64,000 nt of DNA. It comes from Psychrobacillus sp. BL-248-WT-3. GTDB taxonomy: Bacteria; Bacillota; Bacilli; Bacillales_A; Planococcaceae. Made by a program: the position numbers and the translations under genes. A model generated the notes under the pieces. It did no database searches and was not told the origin of the DNA. It saw only the letters and a program-made list of their open reading frames with translations. Below are positions 1 through 64,000 of this stretch, one piece after another (within the stretch, counting starts at the first letter, position 1; each line of letters opens with the position of its first letter). Location: assembly GCF_012843435.1 (NCBI RefSeq), contig NZ_JABAFC010000008.1:1-64000 (forward strand), read 5' to 3'.

Positions 1-81
1 ATCCCCTTAACGGATAAAGTAAGTATGTGTTTAGAATAAAGATAGTAATACATTTACACAAAATATTTTACATTCCCCTAC

Positions 82-216
82 TTTACGACAATCAACCAGT
101 TTTTTACTACAATCAATGGCCAAACACTATCCCCGACTATGGATTACAACAATCACCCGCTCGTTTACTACAATCCAGCTCTACTTTACGACAATCACTC
201 TCTTTTTTACTACACT
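82..216 (-). repeat. 21-bp periodic array, copy of the 103-bp higher-order repeat
   Basis: Six copies of an 11-bp core (ATTGTMGTAAA read on the minus strand) start at 82, 103, 143, 164, 185 and 206, so the spacings are 21, 40, 21, 21 and 21 bp. The variants alternate TAG and TCG forms in the same order as the array at 14380-14866, but inverted. No convincing gene is present in positions 1-323; short reading frames across it are by-products of the repeat. Confidence 0.85.
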
Positions 217-272
217 CCCTGCTCCAAGCTTACTCCCGAGTAAAATTTACTCCCATCCCATGCGTACACAAC

Positions 273-303
273 AAAAAACCCCTTCCACAAGGGAAGGGGG
301 GTA
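273..303 (-). terminator. Rho-independent terminator of the sensor kinase operon
   Basis: Read on the minus strand, an 8-bp stem (CCCCTTCC/GGAAGGGG) with a 5-base loop is followed by six T residues. It lies about 20 bases after the kinase stop codon. Confidence 0.85.
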
Positions 304-323
304 AAGGGGTTTCGATTTTCTTA

Positions 324-2528
324 TTAGATTACTGGTATTTTGACAGTTACTTTAAACAGATCTCCGTCTACTTCGGTTACCAGGCTTCCCCCATGTAAGT
401 CTACAATAGATTGAGCAATGGCAAGGCCAAGTCCAGAGCCTTCTGTGTGACGGGATGTGTCTGCACGCTTAAATCTCTCCGTAAGCTCTGCCACATCATC
501 GCCCAGCTCATATTTCGCGATATTTTTAAACACAAATACTGCATGGTCATCTAATTGGTCTAAATTTACATAGACTCGTGTATTTGGTAGCGAATACTTT
601 AACGTATTGATAATTAAATTATCTAGAACTCTCCACCACTTTTGCCCATCTACATAGGACATGATTGGCTTGGAGCCTATAGTCACTCGATAATCTAGTC
701 CTGATTTATCAATATCCTCCTGGTGCTCTGCAACTGCCTGCTGCAACAGTTGAGTTAAATCTACTTTACGTTTGTCTAACTCAATATTTCCCGAGGCCAT
801 TTTAGATACCTCAAACAAATCTTCAATTAATGTTTTTAACCGTAATGATTTCTTATCTAAAATCGCTATATACGAAGCTCGCTCTTCCTCCGTAATATCG
901 GGATTTTTTAAAAGATCAGTGTACGTAATGATGGAGGTTAGTGGCGTTCTTAAATCATGACTTACATTAGTGATTAGCTCTGTTTTAAGGCGCTCACTTT
1001 TCACTTGCTCTATTTGAGAAGTTTGTACGCGTCCCCTTAAGTCATTCACATTCGATGCAAGCTTTGCAATCGGTGATCTCCCATTCACCTTAATTTCAGA
1101 TCCATCATTGCCCTTTACCATCTCTTCGGTTTTTCCAATAATACGATTCAAATAAGCCATTCTAGATAATAAAATAAATAGGACAGGAATGCCTATAAAC
1201 AACGTGCAAGGAATCCATAAGATGATTAGTTCTGGAATACTTGCCATTAAGACCGTACCTACTCCCCAGAAAAATACTACAATTAGCATAATAATTGTTT
1301 GTACCCCAATGGAGCGATTTAGGAAAAAACCTTCCAATGATTTAATCCCATGAACTGTGAGACTGTTTTTCCAGTCTGCTGTACTTAACGATTCTTTTAG
1401 CCATGGAATTTGATAGAGAGTTGCTGCTGTTAAGATAACCGCAATAATAAATCCACCGATTGGTATATCATATCCTCCATAATGGAAAACAGAGAGCATT
1501 GCTTCTTCAGTAAATAAAATTGCTAGGAATCCACTAACAAAAATTAATACTATCTGAACATCAATTGGCAAGCTTTCATATTTTGCTCTTCCTTTTTCAA
1601 AAATGAAAGATTTACGATTCTTTCTCCATTGAAACACAAACAATACTGCTGAAAGAATCCCTACTACAATGACACTATAAAAAATTAGCTGTCGTGTTTT
1701 AAAGTAATTGTACTCATACGATCTATTTCCACTTAGCATACTTGCTTCTGAAATGGCAATGGTACCTTCAAAGCGAGTATATCGGCTTCCCAGGGTGTCA
1801 CTCAAATCCCTATAAGCACCGTCGTAATAATCTTCATTTATTGCTGGAGAATACGTGTTAGGCTCCTTTAAATAGCCATTATCACTAGAGTACACTTTCT
1901 TAAACGCCATTTTCTTTCCGATTGTTCCGTTTGTAAATACCTCTCCGGTTTCTACATTTTTTAATTCGTAGTTAAAATCATCTTTCTCATTTAATAAATG
2001 GTTTTTTGCTTTAGCTACACTTTGGAAATAAGCATCCACTTCTTCTTCTTTTTCTTTTCGGATTTTATCCTCTACGTACTCGTCGCTTTCAAAATTCTTC
2101 TTAATATCGGCTATCTTAGCATCCCGTTCTGCTATGAGACTCTCTTTAACCGTATTTTCTACATCCTTCTCCTGTGCTGCATCACCCTCGTCAGATGTCT
2201 CCTCTGTAGTTGTAGAGTTTATTCTATCCTCGTAGTTACGTTCTATAGAATAGATTTGATCCTCCAAATTTCCATAACGATTACGATGCTCTTCAATTTC
2301 ACTAGAGGTAACTACTATATTTTTCTTTACTGCTTCTATATCTGGGACAGCCAACGCTAATGGAACAAGCGCAGATTCAAACTCATCTAATTCTTGTTGA
2401 AAGCTAGAGCTATCGAAATAGTTTTTCCCTATATACTCTCTACCTAAATTTGTAAGAGTAATGAACGCACCAACGGCTATCACTACCAACACACTCAATA
2501 CAATTACTTTTCCTAGAGGGCGCTTCAT
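324..2528 (-). CDS. Membrane sensor histidine kinase
   Basis: 734-residue two-component kinase. An N-terminal membrane segment (about residues 8-28) is followed by a long charged, coiled-coil-rich extracytoplasmic region to about residue 275, then a cluster of hydrophobic segments between about 280 and 465. The H-box SHDLRTPLTS puts the phosphorylated histidine near residue 524, an N-box (DNLIINTLKYS) is near 633, and a GSGLGL G2 box is near 697. A strong AAAGGAGG lies just before the ATG, and the start overlaps the stop of a small upstream ORF as ATGA. It lies downstream of an OmpR-type regulator, so the pair forms one operon. The signal sensed is unknown; the large outer domain suggests an envelope or extracellular cue. 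Confidence 0.93.
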   Translation of the reverse strand: MKRPLGKVIVLSVLVVIAVGAFITLTNLGREYIGKNYFDSSSFQQELDEFESALVPLALAVPDIEAVKKNIVVTSSEIEEHRNRYGNLEDQIYSIERNYEDRINSTTTEETSDEGDAAQEKDVENTVKESLIAERDAKIADIKKNFESDEYVEDKIRKEKEEEVDAYFQSVAKAKNHLLNEKDDFNYELKNVETGEVFTNGTIGKKMAFKKVYSSDNGYLKEPNTYSPAINEDYYDGAYRDLSDTLGSRYTRFEGTIAISEASMLSGNRSYEYNYFKTRQLIFYSVIVVGILSAVLFVFQWRKNRKSFIFEKGRAKYESLPIDVQIVLIFVSGFLAILFTEEAMLSVFHYGGYDIPIGGFIIAVILTAATLYQIPWLKESLSTADWKNSLTVHGIKSLEGFFLNRSIGVQTIIMLIVVFFWGVGTVLMASIPELIILWIPCTLFIGIPVLFILLSRMAYLNRIIGKTEEMVKGNDGSEIKVNGRSPIAKLASNVNDLRGRVQTSQIEQVKSERLKTELITNVSHDLRTPLTSIITYTDLLKNPDITEEERASYIAILDKKSLRLKTLIEDLFEVSKMASGNIELDKRKVDLTQLLQQAVAEHQEDIDKSGLDYRVTIGSKPIMSYVDGQKWWRVLDNLIINTLKYSLPNTRVYVNLDQLDDHAVFVFKNIAKYELGDDVAELTERFKRADTSRHTEGSGLGLAIAQSIVDLHGGSLVTEVDGDLFKVTVKIPVI

Positions 2529-2689
2529 CTCGCTCCTCCTTTCATTAATTCAACAATGTCTGTAAAGGTCCTGCTAATCTCCATGATCGGAATGAGCTGT
2601 GATGTACAATAAAATAAACATATTGCTCCGCAAAGAATAGCCGCTATTGAAAATAGAAAACTCCATTTACTTGTCGATTTTATAGCCAA
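2525..2689 (-). CDS. Small membrane ORF between regulator and kinase
   Basis: A 54-codon frame with a TTG start overlaps the end of the regulator gene and ends in an ATGA overlap with the kinase start. The predicted peptide begins MAIKSTSKWSFLF, has one hydrophobic segment (about residues 9-28) and ends in a short polar tail (ELMKGGAR). The tail codons contain the kinase ribosome site. I do not recognise a family. The ATGA overlap and continuous frame support translation; the TTG start has only a poor, very close GGGGAG. It could be an accessory membrane peptide of the two-component system or a coupling leader. Confidence 0.5.
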   Translation of the reverse strand: MAIKSTSKWSFLFSIAAILCGAICLFYCTSQLIPIMEISRTFTDIVELMKGGAR

Positions 2690-3359
2690 CTCCCCACACC
2701 ACCTTTAGGTATCTCGGATTTTTAGGGTCTGCCTCAATTTTTTCGCGTATTTTACGGATATGAACAGCCACTATATTCTCCGCGTTGTAGGCTGGTTCAT
2801 TCCATACTCGTTCATAGATATCATGAATAGAAAAAACTCGACCTGCATTGGTCATTAATAGTTCCGTTATTTTATATTCGATTGGAGTTAGCTTTACCGC
2901 TTCTCCTTCTACAGAAAGCTCCTTTGCCTCCTGATTTAAAATAAGACCATCCACTTCTATCACCGCTTGCCTGCCCTGATACGTCCCTAGCTTTGTGTAT
3001 CTTCTGAGCTGTGACTTAACTCTGGCTACAAGTTCCATAGGATGAAAGGGCTTCGTTACATAATCATCGGCACCTACAGACAATCCGTGAATTTTATCTG
3101 AATCCTCTGCTTTAGCACTTAACATAATAATTGGTATATTTCTTTGCTCTCGAATTTTAAAAGTAGCAGAAATTCCATCCATTTGAGGCATCATGATATC
3201 TAATACGATGACATGAACCTCGTTTTCCTCTAGCAACTCCAGTGCCTCTATCCCATTTCCTGCCTTCAACACACGGTAGCCTTCATTTTTTAAATAGATT
3301 TCTATTCCATCTCGAATGTCTTGATCATCATCCGTCACTAGTACAGTAAACTCAGGCAT
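2667..3359 (-). CDS. OmpR/PhoB-family response regulator
   Basis: 230-residue regulator. The N-terminal receiver domain shows the acidic pair near residues 10-12, the phosphorylation Asp near residue 54 (VLDIMMPQMDG), a switch Ser near 81 and the conserved Lys near 103 (DDYVTKPFHP). The C-terminal half is a winged helix ending in VWGVGYKI, typical of the OmpR class. The start is set by GAGGAGGT before the ATG. It is transcribed ahead of the small ORF and histidine kinase, which is its likely phosphodonor. Its regulon cannot be read from the window. Confidence 0.95.
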   Translation of the reverse strand: MPEFTVLVTDDDQDIRDGIEIYLKNEGYRVLKAGNGIEALELLEENEVHVIVLDIMMPQMDGISATFKIREQRNIPIIMLSAKAEDSDKIHGLSVGADDYVTKPFHPMELVARVKSQLRRYTKLGTYQGRQAVIEVDGLILNQEAKELSVEGEAVKLTPIEYKITELLMTNAGRVFSIHDIYERVWNEPAYNAENIVAVHIRKIREKIEADPKNPRYLKVVWGVGYKIDK

Positions 3360-3583
3360 CTCTTGCTACCTCCTCACGTTTGCTTTCTTATGATTCTTAT
3401 TGTAACCTTCATTTCTTAACATTCCAGCAGTATAATTCTGAAGAAAATCTTAAGAAATTATTTTGTTTATTTATATATTGTTGAACTATAAGGTTTTTGT
3501 AAGCTTAACTAAATTATCGGCATAATAAAGTGCATTCAAAATAAAATGAAAATTTTCTTTTCACTCCCTCTAATGAATCAAAA

Positions 3584-3615
3584 AATCCACCTACCTTTTT
3601 ACAGGTTGGTGGATT
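3584..3615 (-). terminator. Terminator overlapping the end of the SOS cassette
   Basis: Minus-strand stem AATCCACC-ACC pairs with GGT-GGTGGATT around an 8-base loop and is followed by a run of T. The stem uses the last codons and stop of the 59-residue ORF. Confidence 0.8.
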
Positions 3616-3778
3616 CATTACATGTTTCTTCTATAGTAGTGCAAAGCTCTAGGTCAATGTCCTGGTAACTTATATCGCTAATCCGCTCTATATAAGAATT
3701 CACTACTTCACCAGAATATTTTTCAAATAATTCATTTACTAATTGATCTAGCTCTAATTGTTCCTTCGTTTTGCTCAT
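3599..3778 (-). CDS. Small acidic protein, third gene of LexA-controlled cassette
   Basis: 59 residues, starting MSKTKEQLELDQLVNELF. The start was chosen at the ATG 9 bases after AAGGAG rather than at the TTG three codons upstream, which abuts the ribosome site. The protein is predicted helical and acidic with no membrane segment. It follows the YolD-like gene by 13 bases. In Bacillus subtilis a YolD relative (YqjX) is followed by a small protein, YqzH; position and size are consistent with that, but I cannot claim sequence homology. Confidence 0.7.
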   Translation of the reverse strand: MSKTKEQLELDQLVNELFEKYSGEVVNSYIERISDISYQDIDLELCTTIEETCNESTNL

Positions 3779-3791
3779 GATTAGCAACTCC

Positions 3792-4172
3792 TTAGTCCAT
3801 AATTGTTATATCTACAATTTCTTCTAGCTTAATAGGTATTAAATAAAATGGATCGTGAAGATGAATTGTCCTATGCTTTACATCTATTTCTTCAATAGTC
3901 CCCCTGTTATAAATATAGTGACCATTTTTCCAGCGTTTGATCTTCGTATCACCTTTAGACGTATAGGCTAACTCAAGCGTCTCTGAAATCATGACATAAT
4001 CGTATTCGGTTAATACTGGCTTAGGCTCTTTCTTTACCTCTTCATAATACTCACGAAGTAGTGAGACATGTTCTGGAAGCATCATAGATGTCCCCCATTT
4101 AATATTTCGACGAGGATCTAAAGGATATTTAGATTTTTTAATCCCTTCAAAAAATTTATCATGAATATTCAT
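3792..4172 (-). CDS. YolD-like family protein
   Basis: 126 residues. The C-terminal part, with YDYVMISETLELAY, WKNGHYIYNRGTI and a closing HLHDPFYLIPI segment, matches the YolD domain as I remember it: a small beta-rich domain related to the UmuD/WYL-type folds. YolD genes usually sit beside Y-family DNA polymerases (UvrX/YqjW) in SOS-induced operons. No polymerase is present here. The start overlaps the upstream gene's stop as ATGA, so translation is coupled. The molecular role of YolD proteins is not established to my knowledge. Confidence 0.82.
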   Translation of the reverse strand: MNIHDKFFEGIKKSKYPLDPRRNIKWGTSMMLPEHVSLLREYYEEVKKEPKPVLTEYDYVMISETLELAYTSKGDTKIKRWKNGHYIYNRGTIEEIDVKHRTIHLHDPFYLIPIKLEEIVDITIMD

Positions 4173-4390
4173 ATAACCTCACGTTCCTTTTGGAGAACGG
4201 GAACAAATGCTAACACATTTTCTATTTTAAAGATCCTTTTCGTACCTCTTAAAAAGCAATAAGCCTGGAAGGAGTCCTTAGAGACACTTAGCACCTTAAC
4301 TCGTCTCTTACTGATTTCCCCATTGTGTTTCATGTAAATCATTTCAGATAACTGATTGGCTTTCATTGACTTCAAAATTATTATGCGCAC
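4169..4390 (-). CDS. Small WYL-like protein, first gene of LexA-controlled cassette
   Basis: 73 residues from a GTG start placed 7 bases after GGAGGG. An out-of-frame ATG directly overlaps the start and was ignored. The segment KRRVKVLSVSKDSFQAYCFLRG followed by KRIFKIENVLAFVPV resembles the C-terminal half of small WYL-like domains that read basic and aromatic residues. This is a pattern-level resemblance only. It is the promoter-proximal gene of a three-gene cassette under a LexA box. Confidence 0.7.
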   Translation of the reverse strand: MRIIILKSMKANQLSEMIYMKHNGEISKRRVKVLSVSKDSFQAYCFLRGTKRIFKIENVLAFVPVLQKEREVI

Positions 4391-4414
4391 ATTTGTTCCC
4401 TCCTATTACTTTTT

Positions 4415-4443
4415 AGTATACGAACATTTGTTTGTTTTTACAA
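4415..4443 (-). promoter_or_regulatory. SOS promoter with LexA (DinR) box
   Basis: On the minus strand a -35 TTGTAA and -10 TATACT are separated by exactly 17 bases. The 14-bp LexA box CAAACAAATGTTCG (4421-4434) fills the spacer and matches the Bacillus consensus CGAACRNRYGTTYG at all but one position. This placement would let LexA block RNA polymerase until DNA damage. Confidence 0.88.
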
Positions 4444-4482
4444 CTTGAAATTTCAGGAAAATGAAATTTTAGTAAACAAAAA

Positions 4483-4500
4483 AACGCCACTTTGGGCGTT
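4483..4500 (-). terminator. Terminator of the Lon-like protease gene
   Basis: AACGCC/GGCGTT stem with a 6-base loop, followed on the minus strand by seven T residues. Confidence 0.75.
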
Positions 4501-4535
4501 CTAAATATTTCAAGTCACTCTGTTTAGTTATCCAT

Positions 4536-5297
4536 CTACTTTTTATATTTTTCGTTCAAATCATTAATTACTTCAATGGCTTCGTCAACATGCTCGACAT
4601 CAATAACTTCAATATTTAACTTTAACTCTCTTTGAAGGGTCTCTGCTTCTTTTGCATTTTCGCTCGGTATAATCATAAAAGGAAAATCATATTTTTTAAC
4701 ATTTTGTAGTTTTTCTCTCAAGCCTCCAACAGCTAAAACATTTCCCTCTGCATCAATGGCACCTGTAATAGCCAAACGTAGACCATTTTGTAATTCACCT
4801 TTTATAATGAGTTCAGTTAACAGCAAGCTTAGCCCTGCACTGTCTCCTATCCCTTTATCATGCTTGAAATATTCTGTAAGCCTTGCTTCTTCTTTACCAA
4901 AGTACAGTTTTAAGTTCTCTCTCATCTCTTCCTTCGGCGTTTTTTTAAGTTGTAGCCACTCAAATATTGTCCTGTTCTTATTTTCGTAAAGAATCTCATT
5001 CCTTACTTTAGTAATTGTTATGACCTCTTGATCAGGGTACTTCCTTAAATACTCCTGAGCCTCCTGTTTGCTTTCCATGTTATCTAAAGCTTTGTAAGAA
5101 ATAGCTACTATAAAGATTCCTGAACCTTCTACTGTCTGTCTTGGTTCTACATATAAGTTTGCTACGTATGTTTTTGTAACGAACCCTAGAAGCGGAAGCT
5201 CATAACAAAATAGAAGCAATAGGATCGCTAGAGAAATAGTAAGTTGTTGTTTGGTCTTCTGTTTTCTTCGAAATATGAAGATAGAGATAGTTAGCAT
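4536..5297 (-). CDS. Membrane-anchored Lon-type (S16) serine protease
   Basis: The Lon proteolytic domain fills the C-terminal half: the catalytic serine is near residue 153 in GDSAG and the lysine near residue 196 in GGLREKLQNVKK, the Ser-Lys dyad of family S16. There is no AAA+ domain and no PDZ domain like that of YlbL. A hydrophobic segment near residues 20-38 suggests membrane anchoring. The given ATG at 5297 has no ribosome site. The frame stays open for 57 more codons (to 5468) that encode two further hydrophobic segments but contain no ATG, GTG or TTG. The true start may therefore be non-standard or lost. Confidence 0.8.
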   Translation of the reverse strand: MLTISIFIFRRKQKTKQQLTISLAILLLLFCYELPLLGFVTKTYVANLYVEPRQTVEGSGIFIVAISYKALDNMESKQEAQEYLRKYPDQEVITITKVRNEILYENKNRTIFEWLQLKKTPKEEMRENLKLYFGKEEARLTEYFKHDKGIGDSAGLSLLLTELIIKGELQNGLRLAITGAIDAEGNVLAVGGLREKLQNVKKYDFPFMIIPSENAKEAETLQRELKLNIEVIDVEHVDEAIEVINDLNEKYKK

Positions 5298-5471
5298 AAA
5301 TAAACTAAGGAGCAGTAAAACTAAAAACGAGATACCATCTATAGCGTCTCGAAGGAATACACCTAGTACTAGAAGATAAAAAACGATTGTTATAATGATG
5401 GGGATGACATTTAGTGATCGAGTATAATTTTTCGATATAGCGGTCCAGCTCCTTCTTAAAAGTCTATACTA

Positions 5472-5859
5472 GTAAAGGGAAAGATCCTTTGTTAAGTTAT
5501 GCATATGATTATGTAAGTAATGATATTCTTTTTCATCAAATGCTATATAAGGGGCTCAATTACGTAATAGCGTTTCACAGATAAATTTAGAATCTATATT
5601 TGATTTGTAAGACGGATAATATCATATTGGGCAACCCACGAAAATCCGTCCGAGTAGAAATCATTTATTTAATTATTAGAGGTAAATACTTACTTTCAAA
5701 GACTTTAAACAACAAGTCCAGGATACAGTAAGAAATAAAGGATTTATAACACATTTAAATTCCATTATAATCCTATTAAAGTAACTTAACTATCACTTTT
5801 TCGTATATCTGAAACTTTCTGGAACAAAAACGGTCTAATATTCTAAAGGAGTGAACAAA
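5472..5859. other. Intergenic region with nested inverted repeat
   Basis: No supportable gene. GACGGAT (5611-5617) pairs with ATCCGTC (5644-5650), and GGG/CCC pairs inside it around CAA, so a transcript could form a weak nested hairpin. No T tract follows. Confidence 0.4.
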
Positions 5860-6735
5860 ATGAAAAAAATGTTTTGGAGTATGTTAACTATTTTTACAAT
5901 CTTATTCCTTGCTAGCTGCGGAACTAATAATGATAATGACCCAACAACAGGCAGTGAAGAGCAAGAAAAAGAAGCAAAGGTCTCTACCCAATTAAATGTT
6001 GATGCTAATGGAGAAGCAATGCTCCTTATTAAAAACCCTGCGGATAATGAAATGACACTAACCTTTCCAAGCGGACAGGAGGTAGAGTATCAACTACTAG
6101 ATCAAGACAAAAATGTCGTGTATACGTATTCTGCCAATAAAAACTTTACACAAGCAATTCAGGAAAAGAAACTAAAGCCTAATGAAGAGATTTCCGTTAA
6201 GCTTGATTTGGAAAATGAACTAGCAGAAGTACCTGCCGGAAAGTACAAACTGGTTGTTTGGTCTATGGCATCTGAATTGAGCGATCAAAAGGTTGAATCT
6301 GATTATGAATGGGCTGGAACTGAACAAGCAGAAGAGAGTGCACCTCCTACAGAAGGAAATAGTAAAATTACTCTTTACCGTGAAGATGCCAATGCAGAAT
6401 TTGTAGAGCCTTACGAGGTGGAAATTGATCCATCTGAAGATAAAGTGAAGCAAATATTTGAAGAAATTGACGCAACAAATGTAGGATTACTAGAATATCG
6501 TTTTGAGAATGACGAGAAAAAACTAGTTCTAGTAATGGATAAGGCAACAGAAAATATTCAAGGGACTGCTGGAGAATATCTATTTTTAGGCAAAGTCCTC
6601 CATTCTTACTTTGAAAACTACCCTAAATTAGAAGAAATTGATTTTGTTAAAGAAGATGGTACACCTGTTGAACTATCACATATGGGAGCTGTATCCACCT
6701 TCACACGCGATGAGCAATATACAAAACCGAATTAA
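5860..6735 (+). CDS. Lipoprotein with BsuPI domain and C-terminal germination-type domain
   Basis: 291 residues. The signal peptide ends in a lipobox LASC, so the mature protein should be lipid-anchored outside the membrane. Residues of about 45-145 carry the BsuPI pattern (LTFPSGQEVEYQLLD ... VVYTYSANKNFTQ ... LAEVPAGKYKLVVWS), named after the B. subtilis intracellular proteinase inhibitor and common in exported proteins. The C-terminal part (from about residue 170) looks like a GerMN-type fold, though that is less certain. The start is the ATG 8 bases after AAAGGAG rather than the GTG that abuts it. It is monocistronic. The function is unknown; protease inhibition is not implied. Confidence 0.8.
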   Translation: MKKMFWSMLTIFTILFLASCGTNNDNDPTTGSEEQEKEAKVSTQLNVDANGEAMLLIKNPADNEMTLTFPSGQEVEYQLLDQDKNVVYTYSANKNFTQAIQEKKLKPNEEISVKLDLENELAEVPAGKYKLVVWSMASELSDQKVESDYEWAGTEQAEESAPPTEGNSKITLYREDANAEFVEPYEVEIDPSEDKVKQIFEEIDATNVGLLEYRFENDEKKLVLVMDKATENIQGTAGEYLFLGKVLHSYFENYPKLEEIDFVKEDGTPVELSHMGAVSTFTRDEQYTKPN

Positions 6736-6744
6736 AAATAATAC

Positions 6745-7128
6745 GCTTTGTTCAAGTTATTGGTTGATGACTAACCATTCTTTTTTTATAGTGACTGTAA
6801 ACATAAACAAAGGAACTTTCAAATGGCTATTAAGAACATAAATAGATGATAAAATTGGGTTTGGTGACAGTTTTTTAGCTTTGTTTATGCGTGTAAATTG
6901 ATTAGCGCTTTATCGATGCTAAAGCTGTTCCATTTATTGATTGGAACGCCAGACGGCAACTCCTACGGGATGAGTGAGACAGATAAGCCATCACAACAAC
7001 GCGCGTAAGTGATTGTGATGGCTTATCCCTCACCCCGAGGAAAGCGTCCGGCTGGGGCGAAAAATCAATTCTACTCTCTGATTTAAGATTTCTATGCATC
7101 ATAAATCAACCCTACCCTTTAACATAGC
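6745..7128. repeat. Dispersed intergenic repeat, copy 1 (long form)
   Basis: About 380 bp with clear similarity to 24004-24229 at both ends (GCTTTGTTCAAGTTATTGG... and TTAAGATTTCTATGCATC...). Its middle (6877-6984) matches 59492-59598 in reverse orientation. A perfect 15-bp inverted repeat GATAAGCCATCACAA/TTGTGATGGCTTATC spans 6982-7027 with a 16-base loop. It resembles the CGACTCCTACGGGA-type intergenic elements of Bacillales. It has no coding capacity. Confidence 0.85.
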
Positions 7129-7140
7129 CAAATAATAAAA

Positions 7141-7163
7141 GAGCTTGGATCACCCCCAAGCTC
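7141..7163. terminator. Terminator after the aceA-aceB-yhfH operon
   Basis: GAGCTTGG/CCAAGCTC stem flanked by A and T runs on both sides, so it may work in both directions. It lies 10 bases after the small zinc-ribbon gene on the minus strand. Confidence 0.8.
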
Positions 7164-7173
7164 TTTTTCTAGT

Positions 7174-7296
7174 TTATTCACTTCTATCATTCAGACAACG
7201 TTCACATTCAAATAATGGAGATTCGACTTGCTCTTGGATGACACATCCACATTCGCGACAAATCTTTGGATTTTTTTCACTCGTTGGCTTATTCAT
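7174..7296 (-). CDS. yhfH: YhfH-like small zinc-ribbon protein
   Basis: A 40-residue ORF with two CxxC pairs: CREC near residues 13-16 (followed by GC) and CERC near 31-34. The ribosome site AGGAGGTGATT is near-perfect and overlaps the aceB stop region. The layout of a short basic start, CxEC, then CxRC near the end matches the YhfH family of tiny zinc-ribbon proteins. It follows aceB by 12 bases and precedes a terminator, so it is probably co-transcribed with the glyoxylate shunt genes. Its role is unknown; zinc binding is inferred from the cysteines. Confidence 0.8.
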   Translation of the reverse strand: MNKPTSEKNPKICRECGCVIQEQVESPLFECERCLNDRSE

Positions 7297-7308
7297 TCCA
7301 ATCACCTC

Positions 7309-8904
7309 CTATAATTTTGCATAGCCTGGAATAGTTAAAAATTCAATGAAGTTATCCTCTTTCACTAATGTCAAAAATAGCTCTGCTGCTTCCATATATC
7401 TACCGGTCAAATAGATGTCATTACCGAAGTCAGCTTTTAACTTCCCAAGCTCCTCAGTTAGTACCTGCTCTACAAGTGGCATTGTAATTTTCCGCCCGTC
7501 CTCAAGCTTTCCTTCTGGATGTCGAACCCATTGCCATACTTGTGTACGAGAAATTTCTGCAGTCGCTGCATCCTCCATCAGGTTGTTAATAGGTGCAGCC
7601 CCGTTGCCTCGTAGCCATGAAGCAATGTATTGAACTCCAACGCTACAGTTTAGACGGAGTCCTTCTTCGGTGATTGTTCCAGTTGGTACTTCGAGTAGGT
7701 TGTCTGCAGTTACCTGAACATCCTCTCGTTTACGGTGGATTTGGTTAGGGGTTGGCATATACTCGTCGAATTGCTCCCAAGCGACTGGTACAAGTCCAGG
7801 ATGTGCTACCCAAGTTCCATCGTGTCCATCCGAAGCTTCTCTTCTTTTGTCTTCTCGAACCTTTGCAAATGCTGCCTCGTTTGCTTCCTCATCATTCTTA
7901 ATAGGAATTTGTGCTGCCATTCCCCCGATAGCTGAAGCATTGCGTTTATGACAGGTATGAATACAAAGCTGTGTATACGCTCTCATAAATGGTGACGTCA
8001 TAGTTACTTGACCACGGTCAGGCAAAATGACTTCTGGTTGGTTGCGAAGACGTTTGATGTAACTAAAAATATAATCCCAGCGTCCACAATTTAAGCCTGC
8101 AGAATGATCTTTCAATTCATATAAAATCTCATCCATTTCAAACGCAGCCATGATTGTTTCTATAAGCACCGTGGCTTTGATCGTTCCTTGTGGAATCCCT
8201 AGCTTCTCCTGCGCAAAGATAAAGATATCATTCCACAGTCTTGCCTCTAGATGACTTTCTAGCTTTGGCAGATAAAAATATGGTCCTGTTCCGCGCTCGA
8301 TCGCCTCTTTCGCGTTATGGAAAAAATATAATCCAAAGTCAAAGAAGCTACCAGAAATCGGCTTACCATCTATATGAATATTCTTCTCCATCAGATGGAG
8401 GCCACGAGGACGAACTAATAACACTGCTGTTTCATCCTTTAAGTGATAGCTTTTACCAGTCTCAGGCTGCATATAAGAAATCGTCTTTCTTACTGCGTCT
8501 CTCATATTGATCTGGCCTTCAATCATATTTTCCCATGTAGGAGATGTTGCATCCTCGAAGCAGGCCATGAATGCTTTTGCTCCAGAGTTTAGGGCATTAA
8601 TAACCATCTTTCGATTGACTGGTCCAGTAATCTCTACCCTTCTATCCTGTAAATCCTTAGGGAGTGGAGCTATTGTCCAATCCCCTTCTCGAATATGCTT
8701 TGTTTCTGTAAGAAAATCTAATTTCTTTCCATTATCTAGTCTTTCCTGGCGATCTCTCCGAGCAATGAGCAAATCCTTTCGTCGATCATCAAATGTTTGA
8801 TGAAGAGAAGCGACGAATTCCAATGCTTCTGGTGTTAAAATCTCATGCATTCCTTCCACGTCTTTACCAACAATTTCAATCTTTTTTTCAGTTATTTGTT
8901 CCAT
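7309..8904 (-). CDS. aceB: Malate synthase A
   Basis: 531 residues after choosing the second ATG (MEQITEKK), which lies 8 bases after GGAGG; an upstream ATG in frame has no such site. Condenses glyoxylate with acetyl-CoA to malate, the second step of the glyoxylate shunt. Recognisable features are [12 protein letters not shown] with the catalytic Arg, the acidic [17 protein letters not shown] segment that provides Mg2+ ligands, and [11 protein letters not shown]. Length fits the malate synthase A isoform. It sits 27 bases after aceA on the same strand, so the two enzymes form an operon for growth on acetate or fatty acids. Confidence 0.96.
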
Positions 8905-8931
8905 TCCTTTACCCTCCCATTTCTTCAATGA

Positions 8932-10215
8932 TCAAGCAAATTGTGCTGTTTCAGTTGAACCTTTCATGGCAGTCGTAGAGGAAGTACCACCGGAAACGAC
9001 TTGAGAAACCTCATCAAAGTATCCAGTACCAACCTCACGCTGATGTTTGGTAGCAGTATACCCCTTTGATTCGTTTGCAAACTCTGCTTGCTGCAATTTG
9101 GAGTATGCAGCCATCCCTTTCGTTTTGTACTCATGAGCAAGCTCAAACATACTGTGGTTCAATGAATGGAATCCAGCAAGTGTAACGAATTGGAACTTGT
9201 AGCCCATCTTACCTAGCTCTACTTGGTACTTAGCAATCGTCTCTTCATCTAAGTTTGCCTTCCAGTTAAACGATGGAGAACAGTTGTATGCAAGCATTTT
9301 ATCTGGATATTGAGCATGAATTGCATCCGCAAATTGCTTTGCTTCCTCTAGGCTCGGGTGGGAGGTTTCGCACCATACTAGATCTGCATATGGAGCATAA
9401 GCCAATCCACGAGCGATTGCTTGTTCTATACCAGCCTTCGTACGATAGAAGCCTTCTGGAGTTCTTTCTCCTGTAATAAATTCATGGTCACGAGGGTCAA
9501 TATCGCTTGTCACCATATCTGCAGCGTCTGCATCTGTACGTGCGATTAAAACAGTAGGAACACCAGATACGTCAGCTGCTAATCGAGCTGCCACTAGGTT
9601 ACGGATAGCATTTTGTGTTGGAAGAAGTACTTTACCTCCAAGATGTCCGCACTTCTTTTCTGATGCCAGCTGGTCTTCTAAGTGAACGCCAGCTGCTCCT
9701 GCTTCAATCATTCCTTTTATTAGCTCAAATACGTTCAGTGGGCCACCAAAACCCGCTTCAGCATCTGCGACAATTGGTGCGAACCAGTCAAACTCATCCT
9801 CACGACCTTCAGCCTGGTCAATTTGGTCTGCTCGCTGAAGCGCTTGGTTTATACGCTTCACTACTGCTGGAACGCTGTTTGCCGGGTAAAGACTTTGGTC
9901 TGGATACATTTGACCGGAAAGGTTAGCATCAGCTGCTACCTGCCAGCCACTCAAGTAAATCGCTTGTAGTCCTGCTTTTACCTGCTGTACTGCCTGGTTT
10001 CCAGTTAAAGCTCCTAAAGCATTTATAAAATCTTCTTTATGAAGGGAATTCCATAGACGTTCTGCTCCCTTGCGCGCTAATGTATGCTCGATTTGTAGTG
10101 ATCCACGTAGCTTAATAACCTCTTCTGGAGTGTAAGGACGTTCTATTCCCTTCCAACGGTTATCCTCTTCCCATTGCTTTCTAAGCTCTTCTACTTGCTG
10201 TTGTCTTTTTGTCAT
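8932..10215 (-). CDS. aceA: Isocitrate lyase
   Basis: 427 residues. Cleaves isocitrate to glyoxylate and succinate, bypassing the two decarboxylations of the TCA cycle. The catalytic signature KKCGH is near residues 187-191. Other hallmarks are the metal-binding DAEAGFGG segment, [12 protein letters not shown] and the YNCSPSFNW motif. The start MTKRQQQ was chosen over a GTG four codons upstream because that GTG overlaps the ribosome site GAGAGG. It is the first gene of the aceA-aceB unit and is divergent from a LytTR-domain regulator 199 bp away. Confidence 0.96.
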
Positions 10216-10267
10216 TAATGAACACACCTCTCTACAATTTTTTGATAATTAAAAATATGTCTTTTTT

Positions 10268-10283
10268 ACTGTATCATAACAGT
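10268..10283. promoter_or_regulatory. Inverted repeat in aceA/lytTR intergenic region
   Basis: ACTGT-ATCATA-ACAGT, a 5-bp dyad. Its ATAACAG half also occurs in the dyad 30 bp to the right, which suggests paired operators. The binding protein is not known; the adjacent LytTR regulator is the obvious candidate. Confidence 0.5.
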
Positions 10284-10308
10284 GCCTTTTCTTGTAATCT
10301 AATATATA

Positions 10309-10327
10309 ACAGAATAGTTTATTCTGT
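10309..10327. promoter_or_regulatory. Palindrome in aceA/lytTR intergenic region
   Basis: ACAGAATA-GTT-TATTCTGT, a perfect 8-bp dyad with a 3-base centre. It shares ATAACAG with the dyad at 10268. It lies about 95 bp from both start codons and could control both divergent transcripts. Confidence 0.55.
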
Positions 10328-10414
10328 ATCGGTTTTTGGATAAGATACTTTTTTTCAAGGACGAAAAAGAAATAAGGCAGACGAATGGTAAAAAAAGAAC
10401 TTGGAGGTGTATGA

Positions 10415-11071
10415 ATGGAAATAACGAAAGACCAATTAAAGAGATATAGCAATCTTTTAGAAGAATGGATTCCTAAAGAGGCTTCCATTGCCATTGCCGT
10501 TAAAGACCAGTACATCTATTATTATGCCGGCGAGCATGACCTACAATTGCAGGAAGGACAGAAGGTACAGCCAGGAAGCATTGCTGATTTAGTTTTTAAA
10601 AATGGCTGTCGAACAGAAGCTGTATTAGACGATAATTTGTTTCAAATTCCTTACTACGGAGTAGGCTATCCTATCGAGATTAATGGCGAAAATGCTGTAT
10701 TAGTTGTTATACTCCCACCCAAGCATGCTGTTACAAAGCAATCCCTGGTTCGATTTCTTACAGGAAAAAAAGAAGAAGAGTGGAAGCCTGTACCTATTGA
10801 AAAAATAGAATACCTGGAAAGCTTGCAAAAAAAGATTTGGTTTTATGCAGAGGGTGAGGCTTATAAAACGACTATCCCTTTAAAGGAACTTCAAAGAAAA
10901 TTGCCTGATGATTTCATAAGAATACATCGTTCTTATATCGTTAATATCTCATTTATCGATCGAATCATTCGAGACTTTTCCTCCAATTTATTAGTTGTAT
11001 TGACCGATGATACGGAATTACCGATTAGCCAATCTTATATGGCTGAGGTGAGGGCTGTTTTAGGATTTTAA
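10415..11071 (+). CDS. LytTR-domain transcriptional regulator, divergent from aceA-aceB
   Basis: 218 residues with ribosome site GGAGGTGT. The C-terminal ~100 residues form a LytTR DNA-binding domain: IEYLESLQKKIWFY, then the signature FIRIHRSYIVNISFIDRI and a final ELPISQSY strand. The N-terminal ~120 residues contain no receiver domain and look like a small sensory or ligand domain (AIAVKDQYIYYYAGEHDL). Such stand-alone LytTR proteins respond to metabolites or partners. The head-to-head arrangement with isocitrate lyase suggests local control of the glyoxylate shunt, an inference from position only. Confidence 0.85.
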   Translation: MEITKDQLKRYSNLLEEWIPKEASIAIAVKDQYIYYYAGEHDLQLQEGQKVQPGSIADLVFKNGCRTEAVLDDNLFQIPYYGVGYPIEINGENAVLVVILPPKHAVTKQSLVRFLTGKKEEEWKPVPIEKIEYLESLQKKIWFYAEGEAYKTTIPLKELQRKLPDDFIRIHRSYIVNISFIDRIIRDFSSNLLVVLTDDTELPISQSYMAEVRAVLGF

Positions 11072-11110
11072 AAGAAGAGGTCATAAGCCTCTATCAATAG
11101 ACATAAATAA

Positions 11111-11137
11111 AAGAGCTACCATTTTAGGGAAGCTCTT
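11111..11137 (+). terminator. Terminator after the LytTR gene
   Basis: AAGAGCT/AGCTCTT stem followed by a T run, 39 bases after the stop codon. Confidence 0.75.
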
Positions 11138-11215
11138 TTTAGGTTGCCAAATACCATTTGTTTTCTACAAACAACTTCTTTATTATAAAAATAAGTAAAC
11201 TGTCGGAGGATAATC

Positions 11216-11572
11216 ATGGAAATTCTAAATACGTATATAGCAGCCACGAACACGCATGACTTTGAACAGGTCCGTAAAGTATTGCACAACAATGCCGTTT
11301 ACTTTTTCTCCGATCAAACCTGTACTACTCATCAAGAGATACAGAATTACTTTGAAAACGCTTGGACGGTTGTAAAAGATGAAAACTATGAGGCTCGGAA
11401 TGTCCATTGGCTCCATCAAGATGAAGACTCAGCGACATGTATCTATACCTATTTTTATGAAGGGTACGTGAATGGTGAGTATGTGAGTGGAGAAGGCAGA
11501 GCTACAAATGTATTCGTAAAGAATGAAGGAGATTGGAAACTCATTCATGAGCATTTAAGTGACAAATTATAA
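11216..11572 (+). CDS. NTF2-like/SnoaL-like protein
   Basis: 118 residues, ribosome site GGAGG 6 bases before ATG. The opening helix (LNTYIAATNTHDFEQVRKVLHNNAVYFF) followed by alternating strands ending in GDWKLIHEHLSDKL is the typical NTF2-like cone fold of DUF4440/SnoaL-type proteins. These may be small enzymes or ligand-binding proteins, and no catalytic set can be assigned. It is followed 22 bases later by a small membrane ORF that may share the transcript. Confidence 0.75.
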   Translation: MEILNTYIAATNTHDFEQVRKVLHNNAVYFFSDQTCTTHQEIQNYFENAWTVVKDENYEARNVHWLHQDEDSATCIYTYFYEGYVNGEYVSGEGRATNVFVKNEGDWKLIHEHLSDKL

Positions 11573-11594
11573 TAAGAAAGGAGAAATTTGATTG

Positions 11595-11762
11595 ATGAAC
11601 ACGTTTATTGCAATTATCCCTTTAATTCTTTTCTTTGCATTCTGGTGTTTTGTTATTTGGTTTATCATTACATTAATACTTTCGAATAAAGAGCGTAATG
11701 AATTATTAAGAGAGATTTCTAGAAAGCTCGATAACCTCCCCCATTCTAACAAGGCAGAATAA
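11595..11762 (+). CDS. Small single-pass membrane protein
   Basis: 55 residues. A hydrophobic segment covers about residues 3-28, followed by a charged helical tail (NKERNELLREISRKLDNL). AAAGGAG lies 11 bases before the ATG. It has the same design as the 59-residue ORF at 36534: membrane helix plus short coiled-coil-like tail ending in a KLD motif. I recognise no named family. Confidence 0.68.
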   Translation: MNTFIAIIPLILFFAFWCFVIWFIITLILSNKERNELLREISRKLDNLPHSNKAE

Positions 11763-11767
11763 AAAAG

Positions 11768-11789
11768 AGAGGGTAATTAATCCCTCTCT
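11768..11789 (-). terminator. Terminator of the sigma/anti-sigma operon
   Basis: GAGAGGG/CCCTCTC stem with a 7-base loop and, on the minus strand, a following T run. It comes directly after the second in-frame stop of the anti-sigma gene, not after the first one, which suggests the original gene ended here. Confidence 0.75.
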
Positions 11790-11899
11790 CCAGGCTTTGG
11801 TAATGGTAGTGTATTTTCTTCCACATGGCTTTCTGAGCCTTCCATTGCATCTGTATCATATACATGTAATTGATATGTGAAAGTATCATCGTTGTTCAC
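11777..11899 (-). pseudogene. In-frame C-terminal remnant of the anti-sigma gene
   Basis: Same reading frame as the upstream gene, with 40 sense codons after the TAG and a terminal TAA. The sequence TFTYQLHVYDTDAMEGS reads as the natural continuation of the DUF4652-like domain. It could alternatively be read through or started at the GTG immediately after TAG. Confidence 0.55.
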
Positions 11900-13135
11900 C
11901 TATATAGACATAACTTCTTCTTTGTTAGTTAAATCTGTAATAATTGGCTTCATTTCATTCCTCTCTATGTCTAACACATACAGCTTGCCACCAGCAGTTA
12001 CCATCCCGTAGGCATAGCCGATTATAACAAATAGTCGACTTTCATCAATCCAAGCCACTTCTTTCGGTGTGTATTGCCTGTAAGGTTCTTCCTCTAGTAA
12101 TTTAAAGATAAATGAATCCTTTGCATTCATGTTTTCGATAACTAAAGTACCGATGCCCTCTTCTCCAGCCTGTTCTCCACGTCCTTCTATTGTGGCACGA
12201 TATGTACCATTGGGTGAAGGAATCCATGGAGAATGGAAACTTGGTTTGTAATTGGATACTTTAGTTTTCTCAAATGTTTCGGGAGTTACTTTATCTCTAA
12301 CATCTTTAGACTCTGTTGCATACGTATATTCTTTTATTTCCTCTGTTACTCCAATAATATAATCGCCTTTTTCTTCATCCCAGTATTCAGATACCCCTTT
12401 TATATATCCATATCCAGGAGCATAATAGCTTCTAGCTCGATACGCATCCGCACTTGTCTCTACAACCATCACATTGTTCAAGGTACCTAAAGGAGTTGCA
12501 ATCTCTTCTTCTAAGGAAACAATAACCCCTTCACCAAGGGTACCTCCATACCCATATGGATCTCCCACTTCAAATGGAGCTTCTAGTATCAGCTCTATGG
12601 TAGGCAAGGACTCTAACTCTTTGAATGTCATATTCGTTGGCGAGACGCCCTCCAGCATTTCTCTGTAAACGAGCACTACCTTATTGTCCTTAATCCGATA
12701 AATGTTTTCGAACGCTGCCCCTGTATTACTCACTATTTGCTGAACATAATCTACGTTGAGCCAAGTTGTTTCAATAGTAGAACCGCTATCCTCATAACCA
12801 CCATCAAAAGTAGACTTGCTATTGGCCGGAAAATATTCTTTTAATAGCAATGTAAGATCTTCTTCATGATTTGGTTCTTCCAAGGGAGGGACTACAGTGG
12901 TTGGCGGTTCCTCTGCAGGTTGGAACGGCTTTTCTTGGAGAAGGTTTGGGACTAGTAGGAAGCAAGCAACAGCTATCAAACCTATAAAAGCTACTATAGC
13001 TGTATAGCTAGCCAAACGCTCCGACTTTCTTTTTATGTGGGTCCCTTTTTTCTTTTGAATCTGCTCCTTCACTCTATCACCACGTTCGGAGGTGTTCCCT
13101 ATTTTCAACAGCAGCTGTTGTTTAATATCATTCAT
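11900..13135 (-). CDS. Membrane anti-sigma factor-like protein, C-terminus cut by an in-frame TAG
   Basis: 411 residues. A basic cytoplasmic N-terminus is followed by a membrane segment near residues 46-66 and a large extracytoplasmic region. The C-terminal ~110 residues (WIPSPNGTYRATIEGRGEQ ... VAWIDESRLFVIIGYAYG ... GGKLYVLDI) resemble DUF4652-type beta-propeller-like domains. The start overlaps the sigma gene stop by 8 bases, so the partner is clear. After the TAG at 11900 the same frame continues for 41 coding-like codons (VNNDDTFTYQLHVYDTD...) to a TAA at 11777, just before a terminator. The gene may thus be truncated by a nonsense change. Confidence 0.8.
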   Translation of the reverse strand: MNDIKQQLLLKIGNTSERGDRVKEQIQKKKGTHIKRKSERLASYTAIVAFIGLIAVACFLLVPNLLQEKPFQPAEEPPTTVVPPLEEPNHEEDLTLLLKEYFPANSKSTFDGGYEDSGSTIETTWLNVDYVQQIVSNTGAAFENIYRIKDNKVVLVYREMLEGVSPTNMTFKELESLPTIELILEAPFEVGDPYGYGGTLGEGVIVSLEEEIATPLGTLNNVMVVETSADAYRARSYYAPGYGYIKGVSEYWDEEKGDYIIGVTEEIKEYTYATESKDVRDKVTPETFEKTKVSNYKPSFHSPWIPSPNGTYRATIEGRGEQAGEEGIGTLVIENMNAKDSFIFKLLEEEPYRQYTPKEVAWIDESRLFVIIGYAYGMVTAGGKLYVLDIERNEMKPIITDLTNKEEVMSI

Positions 13136-13652
13136 TTACAAGCACCTCCCATTCCCCATCCTTTAGTTTTTCCTTCAATAGTGACCTAGCTTTTCTGAGC
13201 CTTGTCTTTACGGTACTATCTGAAATGATTAACAGCTGAGAAACCTCCAGGACTGATAACTCTTCAAAATAATAGTGTATGATCACTTCACGATATTTCA
13301 ATGGGAGCTCTAGCACTGCTTCTGCCAGTTCTAATTTTTCATCACTTTCTATCATGACATTTCGAGACCTTTTAGTTGGTGATTTAAATGAATTAGTTAA
13401 TGTATGAGTTCGATATCGCCAGCTCTTCAAATAATCCTTACATCTGTTAATGGTTATTCGTGCAAGGTATGTCTTCAAAGATGCTCGTTCTTCAAACTGC
13501 TCGAATTTCTGATAGAAGGTCAAAAAAACCTCTTGAACAATGTCCTCTGCTGCAGGCCACTCCTTTACATATAAGTAAGCAAGCTTAAGCAGATAATCCA
13601 TATTCTCCTGCATTACCTGCTGAAACCTCTGTTCTTCTAAATAACTGTCCAA
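13128..13652 (-). CDS. ECF-type RNA polymerase sigma factor
   Basis: 174 residues from a TTG start preceded by AAGGGGG. Region 2 (LLKLAYLYVKEWPAAEDIVQEVFL ... FEQFEERASLKTYLARITINRCKDYLKSWR) and region 4 (LELPLKYREVIIHYYFEELSVLEVSQLL ... STVKTRLRKARSLLKEKL) are both complete, and there is no region 3. This is the extracytoplasmic function group. It directs polymerase to a stress regulon once released from the membrane anti-sigma protein encoded just downstream with an overlapping start. The target promoters and signal are unknown. Confidence 0.95.
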   Translation of the reverse strand: MDSYLEEQRFQQVMQENMDYLLKLAYLYVKEWPAAEDIVQEVFLTFYQKFEQFEERASLKTYLARITINRCKDYLKSWRYRTHTLTNSFKSPTKRSRNVMIESDEKLELAEAVLELPLKYREVIIHYYFEELSVLEVSQLLIISDSTVKTRLRKARSLLKEKLKDGEWEVLVNE

Positions 13653-13763
13653 ATTCTATCCCCCTTCCTATTCCTTTTAATAATAGACGAGGCACCTGTA
13701 CTGCACGTTTTAAAAACAGACATATTAATAAAAGCTGCTTCGACTCTTGCTCGAAACAGCGTG

Positions 13764-14213
13764 TTAATTTAAAAACAGTATTTCCTTTGTATATGGGTTA
13801 AAGATTACAACAATTTCATTGGAATCCTGAATAACATTCATACGATAATTCTCTTTACCTGTCTCCGCTTGAGGTATAGTAGTTAGAAAACTATCTTGGA
13901 CCTCTACGTCATACTCCCTCGCTACTATTTGCTTTGCTTCTTCATACGTATAATTAGGCTTAACTATTTCATACATCAAAGTAATACAAACAATACCTAA
14001 TAAGCACAATCCTGTCGTTTTAAAGAATTTTTCTCTTTCATCCATCCAAATAATATAAATTTGAACATACGATAATAAAATTAACGGAATGTAAATGGAT
14101 AAAAAGTGTAGAGTTGGATCAATCCTTAAATATTTGCTGGAATCATAAAAGAAGTAAAGAAAGAAAGCAATGGACGCTATAAAATAAATAATAGACACAA
14201 TTATTTCCTTCAT
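13764..14213 (-). CDS. Small multi-pass membrane protein with PepSY-like tail
   Basis: 149 residues. Three hydrophobic segments (about residues 5-22, 36-57, 66-85) are followed by an extracytoplasmic tail whose opening (YTYEEAKQIVAREYDVEVQDS) resembles PepSY/YpeB-type domains. Family membership is not certain. It lies upstream of the ECF sigma gene on the same strand but with about 110 bp between, including an inverted repeat, so it may be separate. Confidence 0.65.
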   Translation of the reverse strand: MKEIIVSIIYFIASIAFFLYFFYDSSKYLRIDPTLHFLSIYIPLILLSYVQIYIIWMDEREKFFKTTGLCLLGIVCITLMYEIVKPNYTYEEAKQIVAREYDVEVQDSFLTTIPQAETGKENYRMNVIQDSNEIVVIFNPYTKEILFLN

Positions 14214-14379
14214 CTTTTCAACTCCACTTACAGACTTCTCTTCTTACTTATTATTCAACAAGCCGTCCTCTTTTACCTTTTCCCCATACACTTTGAAGTC
14301 CTAAGGTTAGAATGTACAAATTATCTTCCACACAAAAATGCAGTCCCTAATTGATTTCGAAAGGATGCTCTACTGCTGG

Positions 14380-14866
14380 ATTGTAGTAAAATACCGGTTG
14401 ATTGTCGTAAAATAGAGCTCCATTGTAGTAAACGAGCACAGGATTGTCGCAATCTTTGTTCAGGAAACCAATCTGGTTAGTGATTGTAGTAAAATACAGG
14501 CTGATTGTCGTAAAGTAGAGCTCCATTGTAGTAAACGAGCGCAGGATTGTCGCAATCTTTTTTCAGAAAGCCGATTTGGTTACTGATTGTAGTAAAATAC
14601 CGGCTGATTGTCGTAAAGCAGAGCTCCATTGTAGTAAACGAGCACAGGATTGTCGTAATCTTTTTTCGGAAAGCCAATTTGGTTAGGGATTGTAGTAAAA
14701 TACAGGCTGATTGTCGTAAAGTAGAGCTCCATTGTAGTAAACGAGCACAGGATTGTCGTAATCTTTGTTCAGGAAACCAATCTGGTTAGGGATTGTAGTA
14801 AAATACCGGCTGATTGTCGTAAAGCAGAGTCCCATTGTAGTAAACGACCGCAGGAATGTCGCAATC
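14380..14866 (+). repeat. 103-bp higher-order tandem array of 21-bp monomers
   Basis: ATTGTMGTAAA cores recur with offsets 21, 21, 21 and 40 bp, giving a 103-bp unit that starts at 14380, 14483, 14586, 14689 and 14792 (the last one partial). The fourth monomer is the variant ATTGTCGCAATC followed by a 19-base extension with a small dyad (AACCA-ATC-TGGTT or close). Units differ at scattered positions. Short ORFs on either strand here are repeat by-products. The same unit lies inverted at 82-216. Confidence 0.93.
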
Positions 14867-14939
14867 AATGAGACTTTATTTGAAGATGGCTGCTTCCAGT
14901 CATGAATTGTGTGGAAATTGTGTGTGACACAGGGACAGT

Positions 14940-15806
14940 CTAGCGTCTGCTACCCAAAGTTAAAATGACGATACTCCCAAGCAACAAACCAATTCCTATC
15001 CACGATGTAAACCCTAAAATTTCTCCTACTACCACTACACCAAGCAGTGCAGCTGTAGTTGGCTCTGCTAGCGATAGTGTCAATGCAGAGGATGCTGGTA
15101 TCTTCCGAAGACCCCACCCATACAAAACATATGCCACACTCGTTGTAGCCAAGCCTAAATAGACGATGATTCCCACGTTACCTGGATCAGCTAGCCAGCT
15201 TATGTCATAGATAAAGAAAAATGGCGTTAACAGCAACGCACTTAGTGAGAATGTCACTGCCACTACAGGGATGGCTTCTTCTTTTTGTAAAAGGGACTTG
15301 CTCGTAAGCGTATAAAAAGCAAATATAAGCCCGGCAACTAGTGAATATAAAATACCTACTGGATCGATTGTTACTTCACCCTTCGTCAAAAATAAAAACA
15401 GACAGCCGACAATTGCTAGCCCAGTAGAGAGCCCCCACACTTTTGTAGGTTTCATTTTTAAGAAAATCCATTCAACCACGCCAGAAAAAACAGGCGCGCT
15501 TCCGATAGCAACTACACTGGCAATGGCAACACCGGTTAATCGAACGGATGAAAAAAACAAAAGCTGAAACAAGGATATGCAAATAGCAGCATATAATGTC
15601 TGTTTCCAAGGCCAAGTATGAAGCTTTATTTTTTTTAGTAAAATCATAATGATTAATAGGGGAATGCCTCCGGTTGCCGATCGTCCAGCGCTAATAATAA
15701 AGGGATGGGCATTATCTGGTAAAAATGTTTGGGCCGTTCCTGTCGTTCCCCAAAGCATTGCTCCCAGTAATACGAATATGTATGGTATAACAGCCACTCT
15801 TTTCAT
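14940..15806 (-). CDS. EamA/DMT-family transporter
   Basis: 288 residues, almost entirely hydrophobic, with ten predicted membrane segments arranged as two EamA repeats (first repeat beginning GAMLWGTTGTAQTFLP, second beginning GILYSLVAGLIFAFYTLTSK). Members of this drug/metabolite transporter superfamily usually export amino acids or other metabolites; the substrate cannot be read here. LSLAEPTTAALLGVVVVGE is the typical second-repeat signature. It appears monocistronic and lies between the 103-bp array and a divergent small HTH gene. Confidence 0.9.
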   Translation of the reverse strand: MKRVAVIPYIFVLLGAMLWGTTGTAQTFLPDNAHPFIISAGRSATGGIPLLIIMILLKKIKLHTWPWKQTLYAAICISLFQLLFFSSVRLTGVAIASVVAIGSAPVFSGVVEWIFLKMKPTKVWGLSTGLAIVGCLFLFLTKGEVTIDPVGILYSLVAGLIFAFYTLTSKSLLQKEEAIPVVAVTFSLSALLLTPFFFIYDISWLADPGNVGIIVYLGLATTSVAYVLYGWGLRKIPASSALTLSLAEPTTAALLGVVVVGEILGFTSWIGIGLLLGSIVILTLGSRR

Positions 15807-15896
15807 CCTTTCTACTACAACTATTTTCTATGTGAGGACATTGAGTTACCTCCTTGTCTCCATTATACTAATAAATACGTAGGAGGGATTTGTACC

Positions 15897-16127
15897 ATGT
15901 ACATGACAGTAGAAGAAACAGCTGACTTCTTGTCGATGCCACTTGAACAAGTCAAAAGGTATATCGCCGATAAAAAGATACGTGCTGTCTTTGACGGAGA
16001 GCAATATGTTGTCAATAGTGCACAGTTCGAAACCCATTTAGAGCAAGTGGAAGAATTAAAACGTCAAATTGATGAGTGGCGCAATACTCCAATTCCAGAG
16101 GACATTGATGTAAAGGACGAGGACTAG
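15897..16127 (+). CDS. Small helix-turn-helix (excisionase-type) DNA-binding protein
   Basis: 76 residues starting MYMTVEETADFLSMPLEQVKRYIADKK, the MerR/excisionase-like HTH_17 pattern (TVEEaAdfL, then a recognition helix and a short wing). A helical tail follows. GGAGGG precedes the ATG by 9 bases; an ATG two codons later is equally possible. No phage or integrase genes lie nearby, so it is probably a house protein rather than an excisionase. Confidence 0.8.
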   Translation: MYMTVEETADFLSMPLEQVKRYIADKKIRAVFDGEQYVVNSAQFETHLEQVEELKRQIDEWRNTPIPEDIDVKDED

Positions 16128-16152
16128 CCATTCCAATTTATGCATATCAAAC

Positions 16153-16188
16153 AAAAAGGACTTTTTCCGAAGGGAAATTGTCCTTTTT
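16153..16188. terminator. Terminator between convergent HTH gene and hom
   Basis: AAAAAGGAC/GTCCTTTTT stem with a long loop; A and T runs on both sides allow function in either direction. Confidence 0.75.
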
Positions 16189-16192
16189 GATT

Positions 16193-17179
16193 TTATATTG
16201 TAATAAAAAAGCCTGCTCTCTTACCGATAATCTCTGCGTAGTCCTCAACCATCACACTAGCAGTAGGATACATCCCCGCTCCAGGACCTACTAGTGTAAG
16301 TGTCCCAATATAGTTTGTATCAAGAGAAACAGCATTATTTACTCCTTCTATTGCATACAACGGATGATCTGCTCCTACCAGCTGAGGCCCTACTGATGCA
16401 TATAACTCTCCATTTTCATCCTGTTCAATTTCTGCTACATGACGATAACGAAGACCTTTGTCCTTAGCTTCACGTACATCCTCTAATGTAATTTCATCGA
16501 TTCCTACTACACGTACATCGTCCCAATCTGGCTGTTTTCCAAATGCCAATGCGCTTAAGATCATTAGCTTGCGAAATGCATCCTGACCAGATATATCGTT
16601 GTAAGGATCAGCCTCTGCATATCCAAGCAGCTGTGCTTCTTTTAAGGCACTCTCAAATGGCGAATCCTCTATACGCATTTGCGTCAAAATATAGTTGGAT
16701 GTTCCATTCAATATTCCTTGAATTTTCTTCACAGAGTTTACTTGAAGCAGGTTTTTTAGAGTCTTGATAATTGGCACCCCACCAGCTGTAGTAGCCTCAT
16801 AGCCTACAAATACACCTCGTGATTTTGCGCGCTCCTGTAAGGGAATACTATATTTAGAGAACATGACTTTATTTGCAGTAATCACGTGACAGCCTTTGTC
16901 AATCGCTCTGCATAAATAGCTATATGCGGGCTCTTCGTTGACAATTGCCTCAAAAACTACCTGGAGTCCAGGAATATTCTCAATATCCTCAAAGTCGTCT
17001 GTTACCAAAACTCCTGGAGTTTCAGGTCTTTCTTTTGCTAAATTATTTATCAGGATTGCACAAATCTCAATATCCAACCCTAATGATTTTTTTAAGTCTT
17101 CTCTTTTTTCATTTACGATGTGATAAATCCCTTGGCCGACTGTTCCAAACCCTAAAATCGCTGCTTTTATTTTTGCCAT
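16193..17179 (-). CDS. hom: Homoserine dehydrogenase (short form without ACT domain)
   Basis: 328 residues. Reduces aspartate semialdehyde to homoserine with NAD(P)H. The N-terminal nucleotide-binding GFGTVGQGIY, the central TANKVMFSKY and the signature GILNGTSNYIL followed by AEADPYNDISGQDAFRK are present. It ends at about 328 residues, so the roughly 100-residue ACT regulatory domain of standard Bacillus Hom is missing. It lies 124 bp after metY on the same strand, a pairing known from SAM-riboswitch methionine operons. That suggests a pathway-dedicated enzyme freed from threonine feedback. Confidence 0.93.
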   Translation of the reverse strand: MAKIKAAILGFGTVGQGIYHIVNEKREDLKKSLGLDIEICAILINNLAKERPETPGVLVTDDFEDIENIPGLQVVFEAIVNEEPAYSYLCRAIDKGCHVITANKVMFSKYSIPLQERAKSRGVFVGYEATTAGGVPIIKTLKNLLQVNSVKKIQGILNGTSNYILTQMRIEDSPFESALKEAQLLGYAEADPYNDISGQDAFRKLMILSALAFGKQPDWDDVRVVGIDEITLEDVREAKDKGLRYRHVAEIEQDENGELYASVGPQLVGADHPLYAIEGVNNAVSLDTNYIGTLTLVGPGAGMYPTASVMVEDYAEIIGKRAGFFITI

Positions 17180-17303
17180 GCTGTCTCCTCCAAAATGAAT
17201 CTGTACAATTGAATATAAATAATCGCACTTGTGTAATATTTCAATAAATTTATTGACTATTTTACATATTGTAGACTATTTTTATTCATTATACAATAGG
17301 ATT

Positions 17304-18596
17304 CTATCTAGAGAGGACATTTGTTTTTCTCAAAAGTACTTTTTCGAGTGCATTTTGTAAGTCTTCAACAGCCTCCAAGCCAACAGACAAGCGGATTAGA
17401 TCCTCTGTAACACCTGTTTTTACTAAATCCTCTGGAGTAAGCTGTTGGTGAGTAGTAGAAGCTGGGTGGATAATTAAGGATTTTGCGTCTCCTACATTAG
17501 CAACATGAGACCAAATTTCAATATTATCAATAATTTGTCTACCTGCTTCTCTGCCTCCCTTCACTCCAAATGTCAGAATAGAACCGAAGCCATTTTTTAA
17601 ATACTTTTTAGCCAGCTCGTGCGTTGGATGGTTTTCAAGCCCTAAGTAGTTAACCCATGACACTTCCTCATTTGCATTTAAGTACTCTGCAATCTTCTGT
17701 GCATTTTCGTTATGTTTTGGCACTCTTAAGTGAAGTGTTTCTAGTCCTTGAAGAAAGGAAAATGCTGCCTCTGGGCTAAGAGTAGGACCAAAATCCCGAA
17801 GCAACTGAACTCTTAGCTTAATTGCAAATGCCACATTTGGTACGTCGATTCCATAACGTAGCCCATGATAAGTAACATCAGGCTCTGTAAATCCCGGAAA
17901 TTTATCGGAGTTCCAATTGAAATTCCCTCCATCTACTACTACACCACCAATTGTTGTCCCATGTCCTCCAATCCACTTCGTTGCAGAATGTATAACAATG
18001 TTAGCTCCATACTCTATAGGATTTGAACCAAAAGGTGTAGCAAATGTGTTATCTACTAATAATGGAACTCCTACTTCATTGGAAATTTTTGAAACAGCTT
18101 CTACGTCTAGAACATTTAAGCTTGGATTTCCAATGATTTCTGCAAAGAAGCCTTTCGTTTTCTCTGTAACAGCTTTACGGAAATTTTCTGGGTCAGAGGA
18201 ATCTACGAATTTTACTGTAATCCCATAACGTGGGAGTGTATGTGCAAATAGATTAAAAGTTCCTCCGTATAAATTTTCAGCAGCTATAATTTCATCTCCA
18301 GCTCCAGCAATGTTCAAAATAGAAAATGCTATGGCTGCTGCTCCTGAGGAAAGTGCTACTGCTGCTGTTCCTCCTTCCAGTAATGCAATTCTTTGTTCAA
18401 AAACATCTACTGTTGGGTTTGTGATTCTGGAATAGATATTACCAGTCTCTTTCAAGGCAAATAGATTTTGTGCATGCTCAGTGTTTTGAAATACATATGA
18501 GGTTGTTTTGTAAATAGGTACTGCTCTAGATCCTGTCACTGGATCAGGCGTTTGTCCACCGTGTAATAGAAGTGTTTCTTTTTGAAGATTAGTCAT
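17304..18596 (-). CDS. metY: O-acetylhomoserine sulfhydrylase
   Basis: 430 residues, PLP-dependent Cys/Met metabolism family. It makes homocysteine from O-acetylhomoserine and sulfide. The PLP lysine is near residue 207 in HSATKWIGGHGT. The N-terminal ETLLLHGGQTPDPVTGSRAVP and the NIYSRITNPT motif are typical of the MetY rather than the MetB/MetC branch. The leader carries a SAM-I riboswitch and terminator, so expression should fall when S-adenosylmethionine is plentiful. No homoserine O-acetyltransferase gene is nearby. Confidence 0.93.
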   Translation of the reverse strand: MTNLQKETLLLHGGQTPDPVTGSRAVPIYKTTSYVFQNTEHAQNLFALKETGNIYSRITNPTVDVFEQRIALLEGGTAAVALSSGAAAIAFSILNIAGAGDEIIAAENLYGGTFNLFAHTLPRYGITVKFVDSSDPENFRKAVTEKTKGFFAEIIGNPSLNVLDVEAVSKISNEVGVPLLVDNTFATPFGSNPIEYGANIVIHSATKWIGGHGTTIGGVVVDGGNFNWNSDKFPGFTEPDVTYHGLRYGIDVPNVAFAIKLRVQLLRDFGPTLSPEAAFSFLQGLETLHLRVPKHNENAQKIAEYLNANEEVSWVNYLGLENHPTHELAKKYLKNGFGSILTFGVKGGREAGRQIIDNIEIWSHVANVGDAKSLIIHPASTTHQQLTPEDLVKTGVTEDLIRLSVGLEAVEDLQNALEKVLLRKTNVLSR

Positions 18597-18665
18597 TTGA
18601 ATTCCTCCGATTTAGTAGATTAGATGGATGCTGGAGGCCAGAGAGGATTATAGAACAGACAACTA

Positions 18666-18697
18666 TAAAAACCCCTCTTCAATTAAGAAGAGGGGTC
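18666..18697 (-). terminator. Riboswitch-controlled terminator of metY
   Basis: On the minus strand ACCCCTCTTCTTAATTGAAGAGGGGTTTTTA forms a long stem with a T run (written here at the site itself). It lies between the SAM-I aptamer and metY and is the expression platform. Confidence 0.9.
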
Positions 18698-18716
18698 AAA
18701 TTGATGACATGTTCCT

Positions 18717-18834
18717 CCTCTTATCTTCCAAATTCTATTAAAGAATTTGTAGGATTTAGCACCTTTCCAAGTTATAGAACTTGGTGGTTGCCGGACTTCT
18801 TAGGGCCTATTCCCTCAGTCACTCTTGATAAGAG
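18717..18834 (-). ncRNA. SAM-I (S-box) riboswitch
   Basis: On the minus strand the aptamer opens with CTCTTATCAAGAGTG and closes with GAAGATAAGAG (P1). Conserved S-box blocks between them are the GAGGGA-type internal loop, GGCCC, CCGGCAACC and AAGGTGCTAAATCC. SAM binding should stabilise the anti-antiterminator and favour the terminator at 18666-18697. Confidence 0.96.
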
Positions 18835-18978
18835 TATTTGATTAGTATTCCATCTTGTTACACAGTATAAGTCTCCATATATTTAGATGTCAAGTCATTT
18901 TATAAAAATTCTGAAACTTCTTCTTTTTTTAATCGTTTAATATAATAGATAGAATAATTTTATAAGGGGTGTCATAGA

Positions 18979-19620
18979 ATGGTTGTTTGGATTGTTAGCA
19001 TTCTCCTAACAGGCTACATTATTGGTTCGCTACATGGATCTAAACTCGCTCAATGGATGAGTGGAGTTAATATAAAAAAAGAAGGCCTAAATAATTCCGG
19101 AGCATCCAATGCTACTGTCGTACTTGGCTGGAAGTATGGTGTTTTAGTGGGAGTCATAGATATATTAAAGGGTGCCATTATGATTATTGGTGTACGTGTA
19201 CTTTCTGAGCAGTGGAGCTTGTTTAGTTCATCAGAGCTGGATCTACTTCTTTATCTAGCTGGTGCCGCGGTTATTTTAGGACACAACTTTCCAGTTTTCA
19301 CAAAATTTAAAGGTGGGAAAGGCACAGCCTCCATCATCGGGGTTTTACTTGCATTACATTGGCCGGTCGGACTGGCTGGATTGCTTATATTAATCTGCGT
19401 TACACTTTTAACAGATTATTTGTTGATTGGGGTTTTGTTTTTTTACCTCATATTTTTAGGAGCCTCTGTCTGGACAGCAGATGGAACAGGACCAATCTTA
19501 ATAGCAGGCTTCCTATTTTTAATGGCTTCCTTCTTACACATAGAGAATGTCCAACGATTAATACGGAACGAAGAAACAAAAATTTCCTCTGTTATAAAGA
19601 AAAAGAAGCCTTCGGTTTAA
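18979..19620 (+). CDS. PlsY-type glycerol-3-phosphate acyltransferase
   Basis: 213 residues, integral membrane protein. PlsY transfers an acyl group from acyl-phosphate to glycerol-3-phosphate, the first step of phospholipid synthesis in Gram-positive bacteria. The three conserved loops are visible: GSLHGSKLAQW, then NNSGASNATVVLG with the glycine-rich phosphate-binding pattern, and GHNFPVFTKFKGGKGTAS. The length is slightly above the usual ~195. Many Bacillales also have a main plsY elsewhere, and this divergent copy may be a paralogue. It is followed 18 bases later by a YdcF-like gene. Confidence 0.87.
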   Translation: MVVWIVSILLTGYIIGSLHGSKLAQWMSGVNIKKEGLNNSGASNATVVLGWKYGVLVGVIDILKGAIMIIGVRVLSEQWSLFSSSELDLLLYLAGAAVILGHNFPVFTKFKGGKGTASIIGVLLALHWPVGLAGLLILICVTLLTDYLLIGVLFFYLIFLGASVWTADGTGPILIAGFLFLMASFLHIENVQRLIRNEETKISSVIKKKKPSV

Positions 19621-19638
19621 AGGAAAAGAGTGAGTTAA

Positions 19639-20226
19639 ATGAGCAAAAAAAAGAGGTGGATTGTGGTCATTCCATTCATAATAATCGCATCGAGCGGATT
19701 AGGTATGTGGATGCTTACAAGTAAATGGCTCGAGGATGGGTTAAAGCCTAAGGCCGACGGTTCCAATGAGTATGCCATTGTGTTAGGGGCCAAGGTCAAA
19801 AAAGGGCACATCCCTTCTCTAGCACTTCTTTATCGTTTGGAAGCAGCACTAGATTATGCTGAAAAATACCCATCTGTAAAACTTGTTGTTACTGGAGGAC
19901 AGGGACAAGATGAGGATATAGAAGAAGCTATAGTCATGAAGAACTATCTCGTAGAGAATGGAATTATGGAGAGTCGAATCATAGTAGAAGATCAATCTAC
20001 CTCTACGTATGAAAACCTTTTATACTCTCAACAGCTTCTCCCTGACAGCGTTACCTCTGTCACAATTATTACGAGCGATTTCCATTTACAGCGAGCAAAA
20101 ATTATAGCTGAGGGAATAGGATGGGACGCAGACGTGGTAGCAGCTAGGACACCACAAATTTCAAAGGCAAAACTACGTTTGCGCGAAAGAGCGGCCTTGC
20201 TAAAAACCTTTGTCTCCGGAGAATAA
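19639..20226 (+). CDS. YdcF/DUF218-family membrane-anchored protein
   Basis: 195 residues. An N-terminal membrane anchor (about residues 7-25) is followed by a DUF218 domain: YAIVLGAKVKKGHIPSLAL, LVVTGGQGQDEDIEEA, STSTYENLLYS and TIITSDFHLQRA. DUF218 proteins include SanA- and YdcF-type envelope proteins whose activity is poorly defined. It is probably co-transcribed with the upstream PlsY-like gene. Confidence 0.88.
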   Translation: MSKKKRWIVVIPFIIIASSGLGMWMLTSKWLEDGLKPKADGSNEYAIVLGAKVKKGHIPSLALLYRLEAALDYAEKYPSVKLVVTGGQGQDEDIEEAIVMKNYLVENGIMESRIIVEDQSTSTYENLLYSQQLLPDSVTSVTIITSDFHLQRAKIIAEGIGWDADVVAARTPQISKAKLRLRERAALLKTFVSGE

Positions 20227-20316
20227 CAAGAGAGGGATAAAAAAAGAAGAGTAGCTATGCTACCCCCTCCTTTCTCCCTCCCCCAGCTCGCTCATTTGCG
20301 AATTATAGGAAAGTTA

Positions 20317-20718
20317 TTAACCCTCGACCAGTGCATAATATTTCAGAAGTTTACCTTCTAATTCAACGAGTAAAATAGGGCCTTCTTTTTCTATAGTAGA
20401 AAAAATATTTGAACCCACAGGGAGCTTATTCGACATTTCATCTTCAAAGTCTGTGTCTGAATCATTTCTTATTTTTATTTCCCCTACTTGCTCGCCTTTT
20501 GTTAAATTTAGTTCCTCAACCCAGTCAATTTTAGTCTTATAAATCACACCATCGAGCTGAAAAATATCGGCTTCAGGGTCTAATGTTAAAACTTCTTCCG
20601 CATCAGGATTTTTAGTTTCATGAACTTCTATTTTTTCTGTGTTCAATGGATTAGAACATCCAACAGCAGTTAATAAAACGAAAATGATCAAACCCCAAAA
20701 TGATACAAGTTGTCTCAC
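20317..20718 (-). CDS. Small predicted lipoprotein
   Basis: 133 residues. The signal peptide ends at a lipobox (LTAVGC) near residue 21. The rest is acidic and beta-rich (DIFQLDGVIYKTKIDWVEE) with no family I recognise with confidence; the NISEA-like IFQLDGVIYK phrase recurs in Bacillus lipoproteins of unknown function. It is transcribed alone, convergent with the YdcF-like gene. Confidence 0.75.
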   Translation of the reverse strand: MRQLVSFWGLIIFVLLTAVGCSNPLNTEKIEVHETKNPDAEEVLTLDPEADIFQLDGVIYKTKIDWVEELNLTKGEQVGEIKIRNDSDTDFEDEMSNKLPVGSNIFSTIEKEGPILLVELEGKLLKYYALVEG

Positions 20719-20841
20719 GTTATCCCCTCCTTACATTGTTAGACGGACAAGGGTGGAATAAGTTACCTTTCCTACTCTCATTTGTTACAATTGCTGTTTA
20801 GTTGTCTAAGTGAATTTCCATTTAATTGGGTTGAATCAACT

Positions 20842-21597
20842 TTACCCCTTCACCCAATAAGCACTTCCATCATCTTTCCTATCTAAAAATCCGTATTCCA
20901 CTAAATAACGTCTGAGGGTTACATGGTCATCGTATATGCTTTTTAGAATTTCATTTATTTCTTTCTCGCTATACTGCTTTTCCTTGTCAAATTGCTTAAT
21001 AATTACTCGTAGTGTTGCAAGCTTTTGTTTTTCCTTTTTCGGAAACTTAATCATCCGACCACTTATTCCCTCTGGGAAGAATTTTTTCTCTACTTCTGCT
21101 TGTTCATCAGCTGTTATATTATAACGATCGTCTACCATCGTAGCGTTTTTATGAATTGGCAGGAAATTAGGGGCATGTCTGTCCTTTTCCTTCAACAGCT
21201 CCATCATTGTCAAAAATATCTTTGCTTGGCGTTCCTTTTCCTTCAAGACAAATCGATGATTTCGAATAGTCGAGGCACTCCCTATCTCTAACTCCTTTTG
21301 AATTTCTAAGTCACTTCTCCCTTCATAAAACAGTTGCAATAAGCTATTTTGATGGTCCGTTAAGCCAGTTAGCTTTTTGTTTAAGCCAATTAAATGATCA
21401 AATACAGAGTTATGTTGTTTCTCTATATGAAGCTTCATAAATCGCTCCGATTCATACAAAACATTATTTTCAGGATATATTAAGCCCTTTTCAACTTTCT
21501 CCCCACATAATAAACATTGATAGCATTCCTTTTCCTCCACATACCCTTTTTTCATCTCTTCCATAGATGCGTCTAAAAAATTTTCATTTACTTCCAT
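20842..21597 (-). CDS. Transcriptional regulator with C-terminal DUF2087 domain
   Basis: 251 residues. The N-terminus carries a CQCLLCGEKV zinc-finger-like pair and a distant H(I)EKQH, so a CCHH-type metal site is possible. The middle (TDHQNSLLQLFYEGRSDLEIQKELEIGSASTIRNHRFVLKEKERQAK) reads as a LuxR-type HTH. The C-terminus (KFPKKEKQKLATLRVIIKQFD ... LRRYLVEYGFLDRKDDGSAYW) is the DUF2087 domain. The start was chosen at MEVNENF because AAGGGG lies inside the longer frame. It is divergent from the M3 peptidase gene. Confidence 0.82.
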   Translation of the reverse strand: MEVNENFLDASMEEMKKGYVEEKECYQCLLCGEKVEKGLIYPENNVLYESERFMKLHIEKQHNSVFDHLIGLNKKLTGLTDHQNSLLQLFYEGRSDLEIQKELEIGSASTIRNHRFVLKEKERQAKIFLTMMELLKEKDRHAPNFLPIHKNATMVDDRYNITADEQAEVEKKFFPEGISGRMIKFPKKEKQKLATLRVIIKQFDKEKQYSEKEINEILKSIYDDHVTLRRYLVEYGFLDRKDDGSAYWVKG

Positions 21598-21744
21598 AAC
21601 AAACATAACCCCTTTTCGTTTGTAAATATACAAACATTTTATAATAATATCTATTTTAAATCAAACTAAATAATACTGTTGCAATTTATCTGAAAATAAT
21701 AAACAATTAAAAGGAAGGATTACAAGAAAATAGGGGGAAATACA

Positions 21745-23442
21745 TTGGTAACATTCAAAGAATACGAATACAAAAGACCAGATTTACAAGAAATGAAGAC
21801 AGCTTTTCATAGTTTATTAGATAAAATGAAGGAAGCTTCTTCTGTAGAGGAGCAAAATTCAATAATTGAAGAGGTTAACTCGATTCGCAACAACTTCTCT
21901 ACTCAAGCAAACCTTGTTTATATCCGAGCTTCTATCGATACAAACGATGAATTTTATCAAAAGGAACGCGATTTTTTAGATGAAATCAGTCCCGAGGTAG
22001 ATGAGCTTGTCACAGAATACTACAAGGTTCTTGTAGCTTCCCCATACCGCAATGAGCTAGAACAAAAGTGGGGCAACCAATTATTTGATTTGGCAGACTT
22101 TCAGATTAAAGGATTCTCTTCAGAGTTAATCGGCTTAATGCAAAAGGAAAACAAACTAACCTCTGACTACTCTAAGCTTGTTGCATCTGCAGAAGTAGAG
22201 TTCGAGGGAGAAAAATATACACTAGCACAGCTTGGAAAGTTTACAGAATCTACAGAACGCGAAATAAGAAAGAAAGCTAGAGAAGCTTCTATTGGGTTTT
22301 TCCAAGAAAATGAAGCCAAATTTGATGACATCTATGACCAACTTGTTAAGCTACGTCATGAGATGGCAACCACTCTTGGCTACAAAAACTTTGTAGAGCT
22401 TGGTTATATTCGGATGAACAGAATCGACTATAATGCGGAGATGGTAAAAAAATTCCGTGACCAGGTTCGTGATTATATAGTTCCTCTTGCCAATAAGCTA
22501 CACGAAAGACAGGCTAAACGCATTGGTGTAGAGAAGCTTAAATTTTATGATGAACCACTTAACTTTTTAACTGGAAATGCAACTCCACAAGGTTCTCCTC
22601 AATGGATTATCGACAATGGAAAGAAAATGTATGAGGAGCTTTCTCCAGAAACAGCGGAATTCTTCCAGTTTATGATTGACCGGGGCCTAATGGATTTAGA
22701 AGCTAAAAAAGGAAAAGAAGCTGGAGGATATTGTACATTTATCGATGACTATGAATCTCCTTATATTTTCTCTAATTTCAATGGAACATCTGGAGATATT
22801 GATGTGTTAACTCATGAAGCAGGTCATGCTTTTCAGGTTTATACAAGTAGAAATATCGGGATACCGGAATATATCTGGCCAACGTTTGAATCCTGCGAGA
22901 TCCACTCGATGAGTATGGAATTTTTCACTTGGCCATGGATGGAGCTTTTCTTCAAGGACCAAACAGAGAAATATAAATTTGCCCATCTAAGTAGTGGTCT
23001 TCTGTTCCTTCCTTACGGCGTGGCAGTAGACGAATTCCAGCACATTGTATATGAAAATCCAGAAATGACACCAGCAGAAAGAAAAGCAGCATGGAGAAAA
23101 ATTGAGCAAACGTACCTCCCTCATCGTGATTATGATGGAAACAGTTATTATGAGGCTGGTGGCTTCTGGCAGCGCCAAGGACATATATATGCTAGTCCTT
23201 TCTATTACATCGACTATACGTTGGCACAGATTTGTGCATTCCAATTTTGGAAGCGTTCAAGAGAGGATCGTGACTCTGCATGGAAGGATTACTTACACCT
23301 TTGTAAACTAGGGGGCTCTATGTCCTTCACTAAGCTAGTAAAAGAAGCTAATCTCATTTCTCCTTTTGAGGAAGGATGGGTCGAATCTGTAATTGGTACA
23401 ATTGAGGATTACTTAAACAGCGTAGATGATGCTTCACTTTAA
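21745..23442 (+). CDS. M3-family oligoendopeptidase
   Basis: 565 residues, TTG start after AGGGGGAAATACA. The zinc site is HEAGH near residue 356 with the downstream glutamate in FESCEIHSMSME, the standard M3 (thimet/PepF) arrangement. It hydrolyses short peptides in the cytoplasm. There is no signal peptide. The length matches the ~565-residue Bacillales PepF-like subgroup. A small RDD protein gene follows after 26 bases. Confidence 0.94.
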   Translation: MVTFKEYEYKRPDLQEMKTAFHSLLDKMKEASSVEEQNSIIEEVNSIRNNFSTQANLVYIRASIDTNDEFYQKERDFLDEISPEVDELVTEYYKVLVASPYRNELEQKWGNQLFDLADFQIKGFSSELIGLMQKENKLTSDYSKLVASAEVEFEGEKYTLAQLGKFTESTEREIRKKAREASIGFFQENEAKFDDIYDQLVKLRHEMATTLGYKNFVELGYIRMNRIDYNAEMVKKFRDQVRDYIVPLANKLHERQAKRIGVEKLKFYDEPLNFLTGNATPQGSPQWIIDNGKKMYEELSPETAEFFQFMIDRGLMDLEAKKGKEAGGYCTFIDDYESPYIFSNFNGTSGDIDVLTHEAGHAFQVYTSRNIGIPEYIWPTFESCEIHSMSMEFFTWPWMELFFKDQTEKYKFAHLSSGLLFLPYGVAVDEFQHIVYENPEMTPAERKAAWRKIEQTYLPHRDYDGNSYYEAGGFWQRQGHIYASPFYYIDYTLAQICAFQFWKRSREDRDSAWKDYLHLCKLGGSMSFTKLVKEANLISPFEEGWVESVIGTIEDYLNSVDDASL

Positions 23443-23468
23443 TTTTAGAAATAAGGAGTTTATAAGTT

Positions 23469-23873
23469 ATGATTAACCCAGCAGGTTTTTGGATAAGAGT
23501 TGGGGCAGGTCTATTAGATGGAATTATTATCGGTATACCATTGGCAATTATTAGCTTACTTTTGTTCGGAGAAAGTGATACTTGGTTTACGACCATAGGA
23601 CAAAACTTTTATACTTTTATCTTGCCTATTTTATGGGCAGGATACACAATAGGCAAACGAATTGTGGGAGTACGAATCGTTAAAGTAGACGGGTCTAGTG
23701 TAGACGTTTGGACGATGGTAAAAAGAGTTATAATAGCAGGAATTGTCTATGGGATAACTTTGGGTATTGGTCTAATTGTGAGCTGTTTTATGGTCGGTTT
23801 ACGCGAGGATAAGAGATCCCTTCATGATTTTATAGCTGGTACTTATGTAACTCATGATTCGCCTTATTCATGA
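23469..23873 (+). CDS. RDD-family membrane protein
   Basis: 134 residues. The RDD signature is present at the start (AGFWIRVGAGLLDGIIIG) and the third membrane helix is followed by EDKRSLHDFIAGTYV, the typical RDD end. Three membrane segments. Some RDD proteins act in Na+/H+ exchange, but the function of this one is not known. It is likely in one transcript with the M3 peptidase. Confidence 0.9.
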   Translation: MINPAGFWIRVGAGLLDGIIIGIPLAIISLLLFGESDTWFTTIGQNFYTFILPILWAGYTIGKRIVGVRIVKVDGSSVDVWTMVKRVIIAGIVYGITLGIGLIVSCFMVGLREDKRSLHDFIAGTYVTHDSPYS

Positions 23874-23946
23874 GCAGTTAACTTAACCAGCAGGATCTTG
23901 CTTCCTCTCATCCCTACTGTGTTTTTGACACTAATGAAAAGTAAAA

Positions 23947-23984
23947 AAGATGGTCGTGATTCTCTTCACGGCCATCTTCTTTTA
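23947..23984 (+). terminator. Terminator after peptidase/RDD operon
   Basis: AAGATGG-CGTGA/TCACG-CCATCTT stem followed by TCTTTT, 74 bases after the RDD stop. Confidence 0.8.
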
Positions 23985-24003
23985 TCTATCCTTATTTTTT
24001 AAA

Positions 24004-24229
24004 GCTTTGTTAAAGTTATTGGTTGATTTTGGACTAACAATTCTTTTTCATAGTGACTGCAAACATAAACAAGGAACTTTCAAGTGGCACATCACAACCA
24101 CGCGCATAAGCGTTAGGTGATGGCTTATCGCTCACCACGAGGAAAGCGTCCTGCTGGTGCGAAAATCAATTCTACTCTCTGATTTAAGATTTCTTTGCAT
24201 CATAAATCAACCCTAACCTGTAACACAGC
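24004..24229. repeat. Dispersed intergenic repeat, copy 2 (short form)
   Basis: About 225 bp matching both ends of the element at 6745-7128. The internal block present in copy 1 (from the AACATAAATAG segment through the TCCTACGGGATGAG block) is absent, so the copies differ by a clean internal indel of about 150 bp. The hairpin TCACAACC...GGTGATGGCTTATC is degenerate here. Confidence 0.82.
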
Positions 24230-24318
24230 TTTTTTAATAACATTTTTTAGCCTATACTCTCATACAATAGCAGGTAATTCATAGAAGATAACGAATGTAA
24301 GTATAAAGGAGTGTTATT

Positions 24319-24972
24319 ATGTCGAGTAAAATATTAGCAATTACAATTGCGATTATGGGAATTATTTATATATTTTTGATACCTCATGATCCGGTTGGTA
24401 TTAAAATAACGTTCAAACTTATTCCTATGCTGCTCATTATTCTTTTTGCAAGTATTCAACCACCTGGTTTACCCAAAAGCTACAAGACACTTATTATTTT
24501 AGGATTATTTATATGTATGCTAGCAGACGGACTAATTTATTGGTTTATAATTGGGCTTATCACATTTTTAATAGGACATATCATTTATATTTTTGCATTC
24601 AGAAGAATAAAAAAGAACACTATCCCTAAGTGGGCAGCAGCTTTGTTACTTCTTTATGGACTAATTATGATTATTTGGATTGCAGGCACTTTATGGACTG
24701 AAGGAGAATTTGTTTTAGTAGTTGCTGTTGTTCTGTATATAGGAGTTATTTTAACCATGGGCTGGCATGCATTTCAGACAGGTAATAGATTCGCCATAAT
24801 GGGTGCCATCTTATTTATATTCTCTGATTCTATACTAGCAATTAATAAGTTTATAGTAGCTATCCCTTATGAGCATGCACTTGTAATGCTTTCCTACTAT
24901 GGTGCACAATTTCTCTTCTCATACAGTATATTTTCGCATTATTCCTCAACACGGAATAATCTGTTAAAATAA
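24319..24972 (+). CDS. YhhN-family (lysoplasmalogenase-like) membrane protein
   Basis: 217 residues with eight predicted membrane helices. The family pattern is seen in FKLIPMLLIILFA, LFICMLADGLIY (conserved Asp), FLIGHIIYIFAF and ILFIFSDSILAINKF. The family includes human TMEM86 lysoplasmalogenase; bacterial members are poorly characterised, so the reaction is inferred. Ribosome site AAAGGAG precedes the ATG. Confidence 0.85.
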   Translation: MSSKILAITIAIMGIIYIFLIPHDPVGIKITFKLIPMLLIILFASIQPPGLPKSYKTLIILGLFICMLADGLIYWFIIGLITFLIGHIIYIFAFRRIKKNTIPKWAAALLLLYGLIMIIWIAGTLWTEGEFVLVVAVVLYIGVILTMGWHAFQTGNRFAIMGAILFIFSDSILAINKFIVAIPYEHALVMLSYYGAQFLFSYSIFSHYSSTRNNLLK

Positions 24973-25005
24973 ATATATGCTTTGCATATTGGAGGAGATT
25001 TTATC

Positions 25006-26232
25006 ATGAAAGAAATTCTTATCGATCGATTAACTAGATACGCTAAAATAGATACACAATCAAATGCCGCTAGCTCTTCTTGTCCTTCTACTGAAGGTCA
25101 GTGGGACTTACTTCATTTATTGGAGAAGGAATTAGCAGAACTTGGGATGGAAGAGATCACATTAGATGATAATGGATACTTGTTTGCCTCTCTACCAGCT
25201 AACACAAATAAGGAAGTACCTACAATCGGCTTTTTGGCACATGTGGATACAGCAACAGATTACACAGGAAAAAATGTAAATCCTCAGCTAATTGAAAGCT
25301 ATGACGGACGAGACATTCAACTGAATAAGAATACTGTTATGTCAATTGCAGACTTCCCTGAATTAACAAAGTACGTTGGTCAAACACTAATGACTACAGA
25401 TGGATTGACCTTATTAGGAGCTGACAACAAAGCAGGTATAGCTATTATCATGACTGCTATGGAATACTTCCTTCAAAACCCCGAAGTAAAACACGGGAAA
25501 ATTCGTGTGGCCTTTACCCCTGACGAGGAAATAGGTCGCGGACCACATAAATTTGATGTAGAAACATTCGGAGCTAAATACGCGTACACAATGGACGGAG
25601 GTCCACTTGGAGAACTGCAATATGAGAGCTTTAACGCTGCTAGTGTTAAAGTTACTACCCATGGGAAAAGCGTACATCCTGGCTCTGCTAAAGGAAAAAT
25701 GGTGAACTCCATTACGATGGCAACTAAATTCCAATCCCATATGCCTGTGGATGAAGTTCCAGAAAAAACTAGTGGGGACGAAGGTTTTATTCACTTGATG
25801 TCCTTCAACGGGGATGTAGAAAAATCAGAGCTAGGCTACATTATTCGTGATCACGACCGCCAAAAATTCGAAGCTAAAAAACAACTGTTTCTAGATGTTG
25901 CAGAAAAATTTAAAGCTGAATACGGAGAACACGCAATCGTGGTGGATGTAAGAGATCAATATTATAATATGGGTGAAAAAATTACACCTGTTATGGAAAT
26001 TGTAGATATTGCTAAGGATGTTATGATTTCCTTAGACATAGAACCATTAATTATCCCTATCCGTGGCGGGACAGATGGCTCTCAGCTTTCCTTCATGGGT
26101 ATGCCAACACCAAACATCTTTACAGGTGGAGAAAACTATCATGGGAAATATGAGTATATCTCTATAAATGCAATGGAAAAAGCTACAGAAGTAATGAAAG
26201 GGATTATTCAAACCTTTGAAAATAAAGCATAA
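25006..26232 (+). CDS. pepT: Peptidase T (aminotripeptidase)
   Basis: 408 residues starting [19 protein letters not shown]; the start follows TTGGAGGAG by 8 bases. M20-family metallopeptidase that removes the N-terminal residue from tripeptides. Zinc ligands and catalytic residues are visible in [36 protein letters not shown] and the dimerisation part [16 protein letters not shown]. The C-terminal [15 protein letters not shown] and [11 protein letters not shown] motifs match PepT. It follows the YhhN gene after 33 bases and is closed by a terminator. Confidence 0.96.
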
Positions 26233-26245
26233 CTAAGCTATAGAT

Positions 26246-26283
26246 AAAAGAGACACTTGCCATATTTAGCGAGTGTCTCTTTT
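26246..26283. terminator. Terminator between convergent pepT and yhgE
   Basis: AAAAGAGACACT/AGTGTCTCTTTT, a 12-bp stem with A/T flanks; usable from both directions. Confidence 0.85.
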
Positions 26284-26302
26284 ACCGTTTTAGCATATCT
26301 TA

Positions 26303-28459
26303 TTACACTGTAGCTTCTGTTACTGGATTTCTTTCTGCAATGTAGCGAGATACATGCTTGTAGCTGACAGCAAATACGATAAATGTCAGTACAAGGAATG
26401 CCACTAAGCAAATTAGAAGTACAAAACCATTTGCCAGCATAAACCCTGGATCTCCTAAAGAAATAACGGATTTAAGCCCTGCATTAGAATACGTTAGCGG
26501 TAAGAATTTACTAAGCGCTTGTAAGTTCTCCGGTAACATAGGTATTGGTAGGTTCGAGCCTGTTGTAGATAATTGAAGAACGATGAATGCAAGAGCAATA
26601 AATCGACCAATATTACCTCCTAATGCTATCAAGAAGAATACAATAGACATAAACGCTAGACTTACAAAAACAGTAAACAGTATAAATAATCCCGCATTAG
26701 TAACCTGAAGTTTCAAGAAGAATAATGAAAATAAAGATACTAATAAACCTTGAGCAACTGCAAATAATGAAAGCTGCATAAGTTTACTTGCATACCAGCT
26801 AAATAATGAACCTGGCAAAGTAACTGGTCTTTTGAAATCAACGATAAAAGATAAGATTAAAATTCCAACAAATAAAGCTAAAGAAATAATATATGGGGCT
26901 GTAGAATCACGGTAATAATTATAGCTGTTCACCGTCTCCCCCTTAAAACTAACCGGATTAGAGAATTTAGCTATATTAGCTTCACTCACCTGAATACCAT
27001 TTACTTGTTCCGCTCCACCTGCTAAGCCAGTTTGAAGCTCTTGGCTTCCAGATTGCAATTGATTTGCACCATCGTTTAGTGATGTTACCCCTAAAGTCAT
27101 TGTCTCCCAACCAACTGCAACAGTTTGGTTACCATCACTAATTTGTGTAAGCCCTGCCTTTAAATCAGTAACTGCATTGCCAATCTTCGTCCATGAACTT
27201 GCAACAGTGGCATTCCCATTAGCCACTTGATTTGCCCCTATTTTAAGTCGATTGATCCCAGCATTAGCTGCCGTTTGTCCTTCTACCAGTTGATTGATCC
27301 CAGCATTCAGCTGCTTAGACCCTGTGGTAAGCTGAGTCGCTCCAGCAACTAAAGCGTCAGCACCCTGCTTTAATGGTTGAACTTGCTGATCAAATTGAGT
27401 GAGACCTTTTGAAATTGCATCACTTGTACCTACAAGCGTCATAAATTCCACATCTTTTGCAAGCTCAGGATGTTTTGCTAAATAACCCTTCAAGCCTTCC
27501 GTAAGATTTTGAGATCCTCCTGAAAGCGTTTTCGTAGATTCTGTCACTTTAGCAATTCCACCTGCTAACTGCTCTGCCCCTGGTTTCAACTGTTTTTCTA
27601 AGCCTGCAGATAATGTGGAACTGCCTGTGTTAACAGTCTTTAAACCATTCAATACCTGGTCAGATCCAGCTTTTAGAGAATCTAAGCCTTGCACAACCTC
27701 TTTTGATCCTGCAGCCAGCTTTTTAATGTCATTCTCTCCGCTTTTAATCGAGCTAAGTAATTGGCTAGCTCCATCCTCAGCAGTTTTAGCTCCAACTGCA
27801 AGCTTCTGAACATCTCCTGATTTTTCGTTTAAAGATTGTAGCAGTTGACTTGTACCTGCCGAAAGACTTGTTGTACCCTCATACAATTTGTTAGAACCAT
27901 CAGCACCGGAAGCAAATCCATTAGAAATATCACCAAATCGTGCGAATAATGTTTTGGTGTAGGTTTCCGTAATTTTGTTTCCTAGCTGTTCACGAATTTT
28001 TTCTGTAGCACTTTTCGTCACCTGTGAAGCCATGAAGTTCAAGCCTTCATTTTGTGTATAAATTATTTCTGCTACCTGTGGATTAGCATCTAGCACGGTT
28101 GTTACCTTGCTAGAAAAGTCCTCTGGAATCTCAATCGTCATATAATACTTCTGACTCTTGAGTCCTTTTTCGGCTTCCTCTTTCGAAACAAAATCCCATC
28201 CTAAGGCTGGATTTTGCTTCAAATCTGCCACTAAATCATTCCCCACATTTATTGGGGCTCCCCCTGATTCAGCACCTGCATCATTATTAACAAACGCTAC
28301 AGGTAAATTATCTAGATTGTCATACGGATCCCATGTAGCAGATAACAAAACTGCTGCATAGACAATTGGAATTAGCAAAACTCCAATGAGTGAAAATATT
28401 ACCCCTTTTTTCTCTGTTAGCTTGGATAATTCCACGCCCAACAATTTGAACGCACCCAT
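26303..28459 (-). CDS. yhgE: YhgE/Pip family membrane protein
   Basis: 718 residues. An N-terminal membrane helix (about 22-40) is followed by the conserved LPVAFVNNDAG segment. A long extracytoplasmic stretch carries many repeats of the form LxxGxxxLxxG (from about residue 190 to 480), and five or six membrane helices lie at the C-terminus. This is the domain plan of YhgE and the phage infection protein Pip, also related to ESX-linked proteins. The family is proposed to act in export or as a phage receptor. In B. subtilis a TetR regulator gene (yhgD) lies next to it; none is here, although a TetR-like operator lies upstream. Confidence 0.92.
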   Translation of the reverse strand: MGAFKLLGVELSKLTEKKGVIFSLIGVLLIPIVYAAVLLSATWDPYDNLDNLPVAFVNNDAGAESGGAPINVGNDLVADLKQNPALGWDFVSKEEAEKGLKSQKYYMTIEIPEDFSSKVTTVLDANPQVAEIIYTQNEGLNFMASQVTKSATEKIREQLGNKITETYTKTLFARFGDISNGFASGADGSNKLYEGTTSLSAGTSQLLQSLNEKSGDVQKLAVGAKTAEDGASQLLSSIKSGENDIKKLAAGSKEVVQGLDSLKAGSDQVLNGLKTVNTGSSTLSAGLEKQLKPGAEQLAGGIAKVTESTKTLSGGSQNLTEGLKGYLAKHPELAKDVEFMTLVGTSDAISKGLTQFDQQVQPLKQGADALVAGATQLTTGSKQLNAGINQLVEGQTAANAGINRLKIGANQVANGNATVASSWTKIGNAVTDLKAGLTQISDGNQTVAVGWETMTLGVTSLNDGANQLQSGSQELQTGLAGGAEQVNGIQVSEANIAKFSNPVSFKGETVNSYNYYRDSTAPYIISLALFVGILILSFIVDFKRPVTLPGSLFSWYASKLMQLSLFAVAQGLLVSLFSLFFLKLQVTNAGLFILFTVFVSLAFMSIVFFLIALGGNIGRFIALAFIVLQLSTTGSNLPIPMLPENLQALSKFLPLTYSNAGLKSVISLGDPGFMLANGFVLLICLVAFLVLTFIVFAVSYKHVSRYIAERNPVTEATV

Positions 28460-28498
28460 ACATAACCCCCTATTTTAAATTAAAAAAATGTAGAAACA

Positions 28499-28522
28499 AA
28501 AAATGAATGAGTATTCATTTTT
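28499..28522. promoter_or_regulatory. TetR-type palindrome upstream of yhgE
   Basis: AAAAATGAAT-GAGT-ATTCATTTTT, a 10-bp perfect dyad 40 bp upstream of the yhgE start. TGAATGANNATTCA-like sites are typical for TetR regulators in Bacillales. The regulator gene is not in the window. Confidence 0.7.
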
Positions 28523-28606
28523 ATTCCTACATTAATTATATTTTAAATTTTTAGATTTTTCATTATTTTTGTTAAATAGTAATATTAGACAAAAATTATC
28601 AAAATT

Positions 28607-28954
28607 TCACTGTTCAACAATATACTGATCCAAAGCACGGCTTACACTCTCTACAAAATTACCGCCAGCTCCCCAATCAAAACGCATAAATGCTCCTGCC
28701 CCACCACCAGAGGCTACTGCATGAACCTTGGTAAATTCCTCTAAATTGTCTAATGTGATAGTTAAAGATGCTCTATTACTTGTTCGATAATAGAATTTTT
28801 CTATTACACAAACAACTATCTCTTGGTCTCCTACAGAGCGCTTATATACGTCTAACACCTTACCAGATATAGATCCTGTGACAATTGATTGTTCTATTAC
28901 CCTTAATGCCTCAATAGGTGTAATATCCACATAAAAATCTCGCACGTCTTTCAT
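28607..28954 (-). CDS. DUF6054-like protein
   Basis: 115 residues, soluble. The pattern DITPIEALRVIEQSIVTGSISGKVLD, then RTSNRASLTITLDNLE and finally VASGGGAGAFMRFDWGAGGNFV agrees with my memory of the DUF6054 family, but the number should be checked. Ribosome site AAAGGGGGCGG precedes the ATG. No function is known. It is monocistronic. Confidence 0.7.
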   Translation of the reverse strand: MKDVRDFYVDITPIEALRVIEQSIVTGSISGKVLDVYKRSVGDQEIVVCVIEKFYYRTSNRASLTITLDNLEEFTKVHAVASGGGAGAFMRFDWGAGGNFVESVSRALDQYIVEQ

Positions 28955-29028
28955 AATACCGCCCCCTTTTATAGTTTTACGGATATAGAGGCAATAGGTT
29001 CCAGATTTGCACGAGATAAGAAAAAAAG

Positions 29029-29054
29029 GTAAGAATGCTAAACAACATTCTTAC
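29029..29054 (-). terminator. Terminator of the malic enzyme gene
   Basis: GTAAGAATG/CATTCTTAC stem with an 8-base loop, followed on the minus strand by seven T residues. Confidence 0.88.
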
Positions 29055-29072
29055 TTTAATTAGGTTTACACG

Positions 29073-30278
29073 CTATACGTCTGAATTAGTGGAGAGCTTA
29101 GAAACACCGGACTCTATTGCAGCCTTGCTTACCTCTCGAGAGACCGCTTGTACCACTCTCTTATCGAAAGCTTGAGGAATAATATAATCATTACTCAAAT
29201 CCTTTTCTTCAATTAGGTTAGCGATTGCCTGAACGGCAGCTAATTTCATATCATCATTAATTTCGTTTGCCTTTGCATCGAGAGTTCCTCTAAATATCCC
29301 AGGAAAAGCTAAAACATTATTTACTTGGTTTGGGTAGTCAGAACGACCAGTAGCTATAATTCTTACTCCCCACTCCTTCGCATTCTCGTAAGAAATCTCC
29401 GGCACTGGATTTGCCATAGCAAAAATTATAGAATCTCTACTCATCAAGTCTACTAAATCCTTTGTTAAAAGATTTGCCACTGAAACACCGATAAATACAT
29501 CCGCACCTGCCATTGCATCTCGTAGGCTACCCTTCAATCCGATTGAATTTGTTAAGGTAGCAATTGTTTCCTTTACCGGGTTCATCCCTTTTTTTCGTCC
29601 CTTATAAATAATACCTGTTGAATCACACATAATAATTTGTGTATAACCAAGTTGGACAAGGATTTTCATAATAGCCACTCCTGCTGCTCCTGCTCCGTTA
29701 ATAACTACCTTTACATTTTCTTTTTGCTTTTTAACTAGCTTTAGTGCATTTTGCAAGCTAGCGCCAACTACTATAGCTGTTCCATGCTGATCATCATGGA
29801 ACACAGGTATATTTAACTCTTCTTGTAAACGTCTTTCTATCTCAAAACAGCGCGGGGCTGAAATATCTTCTAAATTTATCGCTCCAAACGAAGGACTAAT
29901 AGCTTTAACAATTGACACAATTTCTTCTATATCATTAGTGTTTAAACAAATTGGAAATGCATCCACATTTGCAAAGCTTTTGAAGAGAATAGCTTTACCT
30001 TCCATCACAGGCAAGGAGGCTTCTGCCCCTATATTTCCTAACCCAAGTACAGCAGAACCATCAGTTACCACACCAACCATATTTCCCTTAGCCGTATAAT
30101 CATACACACTAGAAGGATTATTTTTGATTTCTAAACAAGGTTCCGCAACTCCCGGCGAATAAGCTAGACTTAAATCTTCCATCGTGTTCACCGGCACCTT
30201 GGAAAGTATCTCTAACTTCCCCTTGTTTTCCTTATGAACTTTTAAAGCTCGATCTCTTAAAGTCATTGTCTCACTCAC
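29073..30278 (-). CDS. Malic enzyme (NAD(P)-dependent, oxaloacetate-decarboxylating)
   Basis: 401 residues. Converts malate to pyruvate and CO2. The N-terminal LAYSPGVAEPCLEI tyrosine motif, the catalytic LEDISAPRCFEIE segment, FHDDQHGTAIV metal ligands and the nucleotide-binding VINGAGAAGVAI are complete. Length and motifs fit the short bacterial malic enzymes (YtsJ-like); cofactor preference cannot be fixed by eye. It is transcribed toward its own terminator, with a small RNA candidate about 170 bp upstream on the same strand ending before its promoter region. Confidence 0.95.
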   Translation of the reverse strand: MSETMTLRDRALKVHKENKGKLEILSKVPVNTMEDLSLAYSPGVAEPCLEIKNNPSSVYDYTAKGNMVGVVTDGSAVLGLGNIGAEASLPVMEGKAILFKSFANVDAFPICLNTNDIEEIVSIVKAISPSFGAINLEDISAPRCFEIERRLQEELNIPVFHDDQHGTAIVVGASLQNALKLVKKQKENVKVVINGAGAAGVAIMKILVQLGYTQIIMCDSTGIIYKGRKKGMNPVKETIATLTNSIGLKGSLRDAMAGADVFIGVSVANLLTKDLVDLMSRDSIIFAMANPVPEISYENAKEWGVRIIATGRSDYPNQVNNVLAFPGIFRGTLDAKANEINDDMKLAAVQAIANLIEEKDLSNDYIIPQAFDKRVVQAVSREVSKAAIESGVSKLSTNSDV

Positions 30279-30451
30279 TTTCTTTTTTATGTTTTAGGAA
30301 ACTCCATTTAGTGACCTACTTCATATTTTTATCTCATAGATTGCTTTTTACTACCTCTAGTCTTCCACGATAACTTGTTCTTAAACATCTAATGACTTAT
30401 TAGATATTAAGCGCTTTACTAATTTTTTTTGTATTCTTTTTTAAAGGATAT

Positions 30452-30588
30452 AAAAAAAACGACATCAGCACGGATGTCGTTTTACAAGGGACGAACTTAA
30501 CGTTGAGGGGGTTAAGTCGTAATAAATACTCAGCTGTACTTTGGAGAAAAGTTGCTGGTAAGAACCTTCTCTATTGAGTAAGCTCTAT
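30452..30588 (-). ncRNA. Fur-controlled small RNA candidate with C-rich loop (FsrA-like)
   Basis: A transcript starting about 30588 from the promoter at 30595-30623 would be about 137 nt. It contains a hairpin CTTAAC-CCCCTCAAC-GTTAAG (30516 to 30496) that exposes CCCCUC in the loop, a second C-rich patch GTCCCTTG, and a terminator with an 11-bp stem AAAACGACATC/GATGTCGTTTT followed by eight U. There is no ORF of note inside. FsrA of B. subtilis is a Fur-repressed RNA that uses C-rich single-stranded stretches to block ribosome sites. The design is the same; sequence homology is not shown. Confidence 0.75.
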
Positions 30589-30590
30589 AC

Positions 30591-30623
30591 GATAATGATA
30601 ATCATTTTCAATTAGTATGTCAA
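30591..30623 (-). promoter_or_regulatory. Sigma-A promoter embedded in a Fur box
   Basis: Minus strand -35 TTGACA (30623-30618), a 17-base spacer, and -10 TATCAT (30600-30595). The 19-bp Fur box GATAATGATAATCATTTTC at 30591-30609 covers the -10 and matches the classic box GATAATGATWATCATTATC at all but one position. Iron-loaded Fur would block this promoter. Confidence 0.88.
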
Positions 30624-30896
30624 CCATTTTTATTAATGTAATTTTTTACTTACCCAAGTTAAGTTTTACTTACTAATTGTTTTGGCAGTCGATTAATGGG
30701 GTGAATGCTTCTTTCTTTCCCATAGAAAGCGTTCGCCAGTGAGGAAATCGAAGTTACACACCTTTGAATAGAGGTTTGTTCGTTGTACTCCCCTTCTACT
30801 CGTTTGCTAATTACTTTATTGTAAAACTAAAATGCATATTCCTTTTAGCTTCGGGAATAGCTAATAACAATCCCCAAAAAAAAGGAGTGAGAAAGA

Positions 30897-31211
30897 ATGG
30901 ATCGAAAAATAGACAAACAAGTGGAAGTAGCATTAGAAAGCTTCAGTACAGACGAAAAAAATAATATCCTAAAAAGCTTTACTACATTTAAGGATTATCT
31001 AGCTGACAAAGTTAAAATGGGTGAAAAAATGGGTCTAAGTGATGAGACCCTTGCAAAAGCAACCGAGAAAGTCGCAGGTTATCTTGCAGCGCACGAAGAA
31101 CCTAGAAACCGTGAAGAACATCTTTTACAGCAACTATGGAAAACTGCTGACAAAGATGAGAAGCAAGCACTTAGCCAAATGCTTTTAAAACTTACGAAAC
31201 ATGAAGGATAA
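30897..31211 (+). CDS. DUF3243 (YmfJ-like) protein
   Basis: 104 residues, ribosome site AAAGGAGTGAG. All-helical small protein with FKDYLADKVKMGEKMGLSDETLAKATEKVAGYLAAHEEPRN cut into the usual DUF3243 helices, and a closing EEHLLQQLWKTADKDEKQALSQMLLKL. Homologues such as YmfJ have no known activity. The stop overlaps the start of a downstream small ORF. Confidence 0.85.
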   Translation: MDRKIDKQVEVALESFSTDEKNNILKSFTTFKDYLADKVKMGEKMGLSDETLAKATEKVAGYLAAHEEPRNREEHLLQQLWKTADKDEKQALSQMLLKLTKHEG

Positions 31212-31413
31212 ACGAGAAGAGGCAGATGGTCGTTTGTTAGACAATCCTGATAGGGTTAAGACGACTAAAGTCAGCCTGTTCGATATGCATGAGGATATGC
31301 AAACTGTTGATGCAATTTCTGTAGAGGATTTGAACATTCAAGTTCAAGACGAAAGAGATCATACCCACACGAAAAACCGTTCTTCTAGCGAAGAACGATT
31401 TCCTCCTAGATAA
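31201..31413 (+). CDS. Small hydrophilic protein
   Basis: 70 residues, charged and apparently disordered (DDRVKTTKVSLFDMHEDMQTVD-like composition). Its ATG overlaps the DUF3243 stop by 11 bases with no separate ribosome site, so translation would be coupled. A good terminator follows. I recognise no family. Confidence 0.5.
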   Translation: MKDKREEADGRLLDNPDRVKTTKVSLFDMHEDMQTVDAISVEDLNIQVQDERDHTHTKNRSSSEERFPPR

Positions 31414-31434
31414 TGTTTCTTCAACCTAGAAATA

Positions 31435-31471
31435 AAAAAGAATGCTCCTTTCCCCTTGGAGCATTCTTTTT
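31435..31471. terminator. Bidirectional terminator
   Basis: AAAAAGAATGCTCC/GGAGCATTCTTTTT, a 14-bp stem between the convergent small ORF and bioY. Confidence 0.9.
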
Positions 31472-31474
31472 ATA

Positions 31475-32029
31475 TTAAAGAGGGGTAGCCCTAATCAATT
31501 TAGCTTGAACCAAACGACGTCTAATAACCACTCCTACTAATGCTGCAACTATTGATTTTACTAAATCGGGAATAAGAAAAATTAACATTCCACCCTTGAA
31601 GGCTCCCTCCCATGAAATACCGGAAACCATTTTTAGCCAAACCATACCGATAGATAGAATAATGACTACACTGAGCATATTGGCTCCAATAGCTACAAAT
31701 TTGTTATGACCAAACATGTCTAACAAAAAACTTATACATATCACAGCTGGTAGCGTAGCTAAAATATATCCTCCTGTTGGACCGAGTAATATGCCTGGTC
31801 CTCCCGTCATACCAGCAAAAACAGGTATCCCACCGAGGCCAAGTAATATATAGATGATAATGGCAAGACACGCATACTCTTTAGGTAAAATAGTAGCCGT
31901 TAACATAACAGCAATCGTTAAGAGTGAAAATGGTACAGGTGGTATAGCGATCATTACTTGAGCCGCTACGGCAATAATGCCAGCAAACATAGCAGCAGTA
32001 ATCATCATTTTCAAACGTTCATTTCTCAT
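31475..32029 (-). CDS. bioY: Biotin transporter BioY (ECF S component)
   Basis: 184 residues after choosing MRNERLKMM, which follows AAAGGGG by 8 bases. A longer frame would run through the BirA operator and an upstream terminator, so it is not used. Six membrane helices; the BioY patterns IAIPPVPFSLLTIAVMLTA, GGIPVFAGMTGGPGILLGPTGGY (here given in part) and FLIPDLVKS are present. It binds biotin in the membrane and imports it with the energy-coupling ATPases encoded elsewhere, or alone at low rate. Confidence 0.95.
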   Translation of the reverse strand: MRNERLKMMITAAMFAGIIAVAAQVMIAIPPVPFSLLTIAVMLTATILPKEYACLAIIIYILLGLGGIPVFAGMTGGPGILLGPTGGYILATLPAVICISFLLDMFGHNKFVAIGANMLSVVIILSIGMVWLKMVSGISWEGAFKGGMLIFLIPDLVKSIVAALVGVVIRRRLVQAKLIRATPL

Positions 32030-32046
32030 AATTTTTTCCCCTTTTA

Positions 32047-32083
32047 TTTGTGTTAACCTCTTATAAATATAAGTTAACACAAA
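32047..32083. promoter_or_regulatory. BirA (biotin repressor) operator of bioY
   Basis: TTTGTGTTAAC, a 15-base spacer, GTTAACACAAA: an 11-bp perfect dyad that matches the Firmicutes BirA box. It lies 18 bp upstream of the bioY start, so biotin-bound BirA should repress transport when biotin is sufficient. Confidence 0.93.
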
Positions 32084-32110
32084 TACGGTTAAAAGAGAAC
32101 AAAATAAAAA

Positions 32111-32140
32111 AAGAAACCGAAGAATGATTCTCGGTTTCTT
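32111..32140 (-). terminator. Terminator of the 34119-32174 operon
   Basis: AAGAAACCGA/TCGGTTTCTT stem, with a T run on the minus strand; separates this operon from bioY. Confidence 0.85.
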
Positions 32141-32173
32141 ATAATAATTTGAAGCAAGTTTATCTAGCAATGC

Positions 32174-32563
32174 TTACAACCAACGACTAACTGCATTTTC
32201 TACTGATTCTAATCGTACTGTACTCTTTTGCATAGGGGGCGGACATGACTTGTTATAGGCCATAATTTTTTCATTTACTTTAGTAATTCGAAAATGGAGA
32301 CCTTCTTTAAGACCATGTGTATAGGTAGACGCTATGTCCTGTAACTCATCACGAATTTCATGCTGTAGCTTAAGCCAGTGTGGTTTGTACCCCGCATCCT
32401 TGGCTATCTTTTGAAAGTGCTGAAAAATGTCTCCGGAGAAATATTCATCCGAGATCGGTTGACCCATTCCCTTGATACGATCCATGCCTCCAGACTTTTC
32501 ATAGTTCCTAAGAATATCACCCATTAAATCGTTAACCGGTGGGGTATAATCGTCCTTATCCAT
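32174..32563 (-). CDS. DnaJ-homologue subfamily C28-like (DUF1992) protein
   Basis: 129 residues. The DUF1992 pattern is seen in GGMDRIKGMGQPISDEYFSGD and the following LQHEIRDEL/FRITKVNEKIMAYN helices. There is no J-domain HPD motif despite the family name. Three in-frame starts (TTG, ATG, ATG) follow GAGG; the last, 7 bases away, was chosen. The PH-domain gene upstream stops only 9 bases before, so the two are translated from one message. Confidence 0.82.
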   Translation of the reverse strand: MDKDDYTPPVNDLMGDILRNYEKSGGMDRIKGMGQPISDEYFSGDIFQHFQKIAKDAGYKPHWLKLQHEIRDELQDIASTYTHGLKEGLHFRITKVNEKIMAYNKSCPPPMQKSTVRLESVENAVSRWL

Positions 32564-32572
32564 CATCAAACC

Positions 32573-33019
32573 TCATTTCATAGAGATGTGTGGTGCTTTT
32601 TCAGACAAAATCCTTAAAAATTTCTGTTGTTCGCAAGGTGAGATAATTACACTTCCAAGCACTGCTTTTTTATAATGAATTTCTAACGCATCCTTAGAAG
32701 ATAGAATTCGATAACCAGCTAAAATTTGAGATGTTTTATTGACTTTCGTTATATCCTCATAAGGAATTTTACTTTTAAACGGACCTCCTTTAATGAATAA
32801 GTACTTCTCTCTAAAAGAATACTCAATATCAAAGGTGATCCACAAAATAAATCCAACACACATGATAAATAGAATACTGGTAATAACCACTGCTTTTACA
32901 TCTACATCATCTGAAAAGATTTCATATAAGGCAGGTACAAGAGTAGCAAGTGCTATTATAAAAATTGCTCCCCCTATAAAATAAGCAAAGGTTTTATCAA
33001 TCTTAGATTTAAAGGTCAT
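32573..33019 (-). CDS. Membrane protein with bacterial PH domain
   Basis: 148 residues. Two membrane helices (about 10-30 and 43-63) precede a beta-rich domain (YSFREKYLFIKGGPFKSKIPYEDITKV ... ALEIHYKKAVLGSVIISPCEQQKFLRIL split here), the layout of bacterial PH/DUF304-type proteins of Bacillus. Function unknown. It lies between an AI-2E family permease and the DUF1992 gene. Confidence 0.8.
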   Translation of the reverse strand: MTFKSKIDKTFAYFIGGAIFIIALATLVPALYEIFSDDVDVKAVVITSILFIMCVGFILWITFDIEYSFREKYLFIKGGPFKSKIPYEDITKVNKTSQILAGYRILSSKDALEIHYKKAVLGSVIISPCEQQKFLRILSEKAPHISMK

Positions 33020-33030
33020 TCCATCCCCTC

Positions 33031-34119
33031 CTATACAGATTTCGTGGCTGTATCCTTAATCCCTTCCCTATGTGCGTATATATTCTTTAAAATGGCTTTA
33101 ATAACTGCATAGGTTGGAACCCCTAAAATGATTCCCATTAAACCTGCTATATTTCCAGCTGCTAAAATAATCGTAATAACCGTTAATGGATGAATATCCA
33201 AGGATTTCCCCATCACGTTTGGAGTAATGAAGTTACTTTCAATTTGCTGAGCTACAAGCATTATAATCGCTACATAGATAGCTAGTTTAGGCTCTTGGAT
33301 TAAAGCAATTATAACTGCAGGAACTAGGGATATATATGGCCCTAAGAATGGAATAACATTCATAATCATCCCAAATAGCGCTAGTAGTAAGGCATATTCT
33401 AGACCAATTGCTGTATATCCGATGAATAACATTACTCCCACTAAAAAACTCACGAATAATTGTCCTTGAACGTATGAGCGAAGAGTATCATCTATATCAG
33501 ATAAGGTTTTACGTATAAACTTTTTCTTTTCCCCCTTAAAAAACTGTGTAATGAAAGGGACAAATTTTTCATGATCCTTCAGCATATAGACCAGGAAGAA
33601 TGGTACAAGCACCAATAAAAATACTCCTTGGAATACATTCTGGACGAACTTAACTATCAAACCGCCAGCAGATACTGCTATCGTTTCTATTTTTCCACTT
33701 GCACTATCTATCGTAGTTTGAATTGCCTCTGGCAGTTCACCAAATTTTTTTCTTTGGGAGATGGAATAATTAACGAATTCCTCTACCTCTTCTACCATCT
33801 CAGGTGTATTATCTACCAACGCATTCACCTGTTTTGTTAGGACAGGACTTAATAATGCAATGAATCCCCAAATAAGGAGACCAATTACAACAAATACTGA
33901 TATAATACTAGCCCATCGTGGAAATTTTTTCGATTCTAGCCATTTTTGAAGTGGTCTGGATAAATAGAATAATACCCCACCCAATAACAGCGGCATAAAA
34001 ATAGCCTGGGCAATTGTTAGAAAAGGGGAAAAGATCGATTTAACCTGCATAAACATAAAAATAATTAATAAAGTAAATAATATTGCGGTTCCAACCTGGA
34101 ACCAAAGCTTTTTAGTCAA
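33031..34119 (-). CDS. AI-2E family (UPF0118) transporter
   Basis: 362 residues, about eight membrane helices with the large soluble loop after the third. The family signature is the C-terminal FGMIMNVIPFLGPYISLVPA and the VAQQIESNFITPNVMGKSLDIHPLTVI segment. Members include Na+(Li+)/H+ antiporters and the AI-2 exporter TqsA; the substrate here is open. It is first in an apparent operon with the PH and DUF1992 genes. Confidence 0.92.
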   Translation of the reverse strand: MTKKLWFQVGTAILFTLLIIFMFMQVKSIFSPFLTIAQAIFMPLLLGGVLFYLSRPLQKWLESKKFPRWASIISVFVVIGLLIWGFIALLSPVLTKQVNALVDNTPEMVEEVEEFVNYSISQRKKFGELPEAIQTTIDSASGKIETIAVSAGGLIVKFVQNVFQGVFLLVLVPFFLVYMLKDHEKFVPFITQFFKGEKKKFIRKTLSDIDDTLRSYVQGQLFVSFLVGVMLFIGYTAIGLEYALLLALFGMIMNVIPFLGPYISLVPAVIIALIQEPKLAIYVAIIMLVAQQIESNFITPNVMGKSLDIHPLTVITIILAAGNIAGLMGIILGVPTYAVIKAILKNIYAHREGIKDTATKSV

Positions 34120-34256
34120 CTAACTTTCACATCCTCCATGTAGGTTTAACATAATCTTATATACGAATTATCATAAGGTAAGTTTCATCATTATACGTAT
34201 CGTACCATTTTTATAGTAAACTGTTAATAATTCTTAACTTGAATAGGGGGAGACTC

Positions 34257-34700
34257 TTGGAATACTATAAAAAATTGCGCCAATATGTTGGGCATCAGCC
34301 ACTCATACTGCCTGGTTCAGTTGTGCTAATACTAAATGAACAAAACGAAGTGTTACTTCAAGAAAGAGCACCTGGCATTTATGGTCTGCCTGGAGGATTA
34401 ATGGAGCTTGGCGAAAGCCTGGAAGACACTGCATATCGAGAGGTTTTGGAGGAGACCGGCTTGCGTATTGGAAAACTGACACTTTGCCAAGTCTACTCGG
34501 GTCCTGATTATTATATAGAAAATCCAAATGGTGATACCTTTTATTCGGTTACTATCGTTTACAAAACCTATGAATATGAAGGTCTACTTACACCGGATGA
34601 ATTAGAATCTATCTCACTTCAATTTTTCCCACCGAATAACTTACCGAACGGTATCCTAGCATCTTATCGCACCTTTATAGAGGACGAGTTATTGGATTAA
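34257..34700 (+). CDS. NUDIX hydrolase
   Basis: 147 residues from TTG, placed 4 bases after GGGGGAG; a TTG six codons upstream lies before that site. The Nudix box is complete: GGLMELGESLEDTAYREVLEETGL. Members hydrolyse nucleoside diphosphates linked to another group; the substrate is not predictable. Monocistronic with a terminator downstream. Confidence 0.92.
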   Translation: MEYYKKLRQYVGHQPLILPGSVVLILNEQNEVLLQERAPGIYGLPGGLMELGESLEDTAYREVLEETGLRIGKLTLCQVYSGPDYYIENPNGDTFYSVTIVYKTYEYEGLLTPDELESISLQFFPPNNLPNGILASYRTFIEDELLD

Positions 34701-34848
34701 CGTCTCCATAACATAATTCAATACAGATACTACGCATATTATGTATGAAACTTCTATAATTTTAGTATTTCTAATAAAATAGATTGTCATTCAATTATCT
34801 CCAATTATTTTATAGATGAAAAATTGGATAGGAATTATAACAGAGAAG

Positions 34849-34885
34849 AAAAGGTCAGCGTCTAGGAGATGCTGACCTCTTTTTT
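34849..34885. terminator. Bidirectional terminator between nudix and bicupin genes
   Basis: AAAGGTCAGC/GCTGACCT-type stem with A run before and T run after. Confidence 0.85.
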
Positions 34886-36137
34886 ACTTTTCTTTATATT
34901 CAAACCCAGGAAACCTTACCACCTCCCATTTTGTTTTACGTAGAGATGAAATAACTTCATTGCCTACATTTAAATTAGTCTTAACAATTTGCGGAGGTGT
35001 TAAAGCCATCCATTGGGTAAGAGACACATCTTGGTAAATCGGTGATTTAAAAATTTCCAAATACCACAAAGGTGTCGTACCTGTGTTTTGGATATAATGA
35101 CCATAGCAAAATGGCATATACCCTACGTTACCTGAGCGAACATCAAAGGTTCGTGCTGTTCCATCTGCAGCATAATCAGTCATTCTACCTTGACCTGTGA
35201 GAAAATATTGAAATTCATCATTATTAGGATGCCAATGAAGCTCTCGCATCGCTCCAGGGAGGATTTCCACTAATGCTGCTGATATAAGCTGAGAAACGGG
35301 GAAATTTCTAGAATCTACCACTCTAACCGAGCCCCCCGGTGAGGTAATCGGTTTTTGTCCTAATAACGAATGTGAAAATTTCCTTGTTCCAAAAGGACTA
35401 AGAGGCTCTACTTCACTGATGGGACCTGGTACGGTAGATTGATAAATATACTTTTCTGTTTTTGGTATGTCTCTGAAGGCTTCTTCTGGAAGACCAAAGT
35501 TAGCAGACAGTACCTCTTTTGGAGTATGGGCAAACCAATCAGAAATAGTAAATGTATCTAAATCAGAAAAATTCCCGTTGTCAAAAACCAATAGGAACTC
35601 GCAGCCTTCCTCTAGCCCTTGAATAGAATGGGGAATCCCAGGCGGGAAGTACCAGATATCCCCTGGCCCTACGTCAGCTATAAAGTTTTTTCCATTTTCA
35701 TCTACAGCTGTGATCCTTGCTCTACCCGCTAGCATATAAGACCATTCCACTTCCTTATGCCAATGTAGTTCACGAACGCCTCCTGGAGTTAGCCTCATAT
35801 TCACCCCAGCAAGAGTGGTTGCTACCGGCAATTCACGAGCCGTGATCTCCCTAGACCACCCGCCTGGCTTCAATGTCATATTTGTATCGGAAAACGAAAA
35901 CGTTAAATTTGGTACGGTTCCGGCGTCGGTTACTGGAGGCACAAGCATATTAGTATTTTCAATTGCACGGATAATATCTCTTGGACCCAGGTCTGTTCCA
36001 CCTGCACCGTCCGACTCTCTAATCGGCTGTGGAATATCCTGCGGTGGAATACATCTTAACAAATCCTCATAGTTAAAGTTATTATTGCTCAGGTTCTTCA
36101 CTCCTTCATCTACATTCCATTTACTATATGAAATCAT
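34884..36137 (-). CDS. Oxalate decarboxylase-like bicupin
   Basis: 417 residues with two cupin domains. Both Mn sites are complete: HWHKEVEW plus the later HSIQ in the N-domain, and HWHPNNDEF plus GHYIQN in the C-domain. The family turns oxalate into formate and CO2. B. subtilis OxdC has a mobile lid SENST whose Glu is needed for decarboxylation; here the aligned segment in GNFSDLDTF reads SDLDT, with Asp in place of Glu. A 40-residue N-terminal extension precedes [11 protein letters not shown]. The start codon lacks a clear ribosome site and an internal one near GAAGGAG is possible. No formate or oxalate transport genes are nearby. Confidence 0.88.
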
Positions 36138-36272
36138 ATGGGAATGAGTTATTTACATAAAGATAGGAAGTAAACCTAGTAATGAAATGATAATAACGCT
36201 TGCTTGTCCGTTGTTCGAAAAATAAGATGATAACCTTTTAATTTGGATATTTATGTTAAAATATTAAAAAGT

Positions 36273-36470
36273 ATGTTGCTGGGGGAATTGATTATTAAAA
36301 TTAATACCTATTTTATTCAATTATCGCTAACAATGATTGTTATTTTCGGTGGAACTTTTGCCATTCGTTATTTAAGAACCAATGAACTCCTAGTAGACCA
36401 ACTTATAGGAGCGTCAGTTGGAGTTTTGCTTCTTATGGCATCATTGATTTGGAGGAGAATAAACAAGTAA
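36273..36470 (+). CDS. Small two-helix membrane protein
   Basis: 65 residues if the ATG at 36273 is used; the frame is open further upstream. Two hydrophobic segments (about residues 14-32 and 42-58) and a basic end WRRINK. GGGGG occurs just before an in-frame TTG at 36288, which may be the real start but is spaced too closely. No family recognised. A second small membrane ORF follows 63 bases later. Confidence 0.5.
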   Translation: MLLGELIIKINTYFIQLSLTMIVIFGGTFAIRYLRTNELLVDQLIGASVGVLLLMASLIWRRINK

Positions 36471-36533
36471 TTACAAGACGTTACTGAAAATTGGCATATG
36501 TGTATAGAACGAGTAAATGCAGGGGTGTAATTA

Positions 36534-36713
36534 ATGGCTTTGAATTTGGATGATGTTTTAGCGACTTTAATATTTTTGATTTTTATTGTTCTAGTTATTG
36601 CAATTATTTTTATCGTTATTAAAGGTTTAAGAAGCTCAACTAAAGAAAAACAAATAATTAACCAAAAGTTAGATGCCATATTGAAAAAGTTAGATGAGCT
36701 AAATAAGAGTTGA
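36534..36713 (+). CDS. Small single-pass membrane protein with coiled-coil tail
   Basis: 59 residues, ATG 6 bases after AGGGGTG. One long hydrophobic helix (about residues 9-32), then a charged helix (SSTKEKQIINQKLDAILKKL). It shares this plan with the 55-residue ORF at 11595. No named family; similar anchor-plus-coil peptides are common in Bacillales and are usually unannotated. Confidence 0.72.
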   Translation: MALNLDDVLATLIFLIFIVLVIAIIFIVIKGLRSSTKEKQIINQKLDAILKKLDELNKS

Positions 36714-36750
36714 TATTATACGCTATTACACTGAGAGTAAAATGAAGAAG

Positions 36751-36789
36751 AAAAAACACCTCTAGATCACTCTCTAGAGGTGTTTTTTC
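36751..36789. terminator. Bidirectional terminator
   Basis: AAAACACCTCTAGA/TCTAGAGGTGTTTT, a 14-bp stem between the small ORFs and dbpA. Confidence 0.9.
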
Positions 36790-36806
36790 TTCTTCTATTA
36801 AAAATC

Positions 36807-38243
36807 TTATTTATGCGCAATATGGACTTTTAAAAGCTTACCCTTAATCGTTGTGTTTCTCATTTTTTTCAATACTAGAGGTCCTTTACCATTTAGAATT
36901 TCAACGTATGAAACGTTATCTTGAATAGTAATAATACCGATGTCGTCAGCAGAAACGCCCTCAATTTTGGCTATTGTCCCTACGAAGTCTACCGCTCTGA
37001 TTTTCTTTTTCTTACCACCATTGAAATATAGCTTAGTAATATTAACATTCAGCTGCTCGCCTTTTGATTTCTTAGCTTCTGGCTGCTCCTGCATCTTCAG
37101 ATCAAACGCTGCTCTGTTTTGAGCGACCATATCTGACGTAATTTCACGACCAGTTGGAATTTCAAAGCCAATAAATGCTTCAATCTCTTTTACAAATTTG
37201 TCTTCATGAGGAGTCGCAAGCATAATCGATTTTCCGCTTCTGCCAGCTCTTCCTGTTCTACCTGTACGGTGTACATAGCTTTCTTGCTCTAACGGCACAT
37301 CATAATGTACTACGTGCGTAATATCTTCAATATCAATACCACGTGCTGCGACATCCGTAGCGATCAAATAACGGAATTCTCCTTTTCTGAAATCATCCAT
37401 TACCTCAAAGCGATCTTCCTGCATCATACCACCGTGAATCTTATCTGCCGTATAGCCTTTATTGTCTAATGCGTCTACTAATTGATCTACACGCTCTTTT
37501 GTCCGGCAAAATACAATACAGCTATCCGGATTTTCTGTAATCGTCAGCTTTTCTATGAAGGCTAGCTTCTGGTCATCTTTCACTATATATTTTAAATGCT
37601 CAATTTTAGGCGTATCTTCTTCAGCTGCGTCTATTTCTATTGATACCGCATCATTCATATATCTGCCGCTCAACGTTTTTATCTCCTGTGACAAGGTTGC
37701 AGAGAATAGCATAGTCGTACGTTTTTTAGGAAGCAGTTTTATAATAGATTCTACTTGTTCAAGGAAGCCCATGTTTAACATTTCATCTGCTTCATCAATT
37801 ACTAAGTATCCTATTTTGGATACATCCAATGTTCCTTTTTCTATATGGTCTAACACACGACCTGGAGTTCCAACTACAATATGTGTTTTTTGCTTTAATG
37901 CCAGCTTTTGCTTTGCAAATGGAGATTTTCCATACAACGCTAATCCTTTAATTCGTTTATAGCGACCGATATTTGTGATGTCTTCCTGAACCTGCACTGC
38001 AAGCTCTCTTGTCGGGGTTAAAACTAAAGCTTGTGGCTTATTTTCTTCCCAATCTACTAGCTCACATAAAGGAGTGGCAAATGCTGCAGTCTTCCCACTA
38101 CCTGTTTTCGATTTAACCAGAATGTCTTTCTTTGATAAGGCTACTGGGATAACCTTTTGTTGGACTTCTGTTGGCTCTGTGTAACCTAGTTGTTCAATTG
38201 CTTGCAATATTTTATCATCTAATTTAAATTCGTTAAAATGCAT
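36807..38243 (-). CDS. dbpA: DEAD-box RNA helicase DbpA/YxiN
   Basis: 478 residues. The helicase core is complete: Q motif near the start ([18 protein letters not shown]), Walker [16 protein letters not shown] as [16 protein letters not shown] as LFSATL, and [11 protein letters not shown]. The C-terminal ~75 residues are the RNA-binding domain that docks on hairpin 92 of 23S rRNA in DbpA/YxiN. It therefore likely acts in 50S subunit assembly. Confidence 0.95.
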
Positions 38244-38491
38244 TCTGCATAATCTCCTCTTAGTTAAAGCCTAATTTATCTTCCGCGTTCTTTTTCTTGC
38301 CTTACTTCTATCATGTGCAAATGAGGTCATCTCAAACATAAAATGTGCTAGTGTCATTGGACAAACTACAATTCGACAATATTCGTAGGGAATCTCTTTT
38401 TAATAATCTTAAACTACAATTTTCAACCCAGTTTTGTGGTATAATTACTATATCGCTCTGTGAGTGAATATATTAGAAAAGAGGCAGATAC

Positions 38492-38713
38492 ATGAGTTTC
38501 CAACGACAACCTAAGGATGTTTCACCTTTCGTGGCAGCACGGAAAATTGATGAGAAGATCTCTTTTACACGCAATGATGTTGAAGTACAGGGTACTATTT
38601 TTAAAATCCTAGAGCAATCTGTTATTGTCGAAATATCTATGGAGGATGCGAAGAAAATTAATGTTCCTTCGAATCTTACAGTAGTATCACATAAAAACTA
38701 TACGGTGATATAA
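38492..38713 (+). CDS. YkvS-like DUF2187 protein
   Basis: 73 residues. The C-terminal part (EVQGTIFKILEQSVIVEIS ... LTVVSHKNYTVI) matches the small beta-barrel DUF2187 family that includes B. subtilis YkvS. An N-terminal extension of about 20 residues is unusual. Function unknown. The last 16 bases overlap the 3' end of recQ on the other strand. Confidence 0.82.
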   Translation: MSFQRQPKDVSPFVAARKIDEKISFTRNDVEVQGTIFKILEQSVIVEISMEDAKKINVPSNLTVVSHKNYTVI

Positions 38714-40464
38714 CGGAGTATTTCTTCTAGAAAAGCTTGACCATATTTGTCACGCTTATTAGCACCAACTCCATGTACATCTAGTAGCTCATCTTCGGTT
38801 TGCGGACGCTTTACGCACATGTCTTGTAATGTTTTATCAGAAAATATAACAAACGGTGGAACACCAGCTTCGTCCGCAATTTTTTTCCGAAGCACTCTTA
38901 ACCCTTCAAATAACGGGTCATTCTTAGCAATCTGCTTTGTGACCGCTACTCCCTTACGCATGATCTTTCTCTTACCTAACAATACTTCTTTTCCTGCATC
39001 CGAAATATAAATCGTCGGCATACTTCCCTGTTTCACTAGAAGTAACCCTTCTGCAATCATAAACTCCATAAGCCCTAACACTTCTTTTAAGGATTTAGCC
39101 TTTAATATCCCATAAGTAGATAGTTTTTGAAATCCAAACTCTATTACCTTTTTATTTTCTGAACCTGTTAGCACCTGAGCGGTAATCGTCTTACCAAATC
39201 TTTGTCCCATTCTAACCACACAAGACAAAACCATTTGTACTTCCTTTGTAACGTCCTGCATTTCTCTAGAATCTGTACAATTTCCACATTGACCACAAGT
39301 TTCTCCATTGGGCTCTCCAAAATATTGCACGATATACTGCTGTAAGCAGTTTTCTGTATGGCAATAATCTACCATCCCTTGAAGTTTTTCTAATTCTTGA
39401 GGAATTCTATCTCGGTCTAATGCCTGATTGATTAAGAATCGCTGTGTTTGTACATCCTGCGATGCATAGAGAACCACACATTCACTCGGTAGTCCATCTC
39501 GGCCAGCTCTTCCAGCCTCTTGATAATAGCTTTCCATGTTTTTAGGAAGCTGATAGTGAATAACATATCGAACATTCGATTTATCAATTCCCATTCCAAA
39601 GGCATTTGTAGCAACCATAACCTGTGCCTCATCTGTAAGAAACCGCTCCTGCTCCTTGTTTCTAAAAGCCTCAGGTAATCCGGCATGGTATTTAGCCGCT
39701 TGGACACCTGCCTTGTTTAATAAATCATATAGCAAATCTACTGTTTTTCTCGTTGCTGCATATATAATGCCGACTTCCTGTGCATTCTTTTTAATAAATT
39801 CTTTTAAAAATTTATTCTTATCTTGTCCGAGCACAACAGAGAACGATAGATTTGAACGAGCAAATCCAGTTATAACCGTATTTTCATCTCGAATTTGTAA
39901 TAGACGACAAATATCGTCTCGTACGGCTGGTGTCGCTGTTGCTGTTAATGCAAGAACAACAGGCTGTTTCGTGAATACATCCTTTAATCGATGAATCGCA
40001 CGGTAGCTGGGACGAAAATCATGACCCCACTGAGAGATACAGTGTGCCTCATCGACTGCGATTAACGGTACCTTCACTTTTTTTAATTGGTTCAAAAAGG
40101 CTAGTGATTCCAAACGCTCTGGAGCTATATAAAGCATTCGATATTGGCCATTTAAAACCTCTTCCATCGTTTCTCTTACTTCTTCAGAAGATAATGTGCT
40201 ATTTATGAATGTTGCGGGTATACCTGCCTGCAATAAGGTATCCACCTGATCCTTCATCAAGGAAATCAACGGCGAAATTACTATGGTCGTCCCATCTAAT
40301 AATAGAGAGGGAATTTGATAGCAAAGAGATTTACCACCTCCAGTAGGCATAACACACAGGCTCGATTTGCCATTCATTACATAATTGATAACTTTCTCTT
40401 GTCCTTCTCTGAAAGAGTCATAGCCATAATATTCCTGTAGTAACTGTGTTGCATTTTCTAGCAT
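38698..40464 (-). CDS. recQ: ATP-dependent DNA helicase RecQ
   Basis: 588 residues. Order: Walker A MPTGGGKSLCYQ, DEAH in VDEAHCISQWGHDFRPSY, motif VI region MESYYQEAGRAGRDG, the zinc-binding RQC domain with NCLQQYIVQYFGE ... CGQCGNC, and a C-terminal HRDC domain (LRKKIADEAGVPPFVIFSD). 3'-5' helicase in recombination and fork repair. It overlaps the DUF2187 gene end by 16 bp in convergent orientation. Confidence 0.95.
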   Translation of the reverse strand: MLENATQLLQEYYGYDSFREGQEKVINYVMNGKSSLCVMPTGGGKSLCYQIPSLLLDGTTIVISPLISLMKDQVDTLLQAGIPATFINSTLSSEEVRETMEEVLNGQYRMLYIAPERLESLAFLNQLKKVKVPLIAVDEAHCISQWGHDFRPSYRAIHRLKDVFTKQPVVLALTATATPAVRDDICRLLQIRDENTVITGFARSNLSFSVVLGQDKNKFLKEFIKKNAQEVGIIYAATRKTVDLLYDLLNKAGVQAAKYHAGLPEAFRNKEQERFLTDEAQVMVATNAFGMGIDKSNVRYVIHYQLPKNMESYYQEAGRAGRDGLPSECVVLYASQDVQTQRFLINQALDRDRIPQELEKLQGMVDYCHTENCLQQYIVQYFGEPNGETCGQCGNCTDSREMQDVTKEVQMVLSCVVRMGQRFGKTITAQVLTGSENKKVIEFGFQKLSTYGILKAKSLKEVLGLMEFMIAEGLLLVKQGSMPTIYISDAGKEVLLGKRKIMRKGVAVTKQIAKNDPLFEGLRVLRKKIADEAGVPPFVIFSDKTLQDMCVKRPQTEDELLDVHGVGANKRDKYGQAFLEEILRYITV

Positions 40465-40504
40465 GCTAGTCGCTCCTATCTAGTGAAGTAAAAAGGGAAA
40501 CAGA

Positions 40505-40744
40505 TTATTTTCCGCTTCCCTTCTTTTTATTCTCTGTATGATTAGCTGATGGTTTTGAATCTACCTTGTCGATGTCTGGTTTTAAGAGGATATAACCTAT
40601 GGAAGAGGACACAATAGCTGCACCAAGTGCGATAAGAATCTTATTTATAATAGTGACTTCATTATATTCTTCTTGAGATAAAAGAATGGCTGCCAACACG
40701 ACCACAATTACCATGATTGGTATGATAACTTTTGATTTTTTCAA
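40505..40744 (-). CDS. Small membrane protein
   Basis: 79 residues. Two hydrophobic segments (about 5-22 and 33-52), then a polar lysine-rich tail. No recognised family. It lies 40 bases upstream of recQ on the same strand and might share its promoter. Confidence 0.6.
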   Translation of the reverse strand: MKKSKVIIPIMVIVVVLAAILLSQEEYNEVTIINKILIALGAAIVSSSIGYILLKPDIDKVDSKPSANHTENKKKGSGK

Positions 40745-40931
40745 AACAAACTTCCTTTCGCGACATATAGATTAGTATATCATAATTCATAGGAAGAATG
40801 TGACGAAGAGGGTGTAACGTCGAGTTAAATAAGTCATTTATAAGCTACTTAATTAACTGGAATCCTCGTTCCTTTTTAAATATAGCGGCTTATGTGATAA
40901 TAGAGAAAACATAACTAGAAGGATGAAATGT

Positions 40932-42125
40932 ATGCAAAAAGAAATAGATATTAAAGTAAAAGACTCTCTAGCACAAGATTTACAGAAGGGGGTTCCTGTT
41001 TTACTGAAGGATGGCTTTCACGAGACGGACTCATTGATAGATGGAACAATACTAAAGCTCAGAAATCCTGGCGGAAAGTTTATAGGCAAAGGCTATGTCG
41101 GGAAGCAAAACAAGGGAATTGGTTGGCTGCTTACTAAAAATGAAGCAGAGACAATTGATACTGGTTTCTTTCAAAATAAAATTACCAATGCATTAAAGCA
41201 CCGAAAAGATTACTATGAAAACGATGATACAACTGCCTTTCGCGTCTTCAATGGAGAAGGTGACGGAATCGGCGGTTTGACGATCGATTATTTTGATGAA
41301 TTTTATCTACTTAGCTGGTACAGCGAAGGGATTTATGCATTTAAGGAGCAAATCTTAAAAGCTTTAGAATCAGCAGTACCTTCTTATAAAGGAATTTATG
41401 AGAAGAAGCGCTTTGATACGAAGGGTCAGTACTTAGAAGACGACGATTTCGTTAAAGGCGAACGCGGGGAGTTCCCTCTCTTAGTAAAAGAAAATGGGGA
41501 AAACTTTGCTATCTACTTAAACGATGGAGCGATGGTCGGAGTCTTCCTAGATCAGCGAGAGGTTCGAAAAAAAATACGCGATGAGTATGCAAAAGGTAAA
41601 ACGGTTCTCAATACATTCTCCTATACTGGTGCTTTTTCGGTATTTGCTGCAGCTGGCGGTGCAAAAAAGACAACAAGTGTCGATTTAGCAAAACGCAGTT
41701 TAAGTAAAACGACAGAGCAATTTGAAATAAACGGGATTAATGTTGAAGAACAGGATATTATCGTGATGGATGTCTTCGATTATTTCAAATATGCCAAGCG
41801 TAAAGAATTATCTTTTGACATGGTTATTTTAGATCCCCCTAGCTTTGCCCGCTCGAAGAAGTATACGTTCAGTTCTGCTAAGGATTATACAAAATTATTA
41901 ATGGATGCCATTGCGATAACAGAAAAGAATGGGGTAATTGTTGCCTCCACAAACAATGCAACCTTTGGCATGAAGAAATTTAAGACCTTTGTGGAAAAGG
42001 CATTTAACGAAAGCAATCGAAAGTATGTCATTGAGGATGAATTCTCGTTACCAAGTGATTTCCGTACTTCCCCTCTCTTCAAAGAAGGTAACTATTTAAA
42101 AGTACTTTTCATCCGGGCAAAATAA
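40932..42125 (+). CDS. RlmI-like 23S rRNA cytosine-C5 methyltransferase
   Basis: 397 residues. An N-terminal PUA domain (about 1-75), a central RlmI-specific domain with VFNGEGDGIGGLTIDYF and VFLDQREVR, and a C-terminal Rossmann methyltransferase domain: VLNTFSYTGAFSVFAAAGGA, SVDLAKRSL, and DPPSFARSKK as the catalytic motif. The start MQKEID was chosen because AGAAGG abuts the upstream ATG. Modifies rRNA, probably 23S, using SAM; the exact nucleotide cannot be set. Confidence 0.9.
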   Translation: MQKEIDIKVKDSLAQDLQKGVPVLLKDGFHETDSLIDGTILKLRNPGGKFIGKGYVGKQNKGIGWLLTKNEAETIDTGFFQNKITNALKHRKDYYENDDTTAFRVFNGEGDGIGGLTIDYFDEFYLLSWYSEGIYAFKEQILKALESAVPSYKGIYEKKRFDTKGQYLEDDDFVKGERGEFPLLVKENGENFAIYLNDGAMVGVFLDQREVRKKIRDEYAKGKTVLNTFSYTGAFSVFAAAGGAKKTTSVDLAKRSLSKTTEQFEINGINVEEQDIIVMDVFDYFKYAKRKELSFDMVILDPPSFARSKKYTFSSAKDYTKLLMDAIAITEKNGVIVASTNNATFGMKKFKTFVEKAFNESNRKYVIEDEFSLPSDFRTSPLFKEGNYLKVLFIRAK

Positions 42126-42195
42126 GAAAAGCGTAAGCACTACTTAGGCTTGATATGCAAATGAGGTAAGAAGGAAGGGCAGGTTTCCGGTTACT

Positions 42196-42391
42196 GCAAG
42201 GTTCTTGATTGTTTCCGCAAGATTTAAGCTGATCTGTGCAAGGTTTATCTCTTGTTGCAAGGTTCTTGCCGGTTTCCGCAAGGTTTGAGCTGATCTGTGC
42301 AAGGTTCTCACTTGTCTCCGCAAGGTTCTCTACCATCTCTGCAAGGTTTTAGTCGATCTCTGCAAGGTTCTCTTCCGTTTCTGCAAAGTTT
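42196..42391 (+). repeat. 21-bp tandem array with GCAAGGTT core
   Basis: Ten GCAAGGTT-type cores start at 42196, 42217, 42238, 42257, 42278, 42299, 42320, 42341, 42362 and 42383: all steps are 21 bp except one of 19. Many are preceded by TTTCC or TCTST. On the minus strand one frame reads as heptads (NLAETSENLAQIS) but contains an in-frame TAA and cysteine-rich junk at its end, so it is not treated as a gene. Same period as the arrays at 82 and 14380, with a different core. Confidence 0.92.
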
Positions 42392-42408
42392 AATCGATTT
42401 AATATATA

Positions 42409-42450
42409 GAGGAGGGGCATGACTTTTTGAGTCACGATCCTCCTTTTTTT
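42409..42450 (+). terminator. Terminator after the rRNA methyltransferase and repeat array
   Basis: GAGGAGGG pairs with the later CCTCCT, with GTGACTC/GAGTCA-type inner pairing, followed on the plus strand by eight T. Confidence 0.7.
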
Positions 42451-42875
42451 TAGATTAAGCTTTTCACTACTTTAGACATTGTTGCTCCATCTGCTTTTCC
42501 TGAAAGTAAAGGTTTAGCAATTTTCATTGCGTCACCCATGTTCATCCCCTTAGTAACCCCTGCTTCTGTAAGAGCTGTAGCAATTTCTTCCTCACTTAAT
42601 TGTTTAGGCAAGAAGCTCTTTAATAATTCTAGCTTCGCTTCCTCTTTTTCAATTAAATCCTCACGCCCCGCATCTTTGGCTCCATCTAATGCTTGGTTCG
42701 TTTGTTTTACTTCACGATTTACCACTGCTACTTCCTCTTCTTGCGTTAGAGTAGCACCTTTTTCTTTTTCAGCTTTATCTAAAGCTGCTTTTAAAAGAGT
42801 CAATACACCTTTTGATAACACATCTTTATCACGCATCGCTTGCTTCAATTGTTCAAATACTGCTGTTTTTAACAT
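42450..42875 (-). CDS. yqeY: GatB/YqeY-domain protein
   Basis: 141 residues. The YqeY pattern is clear: LLKAALDKAEKEKGATLTQEEE, then ELLKSFLPKQLSEEEIATAL and the closing GMNMGDAMKIAKPLLSGKADGATMSKVVKSL (split). It is homologous to the tRNA-binding tail of GatB amidotransferase. It is usually next to rpsU, which is not seen here. Function unclear. Confidence 0.93.
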   Translation of the reverse strand: MLKTAVFEQLKQAMRDKDVLSKGVLTLLKAALDKAEKEKGATLTQEEEVAVVNREVKQTNQALDGAKDAGREDLIEKEEAKLELLKSFLPKQLSEEEIATALTEAGVTKGMNMGDAMKIAKPLLSGKADGATMSKVVKSLI

Positions 42876-42976
42876 TTAAATACTTCCCTTCTACTTTACG
42901 TTCCATATATTTTATTATAGTCCACCTCTTCTCCTACTGTAAAATTTAGTTGCACTCGAGCATATAAGCAAAGTAT

Positions 42977-42998
42977 TATATAAGCAAACACTTATATA
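42977..42998. promoter_or_regulatory. ArsR operator
   Basis: TATATAAG-CAAACA-CTTATATA, an 8-bp perfect dyad 15 bp upstream of arsR, with an additional CATATAAGCAAA half just to the left. The form fits ArsR/SmtB-type operators. Confidence 0.82.
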
Positions 42999-43013
42999 AA
43001 GGATGGATTACTC

Positions 43014-43349
43014 TTGGAACAAGAAATCGAACGTGCTGCGAATCTTTTCAAGCTACTCGGTGATAAAACCAGACTTACAATGCTTAAGATGCTGGAATCG
43101 CATGATTATTGTGTTTGTGAATTTGTGGAGATTTTCAAGACGAGTCAGCCTGCAATTAGTCAGCATTTAAAAAAGCTAAAGGATGCAGGCTTAGTTCAAG
43201 AATCTAGAAGAGGCCAATGGATTATTTATTCGCTAAATAGAAATCAGGAGCTCTTTTCACTCGTACAAGGCTTGCTCGAACATTTGCCAAACCAAGACTT
43301 TTACCTGCAACAGCTAGAGGAACAAGGAAGACGTATTTCATGTAAGTAA
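43014..43349 (+). CDS. arsR: ArsR-family arsenic-responsive repressor
   Basis: 111 residues, TTG start. Winged-helix ArsR fold with the As(III) sensing motif CVCEF in HDYCVCEFVEIFKTSQ (Cys pair in the recognition helix), then QPAISQHLKKLKDAGLV. In the absence of arsenite it should repress its own operon at the palindrome upstream. It is first in arsR-arsB-arsC. Confidence 0.95.
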   Translation: MEQEIERAANLFKLLGDKTRLTMLKMLESHDYCVCEFVEIFKTSQPAISQHLKKLKDAGLVQESRRGQWIIYSLNRNQELFSLVQGLLEHLPNQDFYLQQLEEQGRRISCK

Positions 43350-43367
43350 TTATTGGAGGTTTCTATA

Positions 43368-44663
43368 TTGTCACCACTTATTTTAGCAGCAACTATTTTT
43401 ATCGTTACTTTGATTTTTGTCATTTGGCAGCCTAGAGGCTTGAATATCGGCTGGTCTGCCTGCGCAGGAGCCGTTGTCGCGTTGTTAGTTGGCGTGGTCG
43501 GATTTAATGATGTCCTAACAGTAATAGACATCACCTGGAATGCTACCCTATCTTTTATAGCAATTATTCTAATTTCATTGATTTTAGATGAAATTGGTCT
43601 ATTTGAATGGGCTGCCCTTCATATGGCTAGAGTAGCAAAAAGCAATGGTATTAAAATGTTTGTCTATGTCAGTCTACTAGGGGCGGTAGTTGCAGCGTTC
43701 TTTGCTAATGACGGAGCTGCTTTGATCCTTACCCCTATCGTGTTGGCAATGGTTCGCAACTTAAATTTTACAGAGAAAATGATTTTTCCTTATATTATGG
43801 CTAGTGGTTTTATAGCCGATACGACATCTTTACCCTTTGTCGTCAGTAATCTAGTAAATATCGTTTCTGCTGATTTCTTTGGCATTGGATTTATAGAATA
43901 TGCGTCTCGAATGATTTTGCCAAATATATTTTCTTTAATTGCCACTATTACAGTTTTACTGTTTTACTTTAGAAAAAGTATTCCGAGAACGTACGATTTA
44001 ACCATGCTTAAACAGCCTAAGGAGGCTATAAAAGATAAGTCTATGTTCCGCCTGTCCTGGTATGTGCTTGCTATTCTATTAGCCGGCTATTTCACAAGTG
44101 AGTTTATAGGGTTACCTGTTTCATTTGTAGCTGGCGTGGTTGCCATATTTTTTATCGTTATGGCAAGAAAAAGTTCAGTTGTCGATACTCGCACGGTAAT
44201 TAAAGGTGCACCATGGAATATTGTCTTCTTTTCTATTGGTATGTATGTAGTTGTTTACGGGCTAGGAAATGCAGGGTTGACTCATGCCTTGGCAGGGGTT
44301 ATTGAGAATGCTGCAGGATATGGCTTATTTACTGCAACCATGTCTATGGGTTTCATCGCTGCGTTTCTATCATCCATTATGAACAATATGCCTACGGTAA
44401 TGATTGATGCGCTTGCAATCGCTGAGACCAATACTACTGGTACAATCCGAGAGGCACTTATTTATGCCAATATTATTGGCTCTGATTTGGGACCAAAAAT
44501 TACACCTATCGGATCCCTTGCAACGCTTGTATGGCTGCATGTCCTTTCTCAAAAAGGCGTTAAAATATCTTGGGGAGTCTATTTTAAAACAGGTCTCATG
44601 TTAACAGTCCCTATTTTATTCATCACACTATTGGGCTTATATCTTTCCTTACTAGCCTATTAA
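43368..44663 (+). CDS. arsB: Arsenite efflux pump ArsB
   Basis: 431 residues, TTG start 8 bases after GGAGG. About 12 membrane helices. The ArsB family signature is visible in [41 protein letters not shown] and [21 protein letters not shown] (each quoted in part). Exports As(OH)3/Sb(OH)3 by proton exchange. It lies 18 bases after arsR and 19 before arsC. Confidence 0.95.
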
Positions 44664-44682
44664 CTAAAGGAGCAAAACTACA

Positions 44683-45102
44683 ATGACCAACAAAATCATA
44701 TACTTTTTATGCACCGGTAACTCATGCAGAAGTCAGATGGCAGAGGGTTGGGCAAAACAATATTTAAGTGACGAATGGATTGTAAAAAGTGCTGGAATTG
44801 AAGCACACGGCCTTAATCCTAATGCTATAAAGGCCATGAATGAGGTAGATATCAATATTTCCAATCAAACCTCAGATCTTATTGACATGGACACACTCCA
44901 TCACGCCGAATTAGTCGTTACTCTATGTGGCGATGCTGCCGACAAATGTCCAATAACACCACCCCATGTGAAAAGAGTCCATTGGGGATTTGATGATCCT
45001 GCTAAAGCAAAAGGATATGAAGAGGAAAAATGGAGCGTCTTCCAACGAGTTCGCGATGAGATTGGTGAAAGAATTAGGCACTTCGCGAAAACGGGTGAAT
45101 AA
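44683..45102 (+). CDS. arsC: Thioredoxin-coupled arsenate reductase
   Basis: 139 residues, the same length as B. subtilis ArsC. The low-molecular-weight phosphatase loop CTGNSCRS gives Cys10 and Cys15; the redox pair Cys82 and Cys89 is in [10 protein letters not shown]. Reduces arsenate to arsenite, which ArsB then exports, and is recycled by thioredoxin. Confidence 0.96.
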
Positions 45103-45192
45103 GTATGATTTCGAGCACATACGCTCGAAATTTTCATTAATTAGTTGCATTTTACAAGTAATTACCATATACTTTAGATAGAGGTGAACTAC

Positions 45193-45639
45193 ATGGATAA
45201 CAAACGGGAGCTATTTCAAATACTGACGCGTCGCTTTGGACTATTAAACAAAAATTGTTGTTCAGTAGGCTCTGCTGATATTTCAACTATTCAAAGCCAT
45301 ATTCTATATGAAATTGATAAACACCCTGATCGTTCTATGCAACAAATTGCAGATATTCTTGCAGTGGATATCACTACTTTTAGTCGACAGATTCAAACAT
45401 TAATTAAAATGGAATTAGTAAAGAAATGTCCATCCCCTAAAGACAAGAGAGTGTACCTGCTTTCTTTAACCACTCAAGGAAAGTTTGTCGCTACAACAAT
45501 CGATCAATCGATGAATGACTATTTAGAGGAAGTATTTTCACATATGAATGAGTTTGAAAAAGAAACTGTCATACGCTCCATTCAATTATTGAATCAGGCA
45601 ATGGCTAAATCCACGGTATGCTGTACTCCGTTACTTTGA
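45193..45639 (+). CDS. MarR-family regulator with vicinal cysteines (arsenic island)
   Basis: 148 residues from the ATG in GAGGTGAACTACATG. MarR-type winged helix: MQQIADILAVDITTFSRQIQTLIKMELVKK followed by the wing KDKRVYLLSLT. It carries CC near residues 22-23 (NKNCCSVGS) and CC near residues 143-144 (TVCCTPLL), which would make good thiol sites for arsenite or other soft metals. It stands between arsC and a flavoprotein gene that also has CC pairs. Likely represses the flavoprotein gene through the palindrome at 45673. Confidence 0.85.
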   Translation: MDNKRELFQILTRRFGLLNKNCCSVGSADISTIQSHILYEIDKHPDRSMQQIADILAVDITTFSRQIQTLIKMELVKKCPSPKDKRVYLLSLTTQGKFVATTIDQSMNDYLEEVFSHMNEFEKETVIRSIQLLNQAMAKSTVCCTPLL

Positions 45640-45672
45640 GCAAGCGAAAGCTTGCTTAATAAAATATTATAT

Positions 45673-45689
45673 ATTTGCAAATTGCAAAT
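45673..45689. promoter_or_regulatory. Perfect 17-bp palindrome upstream of the flavoprotein gene
   Basis: ATTTGCAA-A-TTGCAAAT lies 21 bp before the flavoprotein ATG and 33 bp after the MarR stop. Size and AT-rich symmetric form fit a MarR operator. Confidence 0.78.
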
Positions 45690-45710
45690 AAATTACTGGA
45701 GGTTACTATA

Positions 45711-47045
45711 ATGAATCAAATTAAATTAACGCCGATTAACACAGGATGCTGTTCTTCCACTCCTGAAAAGATTGAACCAAACAAAGAACTACCTATAGCC
45801 ATTATCGGTGCTGGCCCCATTGGCTTGGCAGCAGCAGCTCACTTAGTAAATGCAGGAGAACACTTTATCATTCTTGAAGCTGGAAGTACTGTTGGACACC
45901 ATATTTCTTCTTGGGAACATGTACGTTTGTTTTCTCCATGGCAATATAATGTAGATAAGGTTGCGGAAAAATTATTGAAAAAACAGGGATGGATTGCACC
46001 AAATCCTGAGCATCTTCCTTTAGGTAAAGAACTAATTAGCAGCTATTTAGAGCCTTTAGCAAAAATACCCGAAATAAAGTCTTCACTTTCACTTAACACG
46101 AAAGTAGTATCCATTAGCAAAAAGGGATTAGACAAGATGAAAACTGCAAATCGATCAGATGTACCCTTCATTTTGTACATTGAGCAAGCAGGACAATTAA
46201 AGAGACTAGAGACTCGAGCAGTTATTGACGCAACTGGAACATGGTCTTCCCCCAATTCAATTAATGCCGACAACATATGGACAAATGCTGAAAAAGATTT
46301 AAAAGACCATATTTATTACGGAATTCCTAATGTACATGGCTCTGCTCTAGACAAATATAAAGGAAAACGAGTAGCTGTTGTTGGTGGTGGTCATTCTGCG
46401 ATTAATTCGATTTTAGAGCTAGCTCAATTAGATGACAAAGTTGAAATCATGTGGATTATGAGAAAAAGAAATGTTGAAGCGGCATTTGGAGGAGAAGACA
46501 AGGATGCCCTGGCAGCTCGAGGTGAATTAGGCAGTAAAGTACACCAGCTAGTAGATGCCGGCAAATTGCGGGTATTCACACCATTTCTTATTCATCACTT
46601 AGCAAAAACAGAAAATGGAATCATTATAGAAGGTGAATCTCAGGGGCAGGTTACCACTCTACCTCCCGTCGATGAAATTATTGCAAATACAGGTAGTCGA
46701 CCAGATTTTTCTTTAACAAGAGAGATTCGATTGGATATCGATCCAGTAACTGAAAGCGTGACAGCGATCGCCCCATTAATTGATCCAAATATCCATAGCT
46801 GCGGAACTGTTCGCCCCCATGGAGAAGAGGAATTAAGACAGCCTGAAAAGAACTATTATATTGTTGGTATGAAAAGCTACGGACGGGCACCTACTTTTCT
46901 AATGGCCACGGGATACGAGCAGGTGCGCTCTATCGTTGCGTATTTAACTGGGGATTTGGTTGCGGCCAAAAAAGTGGAGTTAGATTTACCTGAAACGGGA
47001 GTTTGTAGCGTCAATATACAGAATCCTAATTCCAGCTGCTGTTAA
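45711..47045 (+). CDS. FAD-dependent NAD(P)-binding flavoprotein of the arsenic island
   Basis: 444 residues, ATG 8 bases after GGAGG. Two dinucleotide folds: IIGAGPIGLAAAAHLVNAG near residue 27 for FAD and VVGGGHSAINSILELA near 223 for NAD(P)H, as in flavin monooxygenases. It bears CC near residues 13-14 (NTGCCSST) and CC as the last two residues (NSSCC). Related flavoproteins occur in ars operons under names such as ArsO; whether this is that enzyme is uncertain. A role in oxidising or handling trivalent arsenicals is inferred from context and cysteines. Confidence 0.82.
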   Translation: MNQIKLTPINTGCCSSTPEKIEPNKELPIAIIGAGPIGLAAAAHLVNAGEHFIILEAGSTVGHHISSWEHVRLFSPWQYNVDKVAEKLLKKQGWIAPNPEHLPLGKELISSYLEPLAKIPEIKSSLSLNTKVVSISKKGLDKMKTANRSDVPFILYIEQAGQLKRLETRAVIDATGTWSSPNSINADNIWTNAEKDLKDHIYYGIPNVHGSALDKYKGKRVAVVGGGHSAINSILELAQLDDKVEIMWIMRKRNVEAAFGGEDKDALAARGELGSKVHQLVDAGKLRVFTPFLIHHLAKTENGIIIEGESQGQVTTLPPVDEIIANTGSRPDFSLTREIRLDIDPVTESVTAIAPLIDPNIHSCGTVRPHGEEELRQPEKNYYIVGMKSYGRAPTFLMATGYEQVRSIVAYLTGDLVAAKKVELDLPETGVCSVNIQNPNSSCC

Positions 47046-47217
47046 GCCTCTTGATATTGTCTCTGGCCAATTATCCATTTGGGCTCGAGAAATTGGAAAA
47101 ATCCTGTCTCTGCAAATTTTATAGGGAGAGGTCTTTCTCCTAATCCAATTGAGTATAATTACAAGATACGAATAGTAGCTATCAACTTTTTAACCTTAAA
47201 AACAAGGAGGTATCCTA

Positions 47218-47709
47218 GTGAGTAAAAAAGAAATTTTGCAAAATGGGGTCAATCAGGTTTTTTACGAAGAAGAATGGTACCCACCGATATCTGAGGCGTT
47301 AAAGGATCTTACCGCTGCACAAGCTTGTTGGCGACCAGAGGGAAAAGCAGCTAATACGATTTGGGAAAATGTAAGCCATTTACTGACCTTTAAAGAGCGA
47401 TTGATTTCTCGTTTACATCATGATGACAGCTTTGTTGTTCCACAAAATAATGATGAAACATTTGCCCAAGGTGGAGCTGACGATGAGGGTGCTTGGCAAG
47501 AAACAGTGAAGCGAACACTTCAAGTACATGATGCCTTACAATCTTCATTAGCATCTCTGCAAGAAGCAGAATTGGATCAAGCTTCTCCTTCACTGCCGGT
47601 TTGGCAACAATATCTAAATATTCTTTTACACGATGCTTATCACACAGGACAAATTGTACAACTCCGTAAGCTACAAGGTTCATGGCCAGCTAAACGTTCA
47701 GATTTATAA
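47218..47709 (+). CDS. DinB-family protein
   Basis: 163 residues, GTG start after AAGGAGGT. Four-helix bundle of the DinB/YfiT superfamily with the metal-binding histidines in WENVSHLLTFKERL and LLHDAYHTGQIVQLRKL. These include thiol transferases and many uncharacterised metal-dependent enzymes. Monocistronic with a terminator. Confidence 0.9.
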   Translation: MSKKEILQNGVNQVFYEEEWYPPISEALKDLTAAQACWRPEGKAANTIWENVSHLLTFKERLISRLHHDDSFVVPQNNDETFAQGGADDEGAWQETVKRTLQVHDALQSSLASLQEAELDQASPSLPVWQQYLNILLHDAYHTGQIVQLRKLQGSWPAKRSDL

Positions 47710-47764
47710 ACATGAGTAAATAGATTAATTTCACACACAGCAAAATACTTAAAAAAAAGAAAAA

Positions 47765-47803
47765 AAGCTCAATTTCTCAATTTAATACGGAGAAATTGAG
47801 CTT
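47765..47803. terminator. Terminator between convergent dinB-like gene and cwlJ
   Basis: AAGCTCAATTTCTC/GAGAAATTGAGCTT, a 14-bp perfect stem with an 11-base loop. Confidence 0.88.
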
Positions 47804-47843
47804 ATCTTGGTTTGATTCCAGTTTAAAATAACCCCTGTATAAC

Positions 47844-48284
47844 CTAGCCTATATAAACGCTTTCGCATGTTCCGGCTGCTGGTTCATAAAAACAATGATC
47901 TTTATATTGACCTGAAAAAGGTTGACCATACCAAGTCGGAGGACACGGAGCGTATGGATTAAAATACCACAATGCATATTTAGCTGGGTGTTCTCTCCAA
48001 TAGTCCAATGCCTGCTTTGCTAACTTTTTTTCAGTACCTCTCGCTCTTTCATAAAATAAATTACCTTTTTGAACGGCTTCAAAAGAATAATTGCCCCCTT
48101 GTACCTGAAAAATGACATCCTCAATAGACCTTACATCTCTAAAGTCTAAACAATCGGCTTTAGCACGGTTTACAATTACATTTCCAACATATAACATCCC
48201 TTGCTTACCTTCACCTTCAGCTTCTGCTCTCATCATCCTTGCCATGAGGTCAACATCTTTATCTCGGTATTTAACTCTAGCCAT
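47844..48284 (-). CDS. cwlJ: Spore cortex-lytic cell wall hydrolase CwlJ
   Basis: 146 residues, against 142 for B. subtilis CwlJ. The hydrolase_2 domain fills the whole protein: DVDLMARMMRAEAEGEGKQGM with the catalytic Glu, then GNVIVNRAKADC, ALWYFNPYAPCPPTWYGQPF and a C-terminal HCFYEPAAGTCESVY. It degrades cortex peptidoglycan during germination. The partner gerQ is not adjacent. This shows the host forms spores. Confidence 0.93.
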   Translation of the reverse strand: MARVKYRDKDVDLMARMMRAEAEGEGKQGMLYVGNVIVNRAKADCLDFRDVRSIEDVIFQVQGGNYSFEAVQKGNLFYERARGTEKKLAKQALDYWREHPAKYALWYFNPYAPCPPTWYGQPFSGQYKDHCFYEPAAGTCESVYIG

Positions 48285-48433
48285 TTTTTCACCCCCCTAG
48301 ATACTATATGAAAAAAGCCCGAATTATGTCATTTTGTACAATACCCTTTAAAACAAGTAACCATATTTATAGGGATCGATACTCCCTATTCTTTTAGGTT
48401 ATTAAATCTTTCACTTTAATCAGCCTATTAAAA

Positions 48434-48460
48434 AATCTCGAGACACTACATCTCGAGATT
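48434..48460. terminator. Terminator after the isoprenoid synthase-like gene
   Basis: AATCTCGAG/CTCGAGATT stem with a 9-base loop, 20 bases after the stop on the minus strand, followed there by A/T-rich sequence with a T run. Confidence 0.75.
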
Positions 48461-48478
48461 GCTTTAGTCTATACACTT

Positions 48479-49300
48479 TTAAACTTCTGCTTGTACTTCA
48501 ACTACTGTTTCTTCTACTTCGGAGCGACTCATTTTTTCCTTGCCGTTCTTTAGTGCTTTTAATGTTTTATGTGCTAGCGCAAGCGGCAGCTTACAGAATA
48601 GTAGGATGCTTTTACGGTTAATGCTTTTTATATATTCGTCTGCTTTAGATAGGTTGTCCTCCGCATATTCAAACATATCCGCTCGTGTCCATCCCTCGGG
48701 GAAGAATTGCACCCCTCGCTCTTTGTCTTCGTCTTTATTTCTTAATATATTTACTGCTTGCAAGCCTCTCCCGTACGCTATTGCTAAATCGCGGTCAGTT
48801 TCAATATCTGCATTCCACTTCCATAGCTCAGAAAGCATTACACCAACAAGTCCAGCTACATAGTAGGTATACTCGTCTAGGTCTTCTTTTGTTTTTACTT
48901 GCCATTCCTTCTCTACCCACTTCGCCATTCCCTCTGCCATTTCAGCGGTATAGGTCTTAACAGTAGCCACTAAATCTGTTGGGCAGATTTCAAGCCAGTC
49001 GCCAAGTCGTAGAGAAACTGCTGGTAATTGTTCCTGATAAGGAGCTAAAAGCAGTTCATATTCTTTTTTGTCAAAACCATTTACAAGCATCTTGCTCGTT
49101 TCTAACAATAAACGTTGTTTTACTAGTGCATCCAATGTTTCATGATCTTCAATCTCATCAATTGCACGCATACAAAGATAAGCAGAAGCAACCGCCTTTT
49201 TCAGAGTGGGCTCTAAAAAAGTAATTGGAATATAAAAGGTTCTGCTTGTTTTCTTTAGCATATCCATTGCTTCTTTTTGTAATGTTGCTACTTCACGCAC
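48479..49300 (-). CDS. Squalene/phytoene synthase-like protein (YisP-type)
   Basis: 273 residues from GTG, 9 bases after GGAGG; a TTG nine codons upstream precedes that site. Trans-isoprenyl diphosphate synthase head-to-head fold. The first Asp-rich motif is near CMRAIDEIEDH; the second, normally NILRDVxED, reads NILRNKDEDKERG, so its first Asp is Asn. B. subtilis YisP has an altered second motif as well and acts as a farnesyl diphosphate phosphatase. The substitution here suggests the same, or a weak synthase. No carotenoid genes lie nearby. Confidence 0.85.
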   Translation of the reverse strand: MREVATLQKEAMDMLKKTSRTFYIPITFLEPTLKKAVASAYLCMRAIDEIEDHETLDALVKQRLLLETSKMLVNGFDKKEYELLLAPYQEQLPAVSLRLGDWLEICPTDLVATVKTYTAEMAEGMAKWVEKEWQVKTKEDLDEYTYYVAGLVGVMLSELWKWNADIETDRDLAIAYGRGLQAVNILRNKDEDKERGVQFFPEGWTRADMFEYAEDNLSKADEYIKSINRKSILLFCKLPLALAHKTLKALKNGKEKMSRSEVEETVVEVQAEV

Positions 49301-49379
49301 AACTAGGCGCCTCCATTTCACGTTCAAGATTCTATACCCTCTATTGTATCGGATTTTGCCTAAAAGATAAAATGACTCC

Positions 49380-50111
49380 TTACAGTTGTCGTAAATCTGT
49401 TACAACTTCACTAGTATAATATTGATCACTTTCCAAAAAACCTATCAGCTTGGATGCAACTTCCTCTGCACTACTTAGCTGACCAGACATTTTATACTCT
49501 TTAAATTTATTTACCAACGCAAATTCACTTTCTGAAGCTTCACGAATTTTCCCCTGCATATTCGTGTCAATAATTCCTGGAGCAATAGATACTAGCTTTA
49601 CACCATTTGTTTTCCTGGATTCCTCTAGCTGTACTGCTTCTGTAAAACGATCAAGTCCTGCCTTCCCAGCACAATAACTGCTCCACCCCTCATACCCATT
49701 TCGACCAGCGCCAGAAGAAATTTGCATAACCTTTTTCGGAATTTCTCTTTGTTCTGTCATTCTTATAAACGTTCCAGTTAATATCATAGGTGCAGTTAAG
49801 TTTACCGCAATGCTTTTAGCCACTAGATTAGAATCTATCTCTCCAGCTGTTCCTATTGGTTCGATGGTTCCTGCATTATTGATAAGGGTCAGTGATGTTG
49901 CCTCTTCTATCACGTTATTCAACAGCTCTTCTAGAGTTTCTGCTACCTTTTCGGTTGCTGCTAAATCTAATAGAACGTGATGATAATTAGGATGTTCAAG
50001 CTTACTTTCTCCCCTTGCAATACCAAATACTTTCTTATCTTTATCTATAAGTTGTTTTACAAGCTCTTGTCCGATTCCGCTAGTGGATCCAGTTACGATA
50101 ACTACGTCCAT
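49380..50111 (-). CDS. Short-chain dehydrogenase (benzil reductase YueD-like)
   Basis: 243 residues; ATG 5 bases after AAAGGAGGAG. Rossmann start VVIVTGSTSGIGQELVKQL, LINNAGTIEPIG, catalytic Ser in QISSGAGRNGYEGWSSYCAGKAGLD with the YxxxK (YCAGK), and PGIIDTNMQ. Close in pattern to the YueD-type (S)-benzoin-forming benzil reductase; the natural substrate is unknown. Uses NADPH by family. Confidence 0.9.
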   Translation of the reverse strand: MDVVIVTGSTSGIGQELVKQLIDKDKKVFGIARGESKLEHPNYHHVLLDLAATEKVAETLEELLNNVIEEATSLTLINNAGTIEPIGTAGEIDSNLVAKSIAVNLTAPMILTGTFIRMTEQREIPKKVMQISSGAGRNGYEGWSSYCAGKAGLDRFTEAVQLEESRKTNGVKLVSIAPGIIDTNMQGKIREASESEFALVNKFKEYKMSGQLSSAEEVASKLIGFLESDQYYTSEVVTDLRQL

Positions 50112-50297
50112 CTTTTCTCCTCCTTTAACTACTGATTCTATTAGCATATCCTTCCTTCTGTCTCCTTTCAAATATCCTTCTCCCTTTCTATTTAAATGAA
50201 AGACTGAAATTTATTTCAAGTAAAACTTTTTAGGATTAAAAGAAATAAAAGGGGGTAAATGATTTAAAACAAATAATCTTGCATAGGAGGATTTCAA

Positions 50298-50501
50298 ATG
50301 GCTACTAAAGAACTGGCATTGCACGAACAACTAGAGGTGCACGAGGTGTTAATCTTTAAAACTTCTTGTGTCGCAAAAAGTAAATTATTTATGGATTTAG
50401 TACAAGACAAAAAATTAAAAGAAATTTTAGAGGAAGACTTAGAGCTTTCTACAAAGGCTATTAAGGATTTAAGAAAAGTCCTTGCAGACGCAAGCAAATA
50501 A
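50298..50501 (+). CDS. Small helical spore-coat-like protein (CotF-type)
   Basis: 67 residues with AGGAGG before the ATG. All-helical: HEQLEVHEVLIFKTSCVAKSKLF, then ILEEDLELSTKAIKDLRKVL. The pattern is that of the short CotF-related coat proteins found in pairs in Bacillus. Next gene 20 bases downstream is of the same group. Probably a forespore or mother cell product. Confidence 0.7.
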   Translation: MATKELALHEQLEVHEVLIFKTSCVAKSKLFMDLVQDKKLKEILEEDLELSTKAIKDLRKVLADASK

Positions 50502-50521
50502 TTAATTAGGAGGAATTTAAA

Positions 50522-50833
50522 ATGGCTACTAAAAAAGAGGAAACAAAAACAGAACAACAAGAAATGGCAATGATTGACGACTTAGCAATTGCTACCGATT
50601 TATTAATTACTTCTAAAGCAGCTGTTAGAAACCTAGCTACTGCAATTACGGAAACTGCGACTCCTTCTGTTAAGAAGCTGCTGCGTCGTGAGTTGGATAC
50701 TGCCATTGATACACATGATAAAATCGCACAATACATGATTAAAAACGAAATGTATCACGCGTATGATTTAAACGAACAAATGGAGCATGACTTAGAAAAA
50801 GCTGATATTGCCTTAAATTTAGCGAAAAAATAG
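50522..50833 (+). CDS. CotF-like spore coat protein
   Basis: 103 residues with a near-perfect AGGAGG. Helical, with MIDDLAIATDLLITSKAAVRNLATAITETATPSV cut into typical helices and the terminal HDKIAQYMIKNEMYHAYDL motif that marks CotF/YhcQ-type coat proteins. Forms an operon with the small ORF upstream; a terminator overlaps the stop. Confidence 0.85.
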   Translation: MATKKEETKTEQQEMAMIDDLAIATDLLITSKAAVRNLATAITETATPSVKKLLRRELDTAIDTHDKIAQYMIKNEMYHAYDLNEQMEHDLEKADIALNLAKK

Positions 50834-50858
50834 GGATTCGGAGATAACTCCAAATCCC
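50833..50858. terminator. Terminator after coat protein pair
   Basis: GGGATT-GGAG/CTCC-AATCCC stem starting within the TAG stop codon, followed by TTCTTT. Confidence 0.75.
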
Positions 50859-50870
50859 TTCTTTATAGCA

Positions 50871-52529
50871 CTACTCAATTCCCTCTATCGTTACTTCCTT
50901 CACTGGTAAGAATAGCTCGCCAGTCTCTAAATATTTCACCTGTACCTTGTCGCCCACTTCCATGTATACAACGAATGGTGCCATTTCCGAAGAGACAATG
51001 TAATTTGCTTTATTGTCTAGTAGGAACGATACTTGGGTGAAGTCTCCTACACGTTCTTTAAATACACGAACTACTGTACCAGACACTGATTTTTCCTCGG
51101 CGCTAGAACTACCGTCTACAGTGCTTCCGCCACGCTGAATAGCTGTTTTATAAAGTTTTAACGCTTCATTTGGCGTATTCCCGTAAACAGAGATTTCCGG
51201 GTTCGCTGCTGACACGATAAAGTAGTTTTGTAGAAACCCGTTTGAGTCTAATACTGGTGTTAGCCAGCTTGCTTCTCCATAAAAATTATAGAGAACAGGC
51301 ATCTCACCAGACCATTTCTTTTCAATAAATTTCTTTTCAATAATTTGAAGTGCACCTTGTGAATCCATATAGGAATCCTCTAGGTTACCAGTGTAATAGG
51401 TAGCTTTACCAGTTCGACCGTCAGTTAAGGAGTAACCCAGCATAGAGTCCACGCCTTCTTTAGGGCTAGTGAAATCTGTAAAATAATACATTTCTCCGTT
51501 TTCAGTGAAGATAGGACTTACATTAGCCTCCGTCCCTTCGTCTGAAGGAAGCTTCACTTCTTTTTTACCGATCAAGCTATTAATAAAACCATGTACATAT
51601 TTTCCGTAATAACTGTTTTGTAAGCTTACAGTTTCTGGTGAAACAGCACCATCAATAAATTCAGGTACATCTGCTAAAGCAAATGATTCCGTTTGACCTG
51701 TAGCTGGGTCTACAACAACGATCCCCTCTACATCAAAGCCATTACGTGCAGTGATAAATTTACCGTATGAACGAATATAGTATGGTTTTCCATCTTCATC
51801 GATTTCTAATTGGGCATCTCCATAGAAAATTTTAGTCGGATGCTTCATACGCATATGTCTTTCTAAGTTTTTATGAAGAAATGACGATGGTGTATAGGTC
51901 ATTTGGGATTTCACAAATTTAGGGTTATCCGCTGAATCAGTTGCACTCATTGTGAAATAACCTGGCGTAACGTCTCCATTCCACCATTTGAAGAATCCTG
52001 AAAATTCTACCGGTGCGATATATACGTACTTGCCATTTACCTTTTGAATTTGCAAATTACCTAATTCATAGTAGCTTGTATCTGGTACTTGACCAAACGC
52101 CTTCTTCATTTTGTTACGCGCAAACTTAGGAGGAACACTAGCTGGTGTTTTCGTTTCATCGAATGCCTCAATTTCAACTTCTTCATCCATTTTTGCTACT
52201 TCATACTTTTTATCAGCATTCCACACAGGTGCTGATAGCATATAAATTGCTAAAGCTAAGCTTCCTAGTAAAAGGATACCTTTTACCTTTTGTTCTACAC
52301 CTCTTGCCAAAAACGTTCCTGCAAAGGTGATCAATACTAGCCACGGCCATAAGGCAGTCCAGTTTCTATCTAAATTTGTTACATAATATATGATTGCGAC
52401 TACAACGAACGTTAGGATTGCAAGTAAAGCAATAGAAGACACTTTATCCTTACGATCGCCGCCAAGTGGGACTACTAATAATGCAGTGAGTACTGCGACT
52501 ACGGCTGAAATAATAAATACAAAAGCCAT
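50871..52529 (-). CDS. Large membrane-anchored protein of unknown function
   Basis: 552 residues. Four hydrophobic segments in the first ~105 residues (about 2-22, 31-48, 56-76, 82-100), then a long soluble, beta-rich region, presumably outside the membrane. Features such as YELGNLQIQKVNGKYVYIAPVE, PKFVKSQMTYTPSSFLHKNLE and NAALKLY-type phrases give an impression of repeated beta units. The last ~75 residues (SVSGTVVRVFKERVGDFTQVSF ... ) look like an OB-type barrel. I do not recognise the family. Monocistronic. Confidence 0.75.
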   Translation of the reverse strand: MAFVFIISAVVAVLTALLVVPLGGDRKDKVSSIALLAILTFVVVAIIYYVTNLDRNWTALWPWLVLITFAGTFLARGVEQKVKGILLLGSLALAIYMLSAPVWNADKKYEVAKMDEEVEIEAFDETKTPASVPPKFARNKMKKAFGQVPDTSYYELGNLQIQKVNGKYVYIAPVEFSGFFKWWNGDVTPGYFTMSATDSADNPKFVKSQMTYTPSSFLHKNLERHMRMKHPTKIFYGDAQLEIDEDGKPYYIRSYGKFITARNGFDVEGIVVVDPATGQTESFALADVPEFIDGAVSPETVSLQNSYYGKYVHGFINSLIGKKEVKLPSDEGTEANVSPIFTENGEMYYFTDFTSPKEGVDSMLGYSLTDGRTGKATYYTGNLEDSYMDSQGALQIIEKKFIEKKWSGEMPVLYNFYGEASWLTPVLDSNGFLQNYFIVSAANPEISVYGNTPNEALKLYKTAIQRGGSTVDGSSSAEEKSVSGTVVRVFKERVGDFTQVSFLLDNKANYIVSSEMAPFVVYMEVGDKVQVKYLETGELFLPVKEVTIEGIE

Positions 52530-53024
52530 TTATCCATCCTTCTTTCTTTTTTTCTACTTCTTTATACGGTTGAAAGAAGAAATAGTTTCAAACTTTATCC
52601 CATATAGACCTCACTCTTACCAATTCTGGATCACAGCAGCTCTAATAGCCAGGTGTTCCCTTCCTTCCTAATCGGAACTCTAACCAAAAAACAATAGCTT
52701 ACATCGTCCTCTGTGTGTTTAAGATGGTGTTCTAATAATTTTGAACAAAAGAACCACGGTTCACCGGGTTCTTTTTACATTTTCTAGCTTGTTTTACTTT
52801 GATACTGTTTTTTTCTAATGCAACAGTTATGGAGAAGCGTTTTTTTAAAATGTCTTTTTTCCTTTGTTATTAACGTTATACTCCAACCTATTCTATCTAT
52901 CAAACATCTATCTAGTACCATTAATAATTCGTTAAACGTCGGAGCTCATGTAAAATATAAATTGAAATTAGCTAAATTTACTTTTGAATTATATAATTAA
53001 ATCTTGTTTACAGGAGGTGTGTAC
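52530..53024. other. Intergenic region between divergent membrane genes
   Basis: No supportable ORF. One hairpin AAAGAACC/GGTTCTTT (52748-52775) with a following T run would terminate plus-strand transcription, although no plus-strand gene precedes it. The rest is AT-rich without clear repeats. Confidence 0.5.
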
Positions 53025-54164
53025 ATGCTGTTTCTTCACAGATTATATCAAAAGACCACATGGAAACAGCGTATATTCGCGATTGTTCTCATATGTTGTG
53101 TTATTAGCTCGATTGTATTTGTGTACCATAATCATTCTCTATATAAAAATTCGATTGCAGAAGTCGTTGAAATGACTATAGACAACTCAGTAGAAGTAAA
53201 AGATATTCATCAAAATAAAGACGTATTATATACACAGCAAATAATCGCCGAAGTAAAAAATGGTCACGAAAAAGGTTTACTCGTTCATTTAACGAATGAG
53301 TTTTCAGAATCTCAAGCATTTGACCAGAAATTTGAAGTTGGCAGTGAAATTTTCATTTCTGTTAATGAGCAAGTTGAAGAAGTCCAAGAAAACACTGGCA
53401 CGATTACCGGTGTGAAACGTGATAAATATTTAGTCATCATTGCGTGGGTCTTTATCTTTGTACTTCTGCTCATTGGAAAAAAACAAGGATTGTTATCTGT
53501 TATTGGTTTAGCTTTTAATGCGATGCTACTTTGGTTCGCCTTAGACATTTATATCGATCATGCAAACCAGAGTCTGCTATGGATTTGTGGGGTTAGCATT
53601 ATTTTATTTACCGTCGTTTCTTTATTACTCGTGAATGGGGTTAACGAAAAGACATTCGCTGCGATCATAGCTACACTGATTGGTACGTTTTCGTCACTTC
53701 TCATTACGTACATTGCTTTAGTCGTTACAGGTGAAAATGGCCTTCGTTATGAGGAATTACAATTTATAACGCGTCCATACAAAACTGTATTTTTAGCTGG
53801 CATTTTTATTGGTTCTTTAGGCGCCGTAATGGACGTCTCGATTACAATGTCTACTTCGATTTTTGGGTTGTATGAAAAAGACCCTACTATTTCTGTAAAA
53901 GATCTCACAAAATCTGGAATGGAAATCGGCAAGGATATTATGGGCACTATGACGAATATTTTATTTTTTGCTTATGTTAGTGGTTCAATCCCTACTCTGT
54001 TACTTTATTTTAAAAATTCGTCTACGCTCGGCTACACTCTTTCAATGAATCTTTCACTTGAGTTAGTTCGTGCATTAACAGGCGGTATCGGTATTGTTAT
54101 CACGATTCCAATTGGGCTTTATACCGCAATATTTTTTGTCAAGAGAAGGAAGGCTAAGTTATGA
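53025..54164 (+). CDS. YibE/F-family membrane protein, first of pair
   Basis: 379 residues, ATG 6 bases after AGGAGGTG. An N-terminal helix (about 16-36) anchors an outer beta domain (to about 125) with IDNSVEVKDIHQNKDV, followed by seven or eight membrane helices. The YibE/F signature is GAVMDVSITMSTSIFGLYEKDP and KDIMGTMTNILFFAYVSGSIP. Function unknown in the family. Its stop overlaps the next start by ATGA. Confidence 0.9.
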   Translation: MLFLHRLYQKTTWKQRIFAIVLICCVISSIVFVYHNHSLYKNSIAEVVEMTIDNSVEVKDIHQNKDVLYTQQIIAEVKNGHEKGLLVHLTNEFSESQAFDQKFEVGSEIFISVNEQVEEVQENTGTITGVKRDKYLVIIAWVFIFVLLLIGKKQGLLSVIGLAFNAMLLWFALDIYIDHANQSLLWICGVSIILFTVVSLLLVNGVNEKTFAAIIATLIGTFSSLLITYIALVVTGENGLRYEELQFITRPYKTVFLAGIFIGSLGAVMDVSITMSTSIFGLYEKDPTISVKDLTKSGMEIGKDIMGTMTNILFFAYVSGSIPTLLLYFKNSSTLGYTLSMNLSLELVRALTGGIGIVITIPIGLYTAIFFVKRRKAKL

Positions 54165-54931
54165 ATGTAATCGTTTTACTTGCCGGACTGTTATTCCTAT
54201 TGATGACAGTCATAGGCGGACAAAAAGGCGTTCGTTCTTTTATTGCATTATTCTTTAATTTTGGAGTCATTATCGTTACGCTATTTTTTATGAATGCTCC
54301 AACGATAAATCCCATTTTATTAACATTTATCGCATGTGTGCTCATTAGTTGTATTAACCTCTTTTATATTAATAAAGTGAACCGCACAACGAAAACGGCT
54401 TTTATAGCTACGATTATTACAACCGTCATCTTAGTCGCCTTTATTACTGCTATAACAAATAAAGCAATGATACAAGGTTTTGGCGAAGAGGAAACAGAAG
54501 AGTTGGGGATGTTTTCATTTTACATTGGACTTGATTTCATAAAGATAGCTGTGTCGGTGATCATTATGAGTACAATTGGAGCCATCACAGATGCTGCCAT
54601 TGCTATTGCATCGCCAATGCGTGAAATGCACTATCATCATCCAAATATCGAGCGCCTAGAGTTATTCCGTTTTGGAATAAGTATCGGACGCGATATTTTA
54701 GGAACGAGTACGAACACGCTTTTTTTTGCCTTCTTCGGTAGTTATTTGGCTTTACTTATATGGTTTAAAGACTTATCTTACTCTGTTGGAGAAATTGTTA
54801 ATTCAAAAGTTTTTAGTAGCGAAATAATAACTATATGTTGTGCAGCAATAGGTGTCACATTAGTCATTCCAATTACCGCTTGGATCACCTCTTATTTTTT
54901 AGTAGGAAAACAGCGTGATAGGAAAAATTAA
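54161..54931 (+). CDS. YibE/F-family membrane protein, second of pair
   Basis: 256 residues, seven membrane helices, no outer domain. Same core motifs as its neighbour: IGAITDAAIAIASPMREMHYHHP and GRDILGTSTNTLFFAFFGSYL. The two proteins probably form one heteromeric membrane complex, which is inferred from coupled translation and shared fold. Confidence 0.9.
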   Translation: MNVIVLLAGLLFLLMTVIGGQKGVRSFIALFFNFGVIIVTLFFMNAPTINPILLTFIACVLISCINLFYINKVNRTTKTAFIATIITTVILVAFITAITNKAMIQGFGEEETEELGMFSFYIGLDFIKIAVSVIIMSTIGAITDAAIAIASPMREMHYHHPNIERLELFRFGISIGRDILGTSTNTLFFAFFGSYLALLIWFKDLSYSVGEIVNSKVFSSEIITICCAAIGVTLVIPITAWITSYFLVGKQRDRKN

Positions 54932-55248
54932 AATCCACAAAATACTTGAAAAAGTTTTTATATATTATTTTATCCAGTATCACTTTCTTGTTGGTTTATT
55001 TAACAACCGATAAATGCAATTTAGTTATTTGAATAGCTCTTAATTTACATACGGTAAACCAGACGGTCAGAATCTCAACCATTTGTTCTTACGTTCAACA
55101 AGTTAGATATTCCAAAGTCATATTCTATTCACTAGAAGTTAGTGATTAAAAAACAAGGCTAAAAACAAAAACCCTATAAGATGACCTTTTTTTCAAAGTG
55201 TCTATCTTATAGGGTTTATTTGGTTATTATAAGAATCTTTTTAGGAGA
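54932..55248. other. Intergenic region with terminator
   Basis: No gene seen. AAACCCTATAAGAT (55169-55182) pairs with ATCTTATAGGGTTT (55204-55217), a 14-bp stem serving the convergent YibE/F and siderophore-binding genes. Confidence 0.8.
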
Positions 55249-56289
55249 TTATTTTAACTCATTTAAGATTTCATCTAATTTTTCTGTTTCTGTTGTTACA
55301 CCATTGCTTGAGAAGTACCAGTTAACACCATCTAGGTACACAATTTTTCCTTCTTTGTAAGCACGAGTTTGTTTAATAATATCATTTTCAATATCTGCTT
55401 TAATTGCATCTACATCAGAAGCAGTACGGTCAATTATTAATAAAACTTCTGGATCTACAGAAAGAACCGATTCATAAGAGAAATCTGAACCATGAGATGA
55501 TGCCTCAATATCAGTAGTTGCTGGTTTGAAACCAAAGTCATTGTACACATATGCAAAACGAGAATCTGCTCCGTTATCGAAACCAGAGATTTTTTTGTCA
55601 TTGTACATTGCTACTAATGCATTTTCATAACCTGCTGCTTTTTCTTTCACTTCATCCACTTTTGCTTGTAGATCTGCTTTTAGCTTTTCAGCTTCTGTTT
55701 CTTTATCAAAGATTTGAGCTGCTAAGTCAACTGTTTCATTTACAGCGTTAATATAATTTTCATTGTCAGAACCGATGAATACTACATTTGGTGTAATTTC
55801 TTTTAATTCCTCATAGAATGGTGCTTGACGACCTGAGATAAAAATAACATCTGGTTCAGCAGCTGCTACCGCTTCAAAGTCGATTTGTTTTAGCGTACCA
55901 ACATCAGCTACACCGTCAACAACATATTTTTCTTTTAAGTGTGGTGGGATATTACCTTTACCACCGTTCGCTGCGATTCCTACAATTCCCTCTACTCCAA
56001 GTGCATCAAGTGTATCTAAGAAACCGTAATCTAAAGTGATAATGCGCTCCGGCATTTTATCTAAAGTTACATCTTCAAATGTAATTGTTGTACCTTTTTC
56101 TTCATCTTCGCTTGAAGCTGTCAAAGAAGATATTTTCATTGGAAATGCAGATTTTTCAGCCGTGTCAGTTGCTGCTGAAGTTGAATCTTTCTCTGTAGAT
56201 TCACCAGTTGCTGAATCATCATCTGAGTTACATGCTCCTAGCATTAATGTTAAAGCTGCAACTGCAGTTAAAAACTTCCATTTTTTCAT
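55249..56289 (-). CDS. yclQ: Siderophore-binding lipoprotein (YclQ-like)
   Basis: 346 residues. Lipobox LMLGAC near residue 20, followed by a serine/threonine/acid linker and a class III periplasmic-binding fold: RIITLDYGFLDTLDALGVEG, then AAEPDVIFISGRQ and VDPEVLLIIDRTAS. Catechol-type siderophore receptors of the YclQ/FatB/CeuE group match this layout. The gene comes last after two permeases and an ATPase, in the B. subtilis yclNOPQ order (petrobactin uptake), and has its own Fur box in front. Confidence 0.87.
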   Translation of the reverse strand: MKKWKFLTAVAALTLMLGACNSDDDSATGESTEKDSTSAATDTAEKSAFPMKISSLTASSEDEEKGTTITFEDVTLDKMPERIITLDYGFLDTLDALGVEGIVGIAANGGKGNIPPHLKEKYVVDGVADVGTLKQIDFEAVAAAEPDVIFISGRQAPFYEELKEITPNVVFIGSDNENYINAVNETVDLAAQIFDKETEAEKLKADLQAKVDEVKEKAAGYENALVAMYNDKKISGFDNGADSRFAYVYNDFGFKPATTDIEASSHGSDFSYESVLSVDPEVLLIIDRTASDVDAIKADIENDIIKQTRAYKEGKIVYLDGVNWYFSSNGVTTETEKLDEILNELK

Positions 56290-56324
56290 CTTTCTTTTCC
56301 TCCTAAAATATACTTACTTTAATT

Positions 56325-56343
56325 GAAAATGATTATCATTTTC
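56325..56343. promoter_or_regulatory. Fur box upstream of yclQ
   Basis: GAAAATGAT-T-ATCATTTTC, a perfect 19-bp palindrome that matches the Fur box, 36 bp upstream of the yclQ ATG. It may give the binding protein an extra iron-repressed promoter inside the operon. Confidence 0.93.
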
Positions 56344-56508
56344 ATTTCTAACTCTAGTTTAAATGAAACCCTCAAAATTTGTCAACAGATTTCTGCAATT
56401 AATTATCATTCTCATTTAGCCTCATGAAACACGTGCATAAGTGTCTGACTTATGCACGTACATGGAATCTACTGATTACAAACTAAAAGAAACCTTTCGT
56501 CTACAAAG

Positions 56509-57273
56509 TTATTGAGAATTAAAGTATACGCAAATACGGCAACCATCCTGCACTTGTACTGGGATATCCATATCGTAGACATCACGTAATGCTTCGGAAT
56601 TGATAATCTCATGTGTTGGACCATCCTTTACAAGGCGCCCCTCTTTCAGTGCAACGATACGATCAGAATAAACAGAAGCAAAGTTAATGTCATGTAATAC
56701 AATAACGACAGTTTTTCCTAAATCATCTACAAGTTTACGTAAGATTTTCATGATTTGTACGGAATGTTTCATATCTAGATTGTTTAACGGCTCATCCAAT
56801 AAAATATATTCCGTATCTTGAGCAATTACCATGGAAATAAAAGCACGCTGCCTTTGACCACCTGATAACTCATCCAAAAACTTATCTTGCATATCTGTTA
56901 AATTTAAATACTCCAGCGCTTGATCTACCAACTTCTCGTCCTCTGCATTTAGTCGTCCTTTGGAATAAGGATAGCGACCAAAAGCAACAAGCTCACGTAC
57001 TGTTAAACGGATATTTAAATGGTTGGCCTGCTTTAAAATAGCCACACGCTTTGCAAAGTTATTCGATTTCATTTTCTTTACATCCGTTTGATCTAAAAAT
57101 ACTTCCCCTGTATCCGCATCTAAAAGGCGGCTTACCATGGATAACAATGTGGATTTACCTGCACCATTTGGTCCAATAAAAGAAGTGATTGCCTTTGGTT
57201 GTATTTTTAGTGTTACATTTTCAACGACCGGTTTTTTCCCAAAGCTTTTAGAAAGCTCTTTAATTTCTATCAT
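56509..57273 (-). CDS. yclP: Siderophore ABC transporter ATPase (YclP-like)
   Basis: 254 residues. Walker A GPNGAGKSTLLS, Q-loop, signature ELSGGQRQRAFISMVIAQ, Walker B EYILLDEPLNNLD and the switch His in VLHDINFAS are complete. FepC/BtuD group of Fe3+-siderophore ATPases. It overlaps the preceding permease by 4 bases. Confidence 0.94.
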   Translation of the reverse strand: MIEIKELSKSFGKKPVVENVTLKIQPKAITSFIGPNGAGKSTLLSMVSRLLDADTGEVFLDQTDVKKMKSNNFAKRVAILKQANHLNIRLTVRELVAFGRYPYSKGRLNAEDEKLVDQALEYLNLTDMQDKFLDELSGGQRQRAFISMVIAQDTEYILLDEPLNNLDMKHSVQIMKILRKLVDDLGKTVVIVLHDINFASVYSDRIVALKEGRLVKDGPTHEIINSEALRDVYDMDIPVQVQDGCRICVYFNSQ

Positions 57274-58226
57274 GCTGCTTTCCTACTTTCCTTTAGTAAT
57301 AAGTAAATAAAGTAAATCCCACCGACAAAGTTAATGATGACACTAATAGTTGTATTTAAATGAAACACATGCTGTACGATAAATTGTCCTCCGACAAGGC
57401 CGATGATACTAATCAAGCTCGCTCCAACAATTAATACAGAATGCTTATACGTATCTAAAAATTGATAAGCTACGTTCGCTACGATTAGTCCTAGGAATGT
57501 AACAGGACCAACTAGCGCTGTGGAAGTAGCTATTAACACAGAAGATAAAATCAAAACTTGTAGAACAATCTTGTCATAGTTAACACCGAGGTTAATGGCA
57601 TTGTCTCGACCTAACGAAACAACATTCAAATCTTTTAATAACCTAGAGCCATACAAAAATGCCAGTCCTAGTATAACCATGGCAATTAGTAATAATTCGG
57701 TTTTCACATTCATAAAGCTTGCAAACAACCGAGCTTGTAAACTTTCATATTCAACAGGATCAATGATGACCTGCATAAATGTCACTAGACTTCCTAGCAA
57801 AGTCCCAATAATCATACCTGCTAATAAGAGAAGGAAGATTGGATACTTATCTGCTCGGAATAAGAAACGATATAAAAGCACCGCGAAAATGATCATTGCC
57901 ATAATCGATACACTAAAATTCAAATAACGATTTACGACGAATAAAGAGGCAGAGCCTGCTGTAAAGTAGATCACCGTTTGTACTACCTCATACATAGAGT
58001 CAACACCCATTACGGATGGTGTCAATAAACGATTATGTGTTACTGTCTGGAATATAATCGTTGCATATGCAATTGCAGTACCCGTGATTACCATTGCAGC
58101 TAAACGTTCCACACGCTTTGGAAAGGCATAACTAAAGCCGCCTTGAATATTATAAAATGCAAACAATGCCATACATACTAATGCAATAACAGCCAAAATA
58201 ATTAGCTTCTTACTATTTTTTCGCAT
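57270..58226 (-). CDS. yclO: Siderophore ABC permease (YclO-like)
   Basis: 318 residues, nine or ten membrane helices of the FecCD type. RVERLAAMVITGTAIAYATIIFQTVTHN and the VGPVTFLGLIVANVAY segment are the conserved entry and ATPase-coupling regions. It pairs with the upstream permease to form the heterodimeric channel, with a 14-base gene overlap. Confidence 0.93.
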   Translation of the reverse strand: MRKNSKKLIILAVIALVCMALFAFYNIQGGFSYAFPKRVERLAAMVITGTAIAYATIIFQTVTHNRLLTPSVMGVDSMYEVVQTVIYFTAGSASLFVVNRYLNFSVSIMAMIIFAVLLYRFLFRADKYPIFLLLLAGMIIGTLLGSLVTFMQVIIDPVEYESLQARLFASFMNVKTELLLIAMVILGLAFLYGSRLLKDLNVVSLGRDNAINLGVNYDKIVLQVLILSSVLIATSTALVGPVTFLGLIVANVAYQFLDTYKHSVLIVGASLISIIGLVGGQFIVQHVFHLNTTISVIINFVGGIYFIYLLLKESRKAA

Positions 58227-59169
58227 ATGCTTTCCCCCTAAACAACATAATTAAGAAGATCGCACTGCCGATTACGGCAACTGTTGTATTTACCGGAATC
58301 TCATAAGGATGAACTATTAGACGGCTGATAATATCACATGCGAGTAAGAATGCTGCTCCCATGAAAATAGTATGCGGTATTGTCTTGCGTAAATTATCTC
58401 CTAAATATAAAGAAACGAGGTTCGGTACGATTAAACCTAAGAACGGTATAATACCTACCGTTAAAACGACCGTTGTAGAAATAATAGCTACAATAACAAG
58501 ACCTATATTTAACACTGTACGATAACTTAAACCTAAGTTTTTTGCAAAGTCCTCACCCATACCTGCTACGGTGAATTTGTTTGCGTAAATATAAGCTATA
58601 ATAATGGCAGGTACGGCTACGTATAGTAGTTCATAGCGTCCAGAAACAATTAGTGTAAAGCTCCCTAAGAAGAAGGAATCCACATTTTGTAAGACATCTG
58701 CTTCGTATCCTAAGAATGTAGAAATGGCACCAATGATATTACCATACATAATACCAATTAAAGGTACGAACATAACATCCTTGAATTTAATACGCTCAAG
58801 CAATTGCATAAAAATAAACGTACCGATTAGAGCAAATGAAAAACTAAAGAAAATCTGTCCCATATAAGACATATTTGTAAAGAATATCATCGAAACAATG
58901 ACCCCTAGTTTCGCTGCATCCAGCGTACCGGCCGTTGTCGGTGATACGAACTTGTTCCGACTTAAACTTTGCATAATTAAGCCTGCAATACCCATTCCTG
59001 CACCAGCTAAAATAATTGCCATTAAACGTGGCAATCGACTCATTACAAAGATTTGGGTCTTCTGGGAGTCCAAATCAAGCAGATCACTCGGTTTTATATC
59101 AATGGCACCTATAAATAGCGAAATAAAGGATAGGATAATAGTTGCTACTACTAATATCCATAATCTCAT
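58213..59169 (-). CDS. yclN: Siderophore ABC permease (YclN-like)
   Basis: 318 residues starting MRLWILVVATI, five bases after GGGGAT. A longer frame reaches 59271 but would include the Fur box, so it is rejected. FecCD family: FVMSRLPRLMAIILAGAGMGIAGLIMQSLSRN and TVGIIPFLGLIVPNLVSLYLG are the hallmarks. First gene of the operon. Confidence 0.93.
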   Translation of the reverse strand: MRLWILVVATIILSFISLFIGAIDIKPSDLLDLDSQKTQIFVMSRLPRLMAIILAGAGMGIAGLIMQSLSRNKFVSPTTAGTLDAAKLGVIVSMIFFTNMSYMGQIFFSFSFALIGTFIFMQLLERIKFKDVMFVPLIGIMYGNIIGAISTFLGYEADVLQNVDSFFLGSFTLIVSGRYELLYVAVPAIIIAYIYANKFTVAGMGEDFAKNLGLSYRTVLNIGLVIVAIISTTVVLTVGIIPFLGLIVPNLVSLYLGDNLRKTIPHTIFMGAAFLLACDIISRLIVHPYEIPVNTTVAVIGSAIFLIMLFRGKAYAKK

Positions 59170-59208
59170 TTGTAATCCCCATAAAAAAATATATTTCTCA
59201 ACTTTGTT

Positions 59209-59227
59209 GATAACGATTATCATTATT
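59209..59227. promoter_or_regulatory. Fur box of the yclNOP operon
   Basis: GATAACGATTATCATTATT matches the 19-bp Fur box at all but two positions, and lies 40 bp upstream of the chosen permease start. Confidence 0.88.
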
Positions 59228-59491
59228 GAGTCGTCTTTCATTATAAACAACGAATATAGTAAAATCAACATGTACTACTCAATTACATTGTTAATTTTAA
59301 CAATTCTTTGTACTCTAAAATTATAAATTGACGTTAGTTTATGAACATATGTTTTAAAATATAGTTTAGGGTAGGACATTAACCTGAGAACTCTAGTTTT
59401 TTAGACCTAATAGCTTCCAGCAGTGACAATTATAAAAAAGATTAAATTCGGGTTATATAGAAACTTCTTTGTAAATTACTATTTATATTTT

Positions 59492-59598
59492 ATCTGTCTC
59501 ACTCATCCCGTAGGAGTCGCCGACTGGCGCTCCAATCAATAAATGGGAACAGCTTTAGCATCGAGAAAGCGCTAATAAATTCTCGCATAAACAAAGCT
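59492..59598 (-). repeat. Dispersed intergenic repeat, copy 3 (internal block only)
   Basis: The reverse complement matches 6877-6984 at most positions over about 105 bp (AGCTTTGTTTATGCG ... GGGATGAGTGAGAC). This is the block missing from copy 2, so it can exist alone. It lies between the yclN leader and the MFS gene terminator. Confidence 0.85.
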
Positions 59599-59644
59599 TA
59601 TATTTTTTAAATTCCTCAACATTTCACTATCATGAGAATATGAA

Positions 59645-59685
59645 AAAACTGCTCTTAATATTCCATCATACTTAAGAGCAGTTTT
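59645..59685 (-). terminator. Terminator of the MFS gene
   Basis: AAAACTGCTCTTAA/TTAAGAGCAGTTTT, a 14-bp stem, with T6 on the minus strand. Confidence 0.9.
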
Positions 59686-59700
59686 GTTGAATGATTTAGT

Positions 59701-60936
59701 TTACATACTGACTTCCTCTATACAAATAGCTTTTTTATTTCTTACCACAAAGCCTTTCTTACAGCTAATTGTAACCATGAGGGCCGACGCGACCAATAGG
59801 CCACTTAATATATAGAAACATACGATAATTAATCCGGAAGAGACCATTCCTGTAAAAAGACCTAGTAATAATATTCTAATGAGTAAACCAATAGAACGGA
59901 ACAAACTATCAACTCTGCCAATAATCTTATTCGGAACTTGATCCATCAGGAACGAATTTCTCGCTACTCGAGCCCCGCTGTTTCCAATAGCTAAAAACAA
60001 CATTAACGATAGGTAAATAGGCAGCTCTACAAAAACAATCAAAGAAATGGCAACGGTATAAATAAGCACTCCTACTATAATAGTCTTCTCATTTCCTAGC
60101 TTTTTCGCAAGCATCGGAACAAATGCCCCTGCTAGCACTGCTCCGGCTGCATATATCATTCCTTCCAAGCCATATACGCTAGCGTCCGCCTCTAGTACTT
60201 CCACTAAATAAACAGGAAACAAATAATTCGTCAGCATAACTCCTATAAAGGGCATAAAGGCAAATATCAAAAAAACGAACATGGCTGGACGTGCCATCAT
60301 GTAAGCTAACCCATCCCAAGCTCTCCCCTTCACTTCCTTCTCTGCTTCTGATTGTTTCGCTCTGGTATAAGGAAGTTTAACATAGAAGTAAATAGCTGCA
60401 CCGTAAGTCAAAACATCTAATAGTAAAATATAATGTAAATCCCATTTCATCAACAAAATACTAGCTACTCCTCCAGCTATCATGCTAGATAGCTGCCCCT
60501 GTACCTCCATCGTCCCGTTTAAAGATTTATACTGATCCTTATGAAAAATCTCCTGATTCATTGCAAACATAGTAGGATAAAAAATAGTGTAATACAGACT
60601 TCCAATCATATAAATCAGTGTATAATGCCAGATTTCATAGGATAATCCAAGGAATCCAATGGAAGCAAAAAACACTAATGCGATTAAACAAACTACCTCA
60701 CTGATTAAAAGTAATTTTTTCCTGGACATTCTATCCACTAAAGAACCTACAAAAGGCGTTATTATAAAACTAATGATTGTCATTGTGATTGTAATGTATC
60801 CGAAAACAGTATTTCCTTCATCACTTGTCACGAGCATCCAAGGGATTGCAATCATTGTTATTCCGGAACCAATAGAGGAAGCTATATTAGCCAGTATGAT
60901 CAGCCAAAATCGCGAATCTTGATATAAATTTTTCAT
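59701..60936 (-). CDS. MFS transporter
   Basis: 411 residues starting MKNLYQDSRFW after GAAAGGG. Twelve membrane helices; the loop 2-3 motif A appears as GSLVDRMSRKKLLLISE. It matches the MFS_3/enterobactin exporter-like group often described in Bacillales as macrolide or siderophore efflux. The substrate is undetermined. The neighbouring siderophore uptake genes make siderophore traffic possible but not shown. Confidence 0.88.
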   Translation of the reverse strand: MKNLYQDSRFWLIILANIASSIGSGITMIAIPWMLVTSDEGNTVFGYITITMTIISFIITPFVGSLVDRMSRKKLLLISEVVCLIALVFFASIGFLGLSYEIWHYTLIYMIGSLYYTIFYPTMFAMNQEIFHKDQYKSLNGTMEVQGQLSSMIAGGVASILLMKWDLHYILLLDVLTYGAAIYFYVKLPYTRAKQSEAEKEVKGRAWDGLAYMMARPAMFVFLIFAFMPFIGVMLTNYLFPVYLVEVLEADASVYGLEGMIYAAGAVLAGAFVPMLAKKLGNEKTIIVGVLIYTVAISLIVFVELPIYLSLMLFLAIGNSGARVARNSFLMDQVPNKIIGRVDSLFRSIGLLIRILLLGLFTGMVSSGLIIVCFYILSGLLVASALMVTISCKKGFVVRNKKAICIEEVSM

Positions 60937-61038
60937 CGTCAAACACCCTTTCAAATATTCTTACTATTCTTAATGTAAGGGAATTGACATGGATTGCATT
61001 CAGCCAATGGTCTTAAATCATCCTCATACCTTTGACCG

Positions 61039-61135
61039 AAGAAACCCACCTTTACACGGCATCAGGTAAAGGTGGGTTTCTTATCTGCTATAATGAATAT
61101 ATAAGAAAGGCAGAGACACTAGTGTCCCTGCCTTT
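61039..61135 (-). terminator. Two consecutive hairpins after the GNAT gene
   Basis: AAAGGCAG-GACAC/GTGTC-CTGCCTTT (61106-61135) and AAGAAACCCACCTTTAC/GTAAAGGTGGGTTTCTT (61039-61082). Both stems are long; together they separate the GNAT gene from the MFS gene. Confidence 0.75.
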
Positions 61136-61209
61136 TATAGTCTATGCAAATAAGCAAAAATTTATAAGAGTTACCTCAAGGCTATAGCTCTAAAGGTATT
61201 CCCTTTACT

Positions 61210-61896
61210 TTAAATCGTTTCTTTATAGACTACATACCACTCTTCTTCTTTTTGTAGAATGTTGGTGCCTACCCAGCCTGCTTTAAGTAGCTTTTGCTGT
61301 TCTTCTATGTCAGACATTTTTATATTCATCTGACTTTCACCAAATACAATATAGTCATTTCCGTCGAGCCTCTTGCAAAATATGTAACGTAACATATTAT
61401 CATACTTACGTTTAAGCGCTTTAATAACCATTCCTTGGCTAAGCTTGTCCTTCAAGCTGGCAAAGTTAAATGGAGCTACTGTCGCACAAATGTAGATGTA
61501 CGGAGAATCCTGCAGGAGCTCCATTACTAGGTCTGCTAGTTTTCTTTGAAGACCGTAGCCTCGATATTCTGGATGGACATTTGTGATTTCCTGGTAAACC
61601 ACATCACCTAATTCTGATTCAGAAAGACCGATATCATATCCTAGATGATGCTCATCCATTACCGGGATTGCAAGGGTACGAAACGCAATTAGCTCCTCAC
61701 CAGCAAATACTCCTACCATTAAACGATGCTTAAGAGAATCTTCAAACTCCTCTCTTGTGAGAGGCTGTAAAAACTCCTTGTTCTCTAAGTGTTGGAGAAC
61801 AACGCTCTGTAACGCTAAAATTTGTTCCATATTGTCTGTTGTTAATTCTCTAGCTGGATAATCTTTTCCCCCTAGACTGACAGTCCATTCTTTCAT
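61210..61896 (-). CDS. GNAT-family N-acetyltransferase
   Basis: 228 residues. GNAT fold with the acetyl-CoA loop VHPEYRGYGLQRKLADLV and the following ICATVAPFNFASLK. N-terminal ~60 residues are less conserved. It follows the epimerase gene by 14 bases on the same strand, so the two are co-transcribed, which suggests a shared peptide or amino acid substrate. Confidence 0.88.
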   Translation of the reverse strand: MKEWTVSLGGKDYPARELTTDNMEQILALQSVVLQHLENKEFLQPLTREEFEDSLKHRLMVGVFAGEELIAFRTLAIPVMDEHHLGYDIGLSESELGDVVYQEITNVHPEYRGYGLQRKLADLVMELLQDSPYIYICATVAPFNFASLKDKLSQGMVIKALKRKYDNMLRYIFCKRLDGNDYIVFGESQMNIKMSDIEEQQKLLKAGWVGTNILQKEEEWYVVYKETI

Positions 61897-61910
61897 TGAT
61901 ACACTTCCTC

Positions 61911-63023
61911 TTACTTCATGACTTTTACGGTGAACTCGGTTAACTCTTTTAACATATTTTCATCCACATCAATTCCTAAACCTGGGCGCTCATTAAGTTT
62001 AATAAATGGGACATCATAGCATAAGTTTCCAACGTCCTTCGAGAATTTAAGTGGACCGGTCAATTCAACACTCGTAAATGCTTTTTTAGAAAATGCCACA
62101 TGAAAACCTGCTGCTGAACCAATGGAAGACTCCACCATTGAGCCAATCTGGCATTCAAGTCCAGCCATTTCTGCCATATGAGCGAGCTTCATAGCAGGAT
62201 ATATACCGCCACATTTCATCAGCTTGATATTCACCTTATGCGCGGCTTGTTTTTCTATTAATTCACGCATGTCTCGTATTCCTCTCAAGCCTTCATCCAT
62301 CATAAGAGGAGTACTCGTTTTTTCCTTGACCTCCACCATGCCATTGAAGTCATCTGCCATAACAGGCTGCTCTAGCCAATCTAATCCTATATGCTCCAGC
62401 TGACGCATGGCAGAAATCGTGTTGGCACTGTTCTTCCATCCCTGATTTACGTCCACTCGGATAGCAACCCCATTACCCACTTTTTCTCTAACAGCTTGGA
62501 TTCGTTGTACATCCGCTTGTACTTCAGTTCCAACCTTCATTTTAAACGATGTATAGCCCTCTTTGATACGTTTTTCTGCTTCCTCTGCCATAGACTCTGG
62601 TGATCCTATGCTAAGTACATGAGTAACCGGAAACTTTTCGTGATAACGTCCGCCTAACAATTGGTAGACAGGAACTCCTAGTTTTTTACCTACTACGTCG
62701 TAACAAGCAATGTCTAAAGCTGCTTTAGCTGCTGGAGCTTGGTAAACCGCCTTGTCCATTTTTTCATGCAGTCGCTCAAACTCCATTGGATTTTCTCCAA
62801 TCAAAGCCGGTGCTAACGTATTTTTCAGCATCGCATAAGTACTCTCCCACGTTTCCCCTGTTACATGCTCGTCTGCTACTGCCTCCCCATATCCAATGAA
62901 ACCTTCTTCTGTTGTTAGCTTAACTATAATCGAAGGCATATCATCGTATGTATGATAGCTGATGATAAATGGGTCAATTAATGGTAATCTAATAGCATAA
63001 ATTTTTATTTCTTTAATTTTCAT
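61911..63023 (-). CDS. Enolase-superfamily epimerase (dipeptide epimerase-like)
   Basis: 370 residues. Mandelate racemase/muconate lactonising subgroup. Catalytic lysine in SFKMKVGTEV, metal ligands in VDVNQGW, WLEQPV and MMDEGL, and the second lysine in NIKLMKCGG. This set is that of L-Ala-D/L-Glu (dipeptide) epimerases, but the substrate-specificity residues are not those I know (the usual DES segment reads DEG). It may act on other N-acyl amino acids or hydroxyprolines. Divergent from a regulator gene 87 bp away. Confidence 0.85.
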   Translation of the reverse strand: MKIKEIKIYAIRLPLIDPFIISYHTYDDMPSIIVKLTTEEGFIGYGEAVADEHVTGETWESTYAMLKNTLAPALIGENPMEFERLHEKMDKAVYQAPAAKAALDIACYDVVGKKLGVPVYQLLGGRYHEKFPVTHVLSIGSPESMAEEAEKRIKEGYTSFKMKVGTEVQADVQRIQAVREKVGNGVAIRVDVNQGWKNSANTISAMRQLEHIGLDWLEQPVMADDFNGMVEVKEKTSTPLMMDEGLRGIRDMRELIEKQAAHKVNIKLMKCGGIYPAMKLAHMAEMAGLECQIGSMVESSIGSAAGFHVAFSKKAFTSVELTGPLKFSKDVGNLCYDVPFIKLNERPGLGIDVDENMLKELTEFTVKVMK

Positions 63024-63068
63024 ATTTTTCTAACTTCCTTTACATTTTTATATTATTTAGTTATAGTT

Positions 63069-63087
63069 GTCGTTAAATAGTCGTTAA
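63069..63087. promoter_or_regulatory. Direct repeats in epimerase/regulator intergenic region
   Basis: GTCGTTAA occurs at 63069-63076 and again at 63080-63087, 11 bp apart, so both face the same side of the helix. They sit between divergent start codons and could bind the adjacent regulator. Confidence 0.5.
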
Positions 63088-63110
63088 TATTTTAAAAAAA
63101 GGAGGATGTC

Positions 63111-64000
63111 ATGCAAACACGTATAGCAGTACTTGGTTCTAGAAACTTTATAGATCGCTTGAAGCTTTTCGAACAAGAAATTCCTTCTATCCGTTTAGAT
63201 TATTATCAATATCATACTCCAAAAGAAGCAAAGGAACTACTAAAAAATATAAAACCATGCGACGCTGTATTTTTCTCTGGTTCGCTCCCCTATCTATATG
63301 CGGAACAGGAGAGAGAGCTGTTGCCGGTACCTTCCTATTATTTAAAACAGGATGGTACTTCTGTAGCCACTACATTATTAGCAACCTGCAGTACTCCTAT
63401 ACAATATATATCCATGGATTTAATAGAACCAGCCCTTGTAGAGAGTGTCCTTCAGGATATTAATCAAACCGATTCAGTACCCTTCCTTAAGCAAATAGAT
63501 CCGGCGTTCTCTTTAGATGAAGTGGTTTCCTTTCATATAAATCTTCAAAGGACAGGAAAAACCAAATTGGCTATTACCTCAGTGCACGCAGTTTATGAGA
63601 CCCTGGTACAAAGGGGAATCCCTGTTGTACGAATGATTGACCCTAAAAACTCTATTTTAAAGTCCCTTGAAGAAACTAGGTCATTGGCATTGCTCACAAA
63701 AAGTGAGGCTGCTAAGATTGCCGTTTGTTCCATTTCCCTTACCGAACAAGACATGAACACAGCTTCAGCATTGCAAATAATTACAGATTCGATTGATGCT
63801 TCTATTGTGAAAGCTGACGAACTCGTTTATTTGCTATTCACTACTCAAGGTAAGGTTCAGCAAGCCTTAGAGCACAATAAGGTTAATCATTGGCTTGAGC
63901 TTTTTAGTACACCCATTCGAATTGCCTTTGGATATGGTACTACAGCGATAGAAGCAAGTAAAAATGCCAAAGATGCCTTAGCCCATGCGACTGAAAATAC
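63111..64000 (+). CDS. Probable transcriptional regulator, partial at window end
   Basis: Open frame from an ATG after AAAGGAGGATGTC through the end, 296 codons without a stop. The first ~190 residues look like a sensory domain (MQTRIAVLGSRNFIDRL, CDAVFFSGSLPYLYA as in PrpR-type N-domains). The last part has IAFGYGTTAIEASKNAKDAL, a pattern of GGDEF-like accessory folds in regulators of this kind. A DNA-binding part is expected beyond the window. Head-to-head with the epimerase gene, which it likely controls. Confidence 0.72.
   Translation, partial: MQTRIAVLGSRNFIDRLKLFEQEIPSIRLDYYQYHTPKEAKELLKNIKPCDAVFFSGSLPYLYAEQERELLPVPSYYLKQDGTSVATTLLATCSTPIQYISMDLIEPALVESVLQDINQTDSVPFLKQIDPAFSLDEVVSFHINLQRTGKTKLAITSVHAVYETLVQRGIPVVRMIDPKNSILKSLEETRSLALLTKSEAAKIAVCSISLTEQDMNTASALQIITDSIDASIVKADELVYLLFTTQGKVQQALEHNKVNHWLELFSTPIRIAFGYGTTAIEASKNAKDALAHATEN

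Follow-up and report, generated by a model that had tools for sequence, protein, structure and literature searches.

The window analyzed here is a stretch of 64,000 nucleotides from a member of Psychrobacillus, a soil bacterium. On its minus strand, from position 30623 to 30452, lies a complete small-RNA (sRNA) gene with a promoter, a Fur box, hairpins, and an intrinsic terminator that ends in U8. An initial annotation, made from the sequence, had described such a gene, and our analysis bears out its outline. Coordinates are given in Table 1.

All three promoter elements of the initial annotation are present: the -35 hexamer, the 17-base spacer, and the -10 hexamer, which together match the consensus at 11 of 12 positions in a promoter scan of the window. 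The scan found 3 promoter-like sites in the stretch, where 2.3 were expected, so the promoter is distinguished solely by the quality of its match and by the Fur box. This box, which overlaps the -10 hexamer, had been called near-perfect; it agrees with the consensus GATAATGATTATCATTATC at 18 of 19 positions and differs at one. In the whole window, Fur boxes were found at three places (six matches on both strands with at most three mismatches; 0.04 expected). The other two places, 56325-56343 and 59209-59227, lie at a cluster of siderophore binding protein and siderophore-type ABC transporter genes (identified by eye), and they serve as a positive control for the Fur motif. The terminator (30483-30456 plus the U-run), already noted as strong, has 11 pairs; one was found in the stretch, and 0.2 were expected. 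As claimed before, there is no open reading frame (of at least 20 amino acids) within the transcript on its own strand.

Table 1. Features of the sRNA gene and its neighbors in the window
Feature	Position	Strand	Basis or remark
Malic enzyme, downstream neighbor	29073..30278	-	relative in locus L003 matches Pfam malic/Malic_M
DUF3243 protein, upstream neighbor	30897..31211	+	context
-35 hexamer TTGACA	30618..30623	-	TTGAC kept in 17/17 Psychrobacillus loci displayed
-10 hexamer TATCAT	30595..30600	-	promoter scan; 17-nt spacer from -35
Fur box GAAAATGATTATCATTATC, over the -10	30591..30609	-	1 mismatch in 19; in 17 Psychrobacillus loci, found with a search pattern that already included the box core
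Small RNA, about 137-140 nt, putative +1 near 30588	30452..30591	-	17-genome transcript alignment; fold z -5.2
Hairpin H1, 5' hairpin, sequence variable	30561..30586	-	alignment and fold
Hairpin H2 carrying CUUUUCUCC	30531..30557	-	consensus loop; predicted to be partly paired in the RNA of the window (unpaired 0.57)
Address 1 AACUUUUCUCCA	30542..30553	-	12-nt perfect complement of the same genome's citB (aconitase) leader
Hairpin H3 with C-run loop	30491..30520	-	consensus and predicted fold
Address 2 CCCCCUCAA	30503..30511	-	complementary to the sdhC Shine-Dalgarno sequence (UUGAGGGGG) over 9 nt
Intrinsic terminator with U8	30452..30483	-	terminator scan

In sister species, an FhuF-like gene lies between the DUF3243 gene and the sRNA; it is absent at the window locus (30610-30896) and at that of one other genome (G001). 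The five displayed sister loci that keep the FhuF-like gene all have the DUF3243 gene and next to it the FhuF-like gene, which is oriented divergently to the sRNA; in four of them (all except L005), the malic enzyme is on the other side. The label "FhuF-like" comes from matches to TIGR03951 at 6e-11 and 8e-13, which are below the cut-off, and from weaker Pfam matches. An FhuF-like gene is also divergent from the sRNA in two other genera (g5 and g11), and a gene with a similar start, as judged by eye, is divergent from it in two more (g9 and g18). We rejected the idea that the sRNA gene was relocated: the locus is syntenic, and DUF3243 and malic enzyme are its customary surroundings within the genus.

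Conservation and fold of the RNA

In a BLAST search with a 201-base region, 17 of 18 Psychrobacillus genomes gave a homolog of transcript length, and an RNA covariance model added a homolog in another genome (G518), which brings the count to 18 of 19. The lone exception is G015, where the sRNA was not found at its locus. A covariance model that was built without the promoter (R1) matched 29 of the 261 genomes from the family at E < 0.001: the 18 from Psychrobacillus and 11 from three other genera. Each of these 11 immediately follows a Fur box, an element that was not part of the model.

We also searched 54 non-Psychrobacillus genomes from the family with a pattern that combines the Fur box with TTTTCTCC. 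The pattern matched 28 of them, and a reversed control matched none of the 54. On reading the matches, we judged the gene to be real in 25 genomes, and direct reading of stretches gave 7 further genomes with imperfect Fur boxes. The initial annotation had made its case depend on the hairpin and promoter being kept in related genomes, and the gene is kept in these 32 of 54 genomes as well as in 18 of 19 from Psychrobacillus (12 genera in all). Pattern search and reading did not find it in the other 22. Reading led us to dismiss as chance the pattern matches of G437, G202, and G232 and, in G408, G030, and G521, the second match (in G202 and G030, the second match was judged solely by the letters that fit the pattern). 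The sRNA was not seen when stretches from G509 (L080), G613, and G024 were read. A stricter pattern, run against 84,980 species genomes, matched 15 stretches, of which 14 are from this family and one is gammaproteobacterial (L032); we set the latter aside, by eye, as a chance match. The spacing limit of the stricter pattern misses several genera, so the RNA may occur elsewhere.

In four of the 32 relatives (G026, G107, G029, and G035), the order or number of the motifs differs. G026 and G107 (L252 and L253) have two C-runs that flank UUUUCUCC, one of them within the first hairpin, and in G035 and G029 (L291 and L292), the C-run precedes CUUUUCUCC. Two other variants stand apart from these: G241 carries the sRNA gene in two copies (L236 and L258), and in Tetzosporium (L231 / L043), the terminator of its relatives is replaced, past H3, by sequence with GAGGCTGGGACATAAC, possibly an inserted repeat.

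The 140-nt RNA has a predicted folding energy of -38.3 kcal/mol, which none of 200 shuffled sequences equaled. Where the initial annotation had a single hairpin before the terminator, there are three. Its C-rich hairpin loop is the loop of the third hairpin (CCCCUCAAC), and this part of the description stands. Conservation does not extend to its second C-rich patch (presumably UCGUCCC); the other motif that is conserved, CUUUUCUCC (30551-30543), lies upstream and had been overlooked. In an alignment of 27 sequences from 8 genera, the only invariant columns are CTTTTCTCCA.A and CCCC. Between genera, the stems differ in sequence yet stay stems, with CUUUUCUCC and CCCC unchanged, and among the 17 aligned transcripts, insertions and deletions disregard reading frame and the motifs are invariant.

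The C-run is predicted to be exposed. When local segments are folded, it is mostly in a hairpin loop in all 41 members (17 from Psychrobacillus and 24 others), and in whole-transcript folds, its probability of being unpaired averages 0.87 (range 0.35-1.00). CUUUUCUCC is less exposed than the C-run, both in the window's own RNA (Table 1) and on average (0.65, versus 0.45 for H1-H3 overall).

Complementarity to the sdhC and citB leaders

We compared the sdhC and aconitase (citB) leaders of 19 Psychrobacillus genomes and predicted duplexes from short segments. In all 18 genomes that carry the sRNA, the Shine-Dalgarno sequence of sdhC is GAGGGGG(G), which is the complement of the H3 loop, so that the C-run could pair with it in each of them; the predicted duplexes range from -17.1 to -25.3 kcal/mol (18/18 genomes). 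In G015, the site reads GAGGGAGG, and pairing with the sRNA of G003 is weakened (-14.9 kcal/mol). Taken in isolation, the sdhC match is weak, as a match of 9 nt was attained by 118 of 5000 shuffles. Moreover, the G-run is a general trait of sdhC leaders: outside Psychrobacillus, 18 genomes from seven genera have at least AGGGGG.

The initial annotation had suggested that the C-run might be matched against translation starts to find targets. This holds for sdhC, as described above, and does not hold for the genome-wide list by itself, which is insufficiently enriched: GAGGGGG occurs near ATG at 53 sites, versus 28 for a backwards control. These sites correspond to 40 distinct open reading frames; 21 were scanned in Pfam, and 2 of those are Fe-S proteins. 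The list includes qcrA (the Rieske protein) and a 4Fe-4S protein among many genes with no evident link to iron. The start codon of sdhC is TTG, so sdhC is missing from this ATG-based list. We dropped a proposed link between the number of Cs in the sRNA and the number of Gs at sdhC: no Psychrobacillus has 6 Cs with 5 Gs, yet G475 has 7 Cs with 5 Gs.

The H2 motif is complementary to the citB leader at TGGAGAAAAG, a few bases after the likely -10 element of a putative transcription start. The sequence GGAGA[A/G/U]AAG is found in the citB leader of all 18 sRNA-bearing Psychrobacillus genomes. In 13 of these the complement is perfect over 12-13 nt, and in the remaining five it is broken by a G-U pair (four genomes) or a mismatch (G007). 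For the window genome, the 12-nt complement was reached by just 2 of 5000 dinucleotide shuffles. Beyond Psychrobacillus, the leader motif is present in all 25 genomes whose sRNA came from the pattern search. In the window species, some 50 nt separate the site from the start codon downstream, which makes direct blocking of the Shine-Dalgarno sequence unlikely there. G015, which lacks the sRNA at its locus, has nevertheless kept a citB site, which matches the sRNA of G003 over 17 nt; a moved copy of the sRNA is possible in that genome. We also observed that GGAGAAAAG, near the presumed 5' end of the citB mRNA (for example, some 50 nt before the start codon in L153), is kept in most of the family genomes examined, including ones where the sRNA was not found.

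Next to the core of the pairing, the sRNA and the citB leader co-vary. Across 47 genomes from 12 genera (25 distinct rows), the first core-adjacent base forms a Watson-Crick pair in 17 rows and the second does so in 16, versus 10.4 and 7.3 if shuffled (p = 0.0003 and 0.0001, from rows that are not independent by descent). For the second of these bases, A-U, G-C, U-A, and C-G all occur. Permuting the genera worsens the pairing (p = 0.003 for Watson-Crick pairs, or 0.024 with G-U pairs included); an earlier count with 41 genomes from 8 genera gave p = 0.024. At flank positions 3 and 4, the signal was absent in the same 47 genomes. Within Psychrobacillus, there is one compensatory change; in G000, G001, and G518, the sRNA has A for G beside the core, and citB has U for C. 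The rows omit G026 and G107 (the core base differs), G432 (citB was not found), and G015 (no sRNA), as well as the second citB of G475 and the second sRNA copy of G241. The fit is incomplete: both core-adjacent bases are mismatched in two genera (g10 and g14), and one of the two is mismatched in five genera (g5, g13, g15, g18, and g19) and in one genome of g17.

For 16 genomes, we predicted the flanking bases of the citB site before the leaders were read. All five bases were correct in 7 of the 16 (5/5 in g11 and 2/3 in g17), one base was off in 5 (G519, three from g5, and G031), and the prediction was mostly wrong in 4 (g2). The co-variation that we expected between citB and the sRNA in g10 failed on reading. 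Conversely, the citB leader of G025 demands AGCCAC in the sRNA, and the sRNA, which was read later, has AGCCAC (this prediction was not noted beforehand).

Could the citB leader motif be kept for a function in cis, such as a 5' hairpin and perhaps protein binding, with the resemblance to H2 being a coincidence? The leader motif is also found in 14 of 19 family genomes for which the pattern search gave no sRNA; six of these later yielded an sRNA, and eight did not after all searches, so a cis role is possible. Several citB leaders also fold as a GAAAAG/CUUUUC hairpin, which again suggests a possible cis role, and one that the sRNA may exploit. Against a cis-only explanation, the citB complement was so rarely reached by shuffling, the bases beside the core co-vary in trans, and the H2 motif is invariant in the 27 sequences although its stem is variable. 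We consider coincidence to be a minor possibility, and we favor the reading that the sRNA pairs with the citB leader.

Relationship to known regulatory RNAs

IsrR of Staphylococcus is described as having three stem-loops and a terminator, C-rich loops, and two Fur boxes; its C-rich regions are in the loop of H1, 5' of H2, and in the loop of H2 (PMC9410917). IsrR lowers CitB, and sdhC is a predicted target (PMC11257911). Compared by description only, the RNA in Psychrobacillus resembles IsrR in its three stem-loops and terminator, its C-rich loops, its Fur box, and aconitase as a predicted target, and the two members in which C-runs surround UUUUCUCC, with one in the first hairpin, come closer still. 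Homology to IsrR would account for these similarities, and yet it is unlikely: the motifs are placed differently (mostly in H2 and H3 here), and there is one Fur box instead of two.

FsrA of Bacillus subtilis (RF02273) also has a Fur box overlapping its promoter, C-rich stretches, and a terminator, and like FsrA, the RNA here has a C-rich stretch, predicted to be unpaired, that is complementary to the Shine-Dalgarno sequence of sdhC. The reported targets of FsrA are sdhCAB, citB, and qcrA (PMC8464778). Given the shared promoter logic, the short RNA with a terminator, and the overlap of its predicted targets (sdhC and citB) with those of FsrA, the RNA might be a diverged and relocated FsrA, the same gene by descent but beyond the reach of the Rfam model. 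This is quite unlikely. The initial annotation had proposed a search with the FsrA model, and with RF02273 neither the locus (E up to 10) nor the genome (at 0.001) gave a match; the B. subtilis control was detected. The model hits just 5 of 398 genomes from the class, all from one genus, and R1, run with default filters and E up to 10, hit none of five FsrA loci, so neither model matches the other's RNA. Unlike the RNA here, FsrA is 84 nt, has its C-runs in the linker and the terminator loop, and lacks CUUUUCUCC (by eye). A 2025 paper states that FsrA homologs occur across Bacilli, Staphylococci, and Listeria (PMC12871923, excerpt), a breadth that we did not reproduce with the Rfam model. No other Rfam family reached its threshold at the locus, where there were only weak, chance-like matches; elsewhere in the window, the Rfam search identified a SAM riboswitch (RF00162, 18718-18834, minus strand, 86.6 bits).

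The initial annotation had left two options, a relocated FsrA or an independent iron-sparing RNA. The first loses ground, given the lack of a model hit and the syntenic locus, and the second gains from the complementarity to sdhC and citB and from the co-variation with citB. The RNA is probably an FsrA-like regulator from a separate family; by the Rfam-model test, it is not FsrA. Another comparison is with RoxS/RsaE of Bacillus and Staphylococcus, whose C-rich regions likewise pair with Shine-Dalgarno sites (PMC8216469, excerpt). RoxS can also act on mRNA decay via RNase J1, and it differs from the RNA here in being under ResD and Rex; the excerpt does not name it as Fur-controlled (PMC8464778).

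Finally, it is very improbable that the element only serves the malic enzyme gene as a Fur-regulated leader or is just a non-functional transcript of it: the sRNA does lie upstream of that gene and in the same direction, but a strong terminator precedes the malic enzyme open reading frame by about 170 nt, and at the seven closest malic enzyme loci from other genera, there is no Fur box with over 14 of 19 matches within 1.5 kb upstream (0.7 kb for G520), and those seven genomes carry the sRNA elsewhere.

A candidate iron-sparing regulator

The explanation that we favor, and hold with good confidence, is that the gene encodes a trans-acting, Fur-repressed, iron-sparing sRNA with two addresses, the C-run of H3 and the motif of H2. 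When iron is low, Fur would leave the box over the -10 hexamer and the RNA would be made. The H3 loop, CCCCCUC, would then block translation by pairing with G-rich Shine-Dalgarno sequences, chiefly the one of sdhCAB and probably also the one of qcrA. CUUUUCUCC and its flanking bases would pair where the citB mRNA presumably begins and invade its 5' hairpin. This may reduce aconitase either by destabilizing the mRNA or by hindering ribosome loading.

Complementarity to the mRNAs of iron enzymes (sdhC and citB) is kept across species, which is a trait of Fur-repressed iron-sparing sRNAs. As two conserved loops match the starts of two iron-rich metabolic genes, the sRNA very probably turns these genes down when iron is scarce, and, judging from the sequence comparisons, this conserved Fur-boxed gene is very likely an iron-sparing regulator.

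We put forward a broader proposal only tentatively. The RNA may represent an undescribed iron-sparing family, present throughout this bacterial family, with two independent addresses: a general one, the C-run against Shine-Dalgarno sequences, and a specific one, in which a motif mimics the 3' arm of the 5' hairpin of citB and so would open this hairpin and expose the aconitase mRNA to decay. The sRNA and its target would have coevolved in trans over some dozen genera, and the RNA would be the third such origin in Bacilli, beside FsrA and IsrR (the latter compared by description only). Iron-sparing RNAs have been described as convergent solutions (PMC9410917, excerpt). In a literature search confined to openly accessible papers other than preprints, and judged by listed titles and the openings of abstracts, no report of such an RNA came up for Psychrobacillus or for its family.

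Because the sRNA co-varies with citB, their pairing is directly testable. FsrA and IsrR are the cases from Bacilli that we met in the literature searched, and a third family, widely conserved and aimed at the same core targets, would replicate them independently.
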